NCBI RefSeq assembly: GCF_003946335.1
Contig: NZ_RHNX01000015.1
Span: forward strand, 1-62,826
DNA: 62,826 nucleotides
Direction: 5' to 3'
Source of the DNA: Levilactobacillus fujinensis
GTDB lineage: Bacteria > Bacillota > Bacilli > Lactobacillales > Lactobacillaceae
In this document: piece by piece, positions 1-62,826 of the stretch
How the letters are laid out: each line of letters begins with the position of its first letter
Numbering within the stretch: the stretch's first letter is position 1
Program-made: the position numbers and the translations under genes
Notes under the pieces: model-generated
The model's database searches: none
Told to the model about the DNA's origin: nothing
What the model saw: the letters and a program-made list of their open reading frames with translations, nothing else

Positions 1-42
1 TCATTCTCACTTTCAATTAGTTTTGGTCGACGATGTTGATGT

Positions 43-62
43 GGGGCAGTGTGCCCCTTTTA
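43..62 (+). terminator. Rho-independent terminator of an upstream gene
   Basis: Arms GGGGCA (43-48) and TGCCCC (52-57) are followed by a T-rich run. It would end a plus-strand gene lying before the window. Positions 1-246 hold no gene that I can support. Confidence 0.55.
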
Positions 63-122
63 TTATACAGAAAATGGCGTCGACAGATTTCTCTATCAAC
101 ACCAAATATCATAGAACCTAAT

Positions 123-166
123 AAAAAACGTATGAACAACTCGAAATGAGTCGTTCACACGTTTTT
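123..166 (-). terminator. Terminator after the DUF915 gene
   Basis: A long imperfect hairpin of about 18 pairs, with arms starting AAAACGTATGAAC and ending GTTCACACGTTTT, is flanked by A and T runs. On the minus strand it follows the DUF915 gene ending at 247. Its symmetry would also let it work for plus-strand transcripts. Confidence 0.7.
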
Positions 167-246
167 ATCTATTTAACCGGGTATTAATCGTTATCTTGCT
201 GTAGTAATGCAATGCTAGGTTCTACCCACACTGGCAAGGCCTAAGC

Positions 247-1086
247 TCATCGCAAAAATTGAATCAGCAAGCGATCAACCTGAACGTTGTCATGCAACTT
301 ACTATGCTGTGCCCTTGGCCCAACAATCTTGCGTTCCTGATAAGACTTCGCTCGCTCGGAGACCAGGTAACGTAACGATTTAGAGGATGCATTGCTGACT
401 GAACCATCCGAATGCGATCCATCATTCTTGTCGCCATAAATATTCAGCACAGCAATTTGATTCTTAGGGTAAGTCTTACGAAGCCGTAGCAGCGTTTTAT
501 AATCAGCCTGCATTTTTTTAGGCTTGCCATTGCTGTAAAGTTTCATGCGATTCGGCGCGTCATTCATTCCTAAAATGCCGTTGAAATGCCCCGCAATATC
601 AACTTGCTTCTGCATCTTAGGCAACCCCGGCGTGTTATCTAGCAACTCATACATAATTGCCATATTGCCCATCGAATGACCAACGGCATTAAATTTTTTG
701 GTATGATACCTTTGCTGAAGTTTGACGATTGTTGCCTTGGCCCATCGTCCCCACTGGCGCGGATTTGACTGACGACTGTCCTTAAAGTCCACCTCTACAA
801 TTGGGTGATAATCTCCTTCGCGAAACTGACCAGACAAGGAAACTTTTCCCTGCTTTGAAACCGTTGCTCGCATGATCGTCTTGGTCAGGCCAGCATTTAC
901 TAGCGCATGCGCCATCTGTTCTTCGGCACGATAACTACTTCCCCAGCCATGAAAGAATAGTGTTGGCTCATACTTACTCGCATTCGGCAAATCCGTTGCC
1001 GTTAGCTGCCGACTAGTCGTCCCACAAGCCGTCAACCCCAAAACAATTAGGCCAATCTCCAAGAACATTAACACTCTTTTTTTCAT
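247..1086 (-). CDS. DUF915-family alpha/beta hydrolase lipoprotein
   Basis: A 279-residue exported protein. Residues 1-21 form a lipoprotein-type signal ending in the lipobox LTAC before Gly, so the mature protein should be anchored by a diacylglyceryl cysteine on the outer face of the membrane. The nucleophile elbow GHSMGNMA lies near residue 137, an FFHGWG oxyanion-type segment near residue 45, and the catalytic His is probably in the HSKLHD stretch near the C-terminus. These match the DUF915 alpha/beta hydrolases common in lactobacilli, whose natural substrate is unknown to me. The ATG is preceded by GGGGGAT. The gene stands alone between two terminators. Confidence 0.85.
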   Translation of the reverse strand: MKKRVLMFLEIGLIVLGLTACGTTSRQLTATDLPNASKYEPTLFFHGWGSSYRAEEQMAHALVNAGLTKTIMRATVSKQGKVSLSGQFREGDYHPIVEVDFKDSRQSNPRQWGRWAKATIVKLQQRYHTKKFNAVGHSMGNMAIMYELLDNTPGLPKMQKQVDIAGHFNGILGMNDAPNRMKLYSNGKPKKMQADYKTLLRLRKTYPKNQIAVLNIYGDKNDGSHSDGSVSNASSKSLRYLVSERAKSYQERKIVGPRAQHSKLHDNVQVDRLLIQFLR

Positions 1087-1231
1087 ATGCCAAATCCCCC
1101 ATCTACAGCGACAAATTTCTTGCTCAATTGACTGAATAGGCTAAGTATAAGCCTTCAAGTGGGCTCTAAGGCAAGCTCTATTTCACCCTACTATACATGT
1201 GCCAGTTTGCTCAGTTACATGTTAAAAAGTA

Positions 1232-1275
1232 AAACCAGGACTTAATTCGACTAACCCCGAATCAAGTCCTGGTTT
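1232..1275 (-). terminator. Terminator after the YhgE-type gene
   Basis: Arms at 1232-1249 and 1258-1275 pair over 18 positions with one wobble. On the minus strand a TTTTACTTTTT tract follows. It closes the transcript of the YhgE-like gene ending at 1388. Confidence 0.75.
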
Positions 1276-1387
1276 GTTTGTCATTAACGCTTCTATTTGC
1301 TGAGAGATTATTTACCATTTTATAGAATATTTCAAGAGGGGCCAAATTTTAGTGTGGCAGTTGCTCCCCTTGCGAGTACGCGATTAA

Positions 1388-2680
1388 TTATATTACCGCC
1401 GGAGCCGTTCGATGCCAGTAGAAGTAGGCCAATGTCCCTAAACTAAAGAACGCTGCGATACCTGCCAAGATCCAACTGATACCCGCAATTGACCCACCCA
1501 ACGAAATTGTATGTCGCAAACCAGCCATCGCAACGGTCATCGGTAAATACGGATGGACAGCACGGTAGAATGGATTGGTAAGTTCAATCGGATACGTCCC
1601 ACCCGATGCGCCAATCTGAAATAACATAAACAGTAACATTAGCCAAGCCCCAGTTAAGCCAAACCATAGTCGGAAGCAGGTTACCAGACTGAAGAACGCT
1701 AAAACAATCAGGAGGCTCAACAGGTACGTTTCACCCGGTTCCAGTGGTCGCAAGCCAATAATATAGTACACCCCCAGATACATAGTAGAAGCTGCTAATA
1801 TTACAAATCCCCAAAGAAATCCCATTTTATCGAGCCAGGCACGAGCAAAATTACGGTATTCTCCGTGGCGCTTGCGTGCGTCGTAAATAATATTGAGCGT
1901 AATGCAGCCCACGAATAGTGAAATCACCATAAAGTAGGGGGCCATACCCGTTCCATTGTTGGCTACGGACACTACGTCATGCTGCGTCAATTTTACAGGC
2001 ATCGCGAGTTGCTTTAACTGATCTGTGCGTCGCATCTCACTGAGTTGCTCACCGCCCTGGGTCAAGCCTGCTACGATTTTTTGCGTTGCCACAGCGACCT
2101 GGGCTGCTGGTAACCCGGTAGCACTAGCCCGATTCAATTGGTTAAGCTGCTTCGCCGTTACCGTCAACTGCTTTCCTGCCTTGAGCGCTACCTCCTGGCT
2201 GGCCTTTAATTCGGCCTGAATCGTTGCTTGGTTAAGTTCCGTTTGCAATTTCTGCATCGCAGTCGCCCCCATCTTCGAGGCTATTGTGCTTTGACCTGCG
2301 TTGGTATCATAGGTCACTTTTAGCTGCTTCGGTGTCGTTGCCAAATGACTTAAGGTTTGCGAAGCATTGGCCGGGATCTTTACAACTAAAAATAACCGAC
2401 CGTCCTTCAATTCTCGTTGGGCCTTCGCCGCACTCATCCGATGAAACTGGAGAGACTTGCTATCAACCAATTTCCGCGATACCGTCCGTCCCCAGTCCAG
2501 CGTACGCGTGGCGCGGTCCTGATCGACCACTGCCATCGGTAAATGATAAAGCTCACCATACGGATTCCAAACAGACGCCAGAAACAAACTCGCATAAAAC
2601 AGTGGAATGACTAAAATACCTAATAGGATTCGCCAAACTGCTGGATGATGCTTCAGATATAACCATTCATGAGATTTCAT
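1388..2680 (-). CDS. YhgE/Pip-like ABC-2 type membrane protein
   Basis: A 430-residue membrane protein with one N-terminal transmembrane helix (about residues 15-37), a large extracytoplasmic region containing an AVVDQD motif, and five or six C-terminal transmembrane helices. This is the architecture of YhgE/Pip and ABC-2 efflux permeases. The ATG is preceded by GGGGGAG. The gene is followed by its own terminator and lies downstream of a divergent-looking palindrome and a TetR gene, which suggests an inducible efflux or envelope-stress function. No ATPase is encoded next to it, as is usual for YhgE. The substrate cannot be inferred. Confidence 0.8.
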   Translation of the reverse strand: MKSHEWLYLKHHPAVWRILLGILVIPLFYASLFLASVWNPYGELYHLPMAVVDQDRATRTLDWGRTVSRKLVDSKSLQFHRMSAAKAQRELKDGRLFLVVKIPANASQTLSHLATTPKQLKVTYDTNAGQSTIASKMGATAMQKLQTELNQATIQAELKASQEVALKAGKQLTVTAKQLNQLNRASATGLPAAQVAVATQKIVAGLTQGGEQLSEMRRTDQLKQLAMPVKLTQHDVVSVANNGTGMAPYFMVISLFVGCITLNIIYDARKRHGEYRNFARAWLDKMGFLWGFVILAASTMYLGVYYIIGLRPLEPGETYLLSLLIVLAFFSLVTCFRLWFGLTGAWLMLLFMLFQIGASGGTYPIELTNPFYRAVHPYLPMTVAMAGLRHTISLGGSIAGISWILAGIAAFFSLGTLAYFYWHRTAPAVI

Positions 2681-2700
2681 GTGCTCTCCCCCTCATTTTG

Positions 2701-2725
2701 TCGAATGAACGAATCATTCATTCGA
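2701..2725. promoter_or_regulatory. Probable TetR operator
   Basis: A 25-bp dyad, arms TCGAATGAA (2701-2709) and TTCATTCGA (2717-2725), continues to the centre with a single mismatched pair. It sits 20 bp upstream of the YhgE-like start and downstream of the TetR gene. That is where a local repressor would block transcription of the exporter. Confidence 0.65.
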
Positions 2726-2812
2726 TTGACCCCCAGTCTAAACACGCCCGCCCAAAACACAATTTTTAGCAGCCATTTTGCGTGTCTTTGCCTGGTCAGC
2801 TAATTAAGGGGC

Positions 2813-3454
2813 TCACTGATAGCTACGCCGCAACATCTCCCGAACAACAGTCAACATTTGCTCTTCATCATTGCGCGCCATCTCCGTTTCAAAGCTGTCA
2901 TAACGCTTGTGGGCGCACCACCAGAACACGAGATCAACGATAACTACCCCGTTACGTTGTGGGTCGGCCAAGTCAGGTTTGTCTTGTTGTATAAAATCTC
3001 CAACGTGTTGATAAATTTCTTGACGCTGCTGGCGATATAGCGCGGTCAATGCCGGATTCACGGTCGGATTATGTTCGAGGATCAGAAAGTAACGCCCATA
3101 CCGTTTGAACGCCGTAAACAAGGCCGTTAATAGCTGGTCAAACTTGGTGGTCTGTTGATTAGCCAATTGATGGTTCCAGTCAGCATATGCGGCCTCCGTC
3201 TGCCGCACAAGCTCCCGTGGATCAACTGGCTGTAAAGGATAGGTTGACCATGATGAGCTCCCAGCTGTAGGCAAAGTTGTCAGAAATACATAATCCAGCA
3301 AAGCCTCTTTTCCACTGAACATCCGGTATAGCGTTCCCACCGCAACGTGTGCCCGCTGCGCAATCATCTGCATCTGCGTTTCGTGATAGCCTGGTTGAAT
3401 GAATAATTCACTCGCTGACGCGTAAATCCGTTGTAATTTTTCTTCATCGGTCAT
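2813..3454 (-). CDS. TetR/AcrR family transcriptional regulator
   Basis: About 213 residues. The N-terminal TetR helix-turn-helix runs over roughly residues 10-55 and includes MIAQRAHVAVGTLYRMFSGK, followed by an all-helical ligand-binding domain. An upstream GTG/ATG exists at 3481, but the ATG at 3454 has a GAGAGGAG site about 10 nt before it and starts the domain sensibly. The gene precedes the YhgE-like exporter on the same strand, with a 25-bp palindrome between them. It is therefore the likely ligand-responsive repressor of that exporter. Confidence 0.85.
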   Translation of the reverse strand: MTDEEKLQRIYASASELFIQPGYHETQMQMIAQRAHVAVGTLYRMFSGKEALLDYVFLTTLPTAGSSSWSTYPLQPVDPRELVRQTEAAYADWNHQLANQQTTKFDQLLTALFTAFKRYGRYFLILEHNPTVNPALTALYRQQRQEIYQHVGDFIQQDKPDLADPQRNGVVIVDLVFWWCAHKRYDSFETEMARNDEEQMLTVVREMLRRSYQ

Positions 3455-3765
3455 CAGTGACCAACTCCTCTCCACCTCCATTAAACCCTAAATGGTGGCA
3501 AAGTGCCGAGTTGACCACGCCACTAAGTCAATTACCTTACAAACAACCAATTGTATATAGCAAAAAGAACAATATCAGGATGCAAGTTACTCCCTCAATT
3601 ATCCTTCAGCTCTTAAAGTCGCAATTGAATCTAATCACATTTTTCTCTAATTATTCCAGAGATGCCTAGTTGTCGAGCCATTCACTATAACTGACATTTC
3701 ACTAATACTTAAATAAAGACTGTTAACTCAAGTTATTGTATACAGCAAGAATTTTGGAAAGATTT

Positions 3766-5148
3766 TTATTCACTTTGTTTAGTTGGGTGCTCTAAATTTT
3801 TCAGCTTTTCAGTTTGCAAGTGGCCTAGCCAAAACAACCCCAACAATGATATCACAGCACTCCCTATCATTGTCGCCTGAAAACTACTTACAAAGTTTTT
3901 ACCATGAAATTGGTAAAAGATCATTACAGCAATCGTTGTTCCCAGTGCGCCACCTAACAAGCGAAAAACATTATAAACCCCGGAAGCCTTGCCAATCATC
4001 GCCCGTGGAACTGCTCCGAGCACCGACTTCTGGAGTGCCGGTCCAGCCATCGATAATCCAATTCCTGCCAGCATTAGCGGTAAAATTAACCACACATAGT
4101 TGTGATGAACGAGTAACGCGATCAACACGTATCCTATTCCTTGAAACAATAATCCTAACGTGGCTACCCAGCGTTCCCCAAACCTATCGACTGCCCGACC
4201 CGCAAATGGTGCTACAAGCACCAATGTTCCTGTCCAGGGTAAGAGTTCCAGTCCAGCCGTCAATGCTGTCGCACGCTGACCAGTCTGTAAATACTGCGGG
4301 AGGAAGAACACGACACCATACATAGACCCGTAAAGACAAGCCGTGGCAAGATTAGCGTCCGTAAAGTTGCTTTCCCGAAAAAGACTGAGATCAATCATTG
4401 GAGAATTTTCATGTGCCTGGCGAACTATGAGCCAGCCACCGCACCCGATACTCAGCAAGCTAATTGCTAGTGCCCAGCCTAACTGACGCCCACTAGTCGT
4501 TACCGACAGTGCCCAGACCGTCCCAGCCATAGCGATGATGATCAACAGACTATCCACGAAGTTAATTGGGTCGCTTTGACCGCGACTTTCCGGTAAATAA
4601 CGCCGAGATAAGAGAATAGCCAAGATTCCAACCGGGACATTGATCCAAAAAATCCATTGCCAAGTTAACCGAGCCACAATGAAGCCACCCAGCGAGGGCC
4701 CAACAATTAAGGCCAGCCCGCCAATGCCACTCCAAATGCCTAGCGCACGTCCCCGTTGATTTGTCGGTAAGGCGTTAGTGAGGATGGCCATTGACATGGG
4801 GGTCATGACTGAAGCCCCAATTCCCTCAATGATCCGTGCTAAAATCAACCAGTTGATGCTAATCGCCAGCGCACAGAGAATCGAACCAAGCGTGAAAATC
4901 AGGATACCCCAATTGTAGATTCGCCGGCGCCCAAAACGTTCCCCTAATGAGACACCGACCAACAAGACTGCGGCAATTGTTATATTGTAAGCATTCAGTG
5001 CCCACTGTAGTGTGTTAACTGAAATTTGAAATTCGGTGCGAATCGCGGTGGACGCTGTAGTGACGATCATTGCGTCCATCATAGCCATAAAAAATCCCAA
5101 CGATGTCAATACCAGTATCCATCTTGACCTAACTTTTTCCCCTGTCAT
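3766..5148 (-). CDS. MFS drug exporter, DHA2 (EmrB/QacA) family
   Basis: A 460-residue major facilitator protein with about 14 hydrophobic helices. The DHA2 loop signature around GERFGRRRIYNWG follows helix 2. DHA2 members export drugs or toxic organic compounds using the proton gradient. The ATG lies 3-7 nt after GGGAGATGGAGAA. The promoter region carries an exceptionally long perfect palindrome (5164-5203), and the gene is separated from the upstream ArsR-type gene by a terminator, so it has its own regulated promoter. The substrate is unknown. Confidence 0.85.
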   Translation of the reverse strand: MTGEKVRSRWILVLTSLGFFMAMMDAMIVTTASTAIRTEFQISVNTLQWALNAYNITIAAVLLVGVSLGERFGRRRIYNWGILIFTLGSILCALAISINWLILARIIEGIGASVMTPMSMAILTNALPTNQRGRALGIWSGIGGLALIVGPSLGGFIVARLTWQWIFWINVPVGILAILLSRRYLPESRGQSDPINFVDSLLIIIAMAGTVWALSVTTSGRQLGWALAISLLSIGCGGWLIVRQAHENSPMIDLSLFRESNFTDANLATACLYGSMYGVVFFLPQYLQTGQRATALTAGLELLPWTGTLVLVAPFAGRAVDRFGERWVATLGLLFQGIGYVLIALLVHHNYVWLILPLMLAGIGLSMAGPALQKSVLGAVPRAMIGKASGVYNVFRLLGGALGTTIAVMIFYQFHGKNFVSSFQATMIGSAVISLLGLFWLGHLQTEKLKNLEHPTKQSE

Positions 5149-5163
5149 TTCTCCATCTCCCTA

Positions 5164-5203
5164 ATGTTTACATAGTTCAAATATCTTTGAACTATGTAAA
5201 CAT
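5164..5203. promoter_or_regulatory. 40-bp perfect palindrome, probable ArsR-type operator
   Basis: The arms 5164-5181 (ATGTTTACATAGTTCAAA) and 5186-5203 are perfectly complementary over 18 bp, with a 4-nt centre TATC. It begins 16 bp upstream of the MFS start. No T-run follows, and a separate terminator lies at 5245-5267, so I read it as an operator. The core TAGTTCAAA/TTTGAACTA resembles ArsR/SmtB-type operators, and the gene immediately upstream encodes such a regulator. Confidence 0.65.
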
Positions 5204-5244
5204 ACCATTGCCTGCAAACGCTGACAAGAGGCAAAACAAAAAAA

Positions 5245-5267
5245 GAGAAGATTCTGATAATCTTCTC
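5245..5267 (-). terminator. Terminator after the ArsR-type gene
   Basis: GAGAAGATT (5245-5253) pairs perfectly with AATCTTCTC (5259-5267). On the minus strand a T-run of eight follows. It separates the LytTR/ArsR operon from the MFS gene. Confidence 0.8.
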
Positions 5268-5284
5268 CTCATTGGTCTAACGGC

Positions 5285-5572
5285 CTATAAACTTTGCCAG
5301 AAATGAGTTAAGTGCCGATCGACCGTCGACCGGTCTAACATCACATATTTTTCACGTGCCACCTTATGCGTGGTAATTAGGTCTGCCTCCTGCAAGATTT
5401 TAAAATGATATGATCCGGATGTCTTGCTAATGTGCATTGCCCGACCGATTTCGCCACAAGAAACCTCGTGGTCCAACTGATTCAGATACTGGATGATCTC
5501 TAAACGAATTGGATCAGCCAAGGCCTTAAATACTTTGATTTTATCTTCTGTTGTCTGTATTTGCTTTGTCAT
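5285..5572 (-). CDS. ArsR-family winged-helix regulator
   Basis: About 95 residues from the internal ATG at 5572. A longer frame starts at 5632 and would overlap the DUF3021 stop in an ATGA arrangement, but it lacks a ribosome binding site and adds 20 residues outside the domain. The ArsR core is clear: KVFKALADPIRLEIIQYL, then a recognition region HISKTSGSYHFKILQEADL. No cysteine metal-binding motif of the CxC type is present in helix 3, so the signal may be organic or thiol-based. It is the last gene of the ABC-LytTR operon and lies just upstream of the palindrome-controlled exporter, its probable target. Confidence 0.75.
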   Translation of the reverse strand: MTKQIQTTEDKIKVFKALADPIRLEIIQYLNQLDHEVSCGEIGRAMHISKTSGSYHFKILQEADLITTHKVAREKYVMLDRSTVDRHLTHFWQSL

Positions 5573-5628
5573 AGTCCTTATCTTACTAGAATTATTTTTC
5601 AAATCAACTGTTTGCCCGCAAGGACCCG

Positions 5629-6024
5629 TCATAATTTACGCTTTGCTCGCTGCTTCAACGCCTGATTGATCTGACTGACACGTAGATGCTGATCCAGCAT
5701 GACGATGATCCAAACGGCAACGTAGATCAAGACAAACTCAACCCAGAAAACGAGGTCAATTGACCAATTGTTATACCTCATCAGCAGTAAAATCAACACC
5801 GCCGTTCCGACCAAATGAATGCCAAACGCCAGCGGCCAAGCCAGCTCCTCGTGATTACTGTCGAAAACCATACTGAGAACGCCAATTGCCCCGCTCACCA
5901 GAAACAGACTGCACACGATTTTAGATGAAACGTTGGTAGACGCTGCATGAAACGCAATCAACAGGAGATAGGCAACGGCACCATAACCCACACCACGGAT
6001 TGCGTACCTGAGTATTTTAGTCAT
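5629..6024 (-). CDS. DUF3021 family membrane protein
   Basis: 131 residues with four predicted transmembrane helices and a basic C-terminal tail. DUF3021 proteins are typically encoded next to LytTR regulators and are thought to restrain them at the membrane; the mechanism is an inference from that linkage. The start has a strong AGGAGG site (TGTAGGAGGGAGAACT). It follows the LytTR gene by about 11 nt and its stop overlaps the possible long start of the ArsR-type gene, so the three genes are probably co-translated. Confidence 0.75.
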   Translation of the reverse strand: MTKILRYAIRGVGYGAVAYLLLIAFHAASTNVSSKIVCSLFLVSGAIGVLSMVFDSNHEELAWPLAFGIHLVGTAVLILLLMRYNNWSIDLVFWVEFVLIYVAVWIIVMLDQHLRVSQINQALKQRAKRKL

Positions 6025-6035
6025 AGTTCTCCCTC

Positions 6036-6491
6036 CTACAGACCTAATTGGGCCATCAGCCCCTTGACATATTTACGACTCACTGCTGTCTTGAGGTGCG
6101 TCGTTAAAACGGCGGTCATGTTCCCAGAAAAACTGTCTTCTAAAGATTGCAAGTGATCCAAATTTAACACGCCATGCTTGGAGACTTGGACAAAAGTAGA
6201 GTCACCTAACCGCTGGACAAAATGTCGCAATGTTTCATGAGTGGTAATCGTTCCCGTCGTGGTATAAAGCAGGAGGGTCTCGTGCTGAACATCGGCAAGA
6301 ATAATCGTAGCTGTCTTCACCATCACTAGCCGATCAGGTGTCTTGACGGGAATAATACCGGCGTGGCCGGTTTGATAGTTATCCAGATACGCCAAAATTG
6401 CCGTTGTTTCCGGACTTTCCGCAGCTGCTTGCACGATCACCAATGGATCAGCCGAATCAATATCCGAATTTTGCTCGAATTTATGCCGCAC
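6036..6491 (-). CDS. LytTR-domain DNA-binding regulator
   Basis: 151 residues with a GTG start preceded by GGGGGGATTGGC. The C-terminal half (about residues 50-150) is a LytTR beta-type DNA-binding domain: it contains LYTTTGTITTHETL, then FVQVSKHGVLNLDHLQSLE and a final SRKYVKGL. No receiver domain is present, so it belongs to the stand-alone LytTR class regulated by a membrane partner, here the adjacent DUF3021 protein. It is located immediately downstream of an ABC exporter that it probably controls. Confidence 0.85.
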   Translation of the reverse strand: MRHKFEQNSDIDSADPLVIVQAAAESPETTAILAYLDNYQTGHAGIIPVKTPDRLVMVKTATIILADVQHETLLLYTTTGTITTHETLRHFVQRLGDSTFVQVSKHGVLNLDHLQSLEDSFSGNMTAVLTTHLKTAVSRKYVKGLMAQLGL

Positions 6492-6512
6492 GCCAATCCC
6501 CCCAATTTTTAC

Positions 6513-7388
6513 TTACCGTTCGCGAGTGAACCGGTGCCGCCGCTGGATCCGTAGCCACTTCATTCCAAATACTAAGCCCGCGGCACCGCTAAAGATTAAT
6601 CCCATTATGAGGTAAGTTTCTTGTTGGGTCAATAAGGTCGACCAATTTAGCCGGACACCCATCAATCGATCAAAGGCATTTTCCGCCGTTACATTACCAG
6701 AGAAAGCCGTTTTTAGTTTATCATCCATCAAAAATTGTCGATAGAGCGCCGCCACATAGCTACCGGGAATAAAATTGACCATGCCCTGAGCAAAACCAGG
6801 TAAGGCCCCAATGGGGATGTACGTGCCCACCAGGAACCCAGCAGCCGTTCCCACGATGGTGCCTAGTTTGCCTAAATTATCCACCGTATGAACGCCCTGG
6901 ACAATTGCCGCATTTACCACAACTGCTAGAAGTGAACTCGTTACCATGAGTCCCAGAACATTTAGAACTGCCGTGACGGACAGCGTCAGGCCATCCGTCA
7001 GGTAAAAACCGCCCCACATAATGATGAACATAGCTAACTGGGTCAGCGCACCAATCACCGCGGCACTGATCAAGTAGCTGGTAAATAAGCGCAGGGGCCC
7101 GGCATCGGTCAACTCCAAATCGGCTGCAATATGCTTTTCTTTATCCGTGACCATTAACGCTAGACTACTGAGGGTCGTGGTGATGCTGGTGATAGCCAGT
7201 GTGCCTCCAATCAGCCAGGTGTCGAGTAAGATCTTCGCGTCAGGCATTTGGCGCAAGCTTGACAACATGTTTTTCTTCAGAAAGACCAGGTACAGGATAA
7301 ATGAGATGAGCGCTCCTAAGAGTGAGAAGAATACCCCACTGTGATCCCGAAAGTACAGCAACAAATTACGTTTAATCATTGCTAACAT
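6513..7388 (-). CDS. ABC-2 type transporter permease
   Basis: 291 residues with an N-terminal helix, an extracytoplasmic loop and five further hydrophobic helices, an ABC-2 permease layout. The ATG is preceded by AAGGAG at 10 nt and follows the ATPase stop by one base, so translation is coupled. A second topological feature is the GAAGFLVGTYIPIGALPGFA segment of the kind seen in daunorubicin/antibiotic-type exporters. It forms the membrane part of the transporter with the ATPase at 7390-8250, and the LytTR and DUF3021 genes follow. Confidence 0.85.
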   Translation of the reverse strand: MLAMIKRNLLLYFRDHSGVFFSLLGALISFILYLVFLKKNMLSSLRQMPDAKILLDTWLIGGTLAITSITTTLSSLALMVTDKEKHIAADLELTDAGPLRLFTSYLISAAVIGALTQLAMFIIMWGGFYLTDGLTLSVTAVLNVLGLMVTSSLLAVVVNAAIVQGVHTVDNLGKLGTIVGTAAGFLVGTYIPIGALPGFAQGMVNFIPGSYVAALYRQFLMDDKLKTAFSGNVTAENAFDRLMGVRLNWSTLLTQQETYLIMGLIFSGAAGLVFGMKWLRIQRRHRFTRER

Positions 7389-7389
7389 G

Positions 7390-8250
7390 TTACCGCATCT
7401 CCTTTCCCGTCAAGGCCAAGAAGGCATCATCCATGGTACCCGGCCGAAATTCAAAGTTACTGATCAATGACCGATTTGCCGTTAAAATATCAAGAGCAGT
7501 TTGCATCGTTGGTAGACTGAAGACAATTTGGTTGGCAGTCAACCGCGTCGGCTTCTGTGCCACCTGTGCTGAAAGTTGTGCGACGTCCGGTGAGGTCAAC
7601 GTCAGCTGGTCGGTCGCGTAACGATTCTTGATTTCAGCCGCTGTTCCCCGAGCCAACACCCGGCCATGGTCGATCACAACAACATTATCCGCTGAGTCAG
7701 CCTCATCCAAATAGTGCGTGGTCAAGATGACAGTCAGCTTCTTTTCTCGCTGTAACCGCTGTACCAAAGACCAGATGGCTAACCGTGTCTGAATATCCAG
7801 ACCAGTCGTGGGTTCATCTAAAAACAAAATGTCTGGCTCGTTGATCAAAGCCCGAGCAATATCGACACGGCGCCTTTGCCCGCCGGATAAGGTCCCATAG
7901 CGTTGCGACATAAACGTGGTGAGCCCCAGCTGTTGACTTAGTACCGTCACTCGGTCAGCAGGAACGTGGCGATACTGACCGGCTCTAACCTGTAAGTTCT
8001 CTTGTACCGTTAAAATATCGTCCAAAACACTGCCCTGAAAAACGACACCCAGCTTGGGAGCGTGGTCGTAGGTCACCTGGCCAGCGGTTGGTTGCAACAG
8101 CCCAATCAACATGTTCATGGTCGTCGACTTACCCGCACCATTTGGCCCCAGCAGTGCCGTAAAACTTCCCTTTTCAATCTGTAGGTCCACCGCGTTGACG
8201 GCGACGTGTTCCCCAAAAGTCTTCGTTAAATGTTGCGCTTCTAATAACAT
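7390..8250 (-). CDS. ABC transporter ATP-binding protein (DrrA/CcmA type)
   Basis: About 286 residues. Walker A is LLGPNGAGKSTTMN, the signature LSGGQRRRVDIARAL, and Walker B LFLDEPTTGLD, followed by the H-loop TTHYLDEADS. A C-terminal extension after residue 210 is typical of DrrA-type multidrug ATPases. An ATG at 8259 lies directly against the GGAG, so the ATG at 8250 (9-nt spacing) is preferred. First gene of the operon ATPase-permease-LytTR-DUF3021-ArsR. Confidence 0.9.
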   Translation of the reverse strand: MLLEAQHLTKTFGEHVAVNAVDLQIEKGSFTALLGPNGAGKSTTMNMLIGLLQPTAGQVTYDHAPKLGVVFQGSVLDDILTVQENLQVRAGQYRHVPADRVTVLSQQLGLTTFMSQRYGTLSGGQRRRVDIARALINEPDILFLDEPTTGLDIQTRLAIWSLVQRLQREKKLTVILTTHYLDEADSADNVVVIDHGRVLARGTAAEIKNRYATDQLTLTSPDVAQLSAQVAQKPTRLTANQIVFSLPTMQTALDILTANRSLISNFEFRPGTMDDAFLALTGKEMR

Positions 8251-8520
8251 CTGCCTCATCTCCTATGACAGGAGAATACACCCTGAACGAGCGCGATGTC
8301 TTGGCAATTGGGGTGAGTGGCCACTTTTGACGGATAAGTGGCTCTATCGGTTGGGTAAAATTGCGTACTACCATTATGCATTCTTTCCGCTCTACATCGT
8401 GAGACGGCCTGAAAGACGTATGACCTTGGCGACTGGCGAACCGAAGCTGGTTGGAGGTGTTTCCCACAGCAAACGGAATTCCTGGTAGTCAGCATGTGGA
8501 TCTATTTAATTCTCCAAAAT
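8251..8520. other. Intergenic region with a degenerate repeat
   Basis: No gene is supported here; the overlapping frames lack ribosome binding sites and family features. It must hold the promoter of the ABC-LytTR operon. Positions 8432-8491 match other intergenic copies near 54000 and 57900 (segments GCTGG..GGAGG.GTT and GGAATTCCT). Confidence 0.4.
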
Positions 8521-8557
8521 AAAAAGCACCGTCATCTCTCGGATGACCGATGCTTTG
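8521..8557 (-). terminator. Bidirectional terminator
   Basis: AAAGCACCGTCATC pairs with GATGACCGATGCTTT around TCTC with a small internal bulge, flanked by A and T runs. It lies between the start of the ABC operon and the end of the surface-protein gene at 8605, which it terminates. Confidence 0.6.
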
Positions 8558-8604
8558 TTTCCCTTACCTCAGTGACCATTTACGCAATCTAACTAATTCC
8601 CCAA

Positions 8605-9303
8605 TTAGTCAGCGCTCTTGAATTGGCCACTAGTTAAAGCACTTGCCAAGACAAAACCTTGACCCTTAACGTAGCTAAACGTCTGAGTCTTCTTGGCCGA
8701 ATTCTTAAGCTTCAATTGTTTTGTAACTTTGTAAGTAGTCCCCGCCTTTAGGTTGCCCTTAGCCGTCAAGGTCGCAGTTGGCCGGTCAGCGGCAATAAGT
8801 GCTTTGTAAACGACTGGCTTAGCGTCTTTCGTGTGAACCGTCTTCGCCTTTTTGAAAAAGCTAGATGAAACGATGGTGTAGCTTACAGTCTTGGCCTTGA
8901 CACCATCAGCCGCCTTAAACTTGCCGGCCGTTAACTTGCTGGCAACAACCCAGCCTTGACCCTTAACGTAGCTGTATTTCTGCGTCTTCTTGGCGTTTAG
9001 CTTCAAAGTAGCTTGCTTTGTCACCTTGTAAGTTGTGCCAGCCTTCAAGTTACCCTTAACCGTCAACGTCATGGTTGGCCGGTCAGCAGCGATGTTAGCC
9101 TTGTAGACAACTGGCTTAGCATCCTTGGTGTGAACCGTCTTTGCCTTCTTGAAAAAGCTAGACGAAACAATCGTGTAAGTTTGGCTTTGCTTAGCCTTTG
9201 CCGTCGTTGCAACAGCTGTAGTACTCTTAGCAGAAGCTGGTACGGCCAATGCCATTGGTGCAACTAACCCCAAAACAGTCATTAATACTAAAGATTTTTT
9301 CAT
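8605..9303 (-). CDS. Secreted two-repeat surface protein
   Basis: About 232 residues from the ATG at 9303, which follows AGGGAGTGGG. The signal peptide covers roughly residues 1-26, ending AVPASA before K. The mature part has two near-identical repeats of about 73 residues, each starting YTIVSSSFFKKAKTVHTKDA and ending in a KGQG(W/F)V.AS.LT.G.F motif. The repeats are Lys-rich, and their alternating beta pattern resembles SLAP or SH3b-like wall-binding modules of lactobacilli. No enzyme domain is present. The function is unknown; wall association is likely. Terminators isolate it as a single gene. Confidence 0.75.
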   Translation of the reverse strand: MKKSLVLMTVLGLVAPMALAVPASAKSTTAVATTAKAKQSQTYTIVSSSFFKKAKTVHTKDAKPVVYKANIAADRPTMTLTVKGNLKAGTTYKVTKQATLKLNAKKTQKYSYVKGQGWVVASKLTAGKFKAADGVKAKTVSYTIVSSSFFKKAKTVHTKDAKPVVYKALIAADRPTATLTAKGNLKAGTTYKVTKQLKLKNSAKKTQTFSYVKGQGFVLASALTSGQFKSAD

Positions 9304-9665
9304 AATAATCCCACTCCCTCTTCCAAAGATTACAATTATTATAATCAGATTACAGAATTGTGTCAATGGATTTTCGACTGTAATATATTAAGATGTTCTA
9401 AAGGCACAATATTTTAGGGGAGTAACTACTCGCTCATAAGGCCGATTTGCCATTAAATGCTACGAAATCGTTAAGCTTAGTGTATTTGCTGGTCAATTGG
9501 AAAAATTGGTTTGTCAATATCATGCCATCTCTTCCACACCGCTTGTTTTAGAAGTAGCCTGTATAGATGACATACATGATTAACAATTTTGACTTACTTC
9601 ACTAGCATTCTCCCCCGAAACCAGGTAAATTAGACCTAATCAGTCCGTACGAGGGAGGAATCGCC
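9304..9665. other. Intergenic region between divergent genes
   Basis: These 362 bases lie between the surface-protein start and the Rgg-type regulator. I see AT-rich promoter-like sequence for both (for example TTGACT near 9589), but no gene or strong palindrome. Confidence 0.35.
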
Positions 9666-10481
9666 ATGTCACTTGGAACCACACTTAAACAGGTTCGCCA
9701 AAAACAGCAGCGTTCGCAAAAAGACGTCGCGGTGGGAATCTGTGCACAATCGATGTTATCTGCCATCGAAAACGACCGGTACACACCAAACGCTAAGCTC
9801 TTACTGGCACTCTGTCATCGCTTGAACATTTCACTTGATGAGATCAGCCTGGCAACCGATTTTGCCATCAGTGGGGATGATGGTCTGAATACGCATATGC
9901 AACGGCTCTGCAATCAGCATCACTATCAAGAACTAGCCGACTTCTTGACAGCCGCTAACACACAGAATGCCGTGATCACTGCACAACAGACACAGGCATA
10001 TTACTACTATCTAGGCGTGGCACAGCTCCATGTCGGCACGACACTCACCGCCGAGCAGAACCTCCAGTTCGCTATGACCATGACCGAGGAACGGACACCG
10101 ACCACACTGACCCGACTGGCCATGGTCTCGCTCGCGACCGTTCGCGCCAAGCAGCAGCGACGGAACAGTGCAACGCAATTGGTCAATCAGGCGCTTGCAA
10201 CCATCGACCGGGGACCCCACGAAGAAAATTGTAACATTATCTTTTATCTCGCCGCCTTGACTGCCTTTTTTTTACATGATTCCGCGTTGGCTACCCAACG
10301 ACTCATGATGGGCATCACCTACATTACTAATCATAACTCCCACTACATGCTAGCTAACAGCTACCGGTTATTGGCGGAAATTGCTGATCAGGCTGGTCAC
10401 GAAAATGACGCCACAACCGCTCGGCAAAAACAACAGTTTCTGTCGGACCTCTTTCATGAAAAAGTTCCCGAAAATTTTTAA
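9666..10481 (+). CDS. Rgg/XRE-type transcriptional regulator
   Basis: 271 residues, ATG after GAGGGAGG. The N-terminal helix-turn-helix (about residues 5-60) contains RQKQQRSQKDVAVGICAQ followed by SAIENDRYTPN, a pattern typical of Rgg/MutR and related XRE regulators. The remainder (about 70-265) is helical and repeat-like, consistent with the TPR-like peptide-binding domain of RRNPP regulators. The downstream SRPBCC, MDR and small membrane-peptide genes are co-oriented 90 bp away, across a gap with an ATCAG-TATT-CTGAT dyad. Regulation of that operon is an inference from position. Confidence 0.8.
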   Translation: MSLGTTLKQVRQKQQRSQKDVAVGICAQSMLSAIENDRYTPNAKLLLALCHRLNISLDEISLATDFAISGDDGLNTHMQRLCNQHHYQELADFLTAANTQNAVITAQQTQAYYYYLGVAQLHVGTTLTAEQNLQFAMTMTEERTPTTLTRLAMVSLATVRAKQQRRNSATQLVNQALATIDRGPHEENCNIIFYLAALTAFFLHDSALATQRLMMGITYITNHNSHYMLANSYRLLAEIADQAGHENDATTARQKQQFLSDLFHEKVPENF

Positions 10482-10570
10482 ACACAAATTTTCAAATATC
10501 AGTATTCTGATTTTCAATCATGACGTAAAGCGACTAAAGTAGGGCCATCCAATAAGGGAGGCCTTTTTAA

Positions 10571-11002
10571 ATGTCAGAAAACCTATTTCAAAACGTTATC
10601 CTTACGCACGCCCATCAGGAACGTTTACGTGCGATTCTGATTCATCCGGAAAACTTACCGTTGTGGGACGATGAAATTACTCAAATTATCCCAACGGCTA
10701 ATGGTGCGGTTCAACTCAGCCGTCGACCGCCGGCCCTCAACGAACACGAATGGTTGACCGTCACTACTACGGCCAGTCAAATTAGCTACCACAGTCATGG
10801 CGGACGCTTAGACTATGAGTTAGTCTTCACCTTAGTCGGGGATACGACTCAAACCAGTCTAACTGAAGAACTCCGTGTAACCAACACAACTAGCCTTCCC
10901 GTCCCTTTACGATTATTGGTACCAATCGCTAAGGCAGCCTTCTCACGGAAACTTCAAGCCTTGGTTGCCCTCGCAGAATCGTCTGGAAAGGTGTTCGCCT
11001 AA
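10571..11002 (+). CDS. SRPBCC (START/Bet v1-like) family protein
   Basis: 143 residues, ATG after AAGGGAGG. The fold pattern of a beta-rich N-terminal half (IIPTANGAVQL..EWLTVTTTASQISYHS) and a long C-terminal amphipathic helix fits the SRPBCC superfamily of small hydrophobic-ligand binding proteins. Substrate unknown. Its stop overlaps the start of the oxidoreductase gene by one base (TAATG), so the two are translationally coupled. The pair may act on a common small molecule. Confidence 0.65.
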   Translation: MSENLFQNVILTHAHQERLRAILIHPENLPLWDDEITQIIPTANGAVQLSRRPPALNEHEWLTVTTTASQISYHSHGGRLDYELVFTLVGDTTQTSLTEELRVTNTTSLPVPLRLLVPIAKAAFSRKLQALVALAESSGKVFA

Positions 11003-11937
11003 TGCAAACCATCATTCAGACGTCCTATCGTGGGATTGACGCCTTAACCCTCGAGTCGCGACCAACTCCTAAGTCTCTTAACCCACTTGCTGTCAGAGTT
11101 GAGACCCGCTACACGCCGGTCATGCCCTATGATATTCTCACGGAGACCGGCCAGCTCAAACAACGACGTCCCGTCAAGCTGCCCATTGTCGTTGGCTACG
11201 GATTTGGCGGGATTGTCCGCGAAGTCGGTCGCTTACGTAGTTCCCAATTCCTAAACCGACCCGTGATTGGAATTCAACTGACTGGTAGCCATCAAGAACA
11301 GGTACTTTCAACGTTACCACCACTTCTGTTTCCAGTACCTACGGGCGTCACACTGGCGGCCGCTACGACGCTCGTCGGTGGTGCAGACGCTGCTTACTTT
11401 GCTTTAAAGAAGACTCAGTTGAGAGTAGGTGGAACCGTACTAATCACTGGTGCCACGGGTAGTGTCGGCACTTATCTTGTCCAATTAGCACGGCTGGCTG
11501 GCACCCATGTTATTGCAGTTGGTCACTCTAGTCGCCATGATCTCCTTACAGATTTAGGGGCCGACCAGGTCGTCGACTACGATCGCCCCCTAGCCGGGCA
11601 AATCAACGACTCAACTATTGTCAATCAGATTATTGATCTCGCTGGTAATCCGACTTTACTAGATCAGCTGACGGCTCTTTTAGGGGCAGTCAACATCTTC
11701 TCACTAGCTTTACCCCAGTATCAATCTCAGCACCCACAACAGGTCTTTACTTTCGCCAGTGGTGCAATTACGCCAGGCGACTATCGGTGGTTACTTAAAC
11801 AGCTGGCGGAAGGACAGTTGACCGCGGTAATTCAGAAAGAATTCCCCTTCACCGCCGTTAAAGTTGCCCAACACCAACTGGTAGATGGGCACGCTGCCGG
11901 CCGAATTCTATTGACCTATAATCAGGAGGATAATTAA
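11002..11937 (+). CDS. Zinc-independent MDR oxidoreductase (quinone reductase-like)
   Basis: 311 residues. The medium-chain dehydrogenase fold shows a GroES-like N-terminal part (about 1-120) with no catalytic zinc cysteines, then a Rossmann domain with VLITGATGSVGTYLVQLARL near residue 150, which binds NAD(P)H. This matches the quinone oxidoreductase (QOR) branch. It is coupled to the SRPBCC gene and followed two bases later by a small membrane-peptide gene, forming a three-gene unit behind the Rgg-type regulator. The physiological substrate is unknown. Confidence 0.8.
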   Translation: MQTIIQTSYRGIDALTLESRPTPKSLNPLAVRVETRYTPVMPYDILTETGQLKQRRPVKLPIVVGYGFGGIVREVGRLRSSQFLNRPVIGIQLTGSHQEQVLSTLPPLLFPVPTGVTLAAATTLVGGADAAYFALKKTQLRVGGTVLITGATGSVGTYLVQLARLAGTHVIAVGHSSRHDLLTDLGADQVVDYDRPLAGQINDSTIVNQIIDLAGNPTLLDQLTALLGAVNIFSLALPQYQSQHPQQVFTFASGAITPGDYRWLLKQLAEGQLTAVIQKEFPFTAVKVAQHQLVDGHAAGRILLTYNQEDN

Positions 11938-11939
11938 CC

Positions 11940-12080
11940 ATGATGCATAATTTAATGATTGATTGGTCGCAACTGCTGCCGCACTTATTGACGTTGTGGC
12001 TTATTGGCTGGGGATTGCGCGCCTTGCTGATTGGCTTCATTTTAGGCGGACTACTCTGGTTATTTAGACGAACCCGGTAA
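11940..12080 (+). CDS. 46-residue single-pass membrane peptide
   Basis: A short frame starting ATGATG two bases after the oxidoreductase stop. The AGGAGG (11924-11929) is placed 10 nt before the first ATG. The product is a short polar N-terminus, a long hydrophobic stretch LLTLWLIGWGLRALLIGFIL and a basic tail FRRTR, so N-out/C-in insertion is expected. A strong terminator starts 4 nt after the stop. The tight spacing, good ribosome site and terminator support a real gene. I do not recognise the family. Confidence 0.7.
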   Translation: MMHNLMIDWSQLLPHLLTLWLIGWGLRALLIGFILGGLLWLFRRTR

Positions 12081-12083
12081 CTC

Positions 12084-12124
12084 AAAAAACGTTCTGGCCA
12101 ATAATTCAGCTCAGAACGTTTTTT
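12084..12124. terminator. Bidirectional terminator
   Basis: AAAAAACGTTCTG (12084-12096) pairs perfectly with CAGAACGTTTTTT (12112-12124). It serves the convergent Rgg operon and the isochorismatase-like gene ending at 12134. Confidence 0.85.
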
Positions 12125-12133
12125 AGTTACAGA

Positions 12134-12631
12134 CTAAGGTTCTAACATCGTCACAAACCGCTGATCCCAAATGCCCTCGAAGAAGGCAATCGTCTGTTGG
12201 GCGGTCATAAATTCGTTGTCTACAGTGGTTGTTAATCCCCGCGTCATCTGTAAATCGTACCCAATACCGTGGGCTACTTTAACGGTTGTGTCGACACAAT
12301 ATTCAACCTGAGCCCCACAAATTTCTAGTGACTCGGTGGCAAATTCGGTTAAGACACGCCGTAGATTGGTGTGATAAAAAGCGTTTGCATGAGTCTTGAA
12401 CACGACGGAATCCGTGCCCCGATAGTCCAGTTCAGGAATTAACGCCCAATCATGAGTTTCTTTAACCAAGTCCGCGTCCGTCTGCTGAACAAAAACGACT
12501 GGTTTCTTTGCTTGCCGATACGCCGCAATTCGCGCGTTGACACCCGCAATGACTTGTGGCATGTTCGCTGCGGTCTGTTCACCGTAACAAACACCATTTT
12601 GAAGATCAATGACTAGTAAGACATCTGCCAT
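12134..12631 (-). CDS. Isochorismatase-like cysteine hydrolase
   Basis: About 165 residues from the ATG at 12631, which follows AAGGAGG by 8 nt; a longer frame to 12718 has no ribosome site. The catalytic triad pattern is visible: Asp in LLVIDLQNG at the N-terminus, Lys in SVVFKTHANAF, and the nucleophilic Cys in the GAQVEYCVDTT segment. These define the isochorismatase/nicotinamidase-like hydrolases. Substrate specificity cannot be told from the sequence. It is a single gene. Confidence 0.85.
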   Translation of the reverse strand: MADVLLVIDLQNGVCYGEQTAANMPQVIAGVNARIAAYRQAKKPVVFVQQTDADLVKETHDWALIPELDYRGTDSVVFKTHANAFYHTNLRRVLTEFATESLEICGAQVEYCVDTTVKVAHGIGYDLQMTRGLTTTVDNEFMTAQQTIAFFEGIWDQRFVTMLEP

Positions 12632-12777
12632 GTCGATGGCCTCCTTCAGGATCTTTTGCTTACTCTCTATCATAGCGTATTGGAACCCGCAAGTCTCTAA
12701 AAATTTTGAGCCAACCAACTGGCCGTGGTGACGATGTCGTAAACTAAAATAACTGACCCTTTTGTTGCAGTGTTCAC

Positions 12778-13428
12778 TTAACTCTCAGCCTCATTTTCTT
12801 CGTTCAACTTGTCACAATCGATAATCAGCTGACAGACCTCTTTCTCAGGAATCAATTTCATCGAATATTTTCGGCCATATTCAATCATGGTATGGTGGGC
12901 CTGATGCAATTCTTCCGGCTGAAGAACACCCACGATTTTATTTTCGACTTGTAAGGGGGATGCCGACTGACCTACAAAATGGAGGCGTTTGGAGATTGCT
13001 GAAACGTGCGTGTCCACCGCAAAGGTTGGCTGCCCAAAGACATCGCTCAATACGACATTAGCCGTTTTCCGCCCCGCACCCGGTAACGCCATGATACCCT
13101 TCCTGTCGGTAGGAACCACGTCGTTGAGCTCTTCGTGAACGACTCTAGCCGTCTTAATAATGTTGCGTGCCTTATTGTGAAAGAGGCCAACACTCTTGAT
13201 GATCAACTCAACATCAGTCACGTTAGCCGCCATCAAATCTTTCGGTTCTGGATATTTAGCAAACAAAGTCGGTGTGACTTTGTTCACCGATACATCCGTT
13301 GCCTGTGCACTGAGAATCACCGAAACCAGGAATTGGAAGGGCGTTCTGGTGTCTAATGATTGGCCAACTGGACCAATATCTGCCTCCATTTGATGAATAG
13401 CCCACACAATCTGTTCGTCTGTTAGCAT
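12778..13428 (-). CDS. Endonuclease III homologue lacking the Fe-S cluster ligands
   Basis: 216 residues, ATG after GAGGGAATCGT. The helix-hairpin-helix LPGAGRKTANVVL carries the catalytic Lys, and the catalytic Asp is in FAVDTHV, so glycosylase/lyase chemistry on damaged pyrimidines is plausible. Normal Nth proteins end in a four-cysteine 4Fe-4S loop (C-x6-C-x2-C-x5-C). Here the equivalent stretch is YGRKYSMKLIPEKEVCQLI and only two cysteines remain near the C-terminus, so a cluster is unlikely. It may be a second, diverged copy beside a canonical nth elsewhere. It is a single gene. Confidence 0.85.
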   Translation of the reverse strand: MLTDEQIVWAIHQMEADIGPVGQSLDTRTPFQFLVSVILSAQATDVSVNKVTPTLFAKYPEPKDLMAANVTDVELIIKSVGLFHNKARNIIKTARVVHEELNDVVPTDRKGIMALPGAGRKTANVVLSDVFGQPTFAVDTHVSAISKRLHFVGQSASPLQVENKIVGVLQPEELHQAHHTMIEYGRKYSMKLIPEKEVCQLIIDCDKLNEENEAES

Positions 13429-13526
13429 ACGATTCCCTCGATTCCTTTAACGTATTTGCTTACTGACTTAAGTTTACCGCAAAAAGTTAGAGATTGAACT
13501 AAATTAAGCAATAGTTTCAGCCCATA

Positions 13527-13630
13527 TCTGGAGACCAGTAAGGCGAAGAGCCCGCTGTGTTGTCTAATTTTACTCTCAGAATCGGTGTCACAATGTCATA
13601 GCAGGTGCTTTTTAAGTTTCAACCTTAATT
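13527..13630 (+). repeat. Dispersed intergenic repeat, copy C
   Basis: It shares AGTAAGGCGA, then TCTAATTTTA and CTCAGAATCGGTGTCACAA and ends TTTCAACCTT. It is colinear with copies at 54218 and 62519 (+) and at 18145, 22021, 46691 and 60375 (-). It lies between two minus-strand genes. Confidence 0.6.
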
Positions 13631-13644
13631 AACGACCAGGTTGT

Positions 13645-14007
13645 CTAGTCACGAATTTCGACTTGCAGGTAGGTTATTTTGTCGTCTTGATCAAATTGAT
13701 AAGTGTCAAAACCGTGAAAAGCAAACAACTTGCCACTACTTTTACGGCCTGCCACTGCCCACTCGGCTTTGTAGTTACCACTAGCAACGCTTACCTGGCA
13801 AAGATGTCGCAGTTCCTGATTGTCTTTGAAAAAGTGCGCAAAGAAACTCGTAATTTTGGCTGACGTGTCAGCAACAAACCCGTTGGCACCTTTAACAACG
13901 GCAATATCTGAAAAAAGATTGACGATTGCGTCTCGTGCTTGTTCATCACTAGACGCTGAATCTGAAAACTCAAAATATCTTTTGATGATCTCTACCCTCT
14001 GGTCCAT
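13645..14007 (-). CDS. NTF2-like/SnoaL-like protein
   Basis: 120 residues, ATG after AAAGGAG at 9 nt. A helical N-terminus (KRYFEFSDSASSDEQARDAI) followed by a curved beta sheet with GKLFAFHGFDTYQF and a final ITYLQVEIRD strand fits the NTF2-like cone fold. Family members include ketosteroid isomerase-like and polyketide cyclase-like enzymes as well as non-catalytic binders. No specific function can be assigned. It is separated from its neighbours by repeat C and an AT-rich gap. Confidence 0.65.
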   Translation of the reverse strand: MDQRVEIIKRYFEFSDSASSDEQARDAIVNLFSDIAVVKGANGFVADTSAKITSFFAHFFKDNQELRHLCQVSVASGNYKAEWAVAGRKSSGKLFAFHGFDTYQFDQDDKITYLQVEIRD

Positions 14008-14149
14008 GGAAGTTCTCTCCTTTGTTTTTCAATTGCTTAGTGTAGACCACACCCTTGAAAAGTAAAGAAATGTAATAGCTAGAAATTACAAATGGTTCAG
14101 CCAATGACATATACCATTGATTGGAACCTTATTAGTCTCCTAATGTCAT

Positions 14150-14299
14150 CTAAAAAATGATTGGCAAGATAACCTTCCAACCAAGTACGCCAACTAAAAG
14201 AAACACAATCAGCAAAAACCAGAACAAGTAAAAAAACAATCTGATTATAAGTAACCCCATCCGCAATAAAAATAACGGCAGCTCTAACAAAAATAGCAT
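14150..14299 (-). CDS. 49-residue highly hydrophobic peptide
   Basis: An ATG-initiated frame of 49 codons beginning 14 nt after the stop of the 120-residue gene, with AGGGGAAGCGGGA upstream. Almost the entire product is Leu/Ile/Phe/Val-rich, with two hydrophobic stretches broken by LRMG, IIRLF and GWKV. It would be a small integral membrane protein. It is the fourth and last gene of the operon ATPase-permease-120aa-49aa that faces away from the two-component system. Position and ribosome site support expression; the family is unknown. Confidence 0.55.
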   Translation of the reverse strand: MLFLLELPLFLLRMGLLIIRLFFYLFWFLLIVFLLVGVLGWKVILPIIF

Positions 14300-14313
14300 A
14301 TTCCCGCTTCCCC

Positions 14314-14676
14314 TCAATCGTCTCTGAGCAACCTAAACGTCTTTCGCTGTTGACTCGATTTTTCCGGAACCAATTTATAATCGATGGTAGCCATTTTCAT
14401 ATCATATTGTCCCTTAAGACTGCCATTCATGATCCTTAACACCTGATTAGACTCATCAATTGCATAGCGATAATTATGATTAGACCGGGCGTCAGTAACC
14501 TTCATCATTGACTTAGAAAAATTAGCAATCCCGACAGAACCATTCTTCGTGTTTATACGCTGCAAAATTTGGTCAGTCGTTAAATGATGCGGCATCCGTA
14601 CTATCTTAGCGGTTTCAACACCTAAAAATAATACAATCACGACGACGATTAGCCCCTTTATCTTACGCCTACTCAT
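14314..14676 (-). CDS. Membrane-anchored exported protein of unknown family
   Basis: 120 residues with a basic N-terminus and one signal-anchor helix (about residues 8-25), then a polar extracytoplasmic domain containing NHNYRYAIDESNQVLRIMNG. I do not recognise the family. ATG after AGGGGAGAAACGAGG. It starts 17 nt after the ABC permease stop and precedes the 49-residue peptide, so it is probably an accessory or sensory subunit of that transporter. Confidence 0.55.
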   Translation of the reverse strand: MSRRKIKGLIVVVIVLFLGVETAKIVRMPHHLTTDQILQRINTKNGSVGIANFSKSMMKVTDARSNHNYRYAIDESNQVLRIMNGSLKGQYDMKMATIDYKLVPEKSSQQRKTFRLLRDD

Positions 14677-14692
14677 TTACCTCGTTTCTCCC

Positions 14693-15457
14693 CTATAATT
14701 CTTTACGTTGTATAATCAGTGCTGATCCCACAATCGTCAATATTAATACCCCAAAACTAACCCCAATATATGGCCAAAGTGCATCAATTTTTAGTGTCCC
14801 CAACGTTATCTGTTGCGCGACACCTGTAAAGTTAATGTACCTAAGCCATCGCCAACTCGTAAAATTTGATAAGATTGCGATCAAAATTGGCCACAAAGCC
14901 ATACAAATGGTAGCAGTGACTACCGAATTCGCCAGAACTAGCACGATAACGCCAATGCTAAAAATAACACTAATAAAAAATCCAATTGTCACAGTCATCA
15001 ACCCCAGTGTTCGTACTAAAGACATCAGCGAAGCACCACCGTCTCGGCCAGCCAAAAGACTGGTCAAGATAACCACGCCGTAAAAAATTAACGTCAGGAA
15101 AAGAATGTCCAACAGCATGGTGACAAATTTCCCCAAAATAAAACCTATTCTTGAGATTCCTGAAATCAACGTGTTTTTATACGTCTTCTTCGAAAATTCC
15201 TGACCAATAACAATCACAAACAGCGCAATGTCGATATATAAAAGCATTGTGGAAGATAGTGTCGCACTTTTCAAGCCTGTCATTACCGACCACCGACTAC
15301 CTTCAAACTCTTGCATTGTATCAGCATTAATCATAATGCCTCCTGTACTCTCAAAAGCGGTGATCAAGACACTAAGCAAAACAGTCAACGCCAAGATGAT
15401 ATAACTTCCCCGCGTATGCAATTGGCGATAGCTATCAGCCTTAATTTGGTTAAACAT
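14693..15457 (-). CDS. ABC-2 type permease (LanE/G- or BcrB-like)
   Basis: About 254 residues with six hydrophobic helices and an extracytoplasmic loop after the first. The ATG at 15457 overlaps the ATPase stop by 8 nt and has GGGAGGATC upstream, whereas the longer frame to 15523 lies wholly inside the ATPase gene. The arrangement ATPase, ABC-2 permease and adjacent two-component system resembles lantibiotic-immunity and bacitracin-type detoxification modules. The peptide or drug recognised is unknown. Confidence 0.85.
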   Translation of the reverse strand: MFNQIKADSYRQLHTRGSYIILALTVLLSVLITAFESTGGIMINADTMQEFEGSRWSVMTGLKSATLSSTMLLYIDIALFVIVIGQEFSKKTYKNTLISGISRIGFILGKFVTMLLDILFLTLIFYGVVILTSLLAGRDGGASLMSLVRTLGLMTVTIGFFISVIFSIGVIVLVLANSVVTATICMALWPILIAILSNFTSWRWLRYINFTGVAQQITLGTLKIDALWPYIGVSFGVLILTIVGSALIIQRKEL

Positions 15458-16385
15458 GATGCTGATCCTCCCTTGCGACCAAGCTGGTATAGTACTCCTC
15501 CAGTGAGCCCTCTCGTTGAACAATTTGGTTCACGGAGACTCCCCCTTGAACCAACAGCTGGTTTATCTTTGCCGCTGACAGTGAACTATGCCGAATTATG
15601 AGATGATGTTCATCCAGAATCTCAAAGTCGCCAGCCACTTCATGATCTAATACTTGTCCGGCAACCGCAACCTGGTCAACCGTAATTTCCAACCCAGACT
15701 GATTGGCAGCGTCTAACTCGGATTTGGTTACTTGTTTAATCAGTCGCCCGCGATGCAAAATACCAAACCGATTTGACACTTGGTAGAGTTCAGACAAGAT
15801 GTGACTTGAAATCAGAATTGTTGTATGTCGTTCCTCATTTAGCTGCTTAATCAACTTACGAAATTCTATTATCCCATTGGGATCAAGTCCGTTGATTGGC
15901 TCATCCAGAATTAAAAAATCCGGCCGAGGTAATGTCGCTAACGCTAATCCTAACCGCTGTCGTTGTCCCAATGATAGATGACTCGCCTTAGTAGACTGTT
16001 TAGCTGTTAACCCGACAAAATCTAACACGTCTGCCAGTAAGTTTGGCTCCGAAATGCCATGCTGAATGGCACACAACTTCAGATTTTGGTTAACCGTTAA
16101 TTCCGGAAACGCTGTTGGATTTTCAATGATAGCTCCTGTTCGGCGTAATGCTTGCTGATAATGACCTGATTGCTCGCCTAGTAAGACAATCTTTCCCTGT
16201 TTCAAAAAAGACAATCCCGTAATCAAGCGCATGAGGGTTGTTTTTCCAGCGCCATTCTCCCCGAGCAGGCCATAAATATCACCACTTTTAACGGTCAGGC
16301 TAACATCATCAAGTGCTTGAAAATTGCCGAAGCGTTTGCTGACGTTAGTAATGGTTAATACGTCTTCACTCATTATTGTCGTCAT
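15450..16385 (-). CDS. ABC transporter ATP-binding protein (LanF/BcrA-like)
   Basis: 311 residues. Walker A GENGAGKTTLMR, signature LSLGQRQRLGLA, Walker B LILDEPINGLDP, then SSHILSELYQ. A Pro-Ile-Asn after the Walker B Glu is typical of the lantibiotic-immunity and bacitracin subfamily. The ATG follows AGGAGAGGAA. It heads a four-gene operon transcribed divergently from a response regulator at 16537, and the roughly 150-bp gap must carry both promoters. Confidence 0.9.
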   Translation of the reverse strand: MTTIMSEDVLTITNVSKRFGNFQALDDVSLTVKSGDIYGLLGENGAGKTTLMRLITGLSFLKQGKIVLLGEQSGHYQQALRRTGAIIENPTAFPELTVNQNLKLCAIQHGISEPNLLADVLDFVGLTAKQSTKASHLSLGQRQRLGLALATLPRPDFLILDEPINGLDPNGIIEFRKLIKQLNEERHTTILISSHILSELYQVSNRFGILHRGRLIKQVTKSELDAANQSGLEITVDQVAVAGQVLDHEVAGDFEILDEHHLIIRHSSLSAAKINQLLVQGGVSVNQIVQREGSLEEYYTSLVAREDQHHV

Positions 16386-16536
16386 TTCCTCTCCTGTTCA
16401 TTCTTAACCATCACTAATCTTAGTGACTAGTTCTTAATTCCTGCTATAAGTAAACCTTAATTTAACCTAAATTGTGACGGCTAGCGTCTTCATATATAAT
16501 TAATTGTATATGAAGCTAAGGAGCCATTCAAAACCG

Positions 16537-17211
16537 ATGTTAAAAATATTACTAATCGAAGATCATACTGATATTCAACAACTTTTAAGTGCCGTTCTAA
16601 GCCCTCAATACCAAGTCTTAACCGCTTTAGACGGCATTAAGGGGCTACAAGTCTTTGGTGAGCAGCGTCCCGATCTCATTATTTTGGATTTAATGTTACC
16701 TAATATCACTGGTGAAAGTGTGCTTAAGACTATCCGTAAGACCTCTAATGTTCCCGTACTAGTTTTAACGGCTATTCAGTCAAAGACCAAAACAGTGGCC
16801 TTACTAAAAGCCGGTGCCAATGACTACCTCACGAAGCCTTTTGACATTGATGAACTCTTGGCTCGCGTTCAAGTCCAGTTACGTTCAACAGCTCCCATTA
16901 GTCCCGTAGAAAATACGACTTTAACATTTGATGACATTCGGCTAAGCCTAACAACTCATCAAATTACAGTCAGTGATCATACATTAACGCTTCCCAAAAA
17001 AGAATTTCAAATCCTACAGTTATTGCTTAAAGATCCGCATCAGGTCTTTGCCAAGGCCCAATTGTACGAGACCGTATGGGGTGAACCCTATCAGGATGCC
17101 GAAAACACCCTTAATGTCCATCTCAGCAATCTTCGGATTAAACTCAACGCACTGACAGGCCATTCAAAATACATTGTCTCCATTTGGGGCATTGGTGTCC
17201 GACTCGTCTAG
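16537..17211 (+). CDS. OmpR/PhoB-family response regulator
   Basis: About 224 residues from the ATG at 16537. AAGGAG is 13 nt upstream, somewhat long, but earlier in-frame starts have no site. The receiver domain contains IEDHTD, the phosphoacceptor Asp in LIILDLMLPN, Thr in VLTA and Lys in YLTKPFD. The C-terminal winged helix (about 130-224) includes LPKKEFQILQLLL. It is followed 14 nt later by its kinase gene and is divergent from the ABC operon, its likely target. Confidence 0.93.
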   Translation: MLKILLIEDHTDIQQLLSAVLSPQYQVLTALDGIKGLQVFGEQRPDLIILDLMLPNITGESVLKTIRKTSNVPVLVLTAIQSKTKTVALLKAGANDYLTKPFDIDELLARVQVQLRSTAPISPVENTTLTFDDIRLSLTTHQITVSDHTLTLPKKEFQILQLLLKDPHQVFAKAQLYETVWGEPYQDAENTLNVHLSNLRIKLNALTGHSKYIVSIWGIGVRLV

Positions 17212-17225
17212 TGAAGGAGTAGCTC

Positions 17226-18128
17226 ATGACAACTTTAATCATTATTGTCTTATTTATTTTTGTTTTCATTCTGAGTAGTGTTCTCGGACTAATCTTAGTT
17301 GATCTGCGACACATCACAACGGATCTTGTCTACATCAATACCCATACAACCAATGCGGGTGTCACTAGTAATCTCCACTTCGGCATTATCCAACATCTGA
17401 CTGTCGCGATGAATCAGCTCCTGCAGAAGACCCATCATTTACAACAGACGGAATATCAGCGTGAACACCATCTGGAACAAATGTTACTCAACCTGACACA
17501 TGATATTAAGACGCCGTTAACGGTTGCCACAGGCTATGTTCAGTTGATTCAGAAACGGCCGTCCACGGCAACACCCACAATTTTACAACGGGTTTTAGAT
17601 AACTTGTCTTCGGTTAACTACTATTTACGTTACCTGATGGACTTCAATTTGGTTCGTACCAAAGCCAACCATTTAAACCTGGAATCAGTGAACGTCTCTC
17701 ATTTCTTAGAACGCGAGCTCTTTAACTTCTTTGACGATTTAAACGCCAAGCAAATTACAGTGATTCCCAAGATTGTCCCCGACCTGTACCTGACGACGGA
17801 TCAACTTTTATTACAGAGGATTATTCAAAATCTAGTCGGCAACTGGTTGAAATATGCCGCCGCTTCCGCAACTATTAGCCTCGACAAAGCTGACGAGCAA
17901 CATCTTAGGCTAGCATTTAGCAATCACACAGCAGAAGGCTTGACGGGGGATGACACACTCACTGAGCAATTTCACACGACCAACATCCATTCTTCACAGA
18001 GTCTCGGTCTGGGGCTAAGTATTGTTCGTTCTCTCGTCACTACCTTAGGCGGTAAAATGGCAGTAAAAATGGAAAAAAAGACCTTTATCGTAGAACTAAT
18101 CTTTAGGACGCTACCTCCAGTCGACTAA
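17226..18128 (+). CDS. Sensor histidine kinase, short N-terminus
   Basis: 300 residues. One or two closely spaced N-terminal hydrophobic segments (about 3-27) with hardly any external domain suggest sensing at the membrane through a partner, as in BceS-like kinases. The H-box is NLTHDIKTPLTV, the N-box NLVGNWLKY and the G-box SLGLGLSIV. ATG after GAAGGAG. It is paired with the upstream regulator. Because the kinase is almost without a sensor domain, the divergent ABC permease or its small accessory proteins may supply the signal. Confidence 0.9.
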   Translation: MTTLIIIVLFIFVFILSSVLGLILVDLRHITTDLVYINTHTTNAGVTSNLHFGIIQHLTVAMNQLLQKTHHLQQTEYQREHHLEQMLLNLTHDIKTPLTVATGYVQLIQKRPSTATPTILQRVLDNLSSVNYYLRYLMDFNLVRTKANHLNLESVNVSHFLERELFNFFDDLNAKQITVIPKIVPDLYLTTDQLLLQRIIQNLVGNWLKYAAASATISLDKADEQHLRLAFSNHTAEGLTGDDTLTEQFHTTNIHSSQSLGLGLSIVRSLVTTLGGKMAVKMEKKTFIVELIFRTLPPVD

Positions 18129-18144
18129 CCGTCGAAGTATATTT

Positions 18145-18230
18145 TCTTTTATGGCTGCTGTAACAGCAATATTCAAAACTAGGCAACATTGGCCAGTCAT
18201 CGCCTTACCGGCTCAGTAGATATGGGCTGG
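18145..18230 (-). repeat. Dispersed intergenic repeat, copy E
   Basis: Reverse orientation. Read on the minus strand it gives GGTAAGGCGATGACTGG, TTGCCTAGTTTT and a hairpin core TGCTGT/ACAGCA. It lies between convergent genes. The core pairs differ from copy B but stay complementary. Confidence 0.6.
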
Positions 18231-18325
18231 CTTAGTAGAAAACTGGCGATTCAAACCAGAAATCAGCAATTTAGAAGTACGCTTAATCTTCAGAATGCCC
18301 CCCTTAGGCTAATGAACAATAGCAA

Positions 18326-18358
18326 AAGGCGGCAACCAATGACACCGGTTGCCGCCTT
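18326..18358. terminator. Bidirectional terminator
   Basis: AAGGCGGCAACC (18326-18337) and GGTTGCCGCCTT (18347-18358) are perfectly complementary. It lies between the convergent kinase and MutS2-like genes. The minus side has the better T-run (CTTTTGC). Confidence 0.8.
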
Positions 18359-18374
18359 CTAATTAGTTTTTGAA

Positions 18375-19892
18375 TTACTTCGCTGCGAGTCGTTGCCGGG
18401 TCGCGTCCAAAATTGCCGGTGCCAGTCCCAATCGTTCGGCGAGCCACACCGCCTCACTGGCTCCTACCTGATGAAGGAGCAAGCGATACGTTGGCCGTAG
18501 CGTTTGTGGGTCAAAAGCCATGGTAGCCGTCATAAATGTCGGGCAATCCACCGCATATTCTTTGATTGCGCTGAAGTGGGTCGTCGCAATAATCGTTGCT
18601 TGCTGTTGCCGCAGGTACTCGATAATGGAAATGCTCAGGGCAGAACCTTCTTCGGGATCAGTCCCACTCCCAATTTCATCGAGTAGGACCAGTGCGTTGG
18701 GCTGAATGTGGTTGGTCATGTCGACCAGCGTCGTCATCTCAGCAGCAAACGTACTTAGCTGCGCCGTGATACTCTGATTATCGCCAATGTCGACCCAGAA
18801 CTGGCTGAAAACGGCCATCTGTGTGCCAACTGCGGCTGGTAGTTCTAAGCCAACCTGAACCATCAACGCAAAAAGCGCAATGGTCTTCAAGACCACCGTC
18901 TTTCCCCCGGAATTAGCCCCAGTAATCATTAAACCTTGATGGGCCGTCAACTCAATGTCTAATGGCACAGCATTTTCACCCAGTAAGGGATGGCGTCCCG
19001 CCACAATCTTAATGTGTTGGTCCGCGTTTAACTCAGGCATCCGGCTAGCAGTTTCCAAACCGTAACGTCCCCGAGCCATAATCTGGTCAAAATTGCTGAG
19101 CAACGCTTGATTCTTGACCAGGTCGTCCCAATGATCCAAGACGTCCCCCGTCAACGTGGCTAAGAGTTGATAAACCTCATCGCTTTCGTCATTAAGCAGA
19201 TTGCTCAGAACAGCGCCCTTCTTCGCGGCCGCCTGCGGCTCAAAGAAAACAGTAGAACCAGTTCCGGATTGGTCGACGACCTGTCCGCTGAACCGATTCT
19301 TATAGCTGGCTTTCAGTTGGACACAGACCCGGTCGTTGCGGGTAATCAACCGCGGACTCTGAACGGCCTGTGAATGTTTCTGCACAAACTGCGTCAACGT
19401 CGACTGGACCTGTTGTCGTTGTTTCTTGATTTGCCGTCGAATATCGGCCAACTGTGGCGTTGCTTCATCGGCAACCTGTCCGCGAATGATGACGTGGGCT
19501 AATCGGCCTTGAAGCCCACTTAGTCGCGTTGCCGATCCAAGCATCACGTCCAACTCTGGCGCGAGTCCTTGATGTAAATGGAGGACGGTCTTTAGTCGTT
19601 GTAAATTGGTCAAAAAGTCACTGACTAGGCCTAGTTGCTGGGCATTTAGTAATAATCCTTGATTCATCTTTGTCTGTAACGCTGTCAATTGATCTAAATC
19701 AAAGAACGTTAGCATGACGTCATTGGCCAATAATCGGTGTGCTTCGGCTGTTAAGATCAATTGGCGCTTAACGACGGTCAGATCGGTTTGATTCACACTC
19801 GCCTGTAATTCAGTGGCTGCCCGCTTACTGTGCGTATAGCTAGCCACCGTGGCTAAAATCTGATCTAATTGCGTAATTTGTTGTAAGTTCAT
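18375..19892 (-). CDS. Short MutS2-like ATPase without Smr domain
   Basis: 505 residues. It contains a MutS-type core with levers (about 1-290) and the ATPase: Walker A GANSGGKTVVLKTI, Walker B VLLDEIGSGTDPEEG and the TTHFSAIKEYA switch. Canonical MutS2 is about 780 residues with a KOW domain, coiled coil and C-terminal Smr nuclease; all of that is absent, since the frame stops just after the ATPase at LAERLGLAPAILDATRQRLA. ATG after AAGGAG. It therefore belongs to the short MutS-like family, whose role (recombination control or ribosome rescue by analogy with MutS2) is uncertain. Confidence 0.85.
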   Translation of the reverse strand: MNLQQITQLDQILATVASYTHSKRAATELQASVNQTDLTVVKRQLILTAEAHRLLANDVMLTFFDLDQLTALQTKMNQGLLLNAQQLGLVSDFLTNLQRLKTVLHLHQGLAPELDVMLGSATRLSGLQGRLAHVIIRGQVADEATPQLADIRRQIKKQRQQVQSTLTQFVQKHSQAVQSPRLITRNDRVCVQLKASYKNRFSGQVVDQSGTGSTVFFEPQAAAKKGAVLSNLLNDESDEVYQLLATLTGDVLDHWDDLVKNQALLSNFDQIMARGRYGLETASRMPELNADQHIKIVAGRHPLLGENAVPLDIELTAHQGLMITGANSGGKTVVLKTIALFALMVQVGLELPAAVGTQMAVFSQFWVDIGDNQSITAQLSTFAAEMTTLVDMTNHIQPNALVLLDEIGSGTDPEEGSALSISIIEYLRQQQATIIATTHFSAIKEYAVDCPTFMTATMAFDPQTLRPTYRLLLHQVGASEAVWLAERLGLAPAILDATRQRLAAK

Positions 19893-20140
19893 TTTTTCTC
19901 CTTGCAGCGAACAGCATGGAGAAACAAGTCATAGTTAATTGAATTGTCGGTCCTGCTATTTACTAATACGTGCACGAATTCGTGCCGGACATCGCGCGAC
20001 AATTTTCCACACTCATTAACGTCACTCCTCATTTTTTCGTAGATATTAACCGTAACATACGTCGCGAATTTGAGCAAATTTAGGGGGGGAAAATAGTCGC
20101 AAGAAAGGCCCGTACCGGCTTCCTGACGACCAACTTGTTC

Positions 20141-20539
20141 CTATTGTTCATGCTTTAAAACAAAATTCTTAAACTCATCAGTGGCCCCGTGGAATGTCTG
20201 CACGTGATCCATGAGGTAAAAAGTACTCGTCCCCGCTGGATTATTGATCTGATCGACCGTATCCAAAATATAGATGGGTTTATGCAGTGCGGTTGCGATA
20301 CCAAACTCGATATTTGATCCCTTACCTCCTGGGAAGACAAAGACAAAGAAATCACAAGTGGTGATCCCGGTGTATTCGGCTTGGGCGATTTCCCTGAGGT
20401 CTGCGAGATTAGTTGCTCCTACGCGCTTAGCCCAATCATAGGTTCGCGTGAACCCGGCATTTTCGAGTTGAATTGAAACATCATTGATCAGTTGGATCTG
20501 CCTAAATGAACCTGCGATGTAAAATTGTTTAGTGACCAT
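20141..20539 (-). CDS. Nucleoside 2-deoxyribosyltransferase-like protein
   Basis: 132 residues. It starts with FYIAGSF, the typical first strand and loop of the nucleoside 2-deoxyribosyltransferase fold, followed by a CDFFVFVFPGGKGSNIEFGIA segment in which the Glu is the usual nucleophile position (G-x-x-x-E-x-G). Proteins of this family cleave N-glycosidic bonds, though many homologues have unknown substrates. It is the third gene of the MarR-rhodanese operon, about 33 nt after the rhodanese stop. The ribosome site is weak. Confidence 0.75.
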   Translation of the reverse strand: MVTKQFYIAGSFRQIQLINDVSIQLENAGFTRTYDWAKRVGATNLADLREIAQAEYTGITTCDFFVFVFPGGKGSNIEFGIATALHKPIYILDTVDQINNPAGTSTFYLMDHVQTFHGATDEFKNFVLKHEQ

Positions 20540-20572
20540 ACTAGTTCTTTACTTTCTGTTCTTAGTTTAAGG

Positions 20573-20935
20573 CTATATCGTTTCAACCGGCAAACGCATG
20601 CCTTTCCAGCCCTCAAGCGCACAAGACAATTCGCAGGCCTCAAATCCCGCCGACAATAAAGTGAGCAATGCTTCTTTTCCTAAGGTCGTTCCGGCTGTCC
20701 AGTCATAAACGACATAAGTTTTGGATTTATCCAGTTCGGTCAAATGGGCGCTAAGATCCTTGGCAGGCATGGCAATGGCCCCCTTGATCTGATCTTTCTT
20801 AATTGTGGCAGGGGCATTCCGAACGTCTAACAGCACATACTTTGAATCCGGTTGGTTCAGATCCTCCAGAACCGTTGTATGATCGATATACAGGCTAAGA
20901 TAGGTCTTTAAAAAGTTGATTTTTTCATTTTGCAT
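20573..20935 (-). CDS. Rhodanese-like domain protein
   Basis: 120 residues. A rhodanese fold with YVLLDVRNAP near residue 32 and IKGAIAMPAKDL. The loop that normally carries the catalytic Cys reads VVYDWTAGTTLG, so the catalytic cysteine is replaced by Trp or Thr and sulfurtransferase activity is doubtful; it may bind rather than catalyse. The start overlaps the MarR stop by 11 nt and is preceded by GGAGAGCGACC. It is co-transcribed with the MarR regulator. Confidence 0.8.
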   Translation of the reverse strand: MQNEKINFLKTYLSLYIDHTTVLEDLNQPDSKYVLLDVRNAPATIKKDQIKGAIAMPAKDLSAHLTELDKSKTYVVYDWTAGTTLGKEALLTLLSAGFEACELSCALEGWKGMRLPVETI

Positions 20936-21470
20936 GTTGGTCGCTCTCCAATTCTAATTGTAAGTCGTGGGTTCCCTGATTGATTTTTTTCAATAACCCG
21001 TTCAGTTGTCTCATCTCGGCCGCAGATAAGGGGGCCATAATTCGTTGCACCGCCGCAAAGTTATGGGGTAAAAATGCCGTGACGGTTTGCTGGCCCGACT
21101 CCGTTAAGCGGATAAGCGTCGAGCGTTTATCAGTTGGCGAGGCCACTCGTTGGACCCACCGCTTGGTTACTAGCCCCTTGAGCAACTTACTAACGGTCGC
21201 TCTAGTTGCTCCTAACTTATCAGCAAGCTCGGAAGGTGCCAATTGTTGCTGCGTTGCTTGCGCCAAAAACATTAAAATAATAAATTTCGATTCGGACAAT
21301 TCCGAATTTGCCAGAACCTGGTCATATTGCCGTTGCATTTCGCGGTAAGTCCACTGGAGATTCAAGAAAAGCACGGAAACTTCTGCTTCTTCCGTTGAAC
21401 CAGCCACCAGCGATATTCGGGCTGCATCTGGTCGATCATTGAAGTCATAATTAAGGGTAATTTTTGTCAC
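20925..21470 (-). CDS. MarR-family transcriptional regulator
   Basis: 181 residues with a GTG start. The winged helix lies at about residues 50-135 (PSELADKLGATRATVSKLLK, then TDKRSTLIRLTESGQQ). An N-terminal extension of about 30 residues precedes the normal MarR start. The gene heads an operon with rhodanese-like and deoxyribosyltransferase-like genes. An 18-bp palindrome lies directly upstream and is the probable autoregulatory site. Confidence 0.85.
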   Translation of the reverse strand: MTKITLNYDFNDRPDAARISLVAGSTEEAEVSVLFLNLQWTYREMQRQYDQVLANSELSESKFIILMFLAQATQQQLAPSELADKLGATRATVSKLLKGLVTKRWVQRVASPTDKRSTLIRLTESGQQTVTAFLPHNFAAVQRIMAPLSAAEMRQLNGLLKKINQGTHDLQLELESDQHAK

Positions 21471-21478
21471 TCCATTTC

Positions 21479-21496
21479 TAATTAGCCGGCTAACTA
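21479..21496. promoter_or_regulatory. Probable MarR operator
   Basis: TAATTAG-CCGG-CTAACTA is an 18-bp near-perfect dyad (one mismatch) starting 9 bp upstream of the MarR start and close to a TATATT-like -10 on the minus strand. It suits negative autoregulation. Confidence 0.55.
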
Positions 21497-21551
21497 CATT
21501 TGCTAATATAACAGGTTACGTTCAAAAAAACAAGACTTTGGTGATTAAAAA

Positions 21552-21587
21552 AGCCAGTACCTACTAAATAACTGTAGTGTACTGGTT
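21552..21587 (-). terminator. Terminator after the MazG-like gene
   Basis: GCCAGTAC pairs with GTACTGGT. On the minus strand the hairpin is followed by TTTTTTAAT. It lies 12 nt after the MazG-like stop. Confidence 0.65.
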
Positions 21588-21598
21588 CTTCTGGTAGC

Positions 21599-21925
21599 TT
21601 ACGCCATATCCCCTCTAAATCGTTGCTTCAATTTCTGTTCGCTCGCTTGTAAGAGGTCTTGCGCATCAATATCGTACAGACTGCTAATGACCAATACCTG
21701 ATCCAAGGCGTCTGCCAATTCTTCTTTCAGATTCGCACGTAACTCTTCTGGAGTCGCCTTCTTCTCTCCGGGATGATCACGACCAATCTCAATTGCCCGA
21801 ATCGCCCGAGAAACTTCACCTGTCTCCTCTGTTAAAAAATTCAGATGGACAAAGGGAGAGTATTGATACCAGTTTCGTCGCTGATAGAAATCAACTAACC
21901 AGTCCTGATGCTCTGTAATCGTCAC
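21599..21925 (-). CDS. MazG-like nucleotide pyrophosphohydrolase
   Basis: 108 residues with a GTG start preceded by AGGAGG at 8 nt. The motif EETGEVSRAIRAIE and the later EELADALDQVLVI give the E-x-x-E...E-x-x-D set that binds magnesium in all-alpha NTP pyrophosphatases. Such proteins hydrolyse non-canonical or excess nucleoside triphosphates to monophosphates. It is a single gene between a terminator and a long repeat-containing gap. Confidence 0.85.
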   Translation of the reverse strand: MTITEHQDWLVDFYQRRNWYQYSPFVHLNFLTEETGEVSRAIRAIEIGRDHPGEKKATPEELRANLKEELADALDQVLVISSLYDIDAQDLLQASEQKLKQRFRGDMA

Positions 21926-22547
21926 TTGCGTTTCCTCCTCTTAGCTTAATGGTACTCTTCAACCTTACCAGATTCAGCCCATGACGCAACTAACGCTGCT
22001 TACAAATTAACTTATGCGGCTGAGATTGAAATTCCCCATATACCTGTTATGACTGTCATTACGATGATACTGAACCTAAAATTAGGCAACTTAGACCCGT
22101 CACCGCCTTTCCAGCCGGAAGATGTCGGCTGGAAAGGTACGAACACAACCTGAATCCCGGAAAGTGTCGCGTCTCCAAGCTTAGTTTTCTACTAAGCCAG
22201 TGGGACCCCCCTGACTAAGTAGAACGACGCGCCTGAGCCTATAGCTGCCGACCTCTATGAATATTTCGGCTTTTAACTTTCAGTTATCTAGCCAAGAACC
22301 TTGGCGTCCGCGATTTATCAGTGTTTTGTGTCCTTTAAAGATGACTATATACCAAAAGTACACGACGTAAATACGCCAAGTCCGCCAAAAAGTGTGACCT
22401 TTTTTGGACTATGTCCTTACGTTTTTCCTAAGGCGGCAAAGAAAATCTAAAATCCAAGCAAAAAACGCCCACTCCTGTGGGAAATGCGGTAGGATTGCAA
22501 CATGTTAACCGTTAGAAAAGTTTGGAGCATCATTCGGAGGTGATTCG
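21926..22547. other. Long intergenic region with repeat copy D
   Basis: A 622-bp gap between divergent genes with no supported frame. It contains repeat copy D with its 11-bp-arm hairpin (22106-22137), a CCAAAAA/TTTTTGG dyad (22385-22407), and the promoter and GGAGGTG ribosome site for the VanZ gene. Confidence 0.5.
22021..22205 (-). repeat. Dispersed intergenic repeat, copy D (long)
   Basis: The reverse complement aligns end to end with the terminal copy A at 62519-62710, including a distal GGCTTAGTAGAAAA module, the AAGGCGGTGAC segment, CCTAATTTTAGG and the TTTCAATCT end. It carries a perfect 11-bp hairpin, CCTTTCCAGCC/GGCTGGAAAGG, not seen in the others. Confidence 0.6.
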
Positions 22548-23063
22548 ATGCGCTGGGAACCTTTAATCATTATCTTGCTCATGGCCAGCCTGTGTGGCCT
22601 GCTCATCGTCACTACCGTTCAGCGGACGCGAACACGTTGGTTTGCTCTGCTCGTCCTCAGTTACTTTACCGGTCTTGGTGCCATCTTATTCACACCATTG
22701 GCTTTCACTGGCACAGCTGTTTGCATTATGCCAGCTGGTCTCGGTCGAGTTAACCTGACACAACTCGACGTTTTCAATTTAGGATTTCTAGAGAATATTT
22801 TGATGACCATTCCGTTGGGGATGCTGATTAAATGGGTCTTGCCTAAAATCTCCATGTGGGGCGTCACCATATTAGGTATCTTCGCCGGTTCTAGTTTCGA
22901 AACAATTCAGTATATCTTATCCCATCACTGGTTAATCAACCGTAGTAGCGATATTAACGACGTCATCTCAAATACTATGGGCGTGGTTGTGGGGGGCATT
23001 GCCATTGCTGTTTACTACCGGATCGCGGCCAAACATCGGCAAAGGCCACAAGCCATTGCCTAA
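22548..23063 (+). CDS. VanZ-family membrane protein
   Basis: 171 residues with four hydrophobic helices and the VanZ pattern of an ENILMTIPLGML segment, FAGSSFETIQYIL, and SSDINDVISNTMGVVVG. VanZ-like proteins can raise teicoplanin resistance, but most family members have no assigned role. ATG after GGAGGTGATTCG. It is followed by its own terminator. Confidence 0.85.
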   Translation: MRWEPLIIILLMASLCGLLIVTTVQRTRTRWFALLVLSYFTGLGAILFTPLAFTGTAVCIMPAGLGRVNLTQLDVFNLGFLENILMTIPLGMLIKWVLPKISMWGVTILGIFAGSSFETIQYILSHHWLINRSSDINDVISNTMGVVVGGIAIAVYYRIAAKHRQRPQAIA

Positions 23064-23095
23064 CAGTCACTACCACATAATGGCTAAATAATAAG

Positions 23096-23137
23096 CAGCA
23101 CCGATACCATCTGGTCTTTCAGAATGTATCGGTGCTG
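23096..23137 (+). terminator. Terminator after vanZ-like gene
   Basis: CAGCACCGATAC (23096-23107) pairs perfectly with GTATCGGTGCTG (23126-23137), then TTTTC. Confidence 0.75.
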
Positions 23138-23183
23138 TTTTCGGCTTACCGTTATTCAACCAATCAATGGACAGTGCACGCCA

Positions 23184-23444
23184 TTATCTTTCACCATGCA
23201 CCCAGCGATCAAAACGGGGAGCATGGTGAACATCGTAGTGCCCCGCTTCGTCTAAGACTACCTGTTCCACTGGAACCTGCGCAACTACTTCTCGCCAAAC
23301 AGCAGCGGCTGGCAGCTTCTCCATCATCACCTGGCCGTCGATAAGGGTGACGTTTAACTGGTCACCTGCAGCCAAGTCCAGTTCTTTTCGAATCGCGGCG
23401 GGAATAACTACCTGACCTTTACCCGAAACTTTCACCACCGTCAT
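23184..23444 (-). CDS. AbrB/SpoVT-type antitoxin-like DNA-binding protein
   Basis: 86 residues. The N-terminal swapped-hairpin domain KVSGKGQVVIPAAIRKEL is diagnostic for AbrB/MazE-like proteins. The C-terminal tail (about 50-86) is non-conserved and would normally bind a toxin, but the next gene on this strand is not a toxin. It is thus an orphan antitoxin or a plain regulator. ATG after GAGGTGACATGACCT. Confidence 0.8.
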   Translation of the reverse strand: MTVVKVSGKGQVVIPAAIRKELDLAAGDQLNVTLIDGQVMMEKLPAAAVWREVVAQVPVEQVVLDEAGHYDVHHAPRFDRWVHGER

Positions 23445-23521
23445 AGGTCATGTCACCTCACTTCTAAATAATTGTTCTACAGAGGTAACGATACACGTAA
23501 TATATGATTGAGCCAAACAAA

Positions 23522-23545
23522 AAGGACCGCTAACTAGCAACGGCC
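23522..23545 (-). terminator. Terminator after the secreted protein gene
   Basis: An imperfect stem, GGACCG..CTA with TAG..CGGCCC, is followed on the minus strand by TTTTTG. It lies between the secreted protein gene and the AbrB gene. Confidence 0.55.
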
Positions 23546-23587
23546 CATTACAAAACTAATATCTGACATTAAACCTGTCTTAACTCA

Positions 23588-24466
23588 CTAATCGACCCGT
23601 CGACCAATGGCAAACGCGTAGAATTTCTCTGCATATGGGCCATTATCAATCGATTTCTTCCCTTTAACATTTTCCTCAATGTTTAAGCCGATTTCGTACC
23701 TCTTAAGCTTACCTAATTTGGCGGCCGTATAACCGTAGTTATTGGCTAAAATCTGCTTAACTTTTTTAACTCGTTTCGTCGTGCTAACGGCGTTACTCGT
23801 TGCTAGATATTCAGTAACCTTAGGGAAATAAGTCACGTTTTGATAATGATTCGTTTTCAGCACACTCTTCTTAACCATTGGCGTTGCTGGATCCTCGTTA
23901 CCAAGCTTCAGGCCAAACTCATACGCAGCAATATTCGTTAAATTATAGGTTAACTTCATATTGGGTAATGACTTCACTATTGACCGCGTAATCCCCTGAG
24001 TTGGTGAATACTTAATGTAATCTTGGAAATCCTGACTATTCGTGAACATGCCCATCGGCACATAGCGACTCTTCAGCAGGTCCATCGCTAACCCGTGAGT
24101 TAAATACCCCCGCCAAACATAGCCGACCGTTCCCTTAGGGTGTGTCTTGGTTCCGCCAGCATTGATGTAATAGTAAACCGCTTTGGTTCCACCATGCTGT
24201 AGGACGACAGTTGAAGCTCGTGTAAAGGTCGTATTAGGTCTATCTGTCAAATAGCCGTATCGCTTCGTATGTTTTTTATTCCACAATGCCACTTTCTTAT
24301 TGGGATACTTCGCGCGATAAGTTGGTCGCTCAGTTGGCCACTTTTCTGAGACCACCGTATATTTCTGAGAAGCCTGCGCCGTCTGCGAAGAAACCAGGCC
24401 CAATGCGATACTAAATACTAGCCCCAGGACGACCCCTAATGTCGTTCTAAATTTCATAACGTCCAT
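23588..24466 (-). CDS. Secreted protein of unknown function
   Basis: 292 residues (or 289 from the internal ATG at 24457, which has better spacing to AAGGGGA). The signal peptide ends at AQAS near residue 33. An N-terminal segment with KYGYLTDRPNTTFTRAS resembles the short wall-binding repeats of lactobacillar surface proteins. A C-terminal domain (about 150-290) has YEFGLKLGNEDP and YEIGLNIEENV repeats of a duplicated motif. No catalytic motif is recognised. Confidence 0.7.
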   Translation of the reverse strand: MDVMKFRTTLGVVLGLVFSIALGLVSSQTAQASQKYTVVSEKWPTERPTYRAKYPNKKVALWNKKHTKRYGYLTDRPNTTFTRASTVVLQHGGTKAVYYYINAGGTKTHPKGTVGYVWRGYLTHGLAMDLLKSRYVPMGMFTNSQDFQDYIKYSPTQGITRSIVKSLPNMKLTYNLTNIAAYEFGLKLGNEDPATPMVKKSVLKTNHYQNVTYFPKVTEYLATSNAVSTTKRVKKVKQILANNYGYTAAKLGKLKRYEIGLNIEENVKGKKSIDNGPYAEKFYAFAIGRRVD

Positions 24467-24549
24467 TCCCCTTTTTAAGCTATCTTACCATACTTTCAAT
24501 CTTTTTGAACCGTTAATAATCCATAGTGTTGTATATTAGACATGAATAT

Positions 24550-24700
24550 GAATTTTCCTTTATGGAAAACTGCGCGTGACTCTGACCAGGCCAAGGTGTA
24601 TCAACACATACTGGTAGTTAACTTGCTTCTTGAAGACGTCCTAGCAATACTCTGCTCTGCAACTCACTTCCATGAATGACGGTCACGGTCCAAACAATGG
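24550..24700 (+). pseudogene. Relic of the 3' end of a SAP-domain gene
   Basis: This aligns with 27655-27812: TATGG.AAA..G, then GACTCTGACCA, then CACTGGTAGTTAA, then TTCTTGAAG.CGTCCTAG, and continues past the stop with GCAACTCACTTCCATGAATG. A block of about 18 bases is deleted and no frame survives. It lies directly upstream of the intact mazEF pair. Confidence 0.75.
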
Positions 24701-24793
24701 GGTTTTACTTCACTTCACATGCATTTTTCTTGTCACTAATGTTAAATTTAGTTATACTAGTGGCAACTTAAGACCACAAAAGGAGTGATGAAC

Positions 24794-25012
24794 ATGGAAA
24801 CAACCATTCGTAAAATTGGTAATTCAGTAGGCGCTATTATTCCTAGTGAACTTAATGCTGCAGCTGGTGACAAGTATAAAATCGTTAAAATTGGTGACAC
24901 ATTTATCATGACGCCTTTACGTGACGATCTTTTTAGCAATGAAGACGACTGGCTTGGTTTTCGCGACAGCATCTCCAAGGAAGACCGCGAATGGGATGAG
25001 GCTGAAAACTAA
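24794..25012 (+). CDS. MazE-type antitoxin
   Basis: About 72 residues from the ATG at 24794, 8 nt after AGGAG (an earlier GTG and ATG sit on top of the ribosome site). The AbrB/MazE N-terminus TIRKIGNSVGAIIPSELN binds DNA. The acidic tail FSNEDDWLGF...KEDREWDEAEN would wrap the toxin dimer. The stop overlaps the toxin start (TAATG), so the two are translated together. Autoregulation through its own promoter is expected for the family. Confidence 0.88.
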   Translation: METTIRKIGNSVGAIIPSELNAAAGDKYKIVKIGDTFIMTPLRDDLFSNEDDWLGFRDSISKEDREWDEAEN

Positions 25013-25338
25013 TGTATGTTCCTATCCAAGGAGATTTAGTCACTATTAACTTTGACCCCTCAATTGGTCATGAGATCAAGAAACGACGTCCCGGCCTAGT
25101 CGTTAGCAAGACTATTTTTAATAAAATGACCGGCTTCTGTCTAATCTGTCCGATCACAAGTACTCAGCGTGCTTTTGGAACTTATGTGACGATTGTTCAG
25201 CCTCATAAAATTAAAGGTGAGGTTGTGACACACCAATTGCGATCAATGGATTTCAAGAGAAGAAAGCTAGAATTTATTGAAACATGTGATCCTGTGACGT
25301 GGGCACACGTCATTTCTACGATTGATCAGTTCATTTAA
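25012..25338 (+). CDS. MazF/PemK-type endoribonuclease toxin
   Basis: 108 residues. The hallmark P-x-x-G-D opening (VPIQGDLVTINFDPSIGHE), the KKRRPGLVVS strand, the ICPITSTQ segment with the conserved Thr, and HQLRSMDF identify a MazF-fold, sequence-specific mRNA interferase. All usual catalytic residues appear present (Arg in RRPG, Thr in PITS). It is coupled to mazE and followed by a terminator. A fused relic of a second pair lies at 30408-30561. Confidence 0.9.
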   Translation: MYVPIQGDLVTINFDPSIGHEIKKRRPGLVVSKTIFNKMTGFCLICPITSTQRAFGTYVTIVQPHKIKGEVVTHQLRSMDFKRRKLEFIETCDPVTWAHVISTIDQFI

Positions 25339-25360
25339 TTTACATCTGAGAGATAAGAAG

Positions 25361-25402
25361 GGTCAGACGCCCGCGTTGAATCCCAGGTGATCTGATCTTT
25401 TT
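25361..25402 (+). terminator. Terminator after mazEF
   Basis: GGTCAGA (25361-25367) pairs with TCTGATC (25391-25397) with one wobble, then TTTTTAATT. Confidence 0.6.
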
Positions 25403-25431
25403 AATTCTAACAAATTTGTCTCCTAAAAAGC

Positions 25432-25554
25432 GTCACACAAGTCCTTTGAACTGGATGTCAGTCCAAGAGAATTGTGTGACATTTATATTTTTATATTAAA
25501 AGAACGTCAAACAAGTCCTCTACATTGGGTGTCAATCCAGAAGACTTGGTTGAC
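25432..25554. repeat. Two tandem hairpin repeats downstream of mazEF
   Basis: Two units with a 74-bp period each open with CGTCA.ACAAGTCCT and close with a complementary TTG.G.TGAC. Unit 1 has a perfect 9-bp stem (25432-25440/25472-25480); unit 2 has a 12-bp stem with one mismatch (25506-25517/25543-25554). Both contain GG.TGTCA.TCCA in the loop. Stems are conserved while loop bases vary. Confidence 0.7.
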
Positions 25555-25662
25555 GCTTATATTTGGGTTGTTTTCAAAGGCCCATAAGCATAGTGGCTCA
25601 TTGAGCCGGAACCCGATGGTGCCTTTTAAGTTATGTCCCAGACTTGTGAAAAACACATTTAC

Positions 25663-26427
25663 CTATTCCCAATTGCTAGTGATTTCGGAATACGTCCGAA
25701 TGTAAGTACTCTTGACCCACCCAGACAAATTATTACTATCCACCGAAACTAAGTGATAGTAAGTATCTTGCTCACGTGTACGTTTGGCCACTTTGTCAAT
25801 TTTAAATTCGGCAAGGTGGGGAATCGTCGTAGATTCTAAATCTGTCATGTGCCCCAGTTTTTTAGTACCATACTGCGTATAAGGCACATAATTCCATAAG
25901 CTCCCACCAGCGTAAATACCAACAGTGTCGGTCCAATTAGACGGAATAGACGTTTGGGAAGTTGTCGTAGTAGATACTGACTTAATGCCGCCAGCAAAGA
26001 TGCCGACTTTTTTACCGCCATAAACATAGCCACGATACCTACCATTCATGGTCACAACTTTGTAATACACAGATCCCGTATTGGTCACTTCATAGCCATA
26101 TGCGCGGAAATAGTAAGTTGAGCCTTTATAAGACTGATTTTGATTGTTACTAGCATAATATTTTCGGTTCGAAGAACTATATGTACCAAATTTCTTCATC
26201 TGAGTTCTTGAAGCAACTAATTTAGCACCCCTAATCATACCTGGTTTCGTGTACAGAGCGTACTTGCCAATTGAAGAGACGTTTCGTTTACTGCCTGCCG
26301 TTGTAAGTTTCGTGTAACTGGTTTTAATTGTAGCAGCCGATGCATTCATTCGAGGCAAACCGTTCAGTACAAATAATTCTATTACGGAAACACCAGAAAT
26401 AATTAGTCCTTTAGTTAAAGATTTCAT
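25663..26427 (-). CDS. Secreted protein with SH3/GW-like repeats
   Basis: 254 residues, ATG after AAGGAGGGAC. The signal peptide ends near ASA (about residue 31). The mature protein shows repeated segments of the type KYALYTKPGMIRGAKLVAS, VYYKVVTMNGRYRGYVYG and YYHLVSVDSNNLSGWVKS, i.e. Tyr-rich strands ending in Gly-Trp/Tyr-Val, resembling GW/SH3b modules that attach proteins to wall polymers. No catalytic domain is present. Single gene of unknown role. Confidence 0.7.
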   Translation of the reverse strand: MKSLTKGLIISGVSVIELFVLNGLPRMNASAATIKTSYTKLTTAGSKRNVSSIGKYALYTKPGMIRGAKLVASRTQMKKFGTYSSSNRKYYASNNQNQSYKGSTYYFRAYGYEVTNTGSVYYKVVTMNGRYRGYVYGGKKVGIFAGGIKSVSTTTTSQTSIPSNWTDTVGIYAGGSLWNYVPYTQYGTKKLGHMTDLESTTIPHLAEFKIDKVAKRTREQDTYYHLVSVDSNNLSGWVKSTYIRTYSEITSNWE

Positions 26428-26669
26428 GAACTAGTCCCTCCTTGAATAGTATCTGCATTATACAACTTGAAACTTAAAAAATGATCACACTTATAAACCT
26501 CATTAAATAAACGACTACATATTGCGTCTATTACGGCGATTTTATAAAATTAATGCAGAAAATTCACCATTTTAATTGCGAGATGAATGCCAGCTCTTAA
26601 GCCCTTCTTAAACACACGTTCCCCTATCAGATATGGTATACTGAATCCAATCTACAGGGGAGGTAGCCG

Positions 26670-27075
26670 ATGGTTAAGCTAAGACGTACGGATTAAGTCG
26701 CGACTCTATCTAGACACATTTTAAGCCGTGAATTTTTAACTGAGGCTAAAGAATATCAGCGATTAGCGAACATTGTCAGCCAGTGGGTCTTTAATCATGA
26801 TTTCCCACTGAATTGGTTGAAATTAAATAAGCATCTGTATAAAAGGTTTAGACAAGAATCGTCGCTCAGTAGTCAAATGGTGCAGTCGGTCTTTCCCACA
26901 GTTGTCGCCCGTTACAAGACGGTCCAGGCACAAATAAAGTAACATTCTTATTGCTGAAGGTAGCTGACAACAAATAGGTTCAAGTTCTCCGAGACTTGAC
27001 GTGGCTGGAAACCCCGATTAATTTTCAGCGGCCTCAAGCCGATTTGGTTCGTCAGAGTAATTATTCATTAAAATT
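26670..27075 (+). pseudogene. Degenerate tnpB (IS200/IS605-type OrfB) remnant
   Basis: An AGGGGAGGT ribosome site precedes an ATG at 26670. Codon 9 is a stop (26694). Then about 80 codons read through LSRHILSREFLTEAKEYQR and SSQMVQSVFPTVVARYKTVQ, the N-terminal part of TnpB proteins. A frameshift follows and, in another frame from 26993, WLETPINFQRPQADLVRQ continues the same family. The RuvC catalytic half is absent, as are tnpA and clear transposon ends. Confidence 0.8.
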
Positions 27076-27117
27076 TTACGCAGCAAACTTTGCTAATTTC
27101 TGGAAGGAGTCCTCACC

Positions 27118-27762
27118 ATGACTAAACGACCTGACTTCACGCAAACCATGAATCCCCTGGTATTTAAACGGTTTTATTGGTATCAAGCAGAGTTACGGCA
27201 AATTTGCCTTCAACAAGGCTTACCGACAACTGGAACCAAGGCCGAGCTAACCGCTTACGTCTTGGCACTACTCAATGGTCAGGCTCCCCAAGACATTCAC
27301 CTCGTCAGAAAGCGGCGGAGAAAGTTGTCCCCCAAGCTAACGGCTGAGCACATAACACTAGATACGAAGCTCTTGAATTCTGGTTTCGCACTTAATCAGG
27401 AGGCTAGAAGCTTCTTTGCTCATTACTTTGGGATCCAAAAATTTTCATTTCGTAAATCCATGGCCATCAAAATGAGGACTGTTGAACGTCTGGCGGACAC
27501 CAGTGCTACAGTGGCGGATTTAATTGCAGTGCTAGCCTCCACATCTGCCACCACAAAGAGCGCTGAAGAAGCCACTTATCAGTGGAATAATTTTGTTAAG
27601 GATTTCTGCAACGATCCCATCTCAAAGCTCTACACTGAACCCCTGAAGGTGGCCGCAATTTTATGGCAAAAAGTACGGGACTCTGACCAACCCAAGTCGT
27701 ATCGACACGCACTGGTAGTTAAACACGCTAGCGAGTTAAGTCGTTTCTTGAAGCCGTCCTAG
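27118..27762 (+). CDS. SAP-domain protein (DUF6434-like)
   Basis: 214 residues, ATG after GGAAGGAG. Residues about 15-52 (YWYQAELRQICLQQGLPTTG then KAELTAYVLALL) form a SAP helix-extension-helix DNA/RNA-binding motif. After a basic linker (RKRRRKLSPK), residues 80-214 form a helical domain with SFRKSMAIKMRTVE and TYQWNNFVKDFC, consistent with the DUF6434 domain often fused to SAP in lactobacilli. The role is unknown; nucleic-acid binding is likely. A relic of a second copy lies at 24550-24700 directly before mazEF, and the tnpB relic lies directly upstream. Confidence 0.8.
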   Translation: MTKRPDFTQTMNPLVFKRFYWYQAELRQICLQQGLPTTGTKAELTAYVLALLNGQAPQDIHLVRKRRRKLSPKLTAEHITLDTKLLNSGFALNQEARSFFAHYFGIQKFSFRKSMAIKMRTVERLADTSATVADLIAVLASTSATTKSAEEATYQWNNFVKDFCNDPISKLYTEPLKVAAILWQKVRDSDQPKSYRHALVVKHASELSRFLKPS

Positions 27763-27918
27763 GAACACTGTGCCCGGCAACTCACTTCCATGAATGCCAA
27801 CCGCTATCCAACCAATATAATCTGCGTACTTCAACCTCAGTTTAGTGTATTAACTAGGTTCTTTACTCGTGCACCCCTTTTCCAAAGAATGGTCAACCGA
27901 CAGTTGCCAGAAAGGCCT

Positions 27919-27964
27919 AAAGAGACAGGGGTGAACCGGAATTTCGGTTCACCCCTGTCTCTTT
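27919..27964. terminator. 20-bp perfect hairpin, bidirectional terminator
   Basis: The arms 27919-27938 and 27945-27964 are perfectly complementary over 20 bp with a 6-nt loop and flanking A/T tracts. It lies between the convergent SAP and MFS genes. Confidence 0.75.
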
Positions 27965-28044
27965 GAGTAGCGTTTTTAGGCAACCAACAAGTCACTTTGT
28001 CTAAACGCTCTACTACCACCAGTCATATTCATTTACCTAATCAG

Positions 28045-29742
28045 TTACTTCCGACTAAGATAGTCACGGCGTTTCCTAAACAGAAAGACCGTCAGTGGCA
28101 TCAAGAATGTAAATGGCAACGCCAGTCGATACGGCCGAATAAAAGCTAAGGTCAATTGGTCCTTGGTTTCACGCTTGATCGTCGCAACCGCCGTCGTCAA
28201 GACGCGATTGTCCTGGGCAACCTGTTGCGTGACAGTCCGGCTAACTTGTTGGTAAACAGTCCGTTTGGTGGTCACTGACGCTTGAGCCAGCCGAGGCTGC
28301 CGCAATGCTTGCCGATAGTTTTGACGGATGAGTCGCTGGGCTTTTGCTTTATTGATAAAAGTAGTTTGCTGGTGAGGCGTTGTCTCTGTCTTCAGTTGAT
28401 GCTTTACCTGAATCAGTGTGTCACGCTTTACCTTAGCCGTCACCGTTAATGCCTCAACCCGATTTTGCGCGAAATTCCAGATATTTGTTTTTGCTGTCAC
28501 TAAATTCGTCGATAGCGCTGACACAAAGATGGCCACAGCCAGGGATGTGCCAATCTGTCGGAAGACCCCGATGACGCTCTGCGATGCTGTTAATAGACTG
28601 CCAGTAAAGTCACCCGCTGCCAAGACTGTGATGGGGCCAATGACAATTCCATAACCGGCACCTACCAGGATCGCCGCCATGCAGACCTGCCAATACGCAT
28701 TTGGATTCATTTGACTAAGGACGACGTAGCCACCAATCATGGCAAAACTGCCCATCAAGATGACGGCACGTGGGCCAACCTTGGCCAACAACAAGCCACT
28801 CAGCGGGGACCACATAAAAATCATGAGCGACGCTGGCGTAATCATCAAGGCCGCTAGCAATTCGCCTTTACCTTGAACCTTCGTAAAGAAGCTCGGCATC
28901 AAGACGAGTAAGGCAACCAGGAAGATTCCTGACATTACGGTCACGATTGCTGCCCCGACAAACTGTTTGTCCTTGAATAGCGTCAGTGGCACCATGGGTT
29001 GCTTGACCCGAGACTCGACCATTACAAAGGTCGCCAAAGCAACAAGACTCAGCAGTCCCAGTCCAAGGCACCGATAACTGAGCCACCCCCAGTCACTGCC
29101 TTTCACCAGCAATAGAGTCAGACTAAATAGCATCATCATTGAAAGCAGCGATCCCCAAATATCTAAGTGTTCTGCTGTTTGCCTGCTTTCGTGTCGATCA
29201 AGCAGCAGCCAGCAAAGAACCAGTGCGAGCAGGGTAAAAGGTACATTAATTAAAAAGATGCCTCGCCAGCTAAAGAACTGCGTCACGATTCCTCCAATTG
29301 TTGGCCCCATGGCAGCTGCTAACCCCTGAGTAACCCCCAGAATGGCAATCGCACTGGTCCGTTTTTCCATGGGTGCACTCTGAATGCCAATCGTCATACT
29401 AGCGGGGAAAACAATCGCTGCACCCACGCTTTGAATCCCCCGGCCAACAATTAACCATGCCACGCTGCCCGCCAATCCAGAAAATAGCGACCCAACTAGA
29501 AATAACCCTAAGCCTAAAATGTAGAAGCGACTACGACCGTGAATATCGGCTAGTCGCCCTAAAGGAATCGTCAAGGTAGCAAATAGAATCGTGTACAGAT
29601 TTAGTGCCCATGAAAGCTGTTCTAAACTGACGGATAGACCTGTCTGAATTGCGGGTAACGCAATATTCATGACCGTTGTGTCCAACATGCAGAGAAAAAT
29701 GCCAATGGCCATTGTCCCAACTAACTTCGTTGATTTTTTCAA
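28045..29742 (-). CDS. DHA2-family MFS exporter with large external insert
   Basis: 565 residues, TTG start after AGGAGGGG. About 14 transmembrane helices with the DHA2 pattern GRLADIHGRSRFYILG after helix 2. Between the penultimate and last helices (about residues 405-535) is an unusual insert of roughly 125 polar residues rich in Lys, Arg, Gln and Thr, which should face outward. It is divergent from a TetR gene at 29840 and shares with it an operator-like dyad, so it is probably drug-inducible efflux. Confidence 0.85.
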   Translation of the reverse strand: MKKSTKLVGTMAIGIFLCMLDTTVMNIALPAIQTGLSVSLEQLSWALNLYTILFATLTIPLGRLADIHGRSRFYILGLGLFLVGSLFSGLAGSVAWLIVGRGIQSVGAAIVFPASMTIGIQSAPMEKRTSAIAILGVTQGLAAAMGPTIGGIVTQFFSWRGIFLINVPFTLLALVLCWLLLDRHESRQTAEHLDIWGSLLSMMMLFSLTLLLVKGSDWGWLSYRCLGLGLLSLVALATFVMVESRVKQPMVPLTLFKDKQFVGAAIVTVMSGIFLVALLVLMPSFFTKVQGKGELLAALMITPASLMIFMWSPLSGLLLAKVGPRAVILMGSFAMIGGYVVLSQMNPNAYWQVCMAAILVGAGYGIVIGPITVLAAGDFTGSLLTASQSVIGVFRQIGTSLAVAIFVSALSTNLVTAKTNIWNFAQNRVEALTVTAKVKRDTLIQVKHQLKTETTPHQQTTFINKAKAQRLIRQNYRQALRQPRLAQASVTTKRTVYQQVSRTVTQQVAQDNRVLTTAVATIKRETKDQLTLAFIRPYRLALPFTFLMPLTVFLFRKRRDYLSRK

Positions 29743-29772
29743 GATTGAGGTCCCCTCCTAATGTGTGTATCG

Positions 29773-29804
29773 CTAGTTTACGAGCCCCGATGATGATAAA
29801 CTAG
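29773..29804. promoter_or_regulatory. Probable TetR operator between divergent genes
   Basis: CTAGTTTA (29773-29780) and TAAACTAG (29797-29804) are perfect inverted repeats in the 97-bp gap between the MFS and TetR starts, well placed to control both. Confidence 0.6.
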
Positions 29805-29839
29805 GTTTAGGTTACAGATAAGGGAGAGGTTGTTACCTA

Positions 29840-30382
29840 ATGGACCCACGAGACCGGAAACAGCAAAATCTGACGGCCATCTACAGCGCCTTACTAGAGT
29901 TGATGGTCCAAAAACCACTGGTGGATATTTCCATCACCGAACTTTGTCAGCAGGCTCAAGTCTCACGGACTTACTTCTATCGCCACTATCAGAATTTTAA
30001 TCAGATCATTCTGGCCTATCAGACGCAGAACATGCTACGCTATCTGCGGCGATTACCGCAGACATCTAAGGTTGATTTAACGCGGTTAATGACACACTAT
30101 TTTGAGAATACAAAACTAGAAGCTGAAACCTATCAGCTCTTGATTAAAAATGGCAAATTAGATATTCTGTTGGAAACATTTCAGACTGTTTTTCAACTAC
30201 TCATTAAGCAAGATCGGATTGAAAATCACACGTCACGTTTAACGGCGCCTTATTACTTGGAATTTTTCTCTGGCGCTGTCATTAACGTCACGGTCAACTG
30301 GGTCAAGCATGGCTTTGTTGAATCGCCGGCATATTTAGGCCAAACAGTAGCAAGTTACGTTCGCTCAAGTAATCTGATGTAG
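29840..30382 (+). CDS. TetR/AcrR family regulator
   Basis: 180 residues, ATG after AAGGGAGAGG. The helix-turn-helix is ISITELCQQAQVSRTYFYRH (residues about 30-49). The C-terminal half is the small ligand-binding domain found in TetR proteins of the DhaS/YbiH type. Divergent from the DHA2 exporter and the likely repressor of it. Confidence 0.88.
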   Translation: MDPRDRKQQNLTAIYSALLELMVQKPLVDISITELCQQAQVSRTYFYRHYQNFNQIILAYQTQNMLRYLRRLPQTSKVDLTRLMTHYFENTKLEAETYQLLIKNGKLDILLETFQTVFQLLIKQDRIENHTSRLTAPYYLEFFSGAVINVTVNWVKHGFVESPAYLGQTVASYVRSSNLM

Positions 30383-30407
30383 TGCGACAAAGGTATGTTC
30401 CCACTGC

Positions 30408-30561
30408 CTGTAACTTAAGATTCTTGAGGCGGATGAACTTGGAAACAACTGTTCGAAAAACTTGCAATTCACTATGGGTTATTATTCCTCGTGAACTTAA
30501 TGCCGAGGCCGGTGACCAGTATTTGACCCGTCAATTGAAACTAAGAAGCAATATATTTTGA
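30408..30561 (+). pseudogene. Fused, internally deleted mazEF relic
   Basis: From TAACTTAAGA through GATGAAC.TGGAAACAAC it matches the upstream region and 5' half of mazE at 24770-24880 (ATTATTCCT.GTGAACTTAATGC). It then jumps to the mazF region TTTGACCC.TCAATTG seen at 25047. A 40-codon frame with a TTG start (30439) is still open, so a truncated AbrB-type peptide could be made, but both tail and toxin are gone. Confidence 0.75.
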
Positions 30562-30599
30562 GAAACGAAAACTAAAAATACTTGCAAAAGCAGATTTAA

Positions 30600-30613
30600 T
30601 GTAGCATACTACA
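30600..30613. promoter_or_regulatory. MarR operator, copy 1
   Basis: TGTAG-CATA-CTACA overlaps the -10 region upstream of the MarR gene. The same TGTAG-N4-CTACA motif occurs before the adjacent MFS gene at 31127. Confidence 0.65.
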
Positions 30614-30637
30614 CTAGAACAAAAAGGAGTGCTTATC

Positions 30638-31090
30638 GTGTCTACACCATTTTTCAAGGATACTTTGGCCCAGCAGCTAAAAATACTGAACCTAGCCGTT
30701 GAAAAGGAGATGAATAAAGGATTAAAACGTCTTGATATCTCACTAACAAGTACACAGGTCGCTGTTTTGATGCAGATGTATCTAAACACTGACCAGTCAT
30801 TAACCCAGAAACAGGTTGAAACTGCTCTGAAGCTTTCCCATCCAACCACCCGTGGCATTATCAAGCGTTTAACTGCCACTGGACTTCTACAAACTTCTCC
30901 AGCCGTTGGTGACCAACGACAAATTGAACTGCGCCTGACTCCCGCTGGCACCTGGTTCATGAAGAATCATGCTGGACAGATTCAGGCACAGGCAACCCAA
31001 ACCGAAGATAAGTTGGTCAGCAACCTGTCAACAGCTGACCAAGTCACTTTGCAACGTCTACTGACAACTTTATTGACCACCATGTATTAA
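30638..31090 (+). CDS. MarR-family regulator
   Basis: 150 residues from the GTG at 30638, 9 nt after AAGGAG (an earlier GTG abuts the site). The winged helix (about 45-110) contains LTQKQVETALKLSHPTTRGI and a wing with VGDQRQIELRLTPAG. It is followed 65 bp later by an MFS exporter; both have the same operator motif upstream, implying a self-controlled efflux system. Confidence 0.88.
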   Translation: MSTPFFKDTLAQQLKILNLAVEKEMNKGLKRLDISLTSTQVAVLMQMYLNTDQSLTQKQVETALKLSHPTTRGIIKRLTATGLLQTSPAVGDQRQIELRLTPAGTWFMKNHAGQIQAQATQTEDKLVSNLSTADQVTLQRLLTTLLTTMY

Positions 31091-31126
31091 AATAGCCTTT
31101 AGCGGGCTATTAATTTTAGTACAAAG

Positions 31127-31140
31127 TGTAGCTAGCTACA
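31127..31140. promoter_or_regulatory. MarR operator, copy 2
   Basis: TGTAGCTAGCTACA is a perfect 14-bp palindrome between the MarR stop and the MFS ribosome site, with the same half-sites as at 30600. A weak hairpin AATAGCC/GGCTATT precedes it at 31090-31112. Confidence 0.65.
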
Positions 31141-31155
31141 TAAAGGAGCATGCTT

Positions 31156-32568
31156 ATGATTACAATCGAATCAAACATTAAAAAACGAAACAGTATGTTG
31201 GCCGTCCTGTTAATTGGGGCCTTCACCATGTTATTGACGGAAACATTTTTCAACAATGCCCTGCCAACCATCATTCAAACCTACCATGTGACACAGGCGA
31301 CTGCCCAGTGGGTGAGTACCGGATACCAACTGGTTGCCGGTCTCATGATTCCCATTTCAGCTTGGATCTTTCACCGCTTCAACACACAAAAAACCTTTCT
31401 TCTGCTTACTGCTATCTTCTTAATTGGTTGTCTTTGTGGATTCTTTGCTACCAATTTTAGTTGGCTACTTGTCGGTCGTTTGATCCAAGCCGTTGCCGCT
31501 GGATCCATGATTCCACTAATTCAAAATGTTGTGCTCATGCTCTATCCAGAGAACCGCCGCGGTACCGTGATGGGTATTATTGGATTGGTCGTTGCATTTG
31601 GTCCCGCTCTTGGCCCTACAGTCGGTGGTTGGATCATCGATAATCTTGGCTTAGACTGGCTGTCTGGCGTGCTAATTCCACTCGTCATTGCTTTAATGAT
31701 CGCTGCCATTGCCTTCGTACGACCAGTGCTGGTTCCTCAAAAATCTCGAGTTGATTGGCTGTCTCTGGCTGAATCTTCTGTAGGCTTCGCGACTATCCTG
31801 TACGGCTTCTCAGCAATTGGTAGCGCTGGTGGATTAGATACTATCAGTGTCATTTCCTTAGTTCTTGGTATTAGCGTCCTCTATTTCTTTGGCAAACGAC
31901 AGTTATCCCTTGCGAATCCCTTGGTCAATCTAACCGTTTTCAAAAATAAAACCTTCAGCTTGACCACCATTTTGAGCGCCCTCAGTAACATTGCGCTTCT
32001 GGGCGTGGAACTAGTTTTGCCGCTCTACCTTCAACGCGTGCATGGCCTTTCCGCCTTTCACTCTGGTTTAATGCTCTTACCAGGAGCCCTACTAGAAGGC
32101 TTAATCAGTCCTATCTCGGGTAAGCTGTACGACCGCTTTGGAATCCGGCCTATTTCACTCATTGGCTTTGGAATCATCACCGTTGGGACCTTGCCAATGC
32201 TCTTCTTCACGCCCCAAACTAATCTCATTTTAGTTGCTGGTGCCTACGCCTTCCGAATCGTTGGGGTCGCAACCGTGATGATGCCGACCTTTACGGAAGG
32301 GCTTAATGCTCTACCGGCCAAACTCTCTATCTACGGCAACGCGGTTTCTTCTACCGTCCGTCAGATTGCAGGCTCACTGGGAACCGCGGTCTTGATGATG
32401 GCTGTTTCCTTTGGCACTCAGTTAGGTCAAAGTGAGAGCCTGTCAACCGTTACCCGTCTCAACCACGGCTATTGGTTCTCGTTCTTAATTGCCTTTTTGA
32501 TGGCACTCTTTGGCTTCTGTTTATCCTTCAGATTAGAACCGAAGTCGCTAAGTACAGATCACAAATAA
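31156..32568 (+). CDS. DHA2-family MFS exporter (LmrB-like)
   Basis: About 470 residues with 14 hydrophobic helices; ATG at 31156, 7 nt after AAGGAG (the ATG at 31150 is too close). MLLTETFFNNALPTI in helix 1 and the internal ENRRGTVMGIIGLVVAFGPA motif C region mark a drug:proton antiporter. It is controlled with the MarR gene. Substrate unknown. Confidence 0.88.
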   Translation: MITIESNIKKRNSMLAVLLIGAFTMLLTETFFNNALPTIIQTYHVTQATAQWVSTGYQLVAGLMIPISAWIFHRFNTQKTFLLLTAIFLIGCLCGFFATNFSWLLVGRLIQAVAAGSMIPLIQNVVLMLYPENRRGTVMGIIGLVVAFGPALGPTVGGWIIDNLGLDWLSGVLIPLVIALMIAAIAFVRPVLVPQKSRVDWLSLAESSVGFATILYGFSAIGSAGGLDTISVISLVLGISVLYFFGKRQLSLANPLVNLTVFKNKTFSLTTILSALSNIALLGVELVLPLYLQRVHGLSAFHSGLMLLPGALLEGLISPISGKLYDRFGIRPISLIGFGIITVGTLPMLFFTPQTNLILVAGAYAFRIVGVATVMMPTFTEGLNALPAKLSIYGNAVSSTVRQIAGSLGTAVLMMAVSFGTQLGQSESLSTVTRLNHGYWFSFLIAFLMALFGFCLSFRLEPKSLSTDHK

Positions 32569-32751
32569 TTTCACCTCCGCTTCTTAGTTTCCAAACTGCA
32601 ACCTCAAAAAAAACATGATGTCTCTTTGGCCAAGTACTTGCCCATCCACTACCGAATCATTGTCGGTTATCATCAGTACGTAAAACACGTTACTTAGGAA
32701 AGTGTGCGTGCAAACAGGCACTTTCAAAATCTAAGTTTGAAGATAAAAATT

Positions 32752-32788
32752 AGCTCTGTAAAACCCAGTCGGTCTTACAGAGCTTTTT
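32752..32788. terminator. Bidirectional terminator
   Basis: AGCTCTGTAA pairs with TTACAGAGCT, then TTTTT on plus and a T-rich tract on minus. It lies between the MFS and GtrA genes. The preceding 180 bp hold only an unassigned open stretch. Confidence 0.75.
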
Positions 32789-32857
32789 GAATGCCAATAA
32801 ATATGTCTGTAGCGTTTTAACGTCATCCACCAATTTTCACACAATCAACTAAAAAAA

Positions 32858-33298
32858 CTAGTCCTGTTCGTTCACTGAAGATGTCTTGGTTTTCTTAAAT
32901 ACGAACCACTTGCTAAAGAAGTAATTCGCAACCACCACAACGACTTGATCGACCAGCTTCGTTAACATTTCATTTTGCTGTAGGAGGGAGACCCCAACCC
33001 ACATGATGGCCATATCCATTAGTAGCGTTACGCCCCGTGCGAGGAAGAACGAGACCGCCTCACTTAGCAGTTCTTTCACCGACACGAAATGAGAGTGAAA
33101 GACCCACACCCGGTTGGTCACATAGGCAAATAAAACAGATAAGAACCAAGCCCAGATATTACCGACCTGGTAGTTCCACCCCCACACTGTAACCGTCACG
33201 TAAAAGACGACCAGATTGACCAACGTTGTCAGCCCACCAAAAATCAGATAGGCTAAAACATCTTTATATTTCGCGTATAGCTGTATTATCCGGTTCAT
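32858..33298 (-). CDS. GtrA-family membrane protein
   Basis: 146 residues from the ATG at 33298, which follows GGGGGGAG; the longer frame to 33364 lacks a site. Four transmembrane helices with YLIFGGLTTLVNLVVFY and AYVTNRVWVFHS, the classic GtrA pattern. GtrA proteins are thought to flip or present lipid-linked sugars for wall polymer glycosylation. It is a single gene with no glycosyltransferase beside it. Confidence 0.85.
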   Translation of the reverse strand: MNRIIQLYAKYKDVLAYLIFGGLTTLVNLVVFYVTVTVWGWNYQVGNIWAWFLSVLFAYVTNRVWVFHSHFVSVKELLSEAVSFFLARGVTLLMDMAIMWVGVSLLQQNEMLTKLVDQVVVVVANYFFSKWFVFKKTKTSSVNEQD

Positions 33299-33543
33299 TT
33301 GAAATTCTCCCCCCTGGTCTTGCTCTTCAGTCTCCGTTATAACGAAGAACATCACTTCACGCAAGAGATGGTCCTCATTTGATATAAAAAATTAAACTGT
33401 TGCGCCGCTCACCGGTTAAACCATGGTGATTAGATTTTCTGTGTTGTTGGGTGGTCAGTGTAGAAGTAGTGGTGGTCAGGTTTGAAAACGTAAGTTAAAG
33501 TAATTATTTTAATCTACACTAGTTTCAGACCTCGCCCATCGAA

Positions 33544-33576
33544 AAACACCATCCCGACCGTGTCGAAATGGTGTTT
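33544..33576 (-). terminator. Terminator after folT
   Basis: AAACACCAT (33544-33552) and ATGGTGTTT (33568-33576) form a perfect stem, followed on the minus strand by T's. It ends the riboswitch-folT transcript. Confidence 0.75.
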
Positions 33577-33581
33577 ATAAT

Positions 33582-34124
33582 TTAACGATTTAATCTTTCC
33601 TGAATCCTTTGAATCACGTGGCTCTTAAGCACCAGATAAATGAGCACAATTTGAATTGGCGTGGTAATCAACTGTTTGACCGCTCGGATTGGAAATAGGC
33701 TCCAAAACGGCGTCTGGTACATGATGGTTACCCATAAAGTGTTTAGCAATGCGTTGACCAGTACCGAGATGAGCACCGAGGCAATAATGATTCGTCCCCA
33801 GCTCACTGGCTTCTGATACAAAAATAACGCATAGATCAACGACCCAAGGATCGCCGACACTGTGAAGCCCACAAAATATGGTCCCCCAGAAATCAAGGTA
33901 CCGACCACGTCGACCACTGCCGCCGTCATCATCCCCCACCAAGGACCAAACCATTTGGCCAATAGGGCAACGACCAAAAACGTGAAACTAAACTTGATAA
34001 ACGTGTTGCCAATCGAGAACCGACTAATTACCAATTGTAGCGCCATCAACAGCCCCATTGTAACCACACTCAAAGTGTCCAGCTTGGGCAGCTGGGTTTT
34101 TGCCATCGTCTTCAATTCAGACAT
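33582..34124 (-). CDS. folT: Folate ECF transporter S component
   Basis: 180 residues with six hydrophobic helices and the S-component pattern of small vitamin ECF transporters; SRFSIGNTFIKFSFTFLVVA and the TLISGGPYFVGFT loop match FolT. It binds folates and works with the shared EcfA/A'/T module encoded elsewhere. A THF riboswitch precedes it. The start is ambiguous: the ATG at 34124 directly abuts AGGAG, while a TTG at 34115 (codon 4) has ideal 9-nt spacing, and the ATG at 34106 is a third option. Confidence 0.88.
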   Translation of the reverse strand: MSELKTMAKTQLPKLDTLSVVTMGLLMALQLVISRFSIGNTFIKFSFTFLVVALLAKWFGPWWGMMTAAVVDVVGTLISGGPYFVGFTVSAILGSLIYALFLYQKPVSWGRIIIASVLISVLVNALLNTLWVTIMYQTPFWSLFPIRAVKQLITTPIQIVLIYLVLKSHVIQRIQERLNR

Positions 34125-34132
34125 CTCCTAAG

Positions 34133-34241
34133 GGAGTTGCCACATCGCTGCGGCCAATGCGGAAATAAGATCGCGGGGAATCCCCTTCGTCCGGTGTTCA
34201 CATTGCGTTCCACCAGCACTTGACGCCTTATTTCCTACTCC
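34133..34241 (-). promoter_or_regulatory. Tetrahydrofolate (THF) riboswitch
   Basis: Read on the minus strand, GGAGT at 34241 and ACTCC at 34133 form the closing helix. Inside, GGAAATAAG pairs with CTTATTTCC, and GCGTCAAGTGC with the conserved GGACGAAG and CCGC segments resembles the class I THF aptamer. It lies a few bases before the folT ribosome site, and the closing ACTCC could also pair with AGGAG, which suggests translational control by folate. Confidence 0.8.
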
Positions 34242-34295
34242 GTAAATTTTTAATACAGGCAATAGCATACCATATCCACTTCAAACTTGCACGAC

Positions 34296-35162
34296 TTACG
34301 CGCGATCAAAGTCCTTGATCCAGGCCAAAGCCAACGCCTTCTCACCCAAATGGGCCCCGATGACCGGGCCAAAATACGACTGTTCCACCGGAATTTCTGG
34401 ATACTGCGTCGCAATCTTAGCTGCCCAAGTCTGACCACCCTCGGGATCGTTCGCATTAATGACTAACGCCCGTAATGGGTAGTCGACCTGCGCTTGAGCC
34501 TCAACGAAGAGGTCTTCTACCCGGGCCAACGCCTTCTTACGCGACCGTACCTTCTCAAAGGCCACGATCTCGTGAGTTTCATCATCAAACGTCAATAAAG
34601 GCTTGATTCGTAAAACACTGCCAATGAAACCAGAAGCGTTGGATAGTCGACCGCCTCGAACTAGGTTTTGTAAATCATCAACGACGAAGTACTCGCCAAT
34701 CGTTGACCGCAAGTCGTCTAAGCGCGCAATGATCTCTTCGGGTTCTGCACCCTTGGCTGCCATCCGCGAGGCTGCAATCGCCAAGTAACCCATCAATTTT
34801 ACCGTGATTTGCGAATCATACGGAATGACCCGAATATTTTCAATTGTGGGTGCAATATTTTTCAATTGGTTCACAAAGCCCGAAATTGTGCTGGCCAAGT
34901 GAATACTGATGACGGCATCGTATCCTTCATCCGCCAATTGATTATATAAATTGATCATTTCGCCCAATGGTGGCTGGGAGGTACTGGGGAATGACTTCGA
35001 GTTACGGAGGCGGTCGTAAAATTCGCTCGTGGTAATATCAACGTCTTCATCATAGGAGCGACCATCAATGATCACCGGAATCGGCACAACGTGAATGTGA
35101 TACCGCTCGACCTCTTCTGCGGACAAATAGCTGGTACTATCGGTGACCACAGCAATCTTCAT
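34296..35162 (-). CDS. DegV-family fatty-acid binding protein
   Basis: 288 residues. It begins IAVVTDSTSYLSAEEV, the DegV opening that holds the fatty acid carboxylate, and has TSQPPLGEM followed by the typical RGGRLSNASGFIGSVLRIKPLL. DegV/FakB proteins present exogenous fatty acids to the FakA kinase. ATG at the conserved start. No fakA neighbour is present. Upstream is a gap of about 300 bp. Confidence 0.9.
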   Translation of the reverse strand: MKIAVVTDSTSYLSAEEVERYHIHVVPIPVIIDGRSYDEDVDITTSEFYDRLRNSKSFPSTSQPPLGEMINLYNQLADEGYDAVISIHLASTISGFVNQLKNIAPTIENIRVIPYDSQITVKLMGYLAIAASRMAAKGAEPEEIIARLDDLRSTIGEYFVVDDLQNLVRGGRLSNASGFIGSVLRIKPLLTFDDETHEIVAFEKVRSRKKALARVEDLFVEAQAQVDYPLRALVINANDPEGGQTWAAKIATQYPEIPVEQSYFGPVIGAHLGEKALALAWIKDFDRA

Positions 35163-35468
35163 TCTTACACCTACTTTTTCTTTCGTTTCGTCTATCTAGA
35201 ATACCATTTTTCATAGTCGATGAAAACTAATACTTATGACAAATCCTTTTATAACGGCATTTTAAAAGTTCAGTTTAACATTAAACGACGAGAAACACAC
35301 CTTTTTTCCCGGTGAATGCGCATGTTCCAATCGCAAACGCTCATTTCATATTGCCAAAACGGGTAGTCAAAGACAATTGACGATGCCTTTTGTCACATAC
35401 TTTTAAAATACACCGCCCGGGAGAATCGAACTCTCGTTAACACCAGTGACGGCTAACCACAGTCAACG
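35163..35468. other. Intergenic region with a tRNA T-arm-like fragment
   Basis: These 306 bases have no supported gene. Positions 35408-35433 on the minus strand read like a tRNA T-arm and 3' acceptor strand (GAGTTCGATTCTCCCGGG), but no 5' acceptor partner is present, so it is not a functional tRNA. Confidence 0.4.
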
Positions 35469-36719
35469 CTATTCAGCGCGATCTGTACTCATCCTAGGAA
35501 TCAGCCAGAAGATCACTAGGCCAATCACAAATAAGATTGACAGTGAAGCTGCCCCAATTCGTGACTGACCCGTCATTTGGGTCACGATACCCACGAGGAT
35601 GGGCCCCAGCACGGCCGAAAACTTTCCTAAAATATTGTAGAATCCAAAAAATTCACTCGACCGATCCTTAGGAACCAGCCGGCCAAAGTAGGATCGTGAC
35701 AAGGCTTGAATCCCACCCTGACTGGTTCCAACTAAGACAGCCAACACCCAAAAATCCGTCGTCGAACGTAAGAACAAGGCGTCTGCACAGATCAATAAGT
35801 AAACAATAATAGCAATTAAAATCCCGGTCCGTGTACTGGTCTTGTTCGCCAGCCACCCATAGAAAATCGAAAAGGGAAACGCCACTAACTGAACGACCAG
35901 TAAAACCAGGATCAAAGTCGTACTGTCGATCCCAATATCTAGTCCAATCGACGTTGCCATGGTAAAGATCGTATCGACACCATCAATATAGCAGAAGTAA
36001 GCGACTAAGAACCAGGCCAGCTGCTTGTGTTGCCGCAAGTTAGCCACGGTCGTCCACACCCGTTGCCAGCTTTGTCGTAACGGTGCGCGGGTGACACGCA
36101 AGGAATGGCGCTGATGGACATTTTTTAGAATTGGCATGAAGAAAATGACCCACCAAATCGCAGCCAAAGCAAACCCCCACCGTGCGACCGCCAAGCTCGA
36201 CAGCTGTCCAAAGCCGTGCGTGAACTGGAGCACCATGAAGAGGAGAAAGGCAATCACACCTCCCAGGTAACCAAAGCCGTACCCTGTGCTGGAAATACGA
36301 TCCATTTGCTGGTCATCACTCACGTCGGTCAAGAAACTGTCGTAAAAGAGGTTCCCCCCGGAATAGCCTAGGACGGATAGAATGTAAATGACCAAAAGCC
36401 ACTGCCAGTGTGTGGACGGCACTAGGGCAAGCCCCAGCGTCATCACCATCCCCACGGTTGCAAATCCCGTAAGCAGGCGCTTTTTAAACCCCTGATAGTC
36501 CGCAAGCGCCCCTAGGAACGGTGCTAGAATCGCCACCAGCAATGTCCCCAAGCTATTCGCATACCCCCAGTAAGCTGTCGCGTTAGCCGCAGTTACACCA
36601 CGAGTCTCCGCTACGGTCTTGAAGTAGATCGGCAAAACCGCCGTGGTCACGATGATGCCATACCCCGAGTTCGCCCAGTCATAGAAGATCCAACTCCACT
36701 GTTCCTTATTCAGCTTCAT
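35469..36719 (-). CDS. UMF1-family MFS transporter
   Basis: 416 residues with 11 or 12 hydrophobic helices. The start WSWIFYDWANSGYGIIVTT and later LSRSYFGRLVPKDRSSEFFG are hallmarks of the UMF1 (Atg22-like) family, whose substrates in bacteria are not established. It overlaps the phosphodiesterase gene by 14 nt. The pair may release and import or export a product of phosphodiester cleavage; that is an inference. Confidence 0.88.
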   Translation of the reverse strand: MKLNKEQWSWIFYDWANSGYGIIVTTAVLPIYFKTVAETRGVTAANATAYWGYANSLGTLLVAILAPFLGALADYQGFKKRLLTGFATVGMVMTLGLALVPSTHWQWLLVIYILSVLGYSGGNLFYDSFLTDVSDDQQMDRISSTGYGFGYLGGVIAFLLFMVLQFTHGFGQLSSLAVARWGFALAAIWWVIFFMPILKNVHQRHSLRVTRAPLRQSWQRVWTTVANLRQHKQLAWFLVAYFCYIDGVDTIFTMATSIGLDIGIDSTTLILVLLVVQLVAFPFSIFYGWLANKTSTRTGILIAIIVYLLICADALFLRSTTDFWVLAVLVGTSQGGIQALSRSYFGRLVPKDRSSEFFGFYNILGKFSAVLGPILVGIVTQMTGQSRIGAASLSILFVIGLVIFWLIPRMSTDRAE

Positions 36720-37995
36720 TAGCGGCCACCCCCTTTAGCGCAGCAATCAGTGCATGACCGGGAAGCGCCTCTGGGAAGTGAACGTCTAGTAGCTTAGCAA
36801 AGGTGGGGGCCTCGTCAATCAGATCAGCCCGTTCAATCAGCTGATTTTCCTTCACTGCCGGTCCATTCAAGACCAACGTGGTAAAGTAATCCGGCTTATT
36901 AGGATCGTAGCCATGCACACCCTGGTAACGATCTGGTTGGCCCAAAGTTACCGGGTCAACGGCCTCCACCACCGCTGGCCGGTTTGTTTCATCCGTGAAA
37001 TAGTAGCCCGCCTGGGCCTCGACCATAAACTGACAGTGTGGGTCGGCACCGCGCTTGGCAGCGGCCACCCCATCAATGACGTTAGTAACACCCGGTATTT
37101 CCTTGATCAACCGCAAAAGGTTCTTGGTATCCGCAAACTTGCGGGTATAAATGTATGTACACCCATCACAGGATTTCGCCCACACGTGCCAGTCGTTTCT
37201 GACGGTCCCCTCAGTCGTTGGCGTTAACCAGCCTTGCTGTGCAAATAGCTGGTTCAAATGAATCATATGGTCAACATTGATTTGATAATGATCGCCTAAA
37301 ATGGCAAAGTTGGTCTCTGCAAACGTTCCAGCCGCAATCGTGGCATCAATCAATTTACCGACCCGGGCATCCAAACGTTTCAAGGCCGCCATCGCTTCGT
37401 CTGAACGTACGCCATAACGATGCCGCATGCTGTCCATGTCGACCAAGTGAATCAGGGTAAGCCACGGCCTCTTTGTCTGCAACGTATCGACTGCACAGGC
37501 CGTAATGAAGTCATCGAGTTCTGGTTGCTGAATTCCCCGACGTAAATGACCGTACTTTTGATTCATCCGTAATAGAAACGCTGGACTGCTGGCCTTTAAT
37601 GAGACCAAAACTTGATTAGTCCAAATACGGTTCGGAAAAATTTCTGCCAGATTATAGGTAATCCGACTCCCAGCCGTCACGGGCCACAGGAAGGCTGCGG
37701 TCTTACGATGCTGCTGACGAACCAGATCATACAAAGTTGGCACCTGAACGTCTCGTTGATACCAGTACCAATCCGGCGACTGCCGCTGCGATTGGAGCTT
37801 AGTATTGTTAATGATGCCGTGTTTAACCGGGTATTGCCCCGTAATGATTGTGGTATGCGACGGGTACGTTAACGTCGGGTAGATTCCCCTGACCTGCCTG
37901 ACACGCGTCCCGGTGACCACTAACCGTTTCAAATTTGGTAATTCTTCTAAATGTTCATCCAGATCACGACTACCCATCGCATCCAATGAAATCAC
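36706..37995 (-). CDS. Alkaline-phosphatase-superfamily phosphodiesterase
   Basis: 429 residues from the GTG at 37995. The metal Asp in ISLDAMG, nucleophilic Thr in the PTLTYPSHTTIITGQYPVKHG region and later DMDSMRHRYG and GDHY supply the zinc-binding set of type I phosphodiesterase/nucleotide pyrophosphatases. The GTG has no ribosome site and truncates the first beta strand. In frame upstream, an ATT at 38016 has AAGGAG exactly 6 nt before it and restores RLVVISLDAMG, so true initiation may be at AUU. It sits in the operon MarR-phosphodiesterase-UMF1. Confidence 0.85.
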   Translation of the reverse strand: MISLDAMGSRDLDEHLEELPNLKRLVVTGTRVRQVRGIYPTLTYPSHTTIITGQYPVKHGIINNTKLQSQRQSPDWYWYQRDVQVPTLYDLVRQQHRKTAAFLWPVTAGSRITYNLAEIFPNRIWTNQVLVSLKASSPAFLLRMNQKYGHLRRGIQQPELDDFITACAVDTLQTKRPWLTLIHLVDMDSMRHRYGVRSDEAMAALKRLDARVGKLIDATIAAGTFAETNFAILGDHYQINVDHMIHLNQLFAQQGWLTPTTEGTVRNDWHVWAKSCDGCTYIYTRKFADTKNLLRLIKEIPGVTNVIDGVAAAKRGADPHCQFMVEAQAGYYFTDETNRPAVVEAVDPVTLGQPDRYQGVHGYDPNKPDYFTTLVLNGPAVKENQLIERADLIDEAPTFAKLLDVHFPEALPGHALIAALKGVAANEAE

Positions 37996-38038
37996 AACTA
38001 GTCTTTGCTGAATAATCCTTCGCTCCTTACCTATATCA

Positions 38039-38464
38039 CTATTTAATCGTTCGTTGTCGGTCTAAGCTCTTATCTAAACGGTTCAACAAAATCTGTAACA
38101 GATTCCGCTCATCAGTGGACCAGTGTTCAAACACGTCATCAGAAAGATTCTCAAATGCCGTATTGATGGCCGTGACCGTCTCCGTCCCAGCAGTCGTAAT
38201 TGTATAGACCAACTGTCGTTTATCACGGCCAACGGCTTCCTTAGTCACCATTTCCTTTTTTACCAAGCCCTTTAGCTGCCGACTCAGTGTTGACGTATCC
38301 AGTTTGGTTCGCTCTGCCAAAATCTCCTGGGTGTTTTCACCACTCCCAATGTGGTCCAGCAACTGCCACTCAGAAACGGTGAGTTGGTAATGCTTGGTCA
38401 TCCGCTGTAATAGCGTCTGTTGCACCTTGTTAATCGCCATTAGTGCTGCAAGACTGGATTTCAT
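38039..38464 (-). CDS. MarR-family regulator
   Basis: 141 residues, ATG after AAGGAGTGAGGG. The winged helix contains NTQEILAERTKLDTSTLSRQ and the wing VGRDKRQLVYTITTAG. It is the first gene of the operon with the phosphodiesterase and UMF1 transporter. A TTGTA/TACAA dyad lies in its promoter region and is the probable autoregulatory operator. Confidence 0.88.
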   Translation of the reverse strand: MKSSLAALMAINKVQQTLLQRMTKHYQLTVSEWQLLDHIGSGENTQEILAERTKLDTSTLSRQLKGLVKKEMVTKEAVGRDKRQLVYTITTAGTETVTAINTAFENLSDDVFEHWSTDERNLLQILLNRLDKSLDRQRTIK

Positions 38465-38532
38465 TTGGCCCTCACTCCTTTGTTTGCCGTTACTGCCACT
38501 TGTTAGTCACAAAATGGGCTCTGCGGCGTTAC

Positions 38533-38545
38533 TTGTATTGTACAA
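38533..38545. promoter_or_regulatory. Probable MarR operator
   Basis: TTGTA-TTG-TACAA, a typical SlyA/MarR-type half-site pair, lies about 70 bp upstream of the MarR start, near a -10-like element. Confidence 0.4.
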
Positions 38546-38724
38546 CGGTCAGGTTGTTCATCACAAGCCAAAAACCATGACGATTTCGTGACAGTTTCGC
38601 CGAATTCTACCGGAATACGGGGGAACTTCTTTGCACTTCACTGCTCGGGCCGTTATACTTGAACATGTGTCGTTTTTCCGGTCAACCAAAAATAAAGTCT
38701 ATTTATGAAAGGTGTTGTTACCCC

Positions 38725-40434
38725 ATGTCATTTGACGGATCCTTTACCCACGCAATGGTTCAAGAACTGAGCCAAACATTGACGACCGGCCGTGTTAGCA
38801 AGGTCAACCAGCCCTATGCCAACGAAATCGTCCTGACCGTTCGTGCGAACAGCCACAACTATCCGATCCTACTATCGGCCAATCCGACCTACGCGCGCAT
38901 CCAGGTGACGCAGATTCCTTACGTCAACCCACCCGTTCCCACCAACTTTACCATGATTCTACGAAAGTACCTTCAAGGTGCAATTCTTAAGGGAATTACT
39001 CAGGTCGCCAATGACCGGGTCGTTCACCTACATTTTACGTCACGTAACGAACTTGGTGATCAACAGGAACTCCTCTTGATCATTGAAATCATGGCACGAC
39101 ACAGTAACGTCATTCTGGTCGACACTGCGTCCATGAAAATCCTAGACGCCATCAAACACGTTGGCTCCGACCAAAATCGTTATCGGCTCCTATTACCGGG
39201 TGCCCAGTACATCATGCCACCCAAGCAAGATCTCGTTGATCCCTTCACTGGCGCCCGAGACGACCTGACTGCGACCGTACGCGATTTTCCTAACCAGGAA
39301 GTTCTTGCCCACACCCTGCAACAACAGTACCAGGGGCTTGGCAAGGACACCGCTGCGGCCCTGGCAACCAAGCTCCACGAACCCGGCGACTCTGTAACTA
39401 ATTTTGCGACCTTTTTCAAAGGGTTCGCTACGCCACAACCAACATTGGCTATCACGTCTAAGGGCAAGACCAGCTTCACTGCCTTTCCGTACCCCAGCAC
39501 GGGCACGCAGCAAGCCGCTGCCACGCTCAGTACGTTGCTAGACACCTACTACCAAGATAAGGCTGAACGTGACCGTGTACAGCAACAGGGGAGCGTCCTC
39601 ATTCGGGTGGTCCGCAACGAACTGAAGAAGGACCGTAATAAGTTAAAGAAACTAAAGCGAACGCTCGCTGAAACGGAAAATGCCGACGAGTACCGCATCA
39701 AAGGAGAAGTGTTGACGACTTATCTCAGCCAAGTCCAACGCGGTCAGACCGAGGTCGAGTTGCCAAACTTCTATGATAACAATCAGCCAATCAAAATCGC
39801 GCTCTCCAATCAGATTTCGCCTAATCAGAATGCTCAGAAGTATTTCAAGCGCTACCAGAAGGCCAAAAATGCGGTGAGTTACGTCAACGAACAGTTAGCG
39901 ATTACGCAGGCCGACGTTGACTACTTTACCAACATCATGGCGCAGATCGAACTGGCCGCACCCAAAGACCTGGTCGATATTCGCTTGGAACTGCAACAAG
40001 GCGGTTACCTCCGGGATCATGACCACCAAAAGAAAAGCAAAAAGCAACGCCGCCAAAAGATCAGTAAGCCGGATCGGTTCACGGCCAGCGATGGCACCAA
40101 AATTTCCGTTGGAAAGAATAATCTGCAAAATGACCAATTGAGCCTCCATACCGCCAAGCGAACCGACATTTGGTTGCACGTAAAGGATATGCCAGGCTCC
40201 CACGTCATCATTCACGCGGACAATCCAAGTGATGAAACCATTATGGAAGCCGCCAACCTCGCCGCCTACTTCTCTAAGGGTCGTGAGTCCAGCAACGTTC
40301 CCGTCGACTACCTACCCGTTAAACGGCTCCATAAACCTAACGGTGCTAAACCCGGCTACGTCATCTTCACTGGTCAACACACGGTCTACGTGACACCGGA
40401 AAGTGACTTGGTCGACCGGCTAGCGGACAACTAG
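38725..40434 (+). CDS. rqcH: RqcH/FbpA (NFACT) ribosome quality control factor
   Basis: 569 residues from the ATG at 38725 after GAAAGGTG; the frame extends to 38659 without a site. The NFACT-N start MSFDGSFTHAMVQELSQTL, helix-hairpin-helix and coiled-coil middle (about 270-440) and NFACT-R C-terminus (HVKDMPGSHVIIH, then TIMEAANLAAYFSKGRES) are all present. RqcH binds obstructed 50S subunits and directs alanine tailing of stalled peptides. It was formerly named fibronectin-binding protein A. Full length, single gene with a strong terminator. Confidence 0.93.
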   Translation: MSFDGSFTHAMVQELSQTLTTGRVSKVNQPYANEIVLTVRANSHNYPILLSANPTYARIQVTQIPYVNPPVPTNFTMILRKYLQGAILKGITQVANDRVVHLHFTSRNELGDQQELLLIIEIMARHSNVILVDTASMKILDAIKHVGSDQNRYRLLLPGAQYIMPPKQDLVDPFTGARDDLTATVRDFPNQEVLAHTLQQQYQGLGKDTAAALATKLHEPGDSVTNFATFFKGFATPQPTLAITSKGKTSFTAFPYPSTGTQQAAATLSTLLDTYYQDKAERDRVQQQGSVLIRVVRNELKKDRNKLKKLKRTLAETENADEYRIKGEVLTTYLSQVQRGQTEVELPNFYDNNQPIKIALSNQISPNQNAQKYFKRYQKAKNAVSYVNEQLAITQADVDYFTNIMAQIELAAPKDLVDIRLELQQGGYLRDHDHQKKSKKQRRQKISKPDRFTASDGTKISVGKNNLQNDQLSLHTAKRTDIWLHVKDMPGSHVIIHADNPSDETIMEAANLAAYFSKGRESSNVPVDYLPVKRLHKPNGAKPGYVIFTGQHTVYVTPESDLVDRLADN

Positions 40435-40503
40435 CTGTTGACCCAACTTGCGACGCGTGAGCAACCATCGTTTGTTAGTTACAACTAAATTACAATGTAA
40501 AAA

Positions 40504-40539
40504 CGACCTGTCAGTTAAATACTGATAGGTCGCTTTTTT
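40504..40539. terminator. Terminator after rqcH
   Basis: CGACCTGTCAGT pairs with ACTGATAGGTCG (one wobble), followed by CTTTTTTG. The reverse strand also has a T-run, so it may serve the carB-like gene too. Confidence 0.8.
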
Positions 40540-40627
40540 GCTAGATACAACTATTATTTAAATTATAGGTTAACCAGCTACCAGGAATTTCTGGTAGCTG
40601 GCATGCGACCATCGCCACACAGTCTGT

Positions 40628-43201
40628 CTATCCAATCGTCCGGTTGATGATCTGATCAAGTTCAGCCGTATCGCTGAGATTACTGAGGGTCAGTGCTTCA
40701 CTCGACCCAAAGGCAATCGTCGCCCCCACCTCTTGGTCAGTTGTCCCCGGCCGGTTCAAGACGTGCAATTGGCGGAATGGAAATGCTGCATTCATCAATG
40801 CCACCCGATTACTATTCAGATCAATTTTGATTTTCGCCAGTTCATCATCATCCAACGTTGCGATGTGCTGCCGCGTCAACATGCGGACCCAGTTGACTCC
40901 AGTGACCTTACTCAAGAAGGCCATCTCAGTCAAACGAGTTGGCCGCACACCAACCACCGTGAGTTGTTTCGTATCACCCTTAGGCGCAAAGAGCACCTGA
41001 ATCATCCCCGTCACTTGCCGCTCACTCACGGCCTGTTTAGCAAGTTCCACTAAGCTAAGCCGCTTGGCCTTGGGCAACTCTGCCGGCATCCGAAAGGCCG
41101 TGACCTGTGCCAACGACTTATTCATCCCCGGCGTGAGCATATCCATCACGCCCACCGCAATCTTCTGTTGACCATGGACAAAGAGACTCACGCCGATCGT
41201 TGCCATCTTAGGTGGCTCCTCACCGGTCTCTTGGTCCGGTGGTAAAACGTGGAGGTTCACATTCAGTTTACCTAACTCCCGTGTCAAATAATGTCGATTA
41301 CCCGGAACGATCACGATATCTGGATGTTCAACCTGAATCACGTTGAGCACGTCGCCCAGTTGGACCGGGTCTACGTACTGCTTATCCGAAAATTCCGGTG
41401 CAATGGCCACCGCGTTTGGATTCGTGTTCATGAGGATCGTGTGATAGCCAGCCCGCTGTAACTGCTTCAGCATTTCCGTGGTGAAGTATTCCGCAGCCGA
41501 ATTCGGCCCCAATTGATTACCACCCCGGCCAAGCACCAGTGCCGTCCGGTCACCCAATGGTTGGCTCTCATTTTCATATTCAAACGTACTGTAGTAACCG
41601 CTGGCGTCCTCTGCAAATTCTCCGGCAGTCGGTTCGATCATCTTATAGGTCGGCATAATATGGGCCTCAGCCGAAAGGTGCCGAATCGTTGCCGTATCCG
41701 TTTGCCAAATACGTGCGATCATTCCATCTCCAAATCCGTAATAACGGGCCCGCTGTAATGTGTCGACGTTTAAGGGATTATCTTGAATTTCCTGTTCAAT
41801 CGTCAGCAGGTGTTGGAGCTTCACAAAGTAAAAATTGTCGATCTTCGTCAGTTCACTCAGTTCATCGGGCGCATATCCCCGCCGTAAAGCTTCAATCAGA
41901 ACTAGGATGCGGTTAGCCAGTGGATGAATCAACTGACTGATCATTTCCCCGTCCGTTAGATTGCTAACACTGGGCAGAACATCTCGTGGCGAAAATTGCG
42001 AACTACGAACCGCCTTTAACATGGCCTCTTCCACCGAGCGACCAATACCGATCGTAGACCCAACCGCTTTCATCGCTGTATCCAAGTGTTGATCGGCGTC
42101 TGGCACCTCCTGAAACGGCCACAACGGAATGCGGACACTCACGTGGTCAATGGTGGGCTCCATGATAGCCGTCTGCTTCACATAACGACTAGGAAGCTTA
42201 ATATCGACCAATCGTTGGCCCAGTAACAAGGCACCCGTGACCAATGCAATCGGATAGCCCGTGGTTCTGGCCGCTAAAGCGACCCCGCGGGAAAAGTATG
42301 GTGCAACCTTGGTCACATAGAAGTGTTGGTTTGCAGGATTCAAGGCAAAGTGGAGGTGCAAGACACCAACGATGCCCAGTTCCGTTGCAATTCGGAAAGT
42401 AGCGTCCCGTAAGTTTTGATATTCACGGTCCGTCAAGGTCTGTGGTGGCGTGACGACGATAGAATCCCCGGAATGAATGCCGATGGTATCCACATTTTCT
42501 AGCCCGCACAGGAGAACCTTCGTGTCAGCCACGTCACGAATTGCGACCATTTCGACTTCCTTATAACCAACAACACTGCGTTCTAACGTACACTGATCAA
42601 AACGTGATTGCTGGAAACCCTGATTGAGGGCATTCAACATCTCATCGACATTTTCACAAACGGTCCGGTTGGTATCCACGCGTGGTGAGACCGGCTTAAC
42701 GATCAGCGGAAACCCGATTGACTCCACTAAACCCATAGCCTCGTCAGTCGTATCCACAATCTGGGCTTCAATCACGGGTTCATGAATCGCCTTTAGCGTC
42801 GCATTCAGTGCCGCTGGGTTGTTGATCTGCCGCAATGTGCTAGCCGTCATCCCTAAAATGGTCACCCCAAAGCGACCAAGGTCACCATTTTCAATGAGCT
42901 CTTGGACGATTTGAACGGCCAGCAAACCGCCTAGTGATGGCAAGATGGCATCCGGCCGATCCTTTTCAATGATGTGCCGGACGTTAGCGGTCGTCACAGC
43001 CTGAACATACATATTCGTTGGTTGAATTTCTTCGAGGGCGACTGAAAAGGGATTGTTGTCAATAATTGATGTACGCACCCCGTGCTTTTTAAACCCCGTG
43101 ATGATCTGCACGGTAGCACTGTCGAGCTCGGTCTCGTGACCAATTTCAGTCGGCCCGCCACCAATGATCAACACTTTCTGTAAATCATTTAAGTTTTGCA
43201 A
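40628..43201 (-). CDS. Degenerate carbamoyl-phosphate synthetase large-subunit homologue
   Basis: 857 residues against the usual 1,060 or so; TTG start after GGGAGGGAT, 2 nt after the carA-like stop. The N-terminal half keeps the CarB fold: GGGPTEIG, IHSGDSIVVTPPQTLTD and ARTTGYPIALVTGALL. But the glycine-rich ATP loop is replaced (KPVSPRVDTNRT), and the metal-ligand Glu and Asn are Lys298 and Ala300 (VTKVAPYFSR). The middle oligomerisation region is kept. In the second half the N-lobe of the ATP-grasp is missing, and most of the C-terminal allosteric domain is lost. It is likely inactive as a synthetase yet conserved as a protein. It is the last gene of the lspA-rluD-pyrR-carA cluster. Confidence 0.88.
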   Translation of the reverse strand: MQNLNDLQKVLIIGGGPTEIGHETELDSATVQIITGFKKHGVRTSIIDNNPFSVALEEIQPTNMYVQAVTTANVRHIIEKDRPDAILPSLGGLLAVQIVQELIENGDLGRFGVTILGMTASTLRQINNPAALNATLKAIHEPVIEAQIVDTTDEAMGLVESIGFPLIVKPVSPRVDTNRTVCENVDEMLNALNQGFQQSRFDQCTLERSVVGYKEVEMVAIRDVADTKVLLCGLENVDTIGIHSGDSIVVTPPQTLTDREYQNLRDATFRIATELGIVGVLHLHFALNPANQHFYVTKVAPYFSRGVALAARTTGYPIALVTGALLLGQRLVDIKLPSRYVKQTAIMEPTIDHVSVRIPLWPFQEVPDADQHLDTAMKAVGSTIGIGRSVEEAMLKAVRSSQFSPRDVLPSVSNLTDGEMISQLIHPLANRILVLIEALRRGYAPDELSELTKIDNFYFVKLQHLLTIEQEIQDNPLNVDTLQRARYYGFGDGMIARIWQTDTATIRHLSAEAHIMPTYKMIEPTAGEFAEDASGYYSTFEYENESQPLGDRTALVLGRGGNQLGPNSAAEYFTTEMLKQLQRAGYHTILMNTNPNAVAIAPEFSDKQYVDPVQLGDVLNVIQVEHPDIVIVPGNRHYLTRELGKLNVNLHVLPPDQETGEEPPKMATIGVSLFVHGQQKIAVGVMDMLTPGMNKSLAQVTAFRMPAELPKAKRLSLVELAKQAVSERQVTGMIQVLFAPKGDTKQLTVVGVRPTRLTEMAFLSKVTGVNWVRMLTRQHIATLDDDELAKIKIDLNSNRVALMNAAFPFRQLHVLNRPGTTDQEVGATIAFGSSEALTLSNLSDTAELDQIINRTIG

Positions 43202-43203
43202 GC

Positions 43204-44280
43204 CTATCCCTCCCGTGCTGTCATAGCTTCCATGAATTCATCAAACAGGTCCCGACTCTCGTGAGGCCCCGGTGCACCATCCGCAAAGAATTGAACGGAA
43301 AATGCGGGGTAGTCTCGGTGCCGCAATCCTTGTACGGTCCCATTGATCAGGTCAACATAGGTCGTGATCAGTCGATCCCGGTCGATCGACTTGGCGATGA
43401 CTGCGTAGCCCTGACCCTGGGTCGCATAGATAATATCATTGGTGATGATCCGCCGAATTGGGTGACTGCTACCGTGGTACTCAACGGGCAAGGCTTTCAG
43501 TTCCGCCCCATTAGCGAGAGCGAAGAGTTCGTGTCCCAGTCCGATTGCAAAAAGCGGAATCTCCGCTTGGACCTCACGAATCATTTCTAAGACGCCAGCC
43601 CCTAAATCGAGTGGTGAGCCCGGTCCCGTAGACAGTAAAACCCCATCTGGATCCAGGTTCAGCACATCCTGGGCACTCGCCGTCCACGGTAAGACCGTGA
43701 CGTTACACCGGCGCTCCGACAATTGCCGGAGAATGCCGTGTTTCAGTCCAAAATCGATTACGACCACATTCTTCCCGGTATCCGGGTTCGGATACGGCCG
43801 GGGCGTTGCCACCTGATCGACCTGACGATTGGTCAGCACCGTCGCATTCAACTGGTCAAACGCGTGCGCATCGGCCACATCGACGATACTCCCTTTCATT
43901 GGTCCGGCCTGTTGCCGTAATTTACGAATCAGGTGGCGCGTATCGATACCACTGATACCAGGAATATTGTGTTGCTGTAAGAATTCGTCCAGTGACAACC
44001 GTGAGAGGCGATTAGTCGAAATGTTCGTGACATCTCTGACCACCATCCCTTTAGCCGTTGGTAAAATCGACTCGTAACTGTCGTGATTGATCCCGACATT
44101 GCCAATCGCTGGCTGGGCAAAAATAATAATCTGGTTATGATAAATTTGATCGGTAATCGTTTCTTGATAGCCTAAAAGGTTTAAGTTAGAGATTACTTCG
44201 CCGCTCGTGGTGGCGCCGGCACCAAATCCTTCACCGGCGTAGGCCGAGCCGTCTTCTAAAATCAAATAGCGTTTTGCCAT
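43204..44280 (-). CDS. Carbamoyl-phosphate synthetase small-subunit homologue lacking the glutaminase triad
   Basis: 358 residues, full length for CarA. The N-terminal CPSase domain (LEDGSAYAGEGFGA, LGYQETITD, GNVGINHDSYES) and C-terminal class I amidotransferase domain (LLSTGPGSPLDLGAG) are both present. The nucleophile elbow, normally G-I-C-L-G-H-Q, reads AIGLGHELF, so the catalytic Cys is Gly247. The His-Pro-Glu pair of the triad reads FFADG (Phe332, Asp334). Glutamine hydrolysis is therefore excluded. ATG after AAAGGGG, 24 nt after pyrR and 2 nt before the carB-like gene. Confidence 0.9.
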   Translation of the reverse strand: MAKRYLILEDGSAYAGEGFGAGATTSGEVISNLNLLGYQETITDQIYHNQIIIFAQPAIGNVGINHDSYESILPTAKGMVVRDVTNISTNRLSRLSLDEFLQQHNIPGISGIDTRHLIRKLRQQAGPMKGSIVDVADAHAFDQLNATVLTNRQVDQVATPRPYPNPDTGKNVVVIDFGLKHGILRQLSERRCNVTVLPWTASAQDVLNLDPDGVLLSTGPGSPLDLGAGVLEMIREVQAEIPLFAIGLGHELFALANGAELKALPVEYHGSSHPIRRIITNDIIYATQGQGYAVIAKSIDRDRLITTYVDLINGTVQGLRHRDYPAFSVQFFADGAPGPHESRDLFDEFMEAMTAREG

Positions 44281-44304
44281 GCAAAATCGGCCCCTTTACC
44301 AGTG

Positions 44305-44859
<555 letters not shown>

Positions 44860-44887
44860 TCACGGCGTTAACGTAAATGCAGGAAAC

Positions 44888-44926
44888 GGGCGCGTTTCTT
44901 CGGCAAAATGGTGAAGAAACCCGCCC
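44888..44926 (-). promoter_or_regulatory. Stem-loop in the pyrR leader
   Basis: GGGCGCGTTTCTTC (44888-44901) and GAAGAAACCCGCCC (44913-44926) pair over 14 bp with one mismatch. No T-run follows on the minus strand, so it is not a simple terminator. It may be an RNA structure affecting pyrR expression; the PyrR-binding loop consensus is not obvious. Confidence 0.45.
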
Positions 44927-44974
44927 GCCTGATTCGGCAAACCCGCTTATCTTAGTACGTTTAGCATAAAAAAA

Positions 44975-45901
44975 CTAGATTGCTTTGTCAACCGGCAAGC
45001 CGGCCTGTTGACGCAAATGACGAACCATCCGCGCAAAATTATCTGGCACTGGCGCGGTGAAGTCCAATTGCTCACCCGTCGTGGGCTGCTTAAACCCGAG
45101 TTCACGCGCATGTAAGAACTGCCCATCGCCCTTCAGCGTTTTTTTCGGTCCGTATAACGGATCGCCCGCGACCGGATGGTTGATGTACGCCATATGGACC
45201 CGAATCTGATGCGTCCGACCGGTCTCCAAGCGACAGGCGATCAACGTGTAGTTGCCGTAGCGCTCTAACACGCGAAAATGCGTGACGGCGGGGCGACCAT
45301 CGGCAACAACGGCCTGCTTCTTCCGGTCCTTAGGCGACCGACCTAGTGGGGCTCTGATGACCCCTTCTTCTTCTTTAAAGTTACCGTGCACAATAGCCAC
45401 GTACTCCCTCAAGTTGGTCTTGGCCTGTAACTGTGCTGACAGGCTCTGATGGGCATGATCATTTTTAGCGACCATCAGGAGGCCTGACGTGTCCTTGTCG
45501 ATGCGGTGAACAATGCCAGGCCGCAACGTCCCATTAATGCTGGATAACGGGCTGTGATATAACAAGGCATTAACCAGCGTATGGTTGGGGTGTCCAGGTG
45601 CGGGATGGACGACCATCCCTTGAGGCTTGTTGACAACTAGCACATCATCATCCTCATAGACCACGTCTAAAGGAATATTTTCTGGTTCCAGATCCAAAGG
45701 CTCGGGATCTGGCAACTCGATATGGATCGTATCGCCAACTTTCGGCTTGTCCTTAGGTTTAGCCACCGCCCCATTGACCGTAATCTGACCGGCCTCAATG
45801 GCAGCTTTCGCCTGAGACCGTGAAATGGTGTCCACTTGATCGGCCACTAACTTGTCTAACCGTTCCGTGGTCGTTACCGTAAATCCTTCTGTTTGCATCA
45901 T
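44975..45901 (-). CDS. RluD-family pseudouridine synthase (YlyB-like)
   Basis: 308 residues. An N-terminal S4 RNA-binding domain (about 10-75: RLDKLVADQVDTISRSQAK) precedes the RluA/RluD catalytic domain with the catalytic Asp in HRIDKDTSGLLMVAKN and the later RTHQIRVHMAYINHPVAGD. It converts uridine to pseudouridine in large rRNA. The start overlaps the lspA stop (ATGA). It belongs to the conserved lspA-rluD-pyrR order. Confidence 0.93.
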   Translation of the reverse strand: MMQTEGFTVTTTERLDKLVADQVDTISRSQAKAAIEAGQITVNGAVAKPKDKPKVGDTIHIELPDPEPLDLEPENIPLDVVYEDDDVLVVNKPQGMVVHPAPGHPNHTLVNALLYHSPLSSINGTLRPGIVHRIDKDTSGLLMVAKNDHAHQSLSAQLQAKTNLREYVAIVHGNFKEEEGVIRAPLGRSPKDRKKQAVVADGRPAVTHFRVLERYGNYTLIACRLETGRTHQIRVHMAYINHPVAGDPLYGPKKTLKGDGQFLHARELGFKQPTTGEQLDFTAPVPDNFARMVRHLRQQAGLPVDKAI

Positions 45902-46362
45902 TTAGCCTCCTGCCGATCGGTGATGTAGACACCGATTGCAATTAGAATCACGCCAACCGTTAAACAACTGTCAGCGAAGTTAAAGATGGGAAAATTGACA
46001 AAGTCGAGCTGAAACATATCGACCACGTATCCCTGAGTCAAACGATCAATAAAATTCCCAATGGTTCCCGCCATCATCAGTGCCAAGCCGAGTTCTTCGA
46101 CCCAGTGATCCCCCTGGTTGCGGTACTGCCAAAAGAAGTAGCCCATGATGCCTAAAGCGACGATGGCGATCACCGCAAAGAACCACATCTGGCCCTGTAA
46201 AATACTCCAAGCCGCCCCGTCATTACGCAGGTGGGTCAAGGAGAGTACCCCCGGGATAACCGGGTGTTCGCCGCCAAGGGCGATGTTGACCACTACCGCG
46301 TGCTTGATCCACTGATCGGCAGCGACCAGGAGCACGATTAAGAGTGTATCTGCAATCAGCAT
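45898..46362 (-). CDS. lspA: Lipoprotein signal peptidase (signal peptidase II)
   Basis: 154 residues with four transmembrane helices. The family motifs are LRNDGAAWSILQ, GTIGNFIDRL with the first catalytic Asp, and FNFADSCLTVGVI with the second. It cleaves prolipoprotein signals after lipidation, such as that of the DUF915 protein at 247-1086. ATG after GGTGTTCCGGAAGC. First gene of the cluster. Confidence 0.95.
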   Translation of the reverse strand: MLIADTLLIVLLVAADQWIKHAVVVNIALGGEHPVIPGVLSLTHLRNDGAAWSILQGQMWFFAVIAIVALGIMGYFFWQYRNQGDHWVEELGLALMMAGTIGNFIDRLTQGYVVDMFQLDFVNFPIFNFADSCLTVGVILIAIGVYITDRQEAK

Positions 46363-46769
46363 AGCTTCCGGAACACCTTTCCTATAAGTCGTTACCGAAA
46401 AGTATACCAGAAAATTCGGCGTTCTGACGAGTTGGGCACGATAAATTTCTCACACTGGTGCCAGCAACTGTAACGGAACTTCATTTGAACTTCCTGAAGG
46501 CCCGTTTTAGCCAATCTCACAACTGAGACGAAGATTTCTTCTAGTTGAGACCGGAACGTCCTCGCAGTAACTGATACTCTATGAATACCATTTTTGCAGC
46601 CATGGAACTCACTCCCAGCCCTCATCCTATCAAAAAGGGCCATATCACCCATACAATGAGTGTACGACCTTTAAAGCGTCTCCGTGCCAAAGATTGACAG
46701 TTTCAAAACGTCACTTATAACTGTTGCAACAGCAATGCTGATACCAGTCGTCACGTGAATAGTTTGACT
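46363..46769. other. Intergenic region with a partial repeat copy G
   Basis: This 407-bp gap carries the lspA promoter and the 3' end of the ABC gene. Positions 46691-46754 on the minus strand match the hairpin and 3' part of the dispersed repeat (GCTGTTGCAACAG, then TTTTGAAACTGTCAATCTT). An 86-codon frame at 46392-46652 has no family features and I do not call it. Confidence 0.5.
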
Positions 46770-48347
46770 TTATTTATTGTTCTCAGTTAGCTGCCCATTC
46801 GCTAACGTATACGTATGATCGAATAATGGTCGAACTGTCGCTGGAATGTGATGATCAACCTCAATAACGGTCTTATCCAACCGGAGAATCGTCTGGTGGA
46901 TAGCAATCGACGTCTTTTCATCTAGTGAGGCGGTACCTTCATCAATAAAGATAAGATCGCGGTCAAACAAAATTGCCCGGGCAATTTCCAATCGCTTGAC
47001 CTGCCCACCGGAAAGATTCTGCCCACCTTCGCCAACCTGATACCCCACACCATCCTGGGCAATGAGTTCGCCTAACCCTGCACGTTGACAGGCCTTTAAA
47101 ACTGCCGCATCCGCAAATTTCAAGCCCAGTGTGACGTTATACCGTAGTGAATCGTTGAACACAATGGGCGTTTGATTGACGGTACTCATCCCCTCAAATC
47201 TAGTAACCTCTTGTCCATTAATTCTTACTTGTCCACTTGCGGGCTTTAGCGCGCCATCAATGATTCTTAACAACGTGGTCTTCCCGCTACCAGATTCCCC
47301 CTGAATTAAAATTTTTTCGCCGCGATTCACATTTAGTGTAATACCGTTGAGAACACCTTTTTCCGCTCGGCTAAACGTCACTTGGTCTAATCTTAGGTGA
47401 TTGAAGGCCGCCGTTACCTGTTGTGGGTCAGAAGCTGATTTTAACGCTAATCGGATTCGTTCACGAATTTTAGTCGTACTGTTTAATGTATTGAAGCTGT
47501 TAATAACCCCACGGGCACTGCCAATAATCATATTAGACGAATACTGAATCGCTACAAATTGCGTTAAACTGATGTGACCAGCAATTGCCGCATAAATACC
47601 AATACCAATGGGAATAAACGTACAGAAGTAAAATAACCCCTCAGCCACACCATCGGACAACGCAATTGTATTCTTAGCTTTAGCATTGGCCTGTTCGACG
47701 TCTTGAATTGCGACGTTTGTTTTTGCCTCCACGCCACTAATGGCCCGGTACTGCCGAATCGTGAGTGCACCATTCAAAACATCCTTCAGCATTCCCGACC
47801 AGCGATTGTTGCGCTGCGACCAGGTCTCTGTGCGTGCCGTAATTCGGCGACGAAAGCGTGTTGGGACCGTTGCCGGAATTGTCATAAATGCCAGAAAAAT
47901 TAAGGTCAAAACAATACTATTCTTCAACGAATAAATCAGTGTCACGATTGCCGCAACCGCTAAACTAATCAAGGTAAAGAGTTGGCGAATATAATTGTCC
48001 TCTAAAAGTTTCAAGTCATTCATAAAAAACGATAAATTTGTGGCGACAAAGTCCTTGGTATCGACCATCCGCTCACGTAATAACCCCCGTAGCAGTGCCG
48101 ATTTCAACCGCTGATTAATCGTCACCACGTTGGCATTAATTACCTTAGTGTTCCAATACGTCAGTAACGTAAAGAGCAGATACCCACCAATCACAACGAC
48201 GACAAATGGAAATAACCATGACAGATGCTTTCCTCCAATGATGGTGAATATAAACGCATACGTGGCAGCGTTGAATGGCGTTTCCAATCCCAGCAAAACG
48301 GCCATCACAATTGCTAACCCTGCTAGCTTCTGATTGACGAATTTCAT
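46770..48347 (-). CDS. ABC exporter half-transporter (fused permease-ATPase)
   Basis: About 525 residues from the ATG at 48347 after AGGAGGGC. A six-helix exporter domain (about 1-320) is followed by an ATPase with Walker A GESGSGKTTLLR, signature NLSGGQVKRLEIARAI and Walker B LIFIDEGTAS. It probably dimerises and exports peptide, lipid or drug. It is divergent from an MFS gene at 48570 with a shared control region of about 220 bp. No peptide precursor gene is recognised nearby. Confidence 0.88.
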   Translation of the reverse strand: MKFVNQKLAGLAIVMAVLLGLETPFNAATYAFIFTIIGGKHLSWLFPFVVVVIGGYLLFTLLTYWNTKVINANVVTINQRLKSALLRGLLRERMVDTKDFVATNLSFFMNDLKLLEDNYIRQLFTLISLAVAAIVTLIYSLKNSIVLTLIFLAFMTIPATVPTRFRRRITARTETWSQRNNRWSGMLKDVLNGALTIRQYRAISGVEAKTNVAIQDVEQANAKAKNTIALSDGVAEGLFYFCTFIPIGIGIYAAIAGHISLTQFVAIQYSSNMIIGSARGVINSFNTLNSTTKIRERIRLALKSASDPQQVTAAFNHLRLDQVTFSRAEKGVLNGITLNVNRGEKILIQGESGSGKTTLLRIIDGALKPASGQVRINGQEVTRFEGMSTVNQTPIVFNDSLRYNVTLGLKFADAAVLKACQRAGLGELIAQDGVGYQVGEGGQNLSGGQVKRLEIARAILFDRDLIFIDEGTASLDEKTSIAIHQTILRLDKTVIEVDHHIPATVRPLFDHTYTLANGQLTENNK

Positions 48348-48569
48348 GAAAGCCCTCCTATTCCACTGACACCAACTACTGTTAGTGGTCACCATACACG
48401 CTTCCGAAAGCGGCCTACAAGTTACCCCCCCCATTTTATTTGGTAACTGAACTAAGGGACTCGGTTAGGGAACTCGTTAAGTGACCATGTTAACTCATTG
48501 CTGACCAAGTCGCTGACCCACTTTCGTGCTATAGTTATCCTTAATTTAATCATTGGGGAAGTGAGCAGC

Positions 48570-49769
48570 ATGGTCACCAATAAAAATATTATTCTGGTTA
48601 GTCAGTTCATCAATGACTTCGGATCAGGCTTTTCAAGAGTTGCTCTGATCATTTTGATTACGACTTGGTTTCATGCCGCTATTTACGTTGGCATCTATTC
48701 CTTTTGCTTGTTCGTTCCCGGTATTATCCTCGCTGCCCCAATCGGTCACTTCGTTGATCAACAAGCTCGTTTAAAACCATTCTTGCTGAAGACGAGTTTG
48801 GCGGCCGCCGTTGCAGTCCTATTAATCTTAGGGTTAGTTGGCCTGCGGGTAAAAAATTTCCCATTACTTATCGTGAGTGCCATTCTTTACGACACCTGCT
48901 CTTCATTTTACGGCCCCATCATCACTAAGCTTACCGTCCGGCTCTTTGACGCTACCGTCTATAGTCGCCTCAACGCCGCCATTAGTACCGCCATGATGAG
49001 TGCGAATCTGCTCTCTGGAGTTCTTGTCACTGCACTTATGACTATCCTCCCTTTAGCAACCCTGTTCTTGGCAGACTTCTTATCCTACTTAATTGTTTTC
49101 TGTCTACTATTGGGCATTCACGAAAATATTGTCTCTACTCCAGCCGCTCCGTCACAATTCACCGGATCAGCCTGGAACGGATTTGGTTATGTACGACAAC
49201 TCTTTCATCAATTTCCGGCATTGGTTCCCGTCCTCATGACAGCCCTACTCTTTAATATTTTACTGGCTCCCAATGACGTCTACTTCACGCAGCTCGCCAC
49301 GATGGTCTTTCATAATGCGAAGACGACCGGTCTCATGACTTCTGCCTTTTCAGTCGGATTCTTGCTGGGTTCCTTACTCTATCGCTGGTTAGCAAAGACT
49401 GTACAGTTGCACACCTTCATTCAACTTTCACTAATTGAAATTCCCATTGCATTCTTTATGTTCGGCGAATCTCGGTGGCTCTTAGGGTCCCTATTCGGTG
49501 TGATCCTACTTGGAAGTGCACTACCCTTCTTCAATATTTCCAATAAGACTATTTTACAAAAACAGGTTCCAGAAGAAGACCTTGCTACCGTATCAAACAG
49601 CTACTACGCGCTTATCAATCTCAGCCAACCAATTGGTCTTTTAGGCATTCCACTAATCATTGACGCTGTGGGAATGCGACCATTTACGCTGCTTGCTAGT
49701 ATCACCTACCTGGCCATCGCTGGCGTGATCATCGCGACCAAAAAAATCTCGCCGGCCTTAGATCGCTAA
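48570..49769 (+). CDS. MFS transporter, Bcr/MacB-like drug exporter type
   Basis: About 399 residues from the ATG at 48570 (GGGGAAGTGAG upstream); the longer frame to 48498 has no site. Twelve hydrophobic helices, with a conserved loop HFVDQQARLKPFLLKT after helix 2 and a PEEDLATVSNSYYALINLSQ segment before the last helices. The family resembles MFS macrolide or enterobactin-type exporters; the substrate is unknown. It is transcribed divergently from the ABC exporter. Confidence 0.82.
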   Translation: MVTNKNIILVSQFINDFGSGFSRVALIILITTWFHAAIYVGIYSFCLFVPGIILAAPIGHFVDQQARLKPFLLKTSLAAAVAVLLILGLVGLRVKNFPLLIVSAILYDTCSSFYGPIITKLTVRLFDATVYSRLNAAISTAMMSANLLSGVLVTALMTILPLATLFLADFLSYLIVFCLLLGIHENIVSTPAAPSQFTGSAWNGFGYVRQLFHQFPALVPVLMTALLFNILLAPNDVYFTQLATMVFHNAKTTGLMTSAFSVGFLLGSLLYRWLAKTVQLHTFIQLSLIEIPIAFFMFGESRWLLGSLFGVILLGSALPFFNISNKTILQKQVPEEDLATVSNSYYALINLSQPIGLLGIPLIIDAVGMRPFTLLASITYLAIAGVIIATKKISPALDR

Positions 49770-50179
49770 TTGGAACTTTTGAAACTGCAAGGTGGACTCA
49801 TCCTCGTTTCTAACCCCCATATTGATTGGTCACTAAGGTGCGGCTAAAGGTAATGCCACTACGTCAGGCAAAATCGGTACTTTTCAGTTTACAAACCTTA
49901 GACGGCCATCCAAATATAGAGTGGGTCGCGGTTAGTTTGTGAGTATTCATATGATTGCAGGGATTATATCTGATTAATAATTTTTGCGATCGGGTTAAGT
50001 GCAACAGACTGCCTTATGGCGTACCATAGTGGCGTAAATAAAAGTTGCTCCTTTCAGAATCTAACGATTCTGAAAGGAGCAACTTTTTTCGGCAAACTCA
50101 GACTCCCTTATCATCTGCTAAGACACAGATAACCATGGCTTGAAATTTACCAAACACCAATTATGATTTGAGAATAGTT
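49770..50179. other. Intergenic region with a duplicated terminator element
   Basis: A 410-bp convergent gap with no gene. It contains the repeat-terminator at 50023-50090. Confidence 0.4.
50023..50090. terminator. Terminator element duplicated at 57609
   Basis: ACCATAGTGGCGTAAATAAA leads into a perfect stem of more than 20 bp (AAAGTTGCTCCTTTCAGAAT and its complement), then TTTTTT. The same leader and hairpin recur at 57609-57675 with paired changes. Confidence 0.8.
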
Positions 50180-51835
50180 TTAGAACAACCCCGTAATCTT
50201 CCCATTGGCATCAATATCCATGTCCAATGCCGCTGGATGCTTGGGTAGTCCTGGCATGGTCAACACATTTCCGGTCATGGCCACGACAAAACCAGCACCC
50301 AGGCGTGGCGCAAACTCCCGGACGTGAATCGTAAAGTCCGTGGGTGCGCCAAGCTGATGTGCATCATCTGTCAGTGAATACTGGGTCTTAGCCATGCAGA
50401 CGGGCAGCTTGTCCCAGCCGTACTTAGCAAAGGTCTTTAATTGACGCTTAGCCTTCGCAGACAGTTCGACCTTTGCCCCGCCGTAGATTTTCTGGGTAAT
50501 AGCCGTCATCTGTGTCACTAAGTCCGTGTTGGCTGGTGTTAAGCGCGTGAAATGACTCGGTTGTTTGGTGGCAGCAACCACCTTTTCCGCCAAATCAACC
50601 GCACCAGCACCACCATCGGCCCACACGGTCGTAGTGGCAACGGGGACGTTTAGGGCAGCCACATCAGCTGCCAACGCTGCAACTTCAGCATCGGTATCGC
50701 TAGTGAAGCGGTTGATAGCCACGACAACTGGCACACCGTACTGCTGCATGCTGGCAATGTGCCGCTTTAGGTTAGTACTACCTTGCTGTAAAGCAGCAAC
50801 GTTTTCCTGTTCGAGGTCAGCGCGTTTAACCCCACCGTTATACTTGAGGGCCCGAATCGTAGCCACGATGACCACAGCGTCCGGCGTCTTACCCAGAACA
50901 GGCGTCTTGATGTCCATAAACTTTTCGCCACCCAGGTCGGCACCGAAGCCGGCTTCAGTCACGGTATAGTCACCCAACTGCAGTGCCGTTTGCGTCGCCA
51001 AGACTGAGTTACAGCCGTGGGCAATATTCGCAAATGGCCCCCCATGAATAATAGCGGGGTTATGTTCCAGCGTTTGGACCAGGTTGGGCTTGATGGCATC
51101 TTTTAACAGTAGCGTAATGGCACCACCGACCTTCAAGTCACCGACCGTCACAGGCTCACGGTCGTAGTTATAGCCAATCAGGATACGGTTGACCCGACGC
51201 TTCAAGTCCGTTAAGTCTTCACTCAAACACAGTACGGCCATAAGCTCACTAGCCACGGTAATGTCAAAACCATCTTGACGCGGCACACCGGACGTCCGGC
51301 CACCTAAACCGACGACCGTTTGCCGTAAGGCCCGGTCGTTGATGTCTAAGACTCGTTTCCACACGATTTGACGGGGATCTAGGTTCAACGCATTTCCTTG
51401 TTGCATGTGATTATCGATCAAAGCCGCCAGCGTATCGTGGGCCTCAGTCAGCGCATGCATATCACCCGTAAAGTGCAGATTGATGTCTTCCATGGGAACA
51501 ACCTGAGCGTAACCACCACCGGTTGCACCACCCTTAAGTCCCATAACGGGGCCTAAGGAAGGTTCACGTAAAGCCAAGACGGTTTGATGGCCTAGGCGGT
51601 TCATCGCATCCCCCAAGCCCACGACCACGGTCGACTTTCCTTCACCAGCCGGTGTGGGGTTGATCGACGTGACCAAAACCAATTTTCCTTGTGGTCGTGA
51701 CTGCGCCAATGGCAAGTTAATTTTAGCCTTAGTATGACCGTAGGGTTCAATCTGATCTGGTGTCAGCCCCACCTTAGCCGCAATTTTTTCAATGGCTTCT
51801 AACTTGGTTGCTTGTGAAATTTCAATATCGTTCAA
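50180..51835 (-). CDS. fhs: Formate-tetrahydrofolate ligase
   Basis: 551 residues, TTG start after AGGAGGAG. The ATP-binding loop [19 protein letters not shown] is intact, followed by the folate/formate site regions [19 protein letters not shown] and [16 protein letters not shown]. It makes 10-formyl-THF from formate, ATP and THF for purine and fMet-tRNA synthesis. Full length for the family. The 3' terminator is a duplicated element. It links functionally with folT in this window through one-carbon metabolism. Confidence 0.95.
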
Positions 51836-51840
51836 TAAAC

Positions 51841-52251
51841 TTACTCCTCCTTAGCATTCACCGTCATGGCTTCTCGAATTAAACCGGCCAACTCAATGGC
51901 GGAGTTCCGTGGCAGCAAAAACTGATAGATTTTCCCCTGCGCCACGATTCCTAACCGGTAATGGGCTAGATTCACGCTGCGGACCTGATCTAATGGAATC
52001 ACTAAATGCCGATGATTGAGGACCGTACTAACGGTCAATACACCATTAGCCATGGTAATATTTCTGTAGTGGATCTCTAACCAACACAGAAGGGCAAAGA
52101 CCACGAAGAGACCTAGTGTGTACCAATTAAAATGAGTGATCTCTAGCCAGAAGATGGCCCCAAGCATCAGGACCATCAACGTCCAGCTCCAATTGATCAC
52201 ACTACTAATTGGGTTCGGTTGATACAAAAAACGCCGTTCCTGGGTTATCAT
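51841..52251 (-). CDS. EbsA-family membrane protein
   Basis: 136 residues with two N-terminal transmembrane helices and a C-terminal PH-like domain ([20 protein letters not shown]). It matches the EbsA family (pore-forming/aggregation-associated) of enterococci and lactobacilli. ATG after GAGGTG. It ends 5 nt before fhs, so they may be co-transcribed. It is divergent from the RNase H-like gene, a common lactobacillar arrangement. Confidence 0.75.
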
Positions 52252-52289
52252 TACTTACAACACCTCACGAATGAATTGGAGTGATTCTT

Positions 52290-52697
52290 GTGTATTCTTT
52301 GTATACGGACGCCGCGACACAGCCGCTGAATGGGTTAAGTGCCGGGGGCATCTTAATCGTTCATGACCACCAGCAGACCCAGTTAAAGGCTGCCTTGCAC
52401 GCCACCACCAACCACACAGCCGAATTTGAGATTGCCCGCATGGGGTTTGAAAAATTGGCTGCGTTAATCGGTGACCAGGTGCAACAGGCCACGGTCTTAT
52501 TTTATACCGATAGCCAAATTGTTAGCGACAGTTTGACCAAACATTATGCGAAACATTACCAAAAATTAGTCGATGATTTGTTAGCTGCACAGGCACCCTT
52601 TCAATTGGTCCTGACACAGTGGATCCCTGAAAAACAGAATCAGGGCGCCCACACACTAGCTAATCAAGCCCTTCACTTTGCGGAAGACGCTAAATAA
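52290..52697 (+). CDS. RNase HI-like (reverse-transcriptase-like) protein
   Basis: About 135 residues from the GTG at 52290, 9 nt after TTGGAG. The RNase H fold has the first acidic residue in LYTDAATQP, the second Glu in HTAEFEIA, the third Asp in FYTDSQIV and a late acidic or His region in NQGAHTLANQAL where the usual Asp is replaced. Hydrolysis of RNA in RNA/DNA hybrids is plausible but not certain. It converges with and overlaps the oxidase gene by 25 nt. Confidence 0.8.
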   Translation: MYSLYTDAATQPLNGLSAGGILIVHDHQQTQLKAALHATTNHTAEFEIARMGFEKLAALIGDQVQQATVLFYTDSQIVSDSLTKHYAKHYQKLVDDLLAAQAPFQLVLTQWIPEKQNQGAHTLANQALHFAEDAK

Positions 52698-53797
52698 GTC
52701 GTCAATGGTAATTCATATTCACTCCAGTCGGGCGTTCCGCCATAGAGCGCTGAACCGGCTAACAACCGGCCAATCTGGGGCCCCGTCGTCAGACCGGAAG
52801 ATCCGAGACCGGAAGCTACTAAGAACGTGTCGTGTTCCGGCAATGGCCCGAAGAATGGGGCAAAGTCGCTGGCATAGGCCCTGGTGCCGACCCGCACACC
52901 CGTCAAGCTGTCGGCAGTAAGACCCGGCATCAGCCGTTGCGCACTTCCCAGTAGGTCAGCCGTCACCGCTGAATCGACGGTCAAATTAAACTTGCCGTCG
53001 TCTTCATGGGTCGCCCCCACAATCAATTTTCCATGACCAAACGGCACAAAGTCTCGTTCGCCCTCGGGCATGACCACGGGCATATTTTCTTGTAACGGAT
53101 AGTCCTTAACGGCTAACTCAATCAATTGGCCCTTTTGTGCCCGAACATCCGCAACAATGCCCAGCGGTGCAAGAAGTTCCTTGAGCCAGGCACCTGCTGA
53201 AACGATGACTCGGTCAAATTGACGGGCACCTAAAGAGGTGACGACTTGGCCATTGGCCGTTAACGTCACATGTTCATGGCGGACCGTCAAGTTTTTAGCG
53301 CTGGCTCGGTCAAGTAAGTCGTTGACTAGAGCCGCGCCGTCGACTCTGGCGCCCCCGCTGATGAAGACACCGGGCTGAACGTTACCTAATAGAGGCACCT
53401 TTGCCTGCACTTCAGCGGCCGTTAGTGTGGCTACTTCACCCATGGTCGCCGCATCTTGCCGCCGTTTTTGAGCCAACTGGTACAGCACTTCTAAGTCGGT
53501 CGGCACTTCACGGGTCACAATGGTTCCCGTTTGTTGGTAAACTTCGGTTCCTAATTGGGCGTCGTGAATCAATTCGGGATATAAATCGGCCCCCGCCTTG
53601 GCTAAACGGTACCAACGCTGATTTCGTCGTTTGGATAACCAAGGAGAAATGATGCCAGCCGCGGCCTTGCTAGCTTGACCGACACCGTCGTCGAACAACG
53701 TGACCTTAACCTGTTGGGCGCCAGGCAACGTGCTCAAATAATAAGCAGCGGTCGCCCCGACGATTCCACCACCGATGATAGCAATTTTCTTTTGCAT
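52673..53797 (-). CDS. FAD-dependent amino acid oxidase (DAO family)
   Basis: 374 residues. The FAD-binding GxGxxG is IAIIGGGIVGATAAYYL; a later segment with GLGSSGLTTGPQIGRLLAG closes the FAD site. The family includes D-amino acid and glycine oxidases, which make H2O2 from an amino acid and oxygen. The substrate is not assignable. ATG after AGGAGG. Its 3' end overlaps the convergent RNase H-like gene. Confidence 0.88.
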   Translation of the reverse strand: MQKKIAIIGGGIVGATAAYYLSTLPGAQQVKVTLFDDGVGQASKAAAGIISPWLSKRRNQRWYRLAKAGADLYPELIHDAQLGTEVYQQTGTIVTREVPTDLEVLYQLAQKRRQDAATMGEVATLTAAEVQAKVPLLGNVQPGVFISGGARVDGAALVNDLLDRASAKNLTVRHEHVTLTANGQVVTSLGARQFDRVIVSAGAWLKELLAPLGIVADVRAQKGQLIELAVKDYPLQENMPVVMPEGERDFVPFGHGKLIVGATHEDDGKFNLTVDSAVTADLLGSAQRLMPGLTADSLTGVRVGTRAYASDFAPFFGPLPEHDTFLVASGLGSSGLTTGPQIGRLLAGSALYGGTPDWSEYELPLTTYLASSAK

Positions 53798-54001
53798 GTT
53801 TTACCTCCTGATTTAGAAAGTACTAAAGCGGACGCTGGCAGCCAAATGACTGGCTGGTGTCAGTGCCCGTGGCTATCTTTCATTTTAGCATAAGTTCTCC
53901 CGCTACAACCAACCCAAGTCTGACTGACGAAAAGTACTAGTTGAGGTTGAAAGTTAAAATATTCGCGTTACTCTTGTAAACCAATTGAAATGGTCGCACT
54001 C

Positions 54002-54090
54002 CGACTGCCAAGGATTCCGCTTACTGTAGGGAACGCCTCCAGCCAAGGGACGAGCTTCCGGCTCGGCTGGAGACGTTCCTGACTTTCTCC
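54002..54090. repeat. Inverted pair of a GGCTGGAG-type repeat
   Basis: GGAACGCCTCCAGCC (54030-54044) and GGCTGGAGACGTTCC (54065-54079) pair over 15 bp with one mismatch. The flanks match single copies at 8432-8491 and 57889-57950, so two copies lie head to head. Confidence 0.55.
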
Positions 54091-54217
54091 GGTTCAGATT
54101 GTTCAGGTCAATTTCAAACGTTGAGTTTCAGATGATTGCTGACGCTTAGCGTAAATCAATAACCTTTCTATCGGCATAATTTGGCTATGCTGCCTCAGAA
54201 CAATTACGTAAGCCGAA

Positions 54218-54310
54218 AAGGTCGGCAATGACTGGACGACGTTGTCCAATTTTAGTCTCAGTATCGTTGTGACAACAATCATAATAAGCATCTCGGAACT
54301 TTCAACCTCG
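54218..54310 (+). repeat. Dispersed intergenic repeat, copy B
   Basis: GGCAATGACTGGACGACG, CCAATTTTAGTCTCAG, then the hairpin ATCGTTGT-G-ACAACAAT and the end GGAACTTTCAACCT. It is the clearest copy of the family and colinear with A, C and D. Confidence 0.65.
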
Positions 54311-54410
54311 TCTTCAGTCTAACTTAAATACTAGTGCTTACCCGTATTTCTCCTGACAATCATGGATAGGATCTGCGACCGCCACTTAGTAAATTTACAT
54401 AATTTAACCT

Positions 54411-55175
54411 TTACAATCGCTTCTGATTAAACGTCCAAATCGTCACACCCAGAATCACCAACGCCGCGGCCACCGTGACGCCACACGCTGGTAAAATGTG
54501 CGTGATTTTCTCCGTGCCGCGAACCAGATCAAGGTTGTCCGTCACTAAGGCAATCGGGTTCCACCTTTTGACGGCCTTCACGTAATTTAACAGCGCTAGG
54601 CTCGCGAAGACCAATGCGGCCACCAGAAACCCCGCGTAGTTGCTATTAACCACCGTAGACCCCAGCAGGACTACCGCCACGAAGAACAGGCCAAAGAGTA
54701 AGACCGGCCAAATTGCTAGCCAGACGTGGGGACTCTTGTCATCCGGGAAATAATACGCCGTGTAACCCCAAGTTATGATAAATGAGACCCCGATGGCGAC
54801 CACCCATTGCACAACGGCCGCCAGATACTTGGCGATGATGACCGCGTACCGGGGTAATCCCTTCGTTATCAGATTGACCAGGGTCCCACTGCTGACCTCC
54901 TGACTGACCGTGCCACTAAAGACCAAGGCCAGTAAGAAGATACCAATCTGCGACGTGTTCTTGTAAAACTGCTGCCACGAGTCACTGCTGGTCGACTGCG
55001 GCAACTTAATCGAGAATTGGTCGCCCAACGCCAATTTCATGAGGTCGGGCATGAGCTTCGCCATCAGTGGCGCCTCAATACCGAAGATGACAAAGATGAC
55101 CGCCAAGATCAGGATGTGATAGTTACGCCAAGCCGCCAACCACTCCTTATGCCAAAAGGTCAGTATCGCGCTCAT
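54411..55175 (-). CDS. ABC-2 type permease (YxlG-like)
   Basis: 254 residues with six helices and an extracytoplasmic loop after the first. The start overlaps the ATPase stop (ATGA). With the PLDc_N protein and ATPase it recalls Bacillus YxlE-YxlF-YxlG, which modulates a sigma factor; here an XRE regulator takes the first place. The exported compound is unknown. Last gene of the operon. Confidence 0.85.
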   Translation of the reverse strand: MSAILTFWHKEWLAAWRNYHILILAVIFVIFGIEAPLMAKLMPDLMKLALGDQFSIKLPQSTSSDSWQQFYKNTSQIGIFLLALVFSGTVSQEVSSGTLVNLITKGLPRYAVIIAKYLAAVVQWVVAIGVSFIITWGYTAYYFPDDKSPHVWLAIWPVLLFGLFFVAVVLLGSTVVNSNYAGFLVAALVFASLALLNYVKAVKRWNPIALVTDNLDLVRGTEKITHILPACGVTVAAALVILGVTIWTFNQKRL

Positions 55176-56077
55176 GTCGTCACCTCCCGAAAAATATCTT
55201 CCAAGCTGGTCTCTTGTCGATCAACGGCTAGTGGGACTACGTGGGCTGCCAGCAACGCTTTTAAAACTGCCGCCACTGTCGCCGCATAGTCGTCCTGAAA
55301 TGGCACCGCCACGTGCGTCGCCGTCTGAGTTGCTGGTCTTCCCATGACCGCAACGGCTTGCTGGGCAATTGCCGATGACGCAAACTTTAATTGGACCTGT
55401 GACCGTGCATACCGATGCTTTAATGCGGTCAAATTGCCTTGGACCTGCAAGACACCGGCGTGTAGAATGCCGACCTGATCACTGATGCGCTCCACGTCAG
55501 TCAGAATGTGCGTGGAAAACAGAATCGTCATCTCACCGCGCAAGCTCGCTAGCAGCTTCAAAAACTCACTCCGGCCGTTCGGATCCAGCGCCGAGGTTGG
55601 TTCGTCACAGATCAATAGTTGCGGCCGATTCAACAATGCCTGCGCGATGCCCAACCGCTGCTTCATCCCCCGCGAAAAGCCGTGAATACGGTGCTTGTTT
55701 TGTGGCAGGTCGACCGTCCTTAACATTTCCGTGATTCGGTTAGACAGATCCGGTTCCCGCATCCCCGTTAGCCGGCCGCACAAGGTCAAGTATTCCGTGG
55801 ATGTCATGTACCCGTAATACGCCGGCACATCTGGCAAATATCCGACCACCTGATTGGCAACGGCGCGGCCATAGCGTACGGGTTGGCCCGCCACGGTGAT
55901 TTGACCACCATCTAGTGTGTCCAATCCCAGGATCAATTTCATGGTCGTTGTTTTGCCGGCCCCATTCTCCCCGACAAAACCAAAGATTGCCCCCGTGGGC
56001 ACCGTCAAGTCGAGACCCTTTAACACCTGTTTATCGCCAAAACGCTTGGTGACGCGCTGAAGATCTAAGATGGTCAC
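55172..56077 (-). CDS. ABC transporter ATP-binding protein (YxlF-like)
   Basis: 301 residues. Walker A GENGAGKTTTMKL, signature FSRGMKQRLGIAQAL and Walker B LLICDEPTSALDP, then the STHILTDVER switch. The signature lacks the usual LSGGQ (FSRGM), as in many bacitracin-type ATPases. A C-terminal extension (about 225-301) follows. It overlaps the permease start and adjoins the PLDc_N gene. Confidence 0.9.
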   Translation of the reverse strand: MTILDLQRVTKRFGDKQVLKGLDLTVPTGAIFGFVGENGAGKTTTMKLILGLDTLDGGQITVAGQPVRYGRAVANQVVGYLPDVPAYYGYMTSTEYLTLCGRLTGMREPDLSNRITEMLRTVDLPQNKHRIHGFSRGMKQRLGIAQALLNRPQLLICDEPTSALDPNGRSEFLKLLASLRGEMTILFSTHILTDVERISDQVGILHAGVLQVQGNLTALKHRYARSQVQLKFASSAIAQQAVAVMGRPATQTATHVAVPFQDDYAATVAAVLKALLAAHVVPLAVDRQETSLEDIFREVTT

Positions 56078-56287
56078 TCAGTCCACCTCCCGACCAAAAA
56101 TAAAGTACGCGATGGCCCCAAACGGTTGGATAAATACGATAGCTAACGTCCAAATCAATCGGTTGCCGTGCCGCACCGTTTGGCGGCGATACAGGCTGAT
56201 TAGTGCCGCAATCAGTAGGCCCAGTTCTAGGAACATCAGTGGCACGAAGAGCGGCAGGTTATTAAAAAATAATTCGGAATTATGCAT
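56078..56287 (-). CDS. PLDc_N (phospholipase D nuclease N-terminal) small membrane protein
   Basis: 69 residues with two hydrophobic helices; RLIWTLAIVFIQPFGAIAYF is the PLDc_N signature, with a charged end FGREVD. Such small proteins (for example YxlE) act as membrane partners of ABC transporters or regulators. Its start overlaps the XRE stop by 8 nt, and its stop abuts the ATPase start. Confidence 0.8.
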   Translation of the reverse strand: MHNSELFFNNLPLFVPLMFLELGLLIAALISLYRRQTVRHGNRLIWTLAIVFIQPFGAIAYFIFGREVD

Positions 56288-57410
56288 AGGTCAAGCGCTC
56301 CTTTATCTGCGTCAATCGCTGAACGATTGGTTGAAACTCGGCGGTCTCTAGGTAAAGTTTGAAGGCCGGATTATCGAGGACCACCGTCACAAAATCTGTC
56401 TGGAGCTGGTGCTCGTCGCGGGGTAAAGCATGCCCCAGATCCGTTTGTGCCAGCCATTCATCAATTCCGTCAAAGTAGGCGTCACCATGTAATCGTAATG
56501 GAAATTTAACGGCTGCTAAGCAGTCGACGTAGGCCGTTAAGCACGCGTGAACGGCTGTCGCATCGTGTTGTTGCGCGTACCCCATGGCCGCTGACACCTG
56601 GAAATTAATCACGGAAGCTGGATTCAATTTAGCCAGATCAAAGGTGTCGATAAGCGCCCAGCCACGCGCATAGGTCGTCCGAAGCTTCTCCGGTTGCCCC
56701 ATCACCAGCTGTAGGTAATTGGTCAATTGACTGGCCATAATCGTCACGTACTGGTAGAGTGCACTCTGGGTGGTCGCCATCGCCCGCTGTTCGTCACCCT
56801 TCAAATGATACGCCCAGGCAATCAGGCTCTCGCTGGGAAAATACGTCGGCACAAACTGGCCCAGTGCCGTCAATACGTCATCGGGACGCTGTAACAGCAG
56901 TGAACAGTACGCCGAAAAGTCCCGGGCCTTCTCCAAGAGAACGGGTTCCGTACTGATTTCGGTAACATGGGCGAATAGCTCCTGAGCGCGTGTCAGGTAC
57001 CGGCTCGATTTTTCAACCGCCGTTCCCCCTGGCAACAAGTCCCCGTGATTCAACAAGAGTTGCCCCATTTCCAAAACTAGCGGTGCACACGAGTAGTAGC
57101 GATGAATAGTGTCTTCAATGGCCGCCAAAACATCTGCGGCCGGTCGCGTGTCGAACTGCGCGATCAATGATGTGTACACCTCCCGAATCTGCTCGGCGGT
57201 CAGTTGACTACTGTAGGCCATCAATGTGTCGATTGAAACGTTGAAGTACGCCGCCAGTAACGGCAACAGCGTAATATCCGGATACGACTGACCGGTCTCC
57301 CATTTTGACACGGATGCCTTGGAAACACCGATAAATTTTGCCAGCTGTTGCTGAGTGACGCCCTTTGCCTTCCGTTTTTGTAGAATGACTGGTCCTAAAT
57401 TTAGGCTCAT
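56280..57410 (-). CDS. XRE-family regulator with TPR-like domain
   Basis: About 376 residues from the ATG at 57410, spaced 6 nt from GGGAG (an adjacent ATG at 57413 is the alternative; the long frame to 57590 is not supported). The N-terminal helix-turn-helix is VTQQQLAKFIGVSKASVSKW, with the typical ETGQSYPD. The rest (about 75-376) is helical and TPR-like, possibly sensing a ligand or peptide. It heads the operon XRE-PLDc_N-ATPase-permease. Confidence 0.85.
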   Translation of the reverse strand: MSLNLGPVILQKRKAKGVTQQQLAKFIGVSKASVSKWETGQSYPDITLLPLLAAYFNVSIDTLMAYSSQLTAEQIREVYTSLIAQFDTRPAADVLAAIEDTIHRYYSCAPLVLEMGQLLLNHGDLLPGGTAVEKSSRYLTRAQELFAHVTEISTEPVLLEKARDFSAYCSLLLQRPDDVLTALGQFVPTYFPSESLIAWAYHLKGDEQRAMATTQSALYQYVTIMASQLTNYLQLVMGQPEKLRTTYARGWALIDTFDLAKLNPASVINFQVSAAMGYAQQHDATAVHACLTAYVDCLAAVKFPLRLHGDAYFDGIDEWLAQTDLGHALPRDEHQLQTDFVTVVLDNPAFKLYLETAEFQPIVQRLTQIKERLTYA

Positions 57411-57608
57411 CATGCACTCCCCCTTGTTGGTTATCTCCATTATATCTGGTTGACAAAGTTTCTTGTAGCGATAGATCGTTAACTTTAGGCCGAAAATATT
57501 AACTCTGAGGCAACTTGATTTTTTTTCGTCTTGCCAGTCGTCAGATATGGACTGAGACGGTGCGCAAAACGAAAAAACCGCGTGGACCATAAGGCAGTTA
57601 GTTTCGAC

Positions 57609-57675
57609 ACCATAGTGGCGTAAATAAAAAGTTGCTTCTTTCAGAAACTAACAATTCTGAAAGAAACAACTTTTT
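57609..57675. terminator. Terminator element duplicated from 50023
   Basis: The leader ACCATAGTGGCGTAAATAAA is identical to that at 50023; the hairpin AAAGTTGCTTCTTTCAGAA and its complement differ at a few paired sites. It lies in an intergenic gap far from any plus-strand gene end. Confidence 0.7.
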
Positions 57676-57888
57676 GACGTTATTTTAGAGCATTCATCAC
57701 TACGGTTATTGCGGTGCAAACAAGACATTAGCTGAACACAATCGACCTGACTGCTAAACGGACCATCCCAGCCAGCTGACTTCAAGTCTAAGCTTCTTTC
57801 GACACTTGGCTTGTAGCAGGGTTTGTAGTAGAGGCGTCCAGGAGTGGGCGACGATGCTAGATGGGCTTTTCCCCGGTTTTCAGTCGCG

Positions 57889-57950
57889 CCGGAAGCCCGC
57901 CTTTTGGCTGGAGACGTTCCCCACGGCGGATGAAATTCCTAGCCGCCACA
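57889..57950 (+). repeat. GGCTGGAG-type repeat copy
   Basis: GGCTGGAGACGTTCCCCAC, then GCGGATGAAATTCCTAGCC. Homologous to 8432-8491 and the inverted pair at 54002-54090. Confidence 0.5.
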
Positions 57951-57975
57951 ACACGATAATCTTAGCTAGTCTCTG

Positions 57976-58578
57976 TTACTTAAAGACCAAGAAGCGGTCA
58001 TCGTCAGCCATGTAATCCTTAGCATCGGCTGGACTTTCGATGGAACCAAAGTCCATTTCAGCACGGAGCTTCCAGCTGCCAGGAATGTTAAAGGCGGCCC
58101 GGACTTCGTCGTCAATTAGTGGATTGTAGTGTTGCAGATTGGCCCCGATACCATTTTCGGCCAGTGACGTCCAAACGGCTTGTTGGGCACCACCCTGTGA
58201 TTGCTCGGACCAGTCCTGAAAGTTAGCGGCGTATAGCGGGAAGTTCTCTTCGAATTGCTTGACCGTCTTTGTTTCCGTGTAGAACAGAATCGTTCCAAAG
58301 GCGGCCTTGAAGGCGTTGACCTTAGCCGTTGTTTTCGCAAAGGCAGCCTCGTCAGGAACCTCTTGCTTCAACCGATCAATCACGATATCCCACAACTTTT
58401 CGTGAGCGTCACCGAATAAAATCACGGCCCGTTGCGTTTGGTTGTTGAAAGATGTTGGGGCTTGCTTGATGCTTTCCTGAATCAGTTTAGTCAGCTCACC
58501 AGTCGATAACTTAACGTTACGACCCAAATTATAAATCGTCCGACGCTGTTTAGAGAGTTCAATAAATTTCGTTTCCAT
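57976..58578 (-). CDS. Nitroreductase family oxidoreductase
   Basis: 200 residues, ATG after GAGGTTATTTAAGC. The N-terminal segment SKQRRTIYNLGRNV with QAPTSFNNQTQRAVIL is the FMN-binding start of the nitroreductase family, and WTSLAENGIGANLQHYNP matches the later FMN contact. It reduces quinones, flavins or nitro compounds using NAD(P)H. A TTACTTT/AAAGTAA dyad lies upstream. Confidence 0.9.
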   Translation of the reverse strand: METKFIELSKQRRTIYNLGRNVKLSTGELTKLIQESIKQAPTSFNNQTQRAVILFGDAHEKLWDIVIDRLKQEVPDEAAFAKTTAKVNAFKAAFGTILFYTETKTVKQFEENFPLYAANFQDWSEQSQGGAQQAVWTSLAENGIGANLQHYNPLIDDEVRAAFNIPGSWKLRAEMDFGSIESPADAKDYMADDDRFLVFK

Positions 58579-58941
58579 AGCTTAAATAACCTCACTTTAA
58601 TTTTCCCATTTATGGGTAATTGATAGTTTCCTTAAAACTTTATTTCCAGTTTATCACTTACTTTTTGAAAGTAAAGAGTTTAGTGAACCATTGATAAGCC
58701 TGTTCATACGTCGCCTCCAGAATAGGTTGCATTTAGTCTAACACGTCTCCTTTCGAAACACCCGTGACTCTTTGACTAGGGTCCATGTGTCGTCGCCCAG
58801 TGGCTAAACTTTGTCACACTGATTTCTCCGTGAATAACCCCGAAACCTGTTTAAAAAAGATAGCGTTTCTAAAAATTCCACCCGTAAAATGGTCTCGCCA
58901 TGTAATCAGGGAGACACTTTTACCTAACTCATACTTACTTC
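58579..58941. other. Promoter region of the nitroreductase gene
   Basis: A 363-bp gap. Apart from the dyad at 58658 I see no gene or repeat. Confidence 0.35.
58658..58674. promoter_or_regulatory. Probable HxlR/MarR-type operator
   Basis: TTACTTT-TTG-AAAGTAA is a perfect dyad 80 bp upstream of the nitroreductase start. HxlR-type regulators commonly control such genes; none is encoded beside it. Confidence 0.5.
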
Positions 58942-59466
58942 TCACGCGCGCAACAGTCGCATCAACTGGGTCGTAACTTCTTCCACCGTTGCCGATTGCA
59001 CTGGCAGTTGCACTAACGTTCCCAACAAGAACGTCCAAATTGCCGGAGCTGCCCGCCCGACTGGTGGTGTATCTGGTTGCTGAGCGGCCAATAAGGCAAC
59101 GACCGTCTGCAGACTTTGCGGAACAGCTGACGGTGTTCGTAAGAAAAACGCGATTGCCTGAGGATGCTCCTGCGCGTAGGTCAGGATATTCGTGACCATC
59201 CGTCGGAGCATGGCGGCAGCATTGGGGGAATCCAACACACCTTCACGTAACGTAGCTGCCAGTTCCTCTTGAAATTCAACGCGGAGGGCTGCCAGCAAGC
59301 TCGCTTTATCTGGAAAATGACGATAAACAGCCGCTGGTGTGACGGCTAAAAATCGGGCGATTTGACGCAACGATAATTGTTCGACACCAGACTCTTCTAA
59401 CTGTTGCCGGGCCTGCTGCTGAATGGCGGCGGCTAGATTTTTACGATGATACGGCTGTTTTGCCAT
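58942..59466 (-). CDS. TetR-family regulator
   Basis: 174 residues, ATG after AGGAGGTCG. The helix-turn-helix is SLRQIARFLAVTPAAVYRHF (about 27-46), of the TetR type. The C-terminal domain is a short alpha bundle. It is divergent from a CPBP-family gene at 59681, with a large nested dyad just upstream of its start. Confidence 0.88.
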   Translation of the reverse strand: MAKQPYHRKNLAAAIQQQARQQLEESGVEQLSLRQIARFLAVTPAAVYRHFPDKASLLAALRVEFQEELAATLREGVLDSPNAAAMLRRMVTNILTYAQEHPQAIAFFLRTPSAVPQSLQTVVALLAAQQPDTPPVGRAAPAIWTFLLGTLVQLPVQSATVEEVTTQLMRLLRA

Positions 59467-59510
59467 GAATGACGACCTCCTATTGAATCACATGTTGTCA
59501 CTGATTATAT

Positions 59511-59559
59511 CTCTATGTTAACACCGACTACTTTAAAAGTAAACAGTGGTAACATAGAG
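59511..59559. promoter_or_regulatory. Nested double dyad, probable TetR operator
   Basis: An outer inverted repeat CTCTATGTTA (59511-59520)/TAACATAGAG (59550-59559) and an inner one TACTTT-A-AAAGTA (59529-59541) share exactly the same centre at 59535, with a further matched CAC/GTG between. It lies between the TetR and CPBP promoters. Confidence 0.65.
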
Positions 59560-59680
59560 AAGTATTCAGTGTTCATATTGGTTGTTTTAGCTGACTCCTT
59601 TACGGAATTTTTACACCACTTCTCCTCAGAAAGTTCTACAATAAAAGTATCGTTGATTTTGTGAGAAAAGAGGAATTTCT

Positions 59681-60346
59681 GTGTCTAATAGCATTTCAAA
59701 TCGTCGGCTCACTTGGCAGTTTATCGGATGTTGGCTCACTTGGTTTATCATTCAAGTGGCTTTAAACATTCCCATCAGTCACCATTTTCACGGATGGTCC
59801 CAAGAGTTTCTACTGGATGCCATCAAACTAACCTTATGGCTTGGTGCTGGTTGGTGGTTTACTCACCAAGCTCGCCAGGGAACCTTAACTCTAACTAATC
59901 GTGAGCAATGGCGGCCTAACTGGCACTTTACGGCTGGCTATGTCGTTTGGGTCGCAATCATCCTGTACCTCGGCCTGCAATTCTGGTTACTGCATCACGG
60001 ACTTCGCGTAAACCGAACCTTTATTCCCCAATACTGGGGCCGCTACTTCTTGGTCGTGGGAGTCGCTGAAGAATTCGTCACTCGGGGATATTTCCTAAAT
60101 GCCCTACTGAAGAAAACAACATTTGCGACGGCTAACGTGATTCAAGCAGCCGGCTTTGCCAGCATGCACATTCCTCGTTACCTGACGACCATTCCTGCCA
60201 TGAGCGTTGGTGCTTGGTTAAGCAATCTAGTTTCCGTCTTCGTCCTGGGACTATTGTTTGGCTGGCTGTATAAAAAAAGCCGGTCACTGTGGCCTGGCAT
60301 CGTCATTCACATGACTTGGGATATTCTGGTCACCCTCTTCGGTTAA
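59681..60346 (+). CDS. CPBP-family intramembrane metalloprotease
   Basis: 221 residues, GTG start after GAGGAATTT. Seven or so hydrophobic helices and the CPBP (Abi) motifs: VAEEFVTRGYF with the Glu-Glu pair and Arg, FASMHIPRY and WPGIVIHMTWDI. The family includes CAAX-type proteases and bacteriocin self-immunity proteins; which applies is unknown. Divergent from the TetR gene. Confidence 0.87.
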   Translation: MSNSISNRRLTWQFIGCWLTWFIIQVALNIPISHHFHGWSQEFLLDAIKLTLWLGAGWWFTHQARQGTLTLTNREQWRPNWHFTAGYVVWVAIILYLGLQFWLLHHGLRVNRTFIPQYWGRYFLVVGVAEEFVTRGYFLNALLKKTTFATANVIQAAGFASMHIPRYLTTIPAMSVGAWLSNLVSVFVLGLLFGWLYKKSRSLWPGIVIHMTWDILVTLFG

Positions 60347-60374
60347 GCCGTGAAGACATGTGGTGATATGTCAA

Positions 60375-60412
60375 GACAATGTATGACGATTGTAACAACG
60401 ATGTAGATTTCC
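60375..60412 (-). repeat. Dispersed intergenic repeat, degenerate copy F
   Basis: On the minus strand CTACATCGTTGTTACAATCG and TCATACATTG match only the hairpin core of the family. Confidence 0.4.
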
Positions 60413-60463
60413 TGACAGCTGGCGTACGACCGCTTTAATTTTCAATCTTAGCTAAGACAAACA

Positions 60464-60503
60464 AAAATGGTGCCACCTTCGCATATGGAAGGGACACCAT
60501 TTT
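60464..60503. terminator. Bidirectional terminator
   Basis: AAAATGGTG..ACCTTC pairs with GGAAGG..CACCATTTT, between the convergent CPBP and membrane-protein genes. Confidence 0.75.
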
Positions 60504-60510
60504 CAGTTAC

Positions 60511-60855
60511 TCAAGCTAAAGTTCGGCGTTTCAGATAACCCAAGAGAACACTTAAAAAGGCAAACGGCAAGAAGAAACTAAACAGTGCCGTGACCAATTC
60601 CGGTGCGACTGTAACGGCCAAGATGAGGTCGATCGCACCAACCAAGAGACTGACGCCCAGCAGGACTCGCCAAGCGACTCGACTGAGGCGCCGCTGATAC
60701 GTTAGTCCATAGACCAGTAGCGTCAAAGCAGTGGTCAACAATAAAGCCCGGTCAATGACCGGTAACGCTAAAAGTCCGGTTAACCCGAGGGCTACGATGC
60801 TAAGCCCGATAAAGAAGTAACCGTACCAGCGTTGTGTTTGCACAGTGGATTTCAC
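60511..60855 (-). CDS. Four-helix membrane protein of unknown function
   Basis: 114 residues with four hydrophobic helices and a basic tail GYLKRRTLA. I do not recognise a family. The ATG at 60855 is preceded by a weak AAAGGAAGCGAT. It is a single gene flanked by a terminator, and its size suggests a small integral protein of the DUF type. Confidence 0.55.
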   Translation of the reverse strand: MKSTVQTQRWYGYFFIGLSIVALGLTGLLALPVIDRALLLTTALTLLVYGLTYQRRLSRVAWRVLLGVSLLVGAIDLILAVTVAPELVTALFSFFLPFAFLSVLLGYLKRRTLA

Positions 60856-60968
60856 GATTATCGCTTCCTTTACCTATTCTTCACACCTTTAGTTTAGCTG
60901 ATTGTGTAACCGCTTACAACAGTTTGGCCTGTCTGGACGCTATTTTTTTATTTAGTGCCCCTCGTTTT

Positions 60969-61427
60969 CTAATGATCAACGTGCAAATCGCCATCCCACT
61001 CGTCACTTGTGACGGCTGCAATCTCGCGGTTAAAGACTCGCAATAAGGTCGGCATCGATGCCGCACTCCGAGCCGCTGTCATTTCGCTCAGTGGTAGCCA
61101 GCTGACTTGGCCTTCATCGCTGGCCTTCAGTTCGCCGGTAAACTCCGAACTGCGGTAGAGCAGTCCTAATTTTCGTTGTTGACGTGACTCATCGAACCAT
61201 TCGCAAGTACCGCAGAAACTCACAGACTTTAAATGGAGACCGGTTTCTTCATAGACTTCACGAATTGCCGCCGACGCACAAGTTTCCCCGACTTCAACGT
61301 GCCCGCCGGGGAAACTATGACCAGCCTTCCACGGGACGTTCACTTTATCTTCCACCAAGACACGGTGGGTCTGTGGATCAGTTACCATGATCATCGTAAC
61401 TAATTCAACTGATTGCGTTCGAGACAT
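60969..61427 (-). CDS. NUDIX hydrolase (MutT-like)
   Basis: 152 residues from the ATG at 61427 after GGAGGAAAAG. The Nudix box is GGHVEVGETCASAAIREVYEE followed by TG, with all catalytic Glu positions. It removes a nucleoside diphosphate-X or oxidised nucleotide; substrate not assignable. The long frame to 61688 lies inside the acyltransferase gene. The start overlaps the 3' end of that frame by 28 nt, so the two may be coupled. Confidence 0.9.
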   Translation of the reverse strand: MSRTQSVELVTMIMVTDPQTHRVLVEDKVNVPWKAGHSFPGGHVEVGETCASAAIREVYEETGLHLKSVSFCGTCEWFDESRQQRKLGLLYRSSEFTGELKASDEGQVSWLPLSEMTAARSAASMPTLLRVFNREIAAVTSDEWDGDLHVDH

Positions 61428-62441
61428 TTTCTTTTCCTCCAATTTAAAAACACTAATTTTATTTTCTGCCAAGCTAGGTGGCCTAAATAAGTCGCAGCAA
61501 ATGACCAGGCCCACGTCAAAACATAGCACACTAATAATCCCCAGTTCAAGTGATGGCTCGCCAACCGGTGGCCAAACGCTGACCAAATTAACGTCAACCA
61601 AAAGACATTTGCTAAGTACGCCCGGTAAGCATAGGTCGCCAGCCAGTGAATTACGGGTAGCCAACCCGACTGACGGTGGAGCTGCCAAATGGCTAAACTT
61701 ACGATCATCCCAATGACGCTCAACGCATACAAGACATTTGCCGGCAAATAATAACTGCTACGCGTCAGAGACAGTGGTCGCGATGCTTGTTGCATTTGCC
61801 AACCAATTATCACACCACCTATGATCAAAGACGGTATCGCCAGCCAGTGCCATCGCTGAACGTGCGGCCATCCCAGATACAACGTGATTCCTATATGTAT
61901 AGGCCTGCATTCCCAATGCATAGATGATTGCCGTACCGCCCAGCAAGACGCACTGCCGCCGAACTGTTGTCGCCCACCGCCGTATTCCCCACCAAATAGG
62001 CATCAGCAAAACCATTTGCAGCATCATCGTATTATACCAGAGATGTGGCGCCGCGTTCCCGTTTATCATTTGCCAAATAAATTGGCCAATTGTTCGTGCC
62101 GGACGATGCTGTTGCACACTAGGTAAAATCAACAAGTAAGCCAATGTCCACCACAGGGTCGGGACGCCTAACACATGCCACTGTTGCCGATAGTATTTTG
62201 ACAGCGCTGGCTGCAGCGTTGTCGTGCGCATCGTGGAAAAGAGAATACCACAAATAAACGCCGGCGCCGTAAATTTAATGGCAGCATAGATCAAAGTAAT
62301 TGGCACGTCCTGGGCTTGGCCAGCCGCAGTAGTCAGTCCCAGACTCAGAACTGTCTGTCCCATGACCGCCGTACAAGCAAATGCCTTGAGATAGTCACCC
62401 ACGTCCGCAATCTGTTTTTCTTTTATTTTCATCTCCCTCAT
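61400..62441 (-). pseudogene. Frameshifted acyltransferase-3 family membrane protein
   Basis: Two minus-strand frames share the region near 61758-61921. The 5' frame gives the acyltransferase-3 N-terminal helices (IADVGDYLKAFACTAVMGQT, then FICGILF). The 3' frame continues the helices (YLGWPHVQRWHWLAIPSLII, then YRAYLANVFWLTLI). They are in different registers and meet near 61870-61915. A deletion or single-base change is likely; sequencing error is possible. No RBS supports separate translation of the 3' part. It is probably an inactivated wall- or glycolipid-O-acyltransferase. Confidence 0.7.
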
Positions 62442-62518
62442 CGCCTTTACCCTCTCCATTTTAGCAAGTAACTGTGATAACTGTAAAGTACGGATCATGA
62501 TACTTGATCAGCGGATGA

Positions 62519-62710
62519 TTCGCTGGCTCAGTAGAAAATCAACCTTGGAGACTCGATATTTTCAAGGCTTCAAGGTGTGTTCGCACCGATTTAACCCATG
62601 TTCTACCGGCTAGTAAGGCGATGACTGGACGACACTGCTCAATTTTAGTCTCCACATCGTCGTTACAACAGTTATAATGAGTGTTTTGGAACGTTCAGCC
62701 TTCAACTTTT
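62519..62710 (+). repeat. Dispersed intergenic repeat, copy A (long)
   Basis: GGCTCAGTAGAAAATCAACC at the 5' end, GTAAGGCGATGACTGGACGA, CAATTTTAGTCTCC, the hairpin ATCGTCGT/ACAACAGT and a TTCAACTTTT end. It matches copy D over about 185 bp. The rest of 62499-62826 has AT-rich inverted repeats near the window end (TAATGAT/ATCATTA, 62793-62820) but no gene. Confidence 0.6.
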
Positions 62711-62826
62711 AGTGCAAACAAAAAGACGGCTCGCTGGCCGCCCTTATTTGGTTCTACAATATCTGTTGTTGGTAATAGATTTTTATCTATTAATGATGAC
62801 AGATTTTTTGTTTATCATTAGAATAA

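Follow-up and report, generated by a model that had tools for sequence, protein, structure and literature searches.

A catalytically dead carbamoyl-phosphate synthetase pair conserved in Lactobacillaceae, in most genera beside pyrR

We report that two genes behind pyrR in Levilactobacillus fujinensis encode a pseudoenzyme version of carbamoyl-phosphate synthetase (CPS), here called CarA* (small subunit) and CarB* (large subunit), in which the catalytic residues are lost and purifying selection has been kept. The pair lies in a stretch of 62,826 nucleotides (contig NZ_RHNX01000015.1 of assembly GCF_003946335.1; "the window"), and we describe its lesions, predicted fold, family-wide presence, synteny and selection. 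We put the probability at roughly one half that it derives from a pyr operon and is kept as a non-enzymatic accessory linked to PyrR. Its role is probably non-enzymatic and regulatory and probably not previously described; our search of the open-access literature found no account of a dead CPS pair, and an earlier mention is possible.

The pair and its lesions

The two genes and their neighbour are as follows (residues in E. coli numbering).

43204-44280, minus strand: CarA*, catalytically dead CPS small subunit (C269G, H353F, S47I, Q273E, N311G)
40628-43201, minus strand: CarB*, shortened and catalytically dead CPS large subunit of 857 aa, with a destroyed first ATP site and without the second N-lobe and the allosteric domain
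44305-44838, minus strand: pyrR, intact, its PRPP loop and HRELPIR segment both present (above cut-off with the NCBIfam PyrR models; phmmer; alignment to other PyrR)

Both frames are open, coupled and adjoin pyrR, as the original prediction had stated. The residue table gives Gly for C269 and Phe for H353 in the glutaminase of CarA*, in agreement with the predicted Gly247 at the Cys position and Phe at the catalytic His; an Asp in place of Glu, also put forward as a lesion, turned out not to be one. In the first synthetase domain of CarB*, R129 is replaced by Pro, R169 by Lys, E299 by Lys and N301 by Ala, and the G175/G176 loop is lost, all of which we take to be ATP or metal residues; the claim that the Gly-rich ATP loop is missing and that Lys/Ala stand for the Glu/Asn metal ligands was thus correct. 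The same holds for the claimed absence of two further parts of CarB*: the N-lobe columns of the second ATP-grasp domain are deleted in the alignment, as are the canonical conserved columns from 943 onward, and the trimmed model ends at E. coli residue 939, before the C-terminal allosteric domain. None of the CPS ligand sites checked is intact, and judged on its sequence the window pair cannot synthesise carbamoyl phosphate.

The fold appears to be retained. Predicted models of CarB* and CarA* match 1jdb_B and 1cs0_B with Foldseek TMq values of 0.88 and 0.90, respectively, the Pfam domains of the CPS subunits are detected in both proteins, and CarA* scores above the NCBI equivalog cut-off for the active glutamine-hydrolysing small subunit. 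The pair thus resembles CPS PyrAA/PyrAB (CarA/CarB) in predicted fold, gene order, coupling and locus, but lacks the catalytic Cys and His, the ATP sites and the allosteric domain, and its glutamine contacts are replaced. CarA* and CarB* presumably form a heterodimer.

An ordinary second CPS is ruled out by the residue table. Laboratory mutants of E. coli CarA at C269 retain a working large subunit, and an NH3-dependent CPS of that kind is ruled out too, the large subunit being broken as well. The likeness to the C269S and C269G mutants (1c30 is titled a C269S mutant structure) is that the same position is altered, with Gly fixed here in nature; the difference is that the ATP sites are also lost.

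Of the ligands suggested in the original prediction, UMP and glutamine are unlikely as far as the residues tell. UMP binds the allosteric domain in E. coli CPS, which is deleted here, and S47, Q273 and N311, presumably the glutamine contacts of E. coli CarA, are all replaced. For bicarbonate, the third candidate, the sequence speaks neither way.

Distribution and selection

The pair was found in all Levilactobacillus (35/35) and Lactiplantibacillus (21/21) genomes searched, and with the C269G change in 30 of 37 Lactobacillaceae genera (one genome each). Hence it is not unique to one strain, and homologues with Gly at the Cys position do occur across the family; they share the lesions instead of keeping the catalytic residues, the outcome named beforehand as speaking against the idea. 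A dead-CarA motif pattern matched at least 88 of 397 genomes, a lower bound since the pattern demands Gly before the motif where Levilactobacillus has Ala; adding the 25 Levilactobacillus and 21 Lactiplantibacillus genomes of the sample, none matched by the pattern, gives at least 134 of 397. A named scan returned at least 118 stretches, 114 of them with a dead-CarA-motif frame. L136, L146, L165 and L186, all outside Lactobacillaceae, have no such frame and were discarded as chance matches.

Within Levilactobacillus the median dN/dS (NG86, only pairs with dS<1) was 0.013 for CarA* (47 pairs of 35 sequences) and 0.016 for CarB* (20 pairs of 35), compared with 0.009 for PyrR (28 pairs) and 0.017 for RqcH (14 pairs). 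The constraint on the pair is like that on working neighbour genes in the genus; relaxed selection was not found there, and the predicted selection for a non-enzymatic role is supported. The pair could instead be a redundant CPS in slow decay, with pseudogenes in progress: different parts are lost across CarB* lineages, and short or highly divergent copies occur in a few members (G043, G055). Against this, dN/dS is near 0.015, the frames are open in 35/35 Levilactobacillus genomes and the Cys-to-Gly change is common to 30 of the 37 genera, and for the window genus, for which selection was computed, slow decay is refuted, as is an assembly error; overall we consider its chance negligible.

Among 80 CarA rows, residue 269 is Gly in 43 and Cys in 37 and nothing else, and His353 is present in 37/37 Cys rows and 0/43 Gly rows. 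For 41 CarA* of many genera the mean column identity is 66%, with Gly247 invariant. Comparison with the 121 columns conserved in canonical CarA shows 75 unchanged, 35 relaxed and 11 switched to another residue that is now fixed. The switches raise the alternative that the pair has gained a new catalytic activity on the CPS scaffold. In its favour, canonical positions have changed to new fixed residues (S47I in 87%, Q273E in 97%, E299K in 83% and E338Q in 100% of 30 main-clade sequences), and a well conserved CarB stretch, at approximately E. coli 212-255, survives in CarB*. However, the first ATP-grasp domain has lost its nucleotide loop and metal ligands, the N-lobe of the second is deleted, and every non-Cys row has Gly at the nucleophile position; because of these losses no ATP-grasp or Cys chemistry is expected in the main clade, and we regard a new activity as doubtful.

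Other CPS and pyr genes

The genome search for a second canonical carAB, a check that the original prediction had proposed, gave no other CPS match in the window genome, and neither pyrB nor pyrF over the curated cut-offs; a pair serving an active CPS in this genome is therefore excluded. Likewise, 31 of 35 Levilactobacillus genomes, the window's included, have no full-length CarB (one, G006, is just 72% complete) and no pyrB over cut-off, and the rest of the pyr operon has gone from the pair's locus in the genus. These data bear on the suggestion that the pair is a regulatory subunit inserting into the active CPS of the same cell as a dominant modulator. It would suit Lactiplantibacillus, where all 21 genomes also have a full-length CarB frame (1065-1071 aa; frame length only), but in the 31 Levilactobacillus genomes the pair is strongly constrained all the same. 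For the window genus the suggestion is already contradicted, and in general we hold it to be very improbable.

The locus and its link to pyrR

The surroundings of the three genes are listed here; the names rluD, lspA and rqcH-like are putative assignments from the sequences.

44975-46362, minus strand: rluD and lspA, upstream flank of the ancestral pyr-operon locus
44963-44991, minus strand: promoter-like site of sigma-70 type (TTGACA-17-TATGCT), located ahead of pyrR where rluD ends (consensus scan, 10/12 matches)
44882-44930, minus strand: conserved hairpin, rich in G+C, in the leader that separates rluD from pyrR (consensus over 12 Levilactobacillus leaders including the window's)
40504-40532, strand unassigned (listed on plus): terminator-like hairpin separating the operon from the rqcH-like gene that converges on it (scan)
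38659-40434, plus strand: rqcH-like gene, downstream flank of the ancestral pyr-operon locus

The window genome has only one true PyrR, which matches solved PyrR chains with phmmer E values of 1.2e-69 and 2.1e-68 and conserves the PRPP loop and the RNA-binding segment HRELPIR. Its start is likely the ATG at the 44838 end (the open frame extends to 44856). The leader hairpin is a candidate attenuator or terminator; only one of its 20 consensus pairs has a two-sided change and four are broken in one to three sequences, hence the conservation is mainly of sequence, and Rfam gave no relevant family at E up to 1. Promoter-like sites number 8 against 4.9 +/- 2.2 in shuffles and terminator-like sites 6 against 4.7 +/- 2.4, so a single match of either kind is weak; TATGCT is conserved in 11 of the 12 leaders, the window's among them. 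The best PyrR RNA element of the window genome lies directly 5' of a uracil-permease-like gene (such genes match below the cut-off of the uracil-permease model).

Nearly always the pair occupies the ancestral rluD locus. It adjoins pyrR in 25 of the 30 genus representatives with the C269G pair and, with a partial or whole pyrR frame, in all 35 Levilactobacillus genomes. Moreover, among representatives a pyrR at the rluD locus with a visible downstream side always has carAB behind it, a dead pair in 24 cases and a live one in 5 (G066, where a contig end cuts the locus, was left out). In G061 the pair is beside pyrR and the stretch examined has no rluD; in G043, which has one of the most decayed pairs, the PRPP loop is missing from the linked PyrR as well. 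Three members outside the main clade have the order pyrR, uracil-permease-like gene, carA*, carB*.

The proposed tie to pyrR is thus supported by synteny and is not universal: among the matches listed, none of 15 Limosilactobacillus and none of 4 Paucilactobacillus loci has pyrR, five representatives (G036, G039, G050, G060, G070) lack it at the locus, and G050 (87% complete) has no PyrR anywhere. Because of these cases the pair can be independent of pyrR in cis. It might then work apart from PyrR altogether, e.g. as a scaffold or chaperone-like partner, the synteny being a relic of the pyr operon from which pair and locus descend in any case. Yet pyrR has stayed beside the pair throughout Levilactobacillus although other pyr genes left the locus, and adjacency is kept at 67 of 90 loci among the matches listed in the named scan; we see this as a possible but rather unlikely reading.

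Origins

All trees are quick ones with long branches. A CarA-only tree of 80 rows has four changes of state, which would imply more than one origin within the family. Without L104, L103, L117 and ecoli (76 rows) there are two, with 39 dead Lactobacillaceae rows together (support 94); CarA plus CarB 1-560 (56 rows) also gives two, with 29 such rows in one clade (SH-aLRT 99). The best tree, while not proof, thus favours one origin of the dead pair within Lactobacillaceae, and the dead clade branches with the CPS of that family. Dead CPS with the same Cys-to-Gly change is also present in two genomes of another family, where it apparently arose independently; this second origin (G079) is placed by SH-aLRT values of 87 and 90, pairing with canonical L243.

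A proposed role

According to the reading we favour, the pair would have arisen in an early ancestor of the Lactobacillaceae, within a pyr operon linked to pyrR, as synthesis passed to another CPS or the pathway disappeared. Keeping the fold without catalysis, this CPS-shaped pseudoenzyme may have been retained as an accessory, without enzymatic activity, of the pyrimidine uptake and synthesis that PyrR controls; most likely it would bind a metabolite or partner and thereby adjust PyrR action. Locus and operon are shared by inheritance from the old pyr operon, which need not imply a shared function; we nevertheless infer a regulatory role with PyrR.

Lactiplantibacillus may be informative here (the genus label follows from CarB* of genome G247, 100% identical to that of L139, Lactiplantibacillus pingfangensis). 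In all 21 genomes CarB* lies approximately 1.1 kb behind one PyrR with a Gly-type CarA* between, and a second PyrR is present (65-68% identity). The operon name pyrR1BCAa1Ab1DFE of L. plantarum presumably reflects earlier knowledge of a second pyrAa/pyrAb copy. By synteny, the pair-linked PyrR would be the published PyrR2, reportedly an inorganic-carbon regulator of L. plantarum (PMC3582564). The likeness to PyrR2 regulation is that the pair stands directly behind the second PyrR in that genus, whereas there is just one true PyrR in the window genome, and pyrB and a full-length CPS are missing from most of Levilactobacillus. The gene order in Lactiplantibacillus suggests inorganic carbon as the signal, which is speculative. 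A tentative and improbable proposal makes the pair the sensor that PyrR2 regulation has lacked: a pseudoenzyme, derived from the sole pyrimidine enzyme using bicarbonate, that would bind bicarbonate or a carbamate-type ligand and inform PyrR of inorganic carbon.

Significance

The pair is a strong pseudoenzyme case: a central two-subunit enzyme has lost catalysis and yet persists in 30 of the 37 genera sampled from a family of industrially used bacteria, and the Cys-to-Gly change was apparently reached a second time in another lineage. Like the trypanosome AdoMetDC prozyme and the dead deoxyhypusine synthase, it is a catalytically dead version of a metabolic enzyme that the genome has retained, apparently for a role, but those reportedly act on a live paralogue, and a full-length CPS is absent from 31 of 35 Levilactobacillus genomes. 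The score of dead CarA* above the NCBI equivalog cut-off also carries a warning for annotation: auxotrophs may be assigned carbamoyl-phosphate synthesis in metabolic models. Finally, the pair offers a candidate answer to how PyrR2 of lactobacilli senses CO2/bicarbonate, and if the sensor proposal were true, a metabolic sensor would have been kept across Lactobacillaceae even where pyrimidine synthesis is gone.

Gene order and regulatory elements

The two dead carbamoyl-phosphate synthetase (CPS) subunits of the window, CarA and CarB, lie on the minus strand behind an intact pyrR (as judged by alignment), and the gene names lspA, rluD and rqcH below are those that we take to apply from sequence features.

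Minus strand, in this order: lspA, rluD, pyrR, dead carA, dead carB
Between rluD and pyrR: promoter-like site TTGACA-17-TATGCT
44882-44930, minus: G+C-rich hairpin in the pyrR leader, loop bases conserved in 12 Levilactobacillus sequences including the window
43204-44280, minus: dead carA, 358 aa
40628-43201, minus: dead carB, 857 aa
After dead carB, convergent: rqcH-like gene
Stretch L119 of the window genome, 3433-3873, minus: uncharacterised 146-aa frame, after a PyrR RNA element and before an NCS1-type transporter gene

The leader hairpin, with weak covariation among the 12 sequences and no relevant Rfam match, is a possible attenuator. Two PyrR RNA elements, both under the Rfam gathering score, are present in the window genome, one in front of a gene for a uracil-permease-like protein (447 bits against a cut-off of 477), the other in front of the 146-aa frame, which has no NCBIfam match at E 1e-10, and the NCS1-type transporter, which is below the cut-offs of its models. 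A third match is likely due to chance, and the searches gave no such element for the operon in the window.

Occurrence of the pair and its link to pyrR

That the pair is catalytically dead, as stated in the original prediction, is borne out on the sequence with good confidence, as far as both subunits go. The only CarA match and the only CarB match in the window genome are the dead pair, and no second, canonical carAB was found there. Across Lactobacillaceae (37 genera, one genome each) the pair with Gly at the glutaminase Cys position (C269G, E. coli numbering) is present in 30 of 37 representatives. The rluD gene is upstream in 29 of these 30, the exception being G061, where the pair is with pyrR and rluD is absent within the stretch examined. 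Five representatives (G045, G046, G058, G063 and G064) have a canonical CPS at the rluD locus, neither PyrR nor the dead pair was found in G062, and the G066 locus is cut off by a contig end.

Co-occurrence with pyrR holds in part: pyrR is beside the pair in 25/30 genus representatives, and in a scan of named records (at least 118 stretches, at least 114 with dead carA) it is at 67 of the 90 loci showing both rluD and dead carA, among the matches listed. The 23 listed loci lacking pyrR belong to Limosilactobacillus (15), Paucilactobacillus (4), records titled "Lactobacillus" (3) and Apilactobacillus (1). All 21 Lactiplantibacillus genomes have two PyrR genes and carry the pair immediately after one of them, and the matches listed also include pairs from Lentilactobacillus, Secundilactobacillus, Furfurilactobacillus, Pediococcus, Leuconostoc, Weissella, Fructobacillus and Apilactobacillus.

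Within Levilactobacillus, the Gly motif of dead CarA and an open, full-length dead CarB (at least 83% identity) are present in 35/35 genomes; four (G005, G013, G014 and G021) additionally have a full-length CarB, and the same four have pyrB over the cut-off. An in-frame TAG is present in the full-length carB of G013 and of G062 (L290), as assembled. Predicted pyrF genes over the cut-off were found in 15/35 genomes, not including that of the window, and 11/35 have pyrF but no pyrB over the cut-offs, which suggests orotate use. In the four pyrF-bearing genomes checked (G003, G005, G013 and G021) a PyrR RNA element immediately precedes pyrF.

Selection and origin

Median dN/dS values (Nei-Gojobori, Levilactobacillus pairs with dS<1; synonymous sites are near saturation in many more distant pairs) are 0.013 for CarA (47 pairs) and 0.016 for CarB (20 pairs) of the dead pair. 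This purifying selection is close to that on PyrR (0.009, 28 pairs) and RqcH (0.017, 14 pairs), both represented mostly by partial sequences, while RluD gave 0.030 (just 3 pairs, 5 sequences); the constraint on CarA is that on its working neighbours. All four Gly codons are used at position 269 (172 motif matches, near-copies included), which argues that the Gly is old and has been kept.

In a concatenated tree the 29 dead Lactobacillaceae rows form one clade (SH-aLRT 99); the tree of CarA only is less clear and requires four changes. Since the earliest-branching members, G044 and G054, have full-length CarB, and G054 retains the residues examined at the first ATP site, the Cys-to-Gly change seems, from these sequences, to have preceded the loss of the CarB sites. 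The order pyrR, NCS2-type permease gene, dead carA and dead carB is kept in G044, G054 and G055; the permease has the uracil permease PRK10720 as best model (450-465 bits, just under the cut-off of 477) and is over the cut-off of the NCS2 family model. In G043 (L104) the pair is much decayed, its frames being 347 and 659 aa long, and it adjoins a PyrR that has lost the PRPP loop; pair and PyrR have apparently decayed together.

Outside Lactobacillaceae, G079 and G113 (genus g46) have a full-length dead CPS (L242 and L294; L295) with Cys-to-Gly and His-to-Asn changes in CarA and both ATP sites of CarB broken. Their dead CarB is the only CarB match at E 1e-60 and no other CPS match was found; in G079 this CPS copy lines up with pyrR and other frames of pyr type, the neighbours being named by sight and position.

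Annotation and possible roles

Pseudoenzymes as such are known. We found no account of the dead CPS pair in a library of openly available papers, and within the reach of that search a dead two-subunit CPS with a link to PyrR is a new form of pseudoenzyme. The dead CarA of the window scores above the NCBIfam cut-offs for the CPS small subunit (TIGR01368 and NF009475), and automatic annotation will therefore label it active.

In most Levilactobacillus genomes the pair cannot be helping a live CPS, as no full-length one was found. PyrR1 and PyrR2 of L. plantarum are treated in one report (PMC3582564), which describes a response of PyrR2 to inorganic carbon. Synteny places PyrR2 at the pair's locus. 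A pyrR2 mutant reportedly requires high CO2, and since the pair's locus would be the PyrR2 locus, such reports make bicarbonate sensing by the pair attractive; we consider it improbable. As pyrR mostly stays with the pair, PyrR is intact and PyrR elements of the window genome precede transporter-like genes, we infer that the pair assists in supplying pyrimidines under the control of PyrR.
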